Shown: positions 1-12,630 of the stretch, one piece after another
Layout: each line of letters begins with the position of its first letter
How positions within the stretch are numbered: position 1 is the first letter of the stretch
Assembly: GCA_031283825.1 (NCBI GenBank)
Contig: JAITAZ010000361.1
Span: 1-12,630 of the forward strand
Source: Planctomycetaceae bacterium
Lineage (GTDB): Bacteria; Planctomycetota; Planctomycetia; Pirellulales; Thermoguttaceae
Length of the DNA stretch: 12,630 nt
Reading direction: 5' to 3'
Made by a program: the position numbers and the translations under genes
Notes under the pieces: model-generated
Databases searched by the model: none
Told to the model about the DNA's origin: nothing
The model's input: the letters and a program-made list of their open reading frames with translations, nothing else

Positions 1-51
1 TCTTGCATTCCCCTTTTATCCCCTTAAAATTATTGACTTCTATCACACAAA

Positions 52-160
52 ATCATCATTTGTTTTCTCCGCGATTATCCGTATTCACCAAAAAAATCTG
101 TTATTATCCGCGTTTAAAAAATCCCCCTATTATCCGTGTTTAAAAAACCGTGAACGGTTA
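52..160 (-). repeat. 3' flanking repeat block with three degenerate ATTATCCG units
   Basis: The octamer ATTATCCG occurs at 74-81, 103-110 and 129-136, spaced 29 and 26 bp; the second and third copies are followed by (C/T)GTTTAAAAAA. The block ends in the CCGTGAACGGTTA hairpin beside the desulfurase stop. A shorter relative in the same orientation follows the RloB gene (5761-5830), sharing CCGCGATTATCCGT, TGTTTAAAAA and the terminal CCGTGAACGGTTA. Confidence 0.7.
141..159 (-). terminator. Candidate terminator after the desulfurase gene (repeat-derived)
   Basis: Read on the minus strand, AACCG-TTCA-CGGTT forms a 5-bp stem with a four-base loop, followed by a run of T and beginning about 11 nt past the stop codon. 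It is short for an intrinsic terminator. The same hairpin occupies the same place after the RloB gene, which supports a terminator role. It is also part of the dispersed repeat family of this window. Confidence 0.45.
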
Positions 161-170
161 TCTTATTGTT

Positions 171-2150
171 TTAGCGGCGGCTTTTTTTGGAAATGTCTTT
201 TACGATCTTTATTAGGAAATCTATCTCTTCATACGTGTTGTAAAATGCTAACGACGCTCTGACAGTGCTTTCTAATCCGAAACGTCTTAATATCGGTTGC
301 GCACAATGATGTCCGGCACGAACTGCTATTCCTTCAGACGCAAGAATTTTATTGACTTCCTCCGTCGTAAATCCATCAACCAAAAACGAAATTACCGCCG
401 CACGATTCGACGCATTGCCTACAACCCTTACACCAGAAATCTGATTGAACTCATCCAACGCATACTCCAAAAGTCGATGCTCATACTGCCTAATACTCTC
501 CAATCCAATCGAACCAACATAGTCCAACGCCGCACCAAGTCCAACCGCATCCGCTATGTTGCCAGTTCCCGCCTCAAAACGAGCCGGCGCAGGATTGTAT
601 CGCGTCCGCTCAAACGTTACATCCGAAATCATCCCGCCACCACCTTGATACGGTCGCATCGAATTCAAAATCGACTCGCGTCCATACAAAACACCAATGC
701 CCGTCGGCGCAAAAATTTTATGTCCCGAAAATACAAAAAAATCCGCCCCAAGCATCTGCACATCAGTCGGAATATGAGAAACCGATTGAGCACCATCAAT
801 CAATACCCTCGCACCAAATTGATGAGCAACCTGAACAATCTCCTCAGTCGGCGTGATCGTTCCAATCGCATTAGATACCTGCGTTACCGCAACCAATTTC
901 ACCCTGCCACTTCGCAAAATATCCGCATAACCGCTAATCATCAACTCGCCATTCGAATTAACCGGAATCACACGAATCACCGCGCCAACCTCCGACGCCA
1001 ACATCTGCCAAGGAACTATATTCGCATGATGCTCAAGATGAGAAATCACAATCTCATCACCCGCCCGAATATTGTCCCTGCCCCACGCCGACGCTACAAG
1101 ATTTATCGCCTCCGTCGTCCCACGCACAAACACAATCTCATTCGACGACGACGCATTCAAAAACTTACGCACAACCTCACGCGACCGCTCATAAGCATCC
1201 GTCGAACGCGCCGCTAAATCATGCGCACCACGATGAACATTGGAATTTTCATGCTCGTAAAAATATCGCAACCGCTCTATCACCACACGCGGTTTCTGCG
1301 TCGTCGCGCCATTGTCAAACCAGACCAAAGGCTTGCCATGAACCCGCTCGGAAAGAATCGGAAAGTCATTGCGAATAGAGACTACGTCAAACTCACGCGA
1401 TAAACCACTAACCAAATTAGAAACACGACCCGACGACAAATCCGTTTTTTTGTCAACGTCCGAATTTTCAACTCCAACCTCGACTCCGCCATTGCCATTG
1501 ACATCATTAGCCGCCTTACGCGAATTAATATCAACCAAATCAAACGCAACTTTCGCAGCGTCTTCAAATCCGTTTTTATAAAGCGTCTTTGAAATTTCAC
1601 GCCCGACCTGCTGCACGTCCCATTCAATCCCCGAAACCTCGCCGACTTCCATACTCGCGCCGTCAACAAATTTATCACCCGACAAAAATTCAGACACTAA
1701 TAACGACGACGATTTACTCTCAACCGGATTCGTTATCAAATCAGAATTAGGAATTGTATTAGAAATCGTAGAAATATCGGCGTCGGTCGAAGGTATGTTG
1801 TCAACCGAAATCGGATTTTCAACAAACGGACTACGATCCGGAAAAAAATCACTCATGTAATCAGACTGCAAAATCGCTTGCGTCTGCCAGTTGTCAGACA
1901 AAACGTCATCGCCGACAATCGAACTCGGTATCGAACTCGGAATCGAAGTCGGGATCGAATTTGAAATCGAACTTGCCGTCGGAATCGCATAAGGATTGAC
2001 CGCAATTAAATTCGACGCCGTTTCGTTGGCGTCTCTCGTGTCTGCAAAATTATTTTCCGCAAACTGATTAAACTGATTGTCAGACTGATTATCGTTATCA
2101 GCAGCGCGAACCGCAGCATAAACGAGATTATCAAGCGTTGAAATATTCAT
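171..2150 (-). CDS. SufS-type cysteine desulfurase with long disordered N-terminal extension; predicted encapsulin cargo
   Basis: PLP-dependent enzyme of 659 aa that removes sulfur from L-cysteine, giving alanine and a cysteine persulfide. The catalytic domain is about residues 254-659 and matches the class V aminotransferase / group II desulfurase (SufS) family. Visible landmarks are the cofactor-stacking histidine region EHHAN (373-377), the phosphate-site DGAQS (D452), the Schiff-base lysine in SGHK (K478), the catalytic cysteine in RAGHHC (C616) and the substrate arginine in RASLAFYNT (R631). Ordinary SufS proteins are about 400 aa, so roughly 250 N-terminal residues are extra. These are rich in N, D, S and I, with a four-residue repeat at 59-78. 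Family 2A encapsulin cargo desulfurases carry just such an extension, which targets them into the shell, and an encapsulin gene lies upstream on the same strand. No Shine-Dalgarno precedes the ATG. A hairpin with a T-tract lies about 11 nt after the stop. The enzyme assignment is firm; cargo status is inferred from extension and context. Confidence 0.95.
   Translation of the reverse strand: MNISTLDNLVYAAVRAADNDNQSDNQFNQFAENNFADTRDANETASNLIAVNPYAIPTASSISNSIPTSIPSSIPSSIVGDDVLSDNWQTQAILQSDYMSDFFPDRSPFVENPISVDNIPSTDADISTISNTIPNSDLITNPVESKSSSLLVSEFLSGDKFVDGASMEVGEVSGIEWDVQQVGREISKTLYKNGFEDAAKVAFDLVDINSRKAANDVNGNGGVEVGVENSDVDKKTDLSSGRVSNLVSGLSREFDVVSIRNDFPILSERVHGKPLVWFDNGATTQKPRVVIERLRYFYEHENSNVHRGAHDLAARSTDAYERSREVVRKFLNASSSNEIVFVRGTTEAINLVASAWGRDNIRAGDEIVISHLEHHANIVPWQMLASEVGAVIRVIPVNSNGELMISGYADILRSGRVKLVAVTQVSNAIGTITPTEEIVQVAHQFGARVLIDGAQSVSHIPTDVQMLGADFFVFSGHKIFAPTGIGVLYGRESILNSMRPYQGGGGMISDVTFERTRYNPAPARFEAGTGNIADAVGLGAALDYVGSIGLESIRQYEHRLLEYALDEFNQISGVRVVGNASNRAAVISFLVDGFTTEEVNKILASEGIAVRAGHHCAQPILRRFGLESTVRASLAFYNTYEEIDFLIKIVKDISKKSRR
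1918..1977 (-). repeat. 12-bp tandem repeat inside the desulfurase extension
   Basis: Five consecutive 12-bp units, each starting ATCGAA on the plus strand (ATCGAACTCGGT, ATCGAACTCGGA, then three diverged copies). On the coding strand they give a four-residue repeat with isoleucine every fourth position (SSI, SNSI, PTSI, PSSI, PSSI; residues 59-78). The repeat stays in frame and sits in the predicted disordered cargo-targeting segment, so its copy number could vary without harming the enzyme domain. Confidence 0.85.
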
Positions 2151-2515
2151 TGTAAATATTTTTCGTTAGTGCCGGTCTCGATAAGAATTATTCGCGTATT
2201 TAATTCGATTGTAATATATCAGTGAAATTTTTGTTTTATCTTTTGAGTCTTGAATTCGTACTATTCAGTCGCAATATTTTTTTAAGGAATAAAGGCGACA
2301 ATTGAGACAAAAGCAATGATAGTTTCAAATCAATTTTGCGACACATGGACAAAACAAATATTTCCCGACGATATATTACATTCGATTTGAGTTTTTCTCG
2401 ATGTCGGCTTGTTCGCGCGGAATATACAGTATATATAGTACGCGACAAAACCGACATTACGTTTTTTAATTCTTTGACCGGCTAAATTATTTATTGTTAC
2501 GTTAATTCGTTTGTT
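2151..2515. other. 365-bp spacer between shell and cargo genes
   Basis: I see no credible gene here. A 73-codon minus-strand frame (2236-2457) has no ribosome binding site and an arginine/leucine-rich composition typical of chance frames. The spacer holds a quasi-palindrome ATATACAGTATAT at 2422-2434, and on the minus strand TTGTCG (2443-2448) lies 16 bp before TATATT (2421-2426), a weak promoter-like pair. The gap is long for two genes expected to be co-expressed, so the desulfurase may have its own promoter. Confidence 0.5.
2421..2448 (-). promoter_or_regulatory. Weak candidate promoter for the desulfurase gene
   Basis: Minus strand TTGTCG, 16-bp spacer, TATATT; the start codon is about 270 nt downstream. 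The boxes are imperfect and the region is AT-rich, so a chance match is quite possible. Confidence 0.25.
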
Positions 2516-3469
2516 TTATTTATCGCTGTAAGAATAGTAATGTCCGACGTCGATATTTTCGAGTGCGGCTACGGCGTCGTCGGCGAAAATTGCCAGCGAA
2601 CAATAGACGGATAGAAAATACGACGCGATTCCATGCTTATCGACTCCCATGAATCTCACGGCTAATCCGCGTGAAACTCCGCCGGGCAAATTCGCTTGAT
2701 ATAAACCTACGACTCCGCGTTTCTTTTCGCCGGTTCGTACTAGCAAGACGTTTGTTTTTCCGGCTTTACTTTGCGGATTTTTTATTCCGTCAACAAATAA
2801 TTTATCTGTTGGAATAATTGGGATACCTCGCCAAGTTAAAAACGACGCGCCGTAAAACGAAACAGTCGCCGGTGGAACTCCGCGTCTCGTGCATTCTCGA
2901 CCAAACGCCGCAATTGCTCGCGGATGTGCAAGGAAAAACGACGGCTCTTTCCAGACTTTAGAAATCAATTCGTCAAAGTCGTCGGGTGTCGGCGAGCCTG
3001 ATATAGATTTGATTTTTTGCGATGCAACGACATTTTTCAACAGACCGTAGTCGTCGCTGTTGATCAATTGACTTTCTTGTCGTTCTTTTAAACTTTCGAC
3101 AGCGAGTCGGATTTGTTCGTTGACTTGATCGAAAGGACTACTGTACAAGTCGGCGATTCGCGTGTCGATATTGATTACCGTTGAGATAGAATTTAATCTA
3201 TATTCTCGCGGCGAGGATTCGTAATCGACGAAGCCTTCGGGTACTTTGCTGTCGTCTGTAGCTTGACGGCAGAGCGAGTCTAGCGGCGTTTCGCCTTCTT
3301 TAACTTTATTCAGTCGGAAGATCCCTGTTTCCAAAGACTTCCAATCAAGAAAACGCGGCAGCCAACGTGGAGTCAACGAGCCAAAATGGGCTTCCGTTTT
3401 AGTTACATTGGCAAGTTGATAAGCCGCTTGAACGCCCAATGTTCGGGCAGTATTGTTCGTTTCAGACAT
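2516..3469 (-). CDS. Family 2A encapsulin shell protein (HK97-fold nanocompartment)
   Basis: A 317-aa protein recognised as a Family 2 encapsulin, which self-assembles into a hollow icosahedral shell in the cytoplasm. Family-like features: the N-terminal block TKTEAHFGSLTPRWLPRFLDW (23-43), then an extended-arm segment ending VDYESSPREYRL (81-92), RIADLYSSPFDQVNEQIRLA (104-123) leading into the long helix ESLKERQESQLINS (125-138), FFLAHPRAIAAFGRECTRRG (178-197), the GIPIIPTDKL strand (215-224) and the C-terminal SYFLSVYCSLAIFADDAVAALENIDVG (283-309). There is no inserted cyclic-nucleotide-binding domain, which places it in subtype 2A rather than 2B. GGAG lies 9 nt before the ATG. The gene precedes a desulfurase with a cargo-type extension, which is the known 2A cargo. 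A phage capsid protein is the alternative, but no phage genes are nearby and the match is to the encapsulin family. Confidence 0.9.
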   Translation of the reverse strand: MSETNNTARTLGVQAAYQLANVTKTEAHFGSLTPRWLPRFLDWKSLETGIFRLNKVKEGETPLDSLCRQATDDSKVPEGFVDYESSPREYRLNSISTVINIDTRIADLYSSPFDQVNEQIRLAVESLKERQESQLINSDDYGLLKNVVASQKIKSISGSPTPDDFDELISKVWKEPSFFLAHPRAIAAFGRECTRRGVPPATVSFYGASFLTWRGIPIIPTDKLFVDGIKNPQSKAGKTNVLLVRTGEKKRGVVGLYQANLPGGVSRGLAVRFMGVDKHGIASYFLSVYCSLAIFADDAVAALENIDVGHYYSYSDK

Positions 3470-3515
3470 AATTTATTTCTCCAAAAAAGTGTTGCTAGGG
3501 TAATTAAATTTACAC

Positions 3516-3538
3516 AATTATCGTTACGATAATTATCG
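3516..3538. promoter_or_regulatory. Candidate operator upstream of the encapsulin gene
   Basis: AATTATCG-TTA-CGATAATT is a perfect 8+8 inverted repeat (3516-3534). Its right half runs into a second perfect palindrome, CGATAATTATCG (3527-3538). Together they give three alternating half-sites centred about 55 bp upstream of the encapsulin start, where a dimeric regulator could bind. The regulator is not encoded in this window. AT-rich palindromes arise by chance fairly often, but a perfect 19-bp one this close to a start codon deserves notice. Confidence 0.45.
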
Positions 3539-3841
3539 CTCAAAATTTTTCAATACAAAATATACAATTCGCACAATGAATCTCAACGACTAAAAAAACG
3601 CTTTGACAAAAGCTGCACAAAAATTGCCTGTCTAGTTGATAGCAATATTTTAGTTATTGCGAGTCGAATTCTAAATCGCGAGTTGTAAACTGTTCACGCT
3701 TGAATTTTCGGTTAAAACCGTCTGATTACCTTCGGAAAGCAGACTTTTAACGATTTTATGGTTTTAATATTCTTAATGTTATTAATGAATAGCCTTTATA
3801 TCGCCGAAATTCATAGTACGATCCGATATGATTGAGCGTTG

Positions 3842-3886
3842 AGGAACTAACTTGAAACTTAAAGTCACGAAAAGTTAGTTGTTCCT
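3842..3886. repeat. Imperfect inverted repeat / hairpin
   Basis: AGGAACTAACT at 3842-3852 pairs with AGTTAGTTGTTCCT at 3873-3886, with a bulge and a loop of about 20 nt. It is not followed by a T-tract on either strand, so it is not an evident terminator. Role unknown. Confidence 0.5.
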
Positions 3887-4200
3887 GATTGAAATTAAGA
3901 TGCGGTTAATTTTTTGAATTAGGTATTTTCCCTGCGATCTGTGAGGTCAACCGAGTCGTCGAGTTTATCTACATAATTTGAGATTTTATTTAATCTGATT
4001 GGCGTTGACAATTCAGATTCGACGAGTTCGATATTAAATTATTCCTGCATTCACCGTATTTACAAGAAATTTGTTAGACGTGCAAGGGACTTCGTAACAA
4101 TTAAGCCAAAGATTCTACAACACAAAAAAACAACGTCAACGGGGGGGAATAAATTCGGTAACTTTTTTTTGAACACGGAAAAAACAAATGATGATTTTCA

Positions 4201-4322
4201 GTAACCGTTCACAGTTTTTTTAAAAACCATATTATTTTTTGGGTAACCGCTCACGTTTACAAGAAAAAATCCTACGCCCTGAAAGGGCTTAGAAAATTTT
4301 TCTCTTGTACGTGAACGGTTAC
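4201..4322. repeat. Compound palindromic repeat cluster
   Basis: Three copies of the family's boundary box are present: GTAACCGTTCAC (4201-4212), GTAACCGCTCAC (4243-4254) and the inverted GTGAACGGTTAC (4311-4322). Between the first two lies the shared TTTTTTTAAAAACCATATTA core. Between the second and third is an imperfect palindrome of about 80 bp centred on GCCCT-GAA-AGGGC (4276-4288), with arms ACAAGAAAAA and TTTTTCTCTTGT. It resembles a small MITE or REP-type element with terminal inverted repeats; no transposase is encoded. Confidence 0.75.
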
Positions 4323-4364
4323 AAATTTTAAATTAAAATAGACAATTACGTTTAAACGTAACCA

Positions 4365-4392
4365 TCGGCAGAATATCTGCCGACAGTTTTTT
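4365..4392 (+). terminator. Terminator-like hairpin with plus-strand T-tract
   Basis: TCGGCAG-AATAT-CTGCCGA is a perfect 7-bp stem (4365-4383), followed after CAG by TTTTTT on the plus strand. This is the best intrinsic-terminator shape in the window, but there is no plus-strand gene upstream. It faces the 3' end of the minus-strand lipoprotein gene, about 40 nt beyond its stop. It may stop an untranslated transcript or read-through toward the lipoprotein gene. Confidence 0.5.
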
Positions 4393-4429
4393 GTGAGATT
4401 TTTTTTCGTTACAAAAATTACGTAAAATA

Positions 4430-5095
4430 TCAACGAAGTTGATTTGTGTTGATTTCATCGTTTTCGCTAATATCTTCGTTTATGTCTTCATCGTCATCTG
4501 GTACTACGTTTGCCGCTGAACCAAGCGCATCGGCAATTTGTTGAAGAGTATTACCAGCTGTGTCGCCGTTGTAAATGAACTCATTTTTGTCAGAGTCGTA
4601 GGTGTAATCATCTTTTTTATGTCCATCTGGCGCATTGTATAGAAGCCAAAAATCGTACTCAGTACCTTGTGCATCTGGATGCTCATCATAACTTACAAAT
4701 GATGTATCATTATAAGTTGTATAGTATCCTTCCTCATGCGATTCGTCATATCCAGATGCTTTAAATTGTCCAGTGGACAACGTTATACTTCCGTCTGACC
4801 ATTTTGTCGCATAGGCGTAACTTACCTTTTCATTAGTAGTCACATTACTGAAATAATACCCACTTGAACTATATTTTCCTGTTCCTGGTTCAACCCATTG
4901 ATAATTTGTTGCTCCTTCAATAGGTTGACTTGTAACATAAATTTCCGCCGTAACTGGATTGTTATTCTGATTCTGGATAAAAGTCAAATAAGTTACGCCA
5001 GAAGTAGGCGTATCTGGCGTGTTGTTATTACAGCAACCGCTACTCAAACAAACGCAAAAGCTCAAAAGAGCTACTAGCACAAAAAGTTTTTTCAT
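4430..5095 (-). CDS. Secreted probable lipoprotein, function unknown
   Basis: A 221-aa protein I do not recognise. It begins with a classical export signal: MKK, a hydrophobic stretch (residues 4-17), then SSGC with C21 as the likely lipidated residue. The lipobox is imperfect because position -3 is Ser rather than Leu. An Asn/Thr/Pro linker follows (23-32), then a Tyr-, Ser-, Thr- and Gly-rich body (35-180) that looks beta-strand rich, then an acidic tail (DDDEDINEDISENDE, 200-214). Start choice: AGGAG sits 8 nt before this ATG, whereas an upstream TTG at 5191 would overlap the promoter and add a stray hydrophobic segment. The leader AACACTTTTTTAGGAGAA closely matches that of the encapsulin gene. 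It stands alone between two repeat clusters. It probably acts at the membrane or cell surface. Confidence 0.75.
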   Translation of the reverse strand: MKKLFVLVALLSFCVCLSSGCCNNNTPDTPTSGVTYLTFIQNQNNNPVTAEIYVTSQPIEGATNYQWVEPGTGKYSSSGYYFSNVTTNEKVSYAYATKWSDGSITLSTGQFKASGYDESHEEGYYTTYNDTSFVSYDEHPDAQGTEYDFWLLYNAPDGHKKDDYTYDSDKNEFIYNGDTAGNTLQQIADALGSAANVVPDDDEDINEDISENDEINTNQLR

Positions 5096-5132
5096 TTTTA
5101 GTTCTCCTAAAAAAGTGTTTCTTGAAAATGCA

Positions 5133-5149
5133 GTTGACAATATATCAAC
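5133..5149. promoter_or_regulatory. Quasi-palindrome in the lipoprotein leader
   Basis: GTTGACAATATATCAAC has 5-bp perfect outer arms (GTTGA/TCAAC) and lies just downstream of the predicted transcription start. It could be an operator or a small 5' RNA hairpin. Low certainty because of the AT-rich setting. Confidence 0.3.
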
Positions 5150-5162
5150 CGCGACTAACAAC

Positions 5163-5191
5163 AATATAGTAAAAAATAACAAACTTGTCAA
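5163..5191 (-). promoter_or_regulatory. Sigma70-like promoter of the lipoprotein gene
   Basis: On the minus strand a perfect TTGACA (5186-5191) is followed by a 17-bp spacer and TATATT (5163-5168). Transcription would begin near 5156, leaving a leader of about 60 nt before the ATG at 5095. This is the strongest promoter match in the window. Confidence 0.65.
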
Positions 5192-5375
5192 ATTATTTTA
5201 ATAAAAAAAGTTATTTAAATTGAAATATCTACGATAAATAATCCAATAATATCAATAAAAACGATTGTAACTTTAAACAATTATCAAATCATGTTGTGCG
5301 TTAGTTGTCCGTCAGTATGCGATATTGTTTTTTTGTAACCGTTCACGGTTTTTTTAAAAACCATATTATTTTTTG

Positions 5376-5420
5376 GGGGACATTGGAGACAAAGGGGACT
5401 TAGGGGACACTGGGGACACA
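5376..5420. repeat. Left arm: five 9-bp GGGGACNNN units
   Basis: Strict 9-bp period: GGGGACATT, GGAGACAAA, GGGGACTTA, GGGGACACT, GGGGACACA. It pairs with the inverse array at 5540-5581, with a contiguous identical stretch of 24 bp near the inner end. Confidence 0.85.
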
Positions 5421-5539
5421 CTAATTTAAAAACCATGATTAACGACTCAACAGAAAACAACAGCTTTTAAAAAAGAGAAATTTTTTTCTTTAAATTTTGT
5501 CCCCCACCGAGTCATCAATCCCAGATCTCAAACAAGAAC

Positions 5540-5581
5540 GTCCCCAGTGTCCCCTAAGTCCCCAATGTCCCCTAAGTCCCC
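5540..5581. repeat. Right arm: inverted 9-bp GTCCCCNNN units
   Basis: GTCCCCAGT, GTCCCCTAA, GTCCCCAAT, GTCCCCTAA, GTCCCC, again with a 9-bp period. It is the reverse complement of the left arm apart from about half a dozen positions. The two arms could form a stem of about 42 bp closed by a loop of about 120 nt, which contains a smaller inverted pair (GATTAACGACTC at 5437, GAGTCATCAATC at 5509). Confidence 0.85.
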
Positions 5582-5760
5582 ACAAAAAATTATCTTTGGA
5601 TTTTTAAAACCATATTATTTTTTTCTTGTGAACGGTTACTTTTAAACAAAGTTAGGAAAAATTTAGGTTGAAAATGAGGTTTGTAAAAAATAAACCTAAT
5701 ATCTGTACAAAAATTCAACTGAATGATTATGAATATAATTTTTATGAATACACGTGAAAT

Positions 5761-5830
5761 AATCATTTGCATTTTCCGCGATTATCCGTGTTTAAAAATA
5801 ATTCCGAATTTAAAAACCGTGAACGGTTAC
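5761..5830 (-). repeat. 3' flanking repeat block, second copy
   Basis: Contains CCGCGATTATCCGTG (5777-5790), TTTAAAAA and CCGTGAACGGTTAC (5817-5830). It has the same order and orientation relative to the upstream gene as the block after the desulfurase (52-160), but with one full ATTATCCG unit instead of three. Confidence 0.7.
5811..5828 (-). terminator. Candidate terminator after the RloB gene (repeat-derived)
   Basis: On the minus strand AACCG-TTCA-CGGTT followed by TTT begins about 13 nt after the RloB stop codon. The hairpin, T-tract and position are the same as after the desulfurase gene, so it is probably used as a terminator despite the short stem. Confidence 0.45.
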
Positions 5831-5841
5831 AAAAAATTCTG

Positions 5842-6546
5842 CTACTGAATATTACAAAATTTTTGCAATTCCCTGACCAGTTGATAAACGTTTGTTACAG
5901 GATTAATTTCCCAAGGCGTTTCAGGAAGTTTTTGACTTGCCGTATTGTGTAATTTTTCTGCTCGTTCAACAGCTAATTCGCGATTCCCATACTTACGAAT
6001 AATTCCGTAAGGAAAATGTTTAAGTTTACTTTTAGATTCGATTTTTGTTTTTTTATTTTCTTCCTGTTTGTGCTGAAGTAACTTTGTCAAATTTGCTCGC
6101 GTGATTTGTTTGGTTTGTTCTTGAAAATGTAACAACAGCCAAAGTTCAAAACAAACATTACTGTAGGCGACGTTGATATGCGATTGCTGCGCCAAACTGA
6201 TTGCTGTCGAATAATTTTCACCGAAGTCGTCTTGATCAAAAACCACCCATACGATGTCGTTATTTTCCGTATAACTTCGCTTGTATTTATTAACATAATC
6301 TCGCGCATGTTCAACGATTTGCTTGGGTGCTTTGTTGACAAATTCCACTGTTAAAAATTGAGAACGAATATTATTACCGGCGAGGTCTTTCACTAGCTCG
6401 GTAAAATATTTCATTTCTGTTACTTTTCCGTTACAAAAAATAAAGAATAAATTTGATTGACGTTTTTCTGCCCGCGATTCGTAATAATTTAGCGGAACGG
6501 CTGGTGATCGTCTTTTACCTGCGCCGCGATTTTGTTTTGGAGTCAT
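5842..6546 (-). CDS. RloB-family protein (AbiLii-like, TOPRIM-type putative nuclease)
   Basis: A 234-aa protein of the RloB family, found next to AAA ATPases in phage-defence loci. Visible features: a basic N-terminus (KQNRGAGKRR, 4-13); a first strand leading to GKVTE (E44); VWVVFDQDDF, with an acidic cluster D104, D106, D107, resembling the Glu plus Asp-x-Asp layout of TOPRIM nucleases; the family signature SNVCFELWLLLHF (129-141); and the C-terminal NPVTNVYQLVREL (215-227). The ATG at 6546 was chosen because GGAGA precedes it by 5 nt; an in-frame TTG lies 24 nt upstream. The first 32 nt overlap the end of the ATPase gene, so the two are translationally coupled and probably act as a complex. 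In AbiL-type and similar ATPase/TOPRIM systems the partner is thought to be the toxic effector. Nuclease activity is inferred from motifs. Confidence 0.85.
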   Translation of the reverse strand: MTPKQNRGAGKRRSPAVPLNYYESRAEKRQSNLFFIFCNGKVTEMKYFTELVKDLAGNNIRSQFLTVEFVNKAPKQIVEHARDYVNKYKRSYTENNDIVWVVFDQDDFGENYSTAISLAQQSHINVAYSNVCFELWLLLHFQEQTKQITRANLTKLLQHKQEENKKTKIESKSKLKHFPYGIIRKYGNRELAVERAEKLHNTASQKLPETPWEINPVTNVYQLVRELQKFCNIQ

Positions 6547-7795
6547 TGGGTTCTCCGTTGATGAAATCAATAAAATCGCATAGAGGAATTCCTCCGAAGC
6601 GTCCGTTTAGATAATCTTCTTCGTACAATGAATTCGGCGGAATTTTAAACTCTGCGAAATTAGTTAATTGACTTGAAAAATTCGCGTTCTTGTCCATAAA
6701 CCAAACTTGATCGCGACGTAATAATTTTTTACGCAACGGATAAGTATTATGAGCCGTGAATATCAATTGCGAGCGTCCGTTGTTGTTACGATGAAAAAAG
6801 TTTAACAACGCTTCTATCAAAAATGGATGTAATTGAATACCTATCTCGTCGATACACACGACGCCGTCCGTGTCGATTGCTCTTAAAATTGTGCCGGCGG
6901 TATAAAGCATTTTCAGTGTGCCGGCAGATAATTTATCTAATTCTAATTCAACGTTTTTATCTCCGCATTGATAAACGACGTTAAAATTTCTTCTTTTAGA
7001 AATTGTCTGTTCGACAATGTTTGTTTCGGGATTACGTTTATTTTGAACAATGTTTTGTTCGTGTTTTTGAAAATCGACAATACCGGTATCTGCCAACTGT
7101 ACGATCTGTTTCAAGCGTTTAAAAATTGTCGGATCGTTTAAGTACTGATTGGGATTTTGATCGGACAAGTTGTCCATCAAAGTTTTTCCTTTTGTTGGGA
7201 CTCCTCTTATTTGAATACGTCTAAACCAGTCAAAAATTTCCTTTGAAATTAAACCGTTGTAAGAATGACAAACAGACAAAAAAAGCGCGTCTGGTCGGGT
7301 TTGCGATTCCTTTCCTTTTCCTTCGACAAAAGAATTGCCAACAATTATTTTCTGTTTGTTTCTGTAGAACAATTCTTTTTCGTTACGATAAAGCCATTCG
7401 CTTGCAATACAATCGTGTTGTGATTCGAATCCGTATCGGTATAAATATTTTCCGATCAGAAATTGTATTTCATAAAGCGTCGGGTTTTGATTTACATTTT
7501 TGGTAAGAGCAAACGGCTCATAAACAGACCGATAAAGCGGACGATTACCAGCAAGATTATAAAAAACGAATTCTTGCAAATTAGAAAGACCAATTAACAA
7601 ATTCGATTTCCCGCTTGAGTTTGCTCCGTAGATAACTGCCGTCTTCAAAACAGACGAGTATTTTTTATGTTTAGTCGTTACAAGATGCGTTCCGTTATAT
7701 TTATCATCTTCCTTTAAGCTATTTATTGGAAGCATAGAAAACATAATTGGCTCTTGGAAAGAACGAAAATTATTCAACGTGAAACTGACTAACAT
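6515..7795 (-). CDS. AAA15-family ATPase (RloA / AbiLi-like defence ATPase)
   Basis: A 426-aa ABC/SMC-type ATPase of the AAA15/AAA21 group. It starts with the family's usual MLVSFTLNNFRSFQE; an ATG 24 nt upstream would add MRRLFCTF, and neither start has a Shine-Dalgarno. Walker A is GANSSGKS (57-64). A long helical middle (about 80-270) follows. The signature is LSAGTLK (289-295), Walker B is VVCIDEIGIQLHP with D316 and E317, and the switch histidine lies in TAHN (347-350). Near the end GRFGGIPLCDF is typical of the RloA-like group whose neighbour is RloB. All ATPase motifs are intact. By analogy with AbiL and PARIS-like ATPase/TOPRIM pairs it would sense phage infection and hold or release the RloB partner. 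OLD-type nucleases were considered, but there is no fused TOPRIM domain; that role is on the separate downstream gene. Confidence 0.88.
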   Translation of the reverse strand: MLVSFTLNNFRSFQEPIMFSMLPINSLKEDDKYNGTHLVTTKHKKYSSVLKTAVIYGANSSGKSNLLIGLSNLQEFVFYNLAGNRPLYRSVYEPFALTKNVNQNPTLYEIQFLIGKYLYRYGFESQHDCIASEWLYRNEKELFYRNKQKIIVGNSFVEGKGKESQTRPDALFLSVCHSYNGLISKEIFDWFRRIQIRGVPTKGKTLMDNLSDQNPNQYLNDPTIFKRLKQIVQLADTGIVDFQKHEQNIVQNKRNPETNIVEQTISKRRNFNVVYQCGDKNVELELDKLSAGTLKMLYTAGTILRAIDTDGVVCIDEIGIQLHPFLIEALLNFFHRNNNGRSQLIFTAHNTYPLRKKLLRRDQVWFMDKNANFSSQLTNFAEFKIPPNSLYEEDYLNGRFGGIPLCDFIDFINGEPNDSKTKSRRR

Positions 7796-7910
7796 AAACG
7801 TACAAAAAAGGCGTCGCATTATCGCGAACTAAAATGAGAACAGCCAAAAAAAATTAATGTAACAAAATGTATAATATATTTTGAACGTGAATAAATGGTT
7901 CTTTTTTTAA

Positions 7911-7975
7911 GGGACAAATGGGACATCGTTGTTTGAAATTGAAGATTAACGACTCAAAAAAATCGCTTTTGAGTC
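7911..7975. repeat. Decayed relative of the GGGGAC element with hairpin
   Basis: GGGACAAAT and GGGACATCG (7911-7928) keep the 9-bp period. GATTAACGACTCAA (7944-7957) is identical to 5437-5450 and lies at a similar distance from the G-rich units. Here GACTCAAAA pairs perfectly with TTTTGAGTC (7951-7975). It appears to be a remnant of the same element as at 5376-5581. Confidence 0.6.
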
Positions 7976-8065
7976 TTCTCTGACAGACTCGAAACTCAAT
8001 AATTTTTAATATACGGTTGCGTATTTTAATCTCGACAAAATTGAACACAAGTACCCGCAATTTTT

Positions 8066-8121
8066 GTAACCGTTCACGGTTTTTTTAAAAACCATATTAT
8101 TTTTTTCTTGTGAGCGGTTAC
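8066..8121. repeat. Complete 56-bp palindrome-ended repeat module
   Basis: GTAACCGTTCAC (8066-8077) and GTGAGCGGTTAC (8110-8121) form near-perfect terminal inverted repeats around the AT core with CCATATTA. The left end also contains GGTTTTT-TT-AAAAACC, itself a palindrome. This is the simplest form of the family, and the copies at 4201-4322 and 5335-5639 look like elaborated versions. The AACCG-TTCA-CGGTT hairpin plus T-run at its left end could stop transcription. Confidence 0.8.
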
Positions 8122-8331
8122 AAATAATTTTGCTCTATTTGCTTTAAAAATATTTTTTGGTAAATTGTTTGTTTGCATTTTTTGTTTGGGATAATTTTTA
8201 TCTTATGTTGTTCAAGGATGCAATAAAATTTACGTATTTTGTTGAATGAATTTAAAACAAATCTCTTGAAATCTTCAAGAAATTTTTAACTGTTTACGCT
8301 TTAAGTTTCGGTTGAGCCGTTTGGTCTTATG

Positions 8332-8360
8332 TTGCCGAAATTCATAGTCAAGTTTTATAT
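8332..8360 (+). promoter_or_regulatory. Candidate promoter for the membrane-protein gene
   Basis: TTGCCG (8332-8337), 17-bp spacer, TTATAT (8355-8360), only about 9 nt before the ATG at 8370. The transcript would be leaderless or nearly so, which fits the absence of a Shine-Dalgarno there. The -35 element and spacer start (GCCGAAATTCATAGT) are repeated exactly at 3803-3817. Confidence 0.35.
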
Positions 8361-8369
8361 AAAATAAAT

Positions 8370-8984
8370 ATGTCAGAATCTGTTGATATTGAAACAAATA
8401 ATGTTGACGTTGAACTGTCCGAATATGAACAAGTTCGCGGAATAGATTTACAAAATCCTGTTATTGCCGGTTTTTTGACTTGGTTGCTTCCGGGTCTCGG
8501 GCATTTTTATCAAGGACGCCGCGCGAAAGCATTGCTATTTTTTTTATGCATTATGCCAATGTTCGCAATGGGTTGTTTTTTCGGCAGTAGCTTAGACGTC
8601 GGAGAATCCGGCGAAGTCGGAATCGCACGAAATGTTTATTTCTCGTGGAGACAACAAGACAAAAGACTCTTTTTCATTCCTCAAGCATGTATTGGAATCG
8701 CGGCTATTCCTGCATTGATTCAATCGCTCTGGACAAACTCCGGCGACCCGCCACCATTCGGAAAATTCATGGCGCCGCCCCAAATCGATAGCACAGATAA
8801 AACAGGCGTACCGCCAACTCTAACAGATATTGCAAAAAAATTACACTTCCTATTCGAACTCGGAACTTACATCACCGTAATCGCAGGTCTAATGAATCTA
8901 CTCGCAATTTTCGACGCCATCGATGGTCCTCTCGTTTATCGCAATGAAAAACAAAATAATGAAAATAAAAAAGAACAAAAATAA
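8370..8984 (+). CDS. Four-helix membrane protein, TM2/DUF6677-like
   Basis: A 204-aa integral membrane protein. Hydrophobic segments lie at about 30-46, 53-72, 101-121 and 161-182. The first pair is joined by FLTWLLPGLGHFYQGRRAKA (35-54), a motif shared with TM2-type domains and, from memory, with a family of small membrane proteins common in Planctomycetes (DUF6677-like). The sequence after the third helix has DPPPFGKFMAPP (126-137), again as in that family. N- and C-terminal tails are charged and probably cytoplasmic. There is no known enzymatic function. The gene lies 38 nt upstream of the restriction-modification gene on the same strand, so they may be co-transcribed, but the family is usually a housekeeping-type hypothetical and the link may be accidental. 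No Shine-Dalgarno is visible. Confidence 0.75.
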   Translation: MSESVDIETNNVDVELSEYEQVRGIDLQNPVIAGFLTWLLPGLGHFYQGRRAKALLFFLCIMPMFAMGCFFGSSLDVGESGEVGIARNVYFSWRQQDKRLFFIPQACIGIAAIPALIQSLWTNSGDPPPFGKFMAPPQIDSTDKTGVPPTLTDIAKKLHFLFELGTYITVIAGLMNLLAIFDAIDGPLVYRNEKQNNENKKEQK

Positions 8985-9022
8985 TCATAATAATTATGTC
9001 AATACATTAATTGTAAAATCTC

Positions 9023-12000
9023 ATGTTTCAACAAATTATTTTAAAAAAATATATTGAATCCAACGCCGATAAAATTCATTTGGCGTTTGAGCGTTATGTT
9101 CTTTTTTTTCACGACGCGGAGCGTCAGGCGTATATTCGGCAATGTATAGAGTCGCAATTTCAGGAGGGATTTTTACGCGAACTTTTTGTCAATGTTCTTG
9201 GTTATACGCTTATCCCTGATCCAAATTACAATCTCATTCCTGAAGGAAAAAATGAGACAGACGCCGGACGCGCCGACGGAATAATTTTTATCAACAACGA
9301 CGTCCGCGCAGTTATCGAACTAAAAGATATTCGAACAATCGATCTAAAATTGGTTGAGAAACAAGCGTTTAATTATAAATATCAACACAAAAACGCGGCG
9401 TATGTTATAACGTCAAATTTTGAAAAATTACGTTTCTATATTGACAACGCTGTCGAATATTTCGAGTGGAATCTTTTCACGCTTACAGAAAATCAATTTG
9501 CCGAACTTTGGATTTGTCTTGCGTATGAAAATATTGTCGATGATTTGCCGAAAAAGTTAAAAAACGAAACTATCAGTCGAGAAGATGAAATCACGAAAGA
9601 ATTTTATAACGTTTACAAACAATTCAAAAATTCGTTATTCTCTGATTTAATTGCAAACAATTCTCAACACGATAAGTTGACTCTCTTTTCATGTTCGCAA
9701 AAAATTCTTGACCGGCTTGTTTTCATTTTGTTTTCGGAAGATTGCGGATTACTTCCGCCAAACACGATAAAAAAAATCATTCGCGAATGGAAAATTCTTG
9801 AAGACGCGGATGAATATCGTCCTCTTTATACTCATTTGCAAAAATATTTTTCGTATCTTGACAGCGGCGGCAAGGGTAAAAATCAAAATATTTTTGGCTA
9901 TAACGGCGGATTATTTCAGCCGAATAAACTTCTTGACAGTCTAAAAATCTCTGATTCAACGCTTGTCGAGCGTCTTAACAAGTTAAGCGATTACAATTAT
10001 CGCAGCGATGTTAATGTTGATATTCTTGGACATATTTTTGAAAATTCGCTTGCCGAGATAGAGAAATTAAAATACGAACTTTCAGGACTTGAAAGTTACG
10101 AATTACGCGAAACAAATAAGCGTAAAAAAGACGGCATTTTTTATACTCCGCGTTATATTACTTCGTATATTATTTCTAGTACGCTTGGTAAATTATGCGA
10201 TGAAAAGAAAATTGAACTCGGTTTGGATAAAGAGGAATTATTCGACCAAATAATCGAACAGAATGGCAAGACGAATAATAAATTAAATGGTAAATCTAAT
10301 GGCAAGCAAAAAAAAGTTACGTCGAATCCGATACTTGAGAAGTTAGAGAAATATCGTCAATGGCTTTTATCTCTTTCGATCTGCGATCCAGCTTGCGGCA
10401 GCGGCGCGTTTTTGAATGCGGCGTTGGATTTTTTGAAAGAGGAACATTATTTTATCGACAAGTTGACTGCTCAAATTCTAGGTCATTCGATTGTTTTTTC
10501 CGAGTATGAAATTTCTATTTTAGAAAATAATCTCTTCGGCGTTGACGTCAATGAAGAAAGCGTCGAGATAACAAAATTAGCGTTATGGTTGCGGACTGCC
10601 AAACCGAATCGCAAGTTAAACTTTCTTGACGCAAATATCAAATGCGGCAACTCTCTAATTTCCGATCCAAAAATTGATCCCGACAAATCATTCGATTGGC
10701 GTAAAGAATTTCCCCGCATTTTTGAGAAAGGCGGATTCGACGTTGTCATTGGAAATCCGCCTTATGTTTTTTCGCGCAGCGGTAAATTTTCGGAGATTGA
10801 GAAAGAGTATTATTATTCTCGTTATCCGTTATCGAATTATCAATTGAATACATATTTATTGTTTATTGATCTTGCTTATTATCATCTTTTGCATGACAAC
10901 GGCGTATTCGGCTTTATCGTTCCGAATAATTGTCTGACAATTGACACGTTTCAACCGTTCCGCAAATTTTTATTAGAACAAACGGGCGACATCGAAATTG
11001 TCAATATTATTAACGGCGTTTTTAGCGACGCGAATGTTGACAATTGTATTATTACGTTTAAGAAACAAAACGCCGACAAAATATCAATTGGAGAAATGAA
11101 CAATGAAAAATTAACGAAAATAGGAACGTTTCCGGCGTCAATTTTTGCAAAGGAACAATACATTATAAATATCGCGATTGCAAAAAAACCGGAGGTTGTG
11201 CAGTTAATGAAAAAAATTGAATTAACGGCAGAACCGCTGGAGCGACATGCAGTTGTTTCAACTGGTATTAAAGCGTATCAAGACGGCAAGGGCAAACCGT
11301 CGCAAACAACTCAAATGAAAGAAAGCAGAATTTATCATTCGCGTCAGCAGACAACTGACGAGTTTATAAAATATCTTGATGGTAAAGACGTGAGTCGATA
11401 TTTATTATCGTGGTCTGGCGAATATGTAAGATATGGCGATTGGTTAGCGGAGCCGCGTCGTTCTGTTGATTTTTCAGCGCAGCGTATTTTAGTGCGTCAA
11501 ATTCCGAGTCAACCGCCTTACTGTATCAATGCCGTTTTTATAAATGCTCTTGCAATAAACGATATTAATAGTATGATAATTTTCAATTTTAATATTGATC
11601 CGTTATATCTTCTGGGTATTCTTAATTCTCGTTTGATGAGTTTTTGGTTTATCAATAAATTTGATAAATTTCAACGCGGGATATTTCCGCAATTCAAAGT
11701 TAAGGAATTGTCGTTGTTTCCGATAGCAGTTTGTAACAAGGAAAAACAAAAACAACTTGTTGGTCTTGTTGATAAAATAACTTCGCTTCAGAATAGCATC
11801 CAATTAAAACGACAAAAATTTTTAAGACGAGTAACCGATAACTTGGGAAACATTCAGCCGTTGGGAGTCTTGGAATATTTTGATCGCTTAAAATTTAAAG
11901 AATTTTTAGAACTATTATCGAAACGAAAAATCAAACTCCGCTTAAATGCTCAAGCAGAATGGGAAGATTTTTTTAACGAGAATCAAATCTTGTGTCGTAA

Positions 12001-12100
12001 TATTGTCAAGCAAATTACCGAAACCGACAATGAAATCGATCAATTGGTTTACGAATTGTACGGATTAACTGAAGACGAAATTAAATTTATCGAAGGATAA
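9023..12100 (+). CDS. Type IIG-like restriction-modification protein (Eco57I-type methylase with N-terminal nuclease)
   Basis: A 1025-aa single-chain enzyme predicted to cut and methylate DNA. The N-terminal nuclease domain (about 40-165) is of PD-(D/E)XK type: GRADG (D85), IELK (E99, K101) and Q114. A helical linker follows, with VDILGHIFENSL at about 332-343, then GIFYTPRYI (motif X region, Y374-P376) and a short N/K/G-rich loop (about 412-430). The gamma-class methyltransferase core has motif I DPACGSG (455-461) and motif IV NPPY (578-581), which indicates N6-adenine methylation. The C-terminal third (about 740-1025) resembles a TaqI-type target-recognition domain and ends in coiled-coil-like helices. 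The length is normal for the family and all key residues are present. The start ATG has no Shine-Dalgarno. BREX PglX was considered, but the nuclease domain and lack of BREX neighbours speak against it. The recognition sequence cannot be read from the protein. Confidence 0.9.
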   Translation: MFQQIILKKYIESNADKIHLAFERYVLFFHDAERQAYIRQCIESQFQEGFLRELFVNVLGYTLIPDPNYNLIPEGKNETDAGRADGIIFINNDVRAVIELKDIRTIDLKLVEKQAFNYKYQHKNAAYVITSNFEKLRFYIDNAVEYFEWNLFTLTENQFAELWICLAYENIVDDLPKKLKNETISREDEITKEFYNVYKQFKNSLFSDLIANNSQHDKLTLFSCSQKILDRLVFILFSEDCGLLPPNTIKKIIREWKILEDADEYRPLYTHLQKYFSYLDSGGKGKNQNIFGYNGGLFQPNKLLDSLKISDSTLVERLNKLSDYNYRSDVNVDILGHIFENSLAEIEKLKYELSGLESYELRETNKRKKDGIFYTPRYITSYIISSTLGKLCDEKKIELGLDKEELFDQIIEQNGKTNNKLNGKSNGKQKKVTSNPILEKLEKYRQWLLSLSICDPACGSGAFLNAALDFLKEEHYFIDKLTAQILGHSIVFSEYEISILENNLFGVDVNEESVEITKLALWLRTAKPNRKLNFLDANIKCGNSLISDPKIDPDKSFDWRKEFPRIFEKGGFDVVIGNPPYVFSRSGKFSEIEKEYYYSRYPLSNYQLNTYLLFIDLAYYHLLHDNGVFGFIVPNNCLTIDTFQPFRKFLLEQTGDIEIVNIINGVFSDANVDNCIITFKKQNADKISIGEMNNEKLTKIGTFPASIFAKEQYIINIAIAKKPEVVQLMKKIELTAEPLERHAVVSTGIKAYQDGKGKPSQTTQMKESRIYHSRQQTTDEFIKYLDGKDVSRYLLSWSGEYVRYGDWLAEPRRSVDFSAQRILVRQIPSQPPYCINAVFINALAINDINSMIIFNFNIDPLYLLGILNSRLMSFWFINKFDKFQRGIFPQFKVKELSLFPIAVCNKEKQKQLVGLVDKITSLQNSIQLKRQKFLRRVTDNLGNIQPLGVLEYFDRLKFKEFLELLSKRKIKLRLNAQAEWEDFFNENQILCRNIVKQITETDNEIDQLVYELYGLTEDEIKFIEG
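10307..10497 (+). repeat. Near-identical direct repeat, copy 1 (methylase motif I region)
   Basis: Matches 12440-12630 with about six mismatches over 191 nt at a constant offset of 2133 bp. It spans from the A8 run through motif I (DPACGSG) to LGHSIVF. Copy 2 runs to the window edge, so the repeat may extend further. Confidence 0.9.
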
Positions 12101-12103
12101 AAA

Positions 12104-12630
12104 ATGTCTAAACGCAAGATACAAAAAAAGCGTTTTGAATCGACAGTAAAAATTTTTCATTCGGCAAATAATAGATGCGAAAATCAATTTGCCGACGGCG
12201 ATGATATTGATCTTAATGCAAAAATTGACATTGCTCTCAATAACAAAATTCCTCCAACGTTGAATACAAAAATCAGACGTAAACAAGACGGAATTTTTTA
12301 CACCGAAAAACGAATTACTTCGTACATTGTTTCTAAAACGATTGGCAAATTATGCGCGGACAAGAAAGTAGAACTCGGTTTAGACAACGAGGAATCATTT
12401 AATCAAATAATCAATCAGAATAGTAAATCTAACAACAATCAAAAAAAAGTTACGTCGAATCCTATACTTGAGAAGTTGGAGAAATATCGTCGATGGCTTT
12501 TATCTCTTTCGATCTGCGATCCGGCTTGCGGCAGCGGCGCGTTTTTGAATGCGGCGTTGGATTTTTTGAAAGAGGAACATTATTTTATCGACAAGTTTAC
12601 CGCTCAAATTCTAGGTCATTCGATTGTTTT
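12104..12630 (+). CDS. Second Eco57I-type methyltransferase, nuclease-less paralogue (partial, runs off window)
   Basis: An open frame of 175 codons beginning 3 nt after the stop of the preceding gene and continuing past the window end. It is a paralogue of the upstream protein from about its residue 365 onward. After a lysine-rich start (MSKRKIQKKRFES) and about 45 weakly similar residues comes KQDGIFYTEKRITSYIVSK (60-78), then a short N/K/Q linker, then LEKLEKYRRWLLSLSICDPACGSG with motif I at 139-145. It lacks the nuclease domain and most of the helical linker, so it would be a methyltransferase only. Two oddities: the usual YTP is YTE (E68), and the DNA from 12440 on is nearly identical to the upstream gene while the part before is clearly diverged. 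It may be a separate methylase, part of a split system, or a decaying duplicate; the missing 3' end decides. Confidence 0.8.
   Translation, partial: MSKRKIQKKRFESTVKIFHSANNRCENQFADGDDIDLNAKIDIALNNKIPPTLNTKIRRKQDGIFYTEKRITSYIVSKTIGKLCADKKVELGLDNEESFNQIINQNSKSNNNQKKVTSNPILEKLEKYRRWLLSLSICDPACGSGAFLNAALDFLKEEHYFIDKFTAQILGHSIV
12440..12630 (+). repeat. Near-identical direct repeat, copy 2
   Basis: Second copy of 10307-10497. Identity changes abruptly at the A8 run (12441-12448): upstream, the two genes share only scattered blocks. Confidence 0.9.

Follow-up and report, generated by a model that had tools for sequence, protein, structure and literature searches.

The window analyzed here, 12,630 nucleotides from a Planctomycetaceae bacterium, is an entire contig (C426) of a draft genome (G000) that is 73% complete. 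Two open reading frames, encoding a shell protein and a desulfurase, were confirmed on the minus strand, and the desulfurase is the next gene after the shell on that strand. The features of the locus are as follows:

2516..3469, minus strand: Family 2A encapsulin shell gene, 317 aa (NF041162, 480.8 bits; PF19307; SrpI 6x8m)
2151..2515, minus strand: gap between the shell and desulfurase genes, 365 nt
171..2150, minus strand: SufS-type cysteine desulfurase, putative cargo, 659 aa (PF00266; TIGR01979; NF041166; best PDB match 8kg1)
1392..2150, minus strand: N-terminal extension of the desulfurase, residues 1-253 (low-confidence model; alignment)
1842..1850, minus strand: D101-F102-F103, proposed core of a loading signal (from conservation)
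186..1391, minus strand: catalytic domain of the desulfurase, residues 254-655 (domain and PDB matches)
717..719, minus strand: Lys478, presumed PLP lysine, SGHK motif (invariant, 15/15)
303..305, minus strand: Cys616, presumed catalytic cysteine, HHCAQP motif (invariant, 15/15)
1..170, no strand: contig end, beyond the desulfurase stop

The 365-nt gap contains two promoter-like matches (9/12), and another (10/12) spans the desulfurase start; these are consensus matches only. A terminator-like match on the minus strand was not found in the gap, and no known RNA families were detected in the window at gathering thresholds. When aligned in close relatives, the gap and the regions upstream of the shell showed little conservation. 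We considered a 17-bp exact palindrome, located 48 nt ahead of the shell start, as a shared operator or regulatory site and rejected it. The palindrome is uninformative for this locus because it has 269 matches genome-wide, versus 2 for a reversed control, and 6 of 10 inspected exact sites lie inside open reading frames. Near the cysM gene of contig C623, described below, it was matched only with 3 mismatches.

The 317-aa protein scored 480.8 bits against the Family 2A model NF041162 (encap_f2a; cut-off, 380), in agreement with the identity proposed in the first-pass annotation, and 367.3 bits against the 2B model, under its cut-off of 400. Pfam returned a single SrpI-like match at residues 58-309 (E, 5e-94) and no other domain in the 317 aa, which bears out the earlier observation that the cyclic-nucleotide-binding insert is missing. 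The best PDB match was SrpI (6x8m; E, 2e-115). The AlphaFold model, built from 7 near-relative rows, has a mean pLDDT of 32.7; an HK97 fold is predicted by homology to the solved SrpI. Could the protein instead be a prophage capsid that neighbors a desulfurase by chance? A comparison with phage families, named in advance as a check, gave a weak head match of 45.4 bits at best (phrog_212, major head protein) versus 480.8 bits for the encapsulin model, and the phage-capsid reading was rejected. None of the seven Pfam-scanned open reading frames of the window gave a phage family, and a desulfurase lies within 1.5 kb downstream of the shell in 73 of 74 related loci. These data leave the prophage explanation with practically no chance. 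The pair of shell and desulfurase is a known kind of system.

The downstream protein carries an Aminotran_5 domain at residues 276-646 and scored above the cut-off of the SufS model TIGR01979, consistent with its annotation as a SufS-type desulfurase. Against the Family 2A cargo model NF041166 it reached 788.9 bits (cut-off, 800), with residues 1-154 unmatched. Lys478 and Cys616, which we take from their motifs to be the PLP lysine and the catalytic cysteine, are invariant in all 15 aligned genus and family sequences; the enzyme has kept both, as first described.

Does the N-terminal extension load the enzyme into the shell, as had been proposed? A segment of about 250 residues is present, and it is probably disordered, as suggested by a model with pLDDT below 50 over residues 19-252 that was built from a shallow 15-row alignment. 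The argument for a loader is nevertheless weaker than first presented, because the length of the segment varies and the usual motif was not detected. N-termini in the window's shell subclade range from 52 residues (in G051, of the same family) to 263 residues (in G020, of the same genus), so that length is not conserved among close relatives. As a loading motif, we used a 14-mer of the LARLANEFFS kind, Gibbs-sampled from 63 non-redundant N-termini of other lineages (of 71 eligible). This 14-mer was undetectable in the window's desulfurase, for which 742 of 1,000 shuffles scored as well; among 14 genus rows of the window's clade, the best was L043, with 28 of 1,000 shuffles as good. Within the extension, invariance is limited to D101 and F103 (15/15 sequences) and R252 at the domain boundary; F102 is conserved in at least 90% and A13 is nearly invariant. 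We propose that this diverged D-F-F core, conserved in the genus, may form the center of the loading signal.

The earlier statement that no serine acetyltransferase or rhodanese gene is adjacent holds for the sequence in hand. On the downstream side it cannot be judged, since the contig stops 170 bp past the desulfurase in a 73%-complete draft; an encapsulin that lacks a neighboring partner gene in such a genome may reflect a mere contig end. Of the related loci, 80 were fetched and 74 compared after 6 copies of genus contigs were dropped. The window's shell clade accounts for 59 of the 74, and 45 of its loci, each with at least 3.5 kb upstream, were assessable. Genes for CysO, ThiF and rhodanese were found within 6 kb on the same strand in 42 of these 45, compared to 1 of 14 assessable loci in the other shell clade (Fisher P = 2e-9, kinship ignored). 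Rhodanese lies immediately upstream of the shell in 41 of the 45, mec is also present in 39 and a serine acetyltransferase, a frequent shell-side gene in relatives, in 30. By comparison, cysM was found at only 17 of the 45, with two copies (L095 and L099) being CysK-like. Locus L098, from Pseudobutyrivibrio xylanivorans MZ8, combines mec, a carrier, ThiF and rhodanese with the shell, the desulfurase and a serine acetyltransferase but gave no nearby cysM hit. The complete cysM-mec-cysO-ThiF-rhodanese set occurs in 17 loci from about seven phyla, as judged by record titles, and planctomycete relatives (G015, G010, G051 and G044) also have CysO genes beside the shell. The JAMM motif is present in 57/60 and the rhodanese cysteine loop in 62/65 (best hit per locus, copies included).

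A similar pattern was observed among 99 related genomes, where mec was detected in 12 of the 21 genomes that have a 2A shell versus 1 of the 78 without. Two of the 12 matches are weak: the one in G011 is a fragment at a contig end, and the one in G044 has 28% identity and lies away from the shell. Within the genus, no significant association was seen (11/18 versus 1/3; P = 0.55). Seven of the 21 2A-shell relatives show none of cysM, mec and cysO, one of which (G018) is 90% complete, and G012 has the CysO cluster with no shell detected.

The window's own genome encodes such a set on contig C623, where cysM, mec, cysO and moeZ are four consecutive genes on one strand with the domains PALP, Prok-JAB, ThiS and ThiF+Rhodanese, respectively. 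The CysO protein matches PDB entries 4n6e (E, 1e-16) and 3dwg (E, 1e-14), the latter presumably Mycobacterium tuberculosis CysO. Judged by sequence, this cluster encodes the CysO pathway, in which cysteine is made via a thiocarboxylate. The C623 CysO has no free Gly-Gly end; its GG is trailed by VVIE, which would have to be trimmed off, and short tails after GG are also seen in relatives' CysO. In the cysM tree, the C623 copy falls within a 35-row clade (100/100) of CysO-linked cysM, with six CysK-like rows apart. Its nearest subclade consists of exactly G000, G006, G017, G019 and G020, which are 5 of the 6 genomes of the window's shell subclade; G019 and G020 have two cysM copies each. The shell-adjacent copies (G015, G051 and G010) fall in a sister branch, so the C623 cysM could be a paralogue that has a different role.

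Taken with the genes beside relatives' shells, the C623 cluster largely answers the question of partner chemistry, which the first-pass annotation had left open. We consider it probable that CysO-dependent cysteine synthesis draws on sulfur supplied, and perhaps stored, by the encapsulated desulfurase, a coupling suggested by gene order. A Family 2A nanocompartment would hold the SufS-type desulfurase, which, by homology, would draw sulfur from cysteine inside the shell. This sulfur would most likely be used by the CysO route, whose genes lie elsewhere in the genome: the MoeZ-like enzyme would accept it through its rhodanese domain, the ThiF domain would activate the CysO carrier to give a C-terminal thiocarboxylate, CysM would join the CysO-borne sulfur to an activated serine and the Mec-like JAMM protease would release cysteine. 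Because this cycle starts and finishes with cysteine, it is sensible only if it serves to buffer sulfur, store it or pass it on in protected form. Points against the coupling include that shell and CysO cluster are on different contigs in this genome and that MoeZ- and CysO-like proteins can also serve molybdopterin synthesis, besides the shell genomes without CysO genes, the cysM tree and the undetected loading motif described above.

Could the compartment simply store sulfur during starvation, like SrpI of Synechococcus elongatus, with no dedicated acceptor and an unrelated genomic CysO cluster? Sulfate starvation is reported to induce SrpI, whose cargo shows higher activity within the shell (PMC8049743), and a later paper refers to desulfurase encapsulins as involved in sulfur storage (PMC12407261). 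In the other shell clade, 13 of the 14 assessable loci lack cysO; this, like the seven shell genomes without the CysO set, fits plain storage as well. However, CysO genes adjoin shell and desulfurase in many phyla and do so also in the four planctomycetes named above, and we regard plain storage as rather unlikely. It is improbable that the enzyme instead provides sulfur in general, for Fe-S clusters or tRNA, with encapsulation serving stability only. It may be the sole strong desulfurase of its genome, in which a single class-V aminotransferase match is strong (469.6 bits) and the next score 23.3 and 18.8 bits; but the genome is 73% complete, other genus genomes have further desulfurase-like genes (28 to 34% identity), and the conserved linkage with CysO genes speaks against a general role.

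Returning to sulfur supply for the CysO route, two gaps meet here, the acceptor of the encapsulated desulfurase's sulfur and the sulfur source for CysO, and the gene order that recurs across phyla suggests that both may be one step. The supplier of sulfur to CysO was called unknown in 2011 (PMC3227635), and we found no mention of an encapsulin-CysO link in the main texts that we searched. More tentatively, a widespread 2A branch, from several phyla and often gut samples, might be dedicated to storing sulfur and donating it to cysteine synthesis via the CysO thiocarboxylate. Its shell would take cysteine sulfur, hold it and pass it via MoeZ to a ubiquitin-like carrier matured and recycled by the JAMM protease, and the window's genus would have retained the system with its genes scattered and its loading signal rewritten.

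How does the locus compare with known systems? Major membrane protein I shells (PDB 8t6r, 9ksl and 8wol), which we take to be mycobacterial, belong to the window's shell family (E, 1e-113 to 1e-101) and differ in host. In Family 2A desulfurase operons, rhodanese and serine acetyltransferase are the most enriched accessory genes (PMC8346489), and both also occur beside shells at the loci compared here; the part of that paper's main text available to us does not mention ThiF, MoeB, sulfur carrier or ubiquitin. The four protein types of the M. tuberculosis CysO-CysM-Mec-MoeZR pathway are clustered in the window's genome, whose CysO matches 3dwg, although an encapsulin was not seen in the part of the pathway's description at hand (PMC3227635). 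The serine acetyltransferase beside relatives' shells suggests another difference, that the acceptor there may be O-acetylserine rather than O-phosphoserine. The closest parallel is SrpI and its cargo CyD of S. elongatus PCC 7942 (PMC8049743). The window's shell is homologous over its length and likewise has no cNMP insert, and CyD and the window's putative cargo are both cysteine desulfurases with N-termini of similar length (225 residues in CyD), disordered in CyD and probably so in the window. In contrast to that system, the published motif LARLANEFFS is undetectable in the window, the N-termini of close relatives differ strongly in length, and the window's genome has a CysO set of the kind that also lies beside related shells.

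Both genes of the pair lie where the first-pass annotation had placed them:

171-2150 (-), SufS-type desulfurase, 659 aa
2516-3469 (-), Family 2A encapsulin shell, 317 aa

The shell protein scored 480.8 bits against the NCBIfam Family 2A encapsulin shell model (cut-off, 380), compared with 45.4 bits for the closest phage head family. It also has a Pfam SrpI-like match, and its residues 12-314 align to the solved SrpI shell. The desulfurase scored 788.9 bits against the Family 2A cargo model, slightly below the cut-off of 800, and its SufS-type catalytic domain starts at about residue 254. The PLP lysine and catalytic cysteine were indeed retained (Lys478 and Cys616, invariant in 15/15 aligned relatives). 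AlphaFold gave residues 19-252 a pLDDT below 50 from a shallow alignment, a prediction consistent with disorder. The shell and desulfurase form a pair of a known kind.

The source draft genome (3.46 Mb in 689 contigs) is 73% complete, and the window is the entire contig C426, which ends 170 bp beyond the desulfurase. The absence of an adjacent partner gene, reported by the first-pass annotation, holds for the sequence in hand but carries no weight as evidence, because a downstream partner could lie past that end. Shell matches were found in 18 of the 21 genomes of the genus, one of them (G007) merely a remnant, and in 15 of these 18 a desulfurase was matched with an E value no higher than 1e-160. 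At that threshold, none was found in G006 or G007, nor in G014, though its contig extends beyond the shell. In G007, a single frame (L051:3506-4051) fuses shell residues 53-188 to desulfurase residues ~390-436, either a deletion remnant or a misassembly. The shell matches of genomes G072, G078, and G084 (~50% identity; G072 has two or more) lie in longer open frames of 491-546 aa and are probably Family 2B shells.

In four related genomes (G015, G010, G051, and G044), the pair adjoins a cysteine synthase, a JAB protease (non-adjacent in G044), and a ThiS-type carrier. A ThiF+rhodanese protein also lies beside the pair in G010 and G044, as do a serine acetyltransferase and an Rrf2 regulator in G044. 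The CysO pathway described in PMC3227635 comprises the same protein types. The source genome carries four such genes in a row on another contig, C623, confirmed at the domain level by Pfam:

C623:1189-2073, cysM, Pfam domain confirmed
C623:2285-2710, mec (JAMM/JAB protease), Pfam domain confirmed
C623:2716-3036, cysO (ubiquitin-like sulfur carrier), Pfam domain confirmed
C623:3055-4212, moeZ (ThiF+rhodanese), Pfam domain confirmed

The C623 CysO matched PDB entry 4n6e at E 1e-16 and M. tuberculosis CysO (3dwg) at E 1e-14.

Linkage was then counted across phyla. Named genomes were scanned with seven aligned shells, and the best 80 loci, the nearer part of the family, were taken; six were copies of genus contigs and were dropped, leaving 74. 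In the midpoint-rooted shell tree, whose bootstrap had not settled, 59 of the 74 listed loci grouped with the window in a large clade, and the remaining 15 belonged to a second one. Genes at each locus were identified by tblastn with a 1e-4 threshold, and the count in the window's clade covers the 45 listed loci with at least 3.5 kb upstream. Among these matches listed, 42/45 loci had cysO, ThiF, and rhodanese all encoded on the same strand no more than 6 kb away, with mec in addition in 39/45; a serine acetyltransferase was present in 30/45, cysM in 17/45 (two of them CysK-like), and a rhodanese directly upstream of the shell in 41/45. Within 6 kb, cysO was absent from three of the 45 (L099, L113, and L141). 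In the second clade, only 1 of 14 assessable listed loci (L144) had cysO, ThiF, and rhodanese together (Fisher P = 2e-9 for the contrast among the matches listed, kinship and near-copies being ignored). The 17 full sets among the matches listed come, by record title, from Spirochaetota, Bacillota, Synergistota, Pseudomonadota (Enterobacter sp. 10-1), "Deltaproteobacteria," Hydrogenedentes, and Planctomycetales; cysO, ThiF, and rhodanese also occur together in listed loci of Fibrobacter and a Desulfovibrio. Pfam found the expected domains in eight of nine proteins checked from three loci; the exception was the L098 fusion, for which it confirmed ThiF and rhodanese but not the ThiS part. This 485-aa protein of Pseudobutyrivibrio xylanivorans MZ8 (L098:8467-9924) holds carrier, ThiF, and rhodanese regions and adjoins a JAB protein; its ThiS part was detected by tblastn alone.

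Counts in the 99 related genomes bear on the link from both sides. The mec gene was found in 12/21 genomes with a 2A shell versus 1/78 without, a contrast due mostly to a single genus. Two of these 12 matches are weak (G044, 28% identity; G011, a contig-end fragment). Outside the genus, mec was present in 3/3 genomes with a shell (G044 included) versus 0/75 without. Within the genus, the link was not significant (any of cysM, mec, or cysO in 11/18 versus 1/3; P = 0.55). Also counting against the link, seven of the 21 shell genomes yielded no cysM (58% identity or more), no mec, and no cysO (45% or more); draft gaps may account for some of these, which include the 90% complete G018. In a cysM/cysK tree of 41 rows, a branch with 100/100 support separates the 35 rows of CysO-linked cysM copies from six CysK-like rows. 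The C623 cysM clusters solely with copies from G006, G017, G019, and G020 (100/98). Together with the source genome, these make up five of the six genomes of the window's shell subclade, and the C623 type of cysM thus tracks the shell type of the window; the sixth, G008, had no cysM match at 1e-30. G019 and G020 carry a second cysM copy of the other type. The shell-adjacent cysM of G015, G051, and G010 forms a sister branch, and C623-type cysM was seen beside a window-type shell in none of the contigs inspected.

In the route that we propose, cysteine would go into the shell, where the desulfurase would liberate its sulfur; the MoeZ rhodanese domain would take this up, CysO would bear it as a thiocarboxylate, CysM would combine it with activated serine, and the final release of cysteine would fall to the JAMM protein. 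Tails after Gly-Gly are frequent in CysO proteins (VVIE in the source genome), and the carrier is joined to MoeZ in L098; the JAMM protein may thus also mature the carrier. A cysteine-to-cysteine route would make sense as a means of storing sulfur or of shielding a pool of it. Elemental sulfur has reportedly been found inside desulfurase encapsulin shells. PMC12407261 refers to sulfur storage by desulfurase encapsulins.

The desulfurase N-terminus varies from 84 to 263 residues among genus members of the window's shell subclade and is 52 residues in G051. A motif learnt from 63 N-termini of lineages other than the window's, DERELERWANEYFP, is close to the loading motif LARLANEFFS published in PMC8049743. 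The motif was absent from the window N-terminus (742/1000 shuffles scored equally well), and the top of 14 genus rows was L043 (28/1000). It was clear in G005 of the same genus (L048) and G044 of the same family (L049), with 0/1000 shuffles each. The shells of these two are placed apart from the window's in the shell tree, which, with their canonical motif, suggests separate acquisitions. In 15/15 N-termini of the window's clade, D101 and F103 are invariant and F102 nearly so; no other position of the extension is fully invariant except R252, where the extension meets the domain, although A13 comes close. A long low-complexity stretch comes before the DFF core in the window and in the sequences nearest to it; the core itself is a putative diverged loading signal.

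Other features of the window are as follows:

4430-5191, 253-aa protein, no family match found
5842-7819 (-), overlapping RloB/AbiLii-like and AAA-ATPase AbiLi-like genes, likely an abortive-infection defence pair
8370-8984, DUF6677 protein
9023-12100, large type IIG restriction-methyltransferase

By eye, L042 and L035 likewise have restriction/methylase-like genes in the neighbourhood of their shells, and L179 has such genes between cysO and moeZ; with the window, these suggest that such loci may collect defence genes. The palindrome ATTATCGTNACGATAAT (3517-3533) is a genome-wide element, with 269 genome matches at up to 2 mismatches versus 2 for the reversed control; of ten exact sites inspected, six were inside predicted ORFs and four between.

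Among the papers listed by full-text searches of main texts, mostly open-access, no link between encapsulins and the CysO pathway turned up. The main texts of PMC8346489 and PMC8049743 contain no ThiF, MoeB, or sulfur carrier, although the former reports enrichment of rhodaneses and serine acetyltransferases. Our claim of novelty is modest: the CysO link adds a testable candidate partner for the shell-desulfurase pair.
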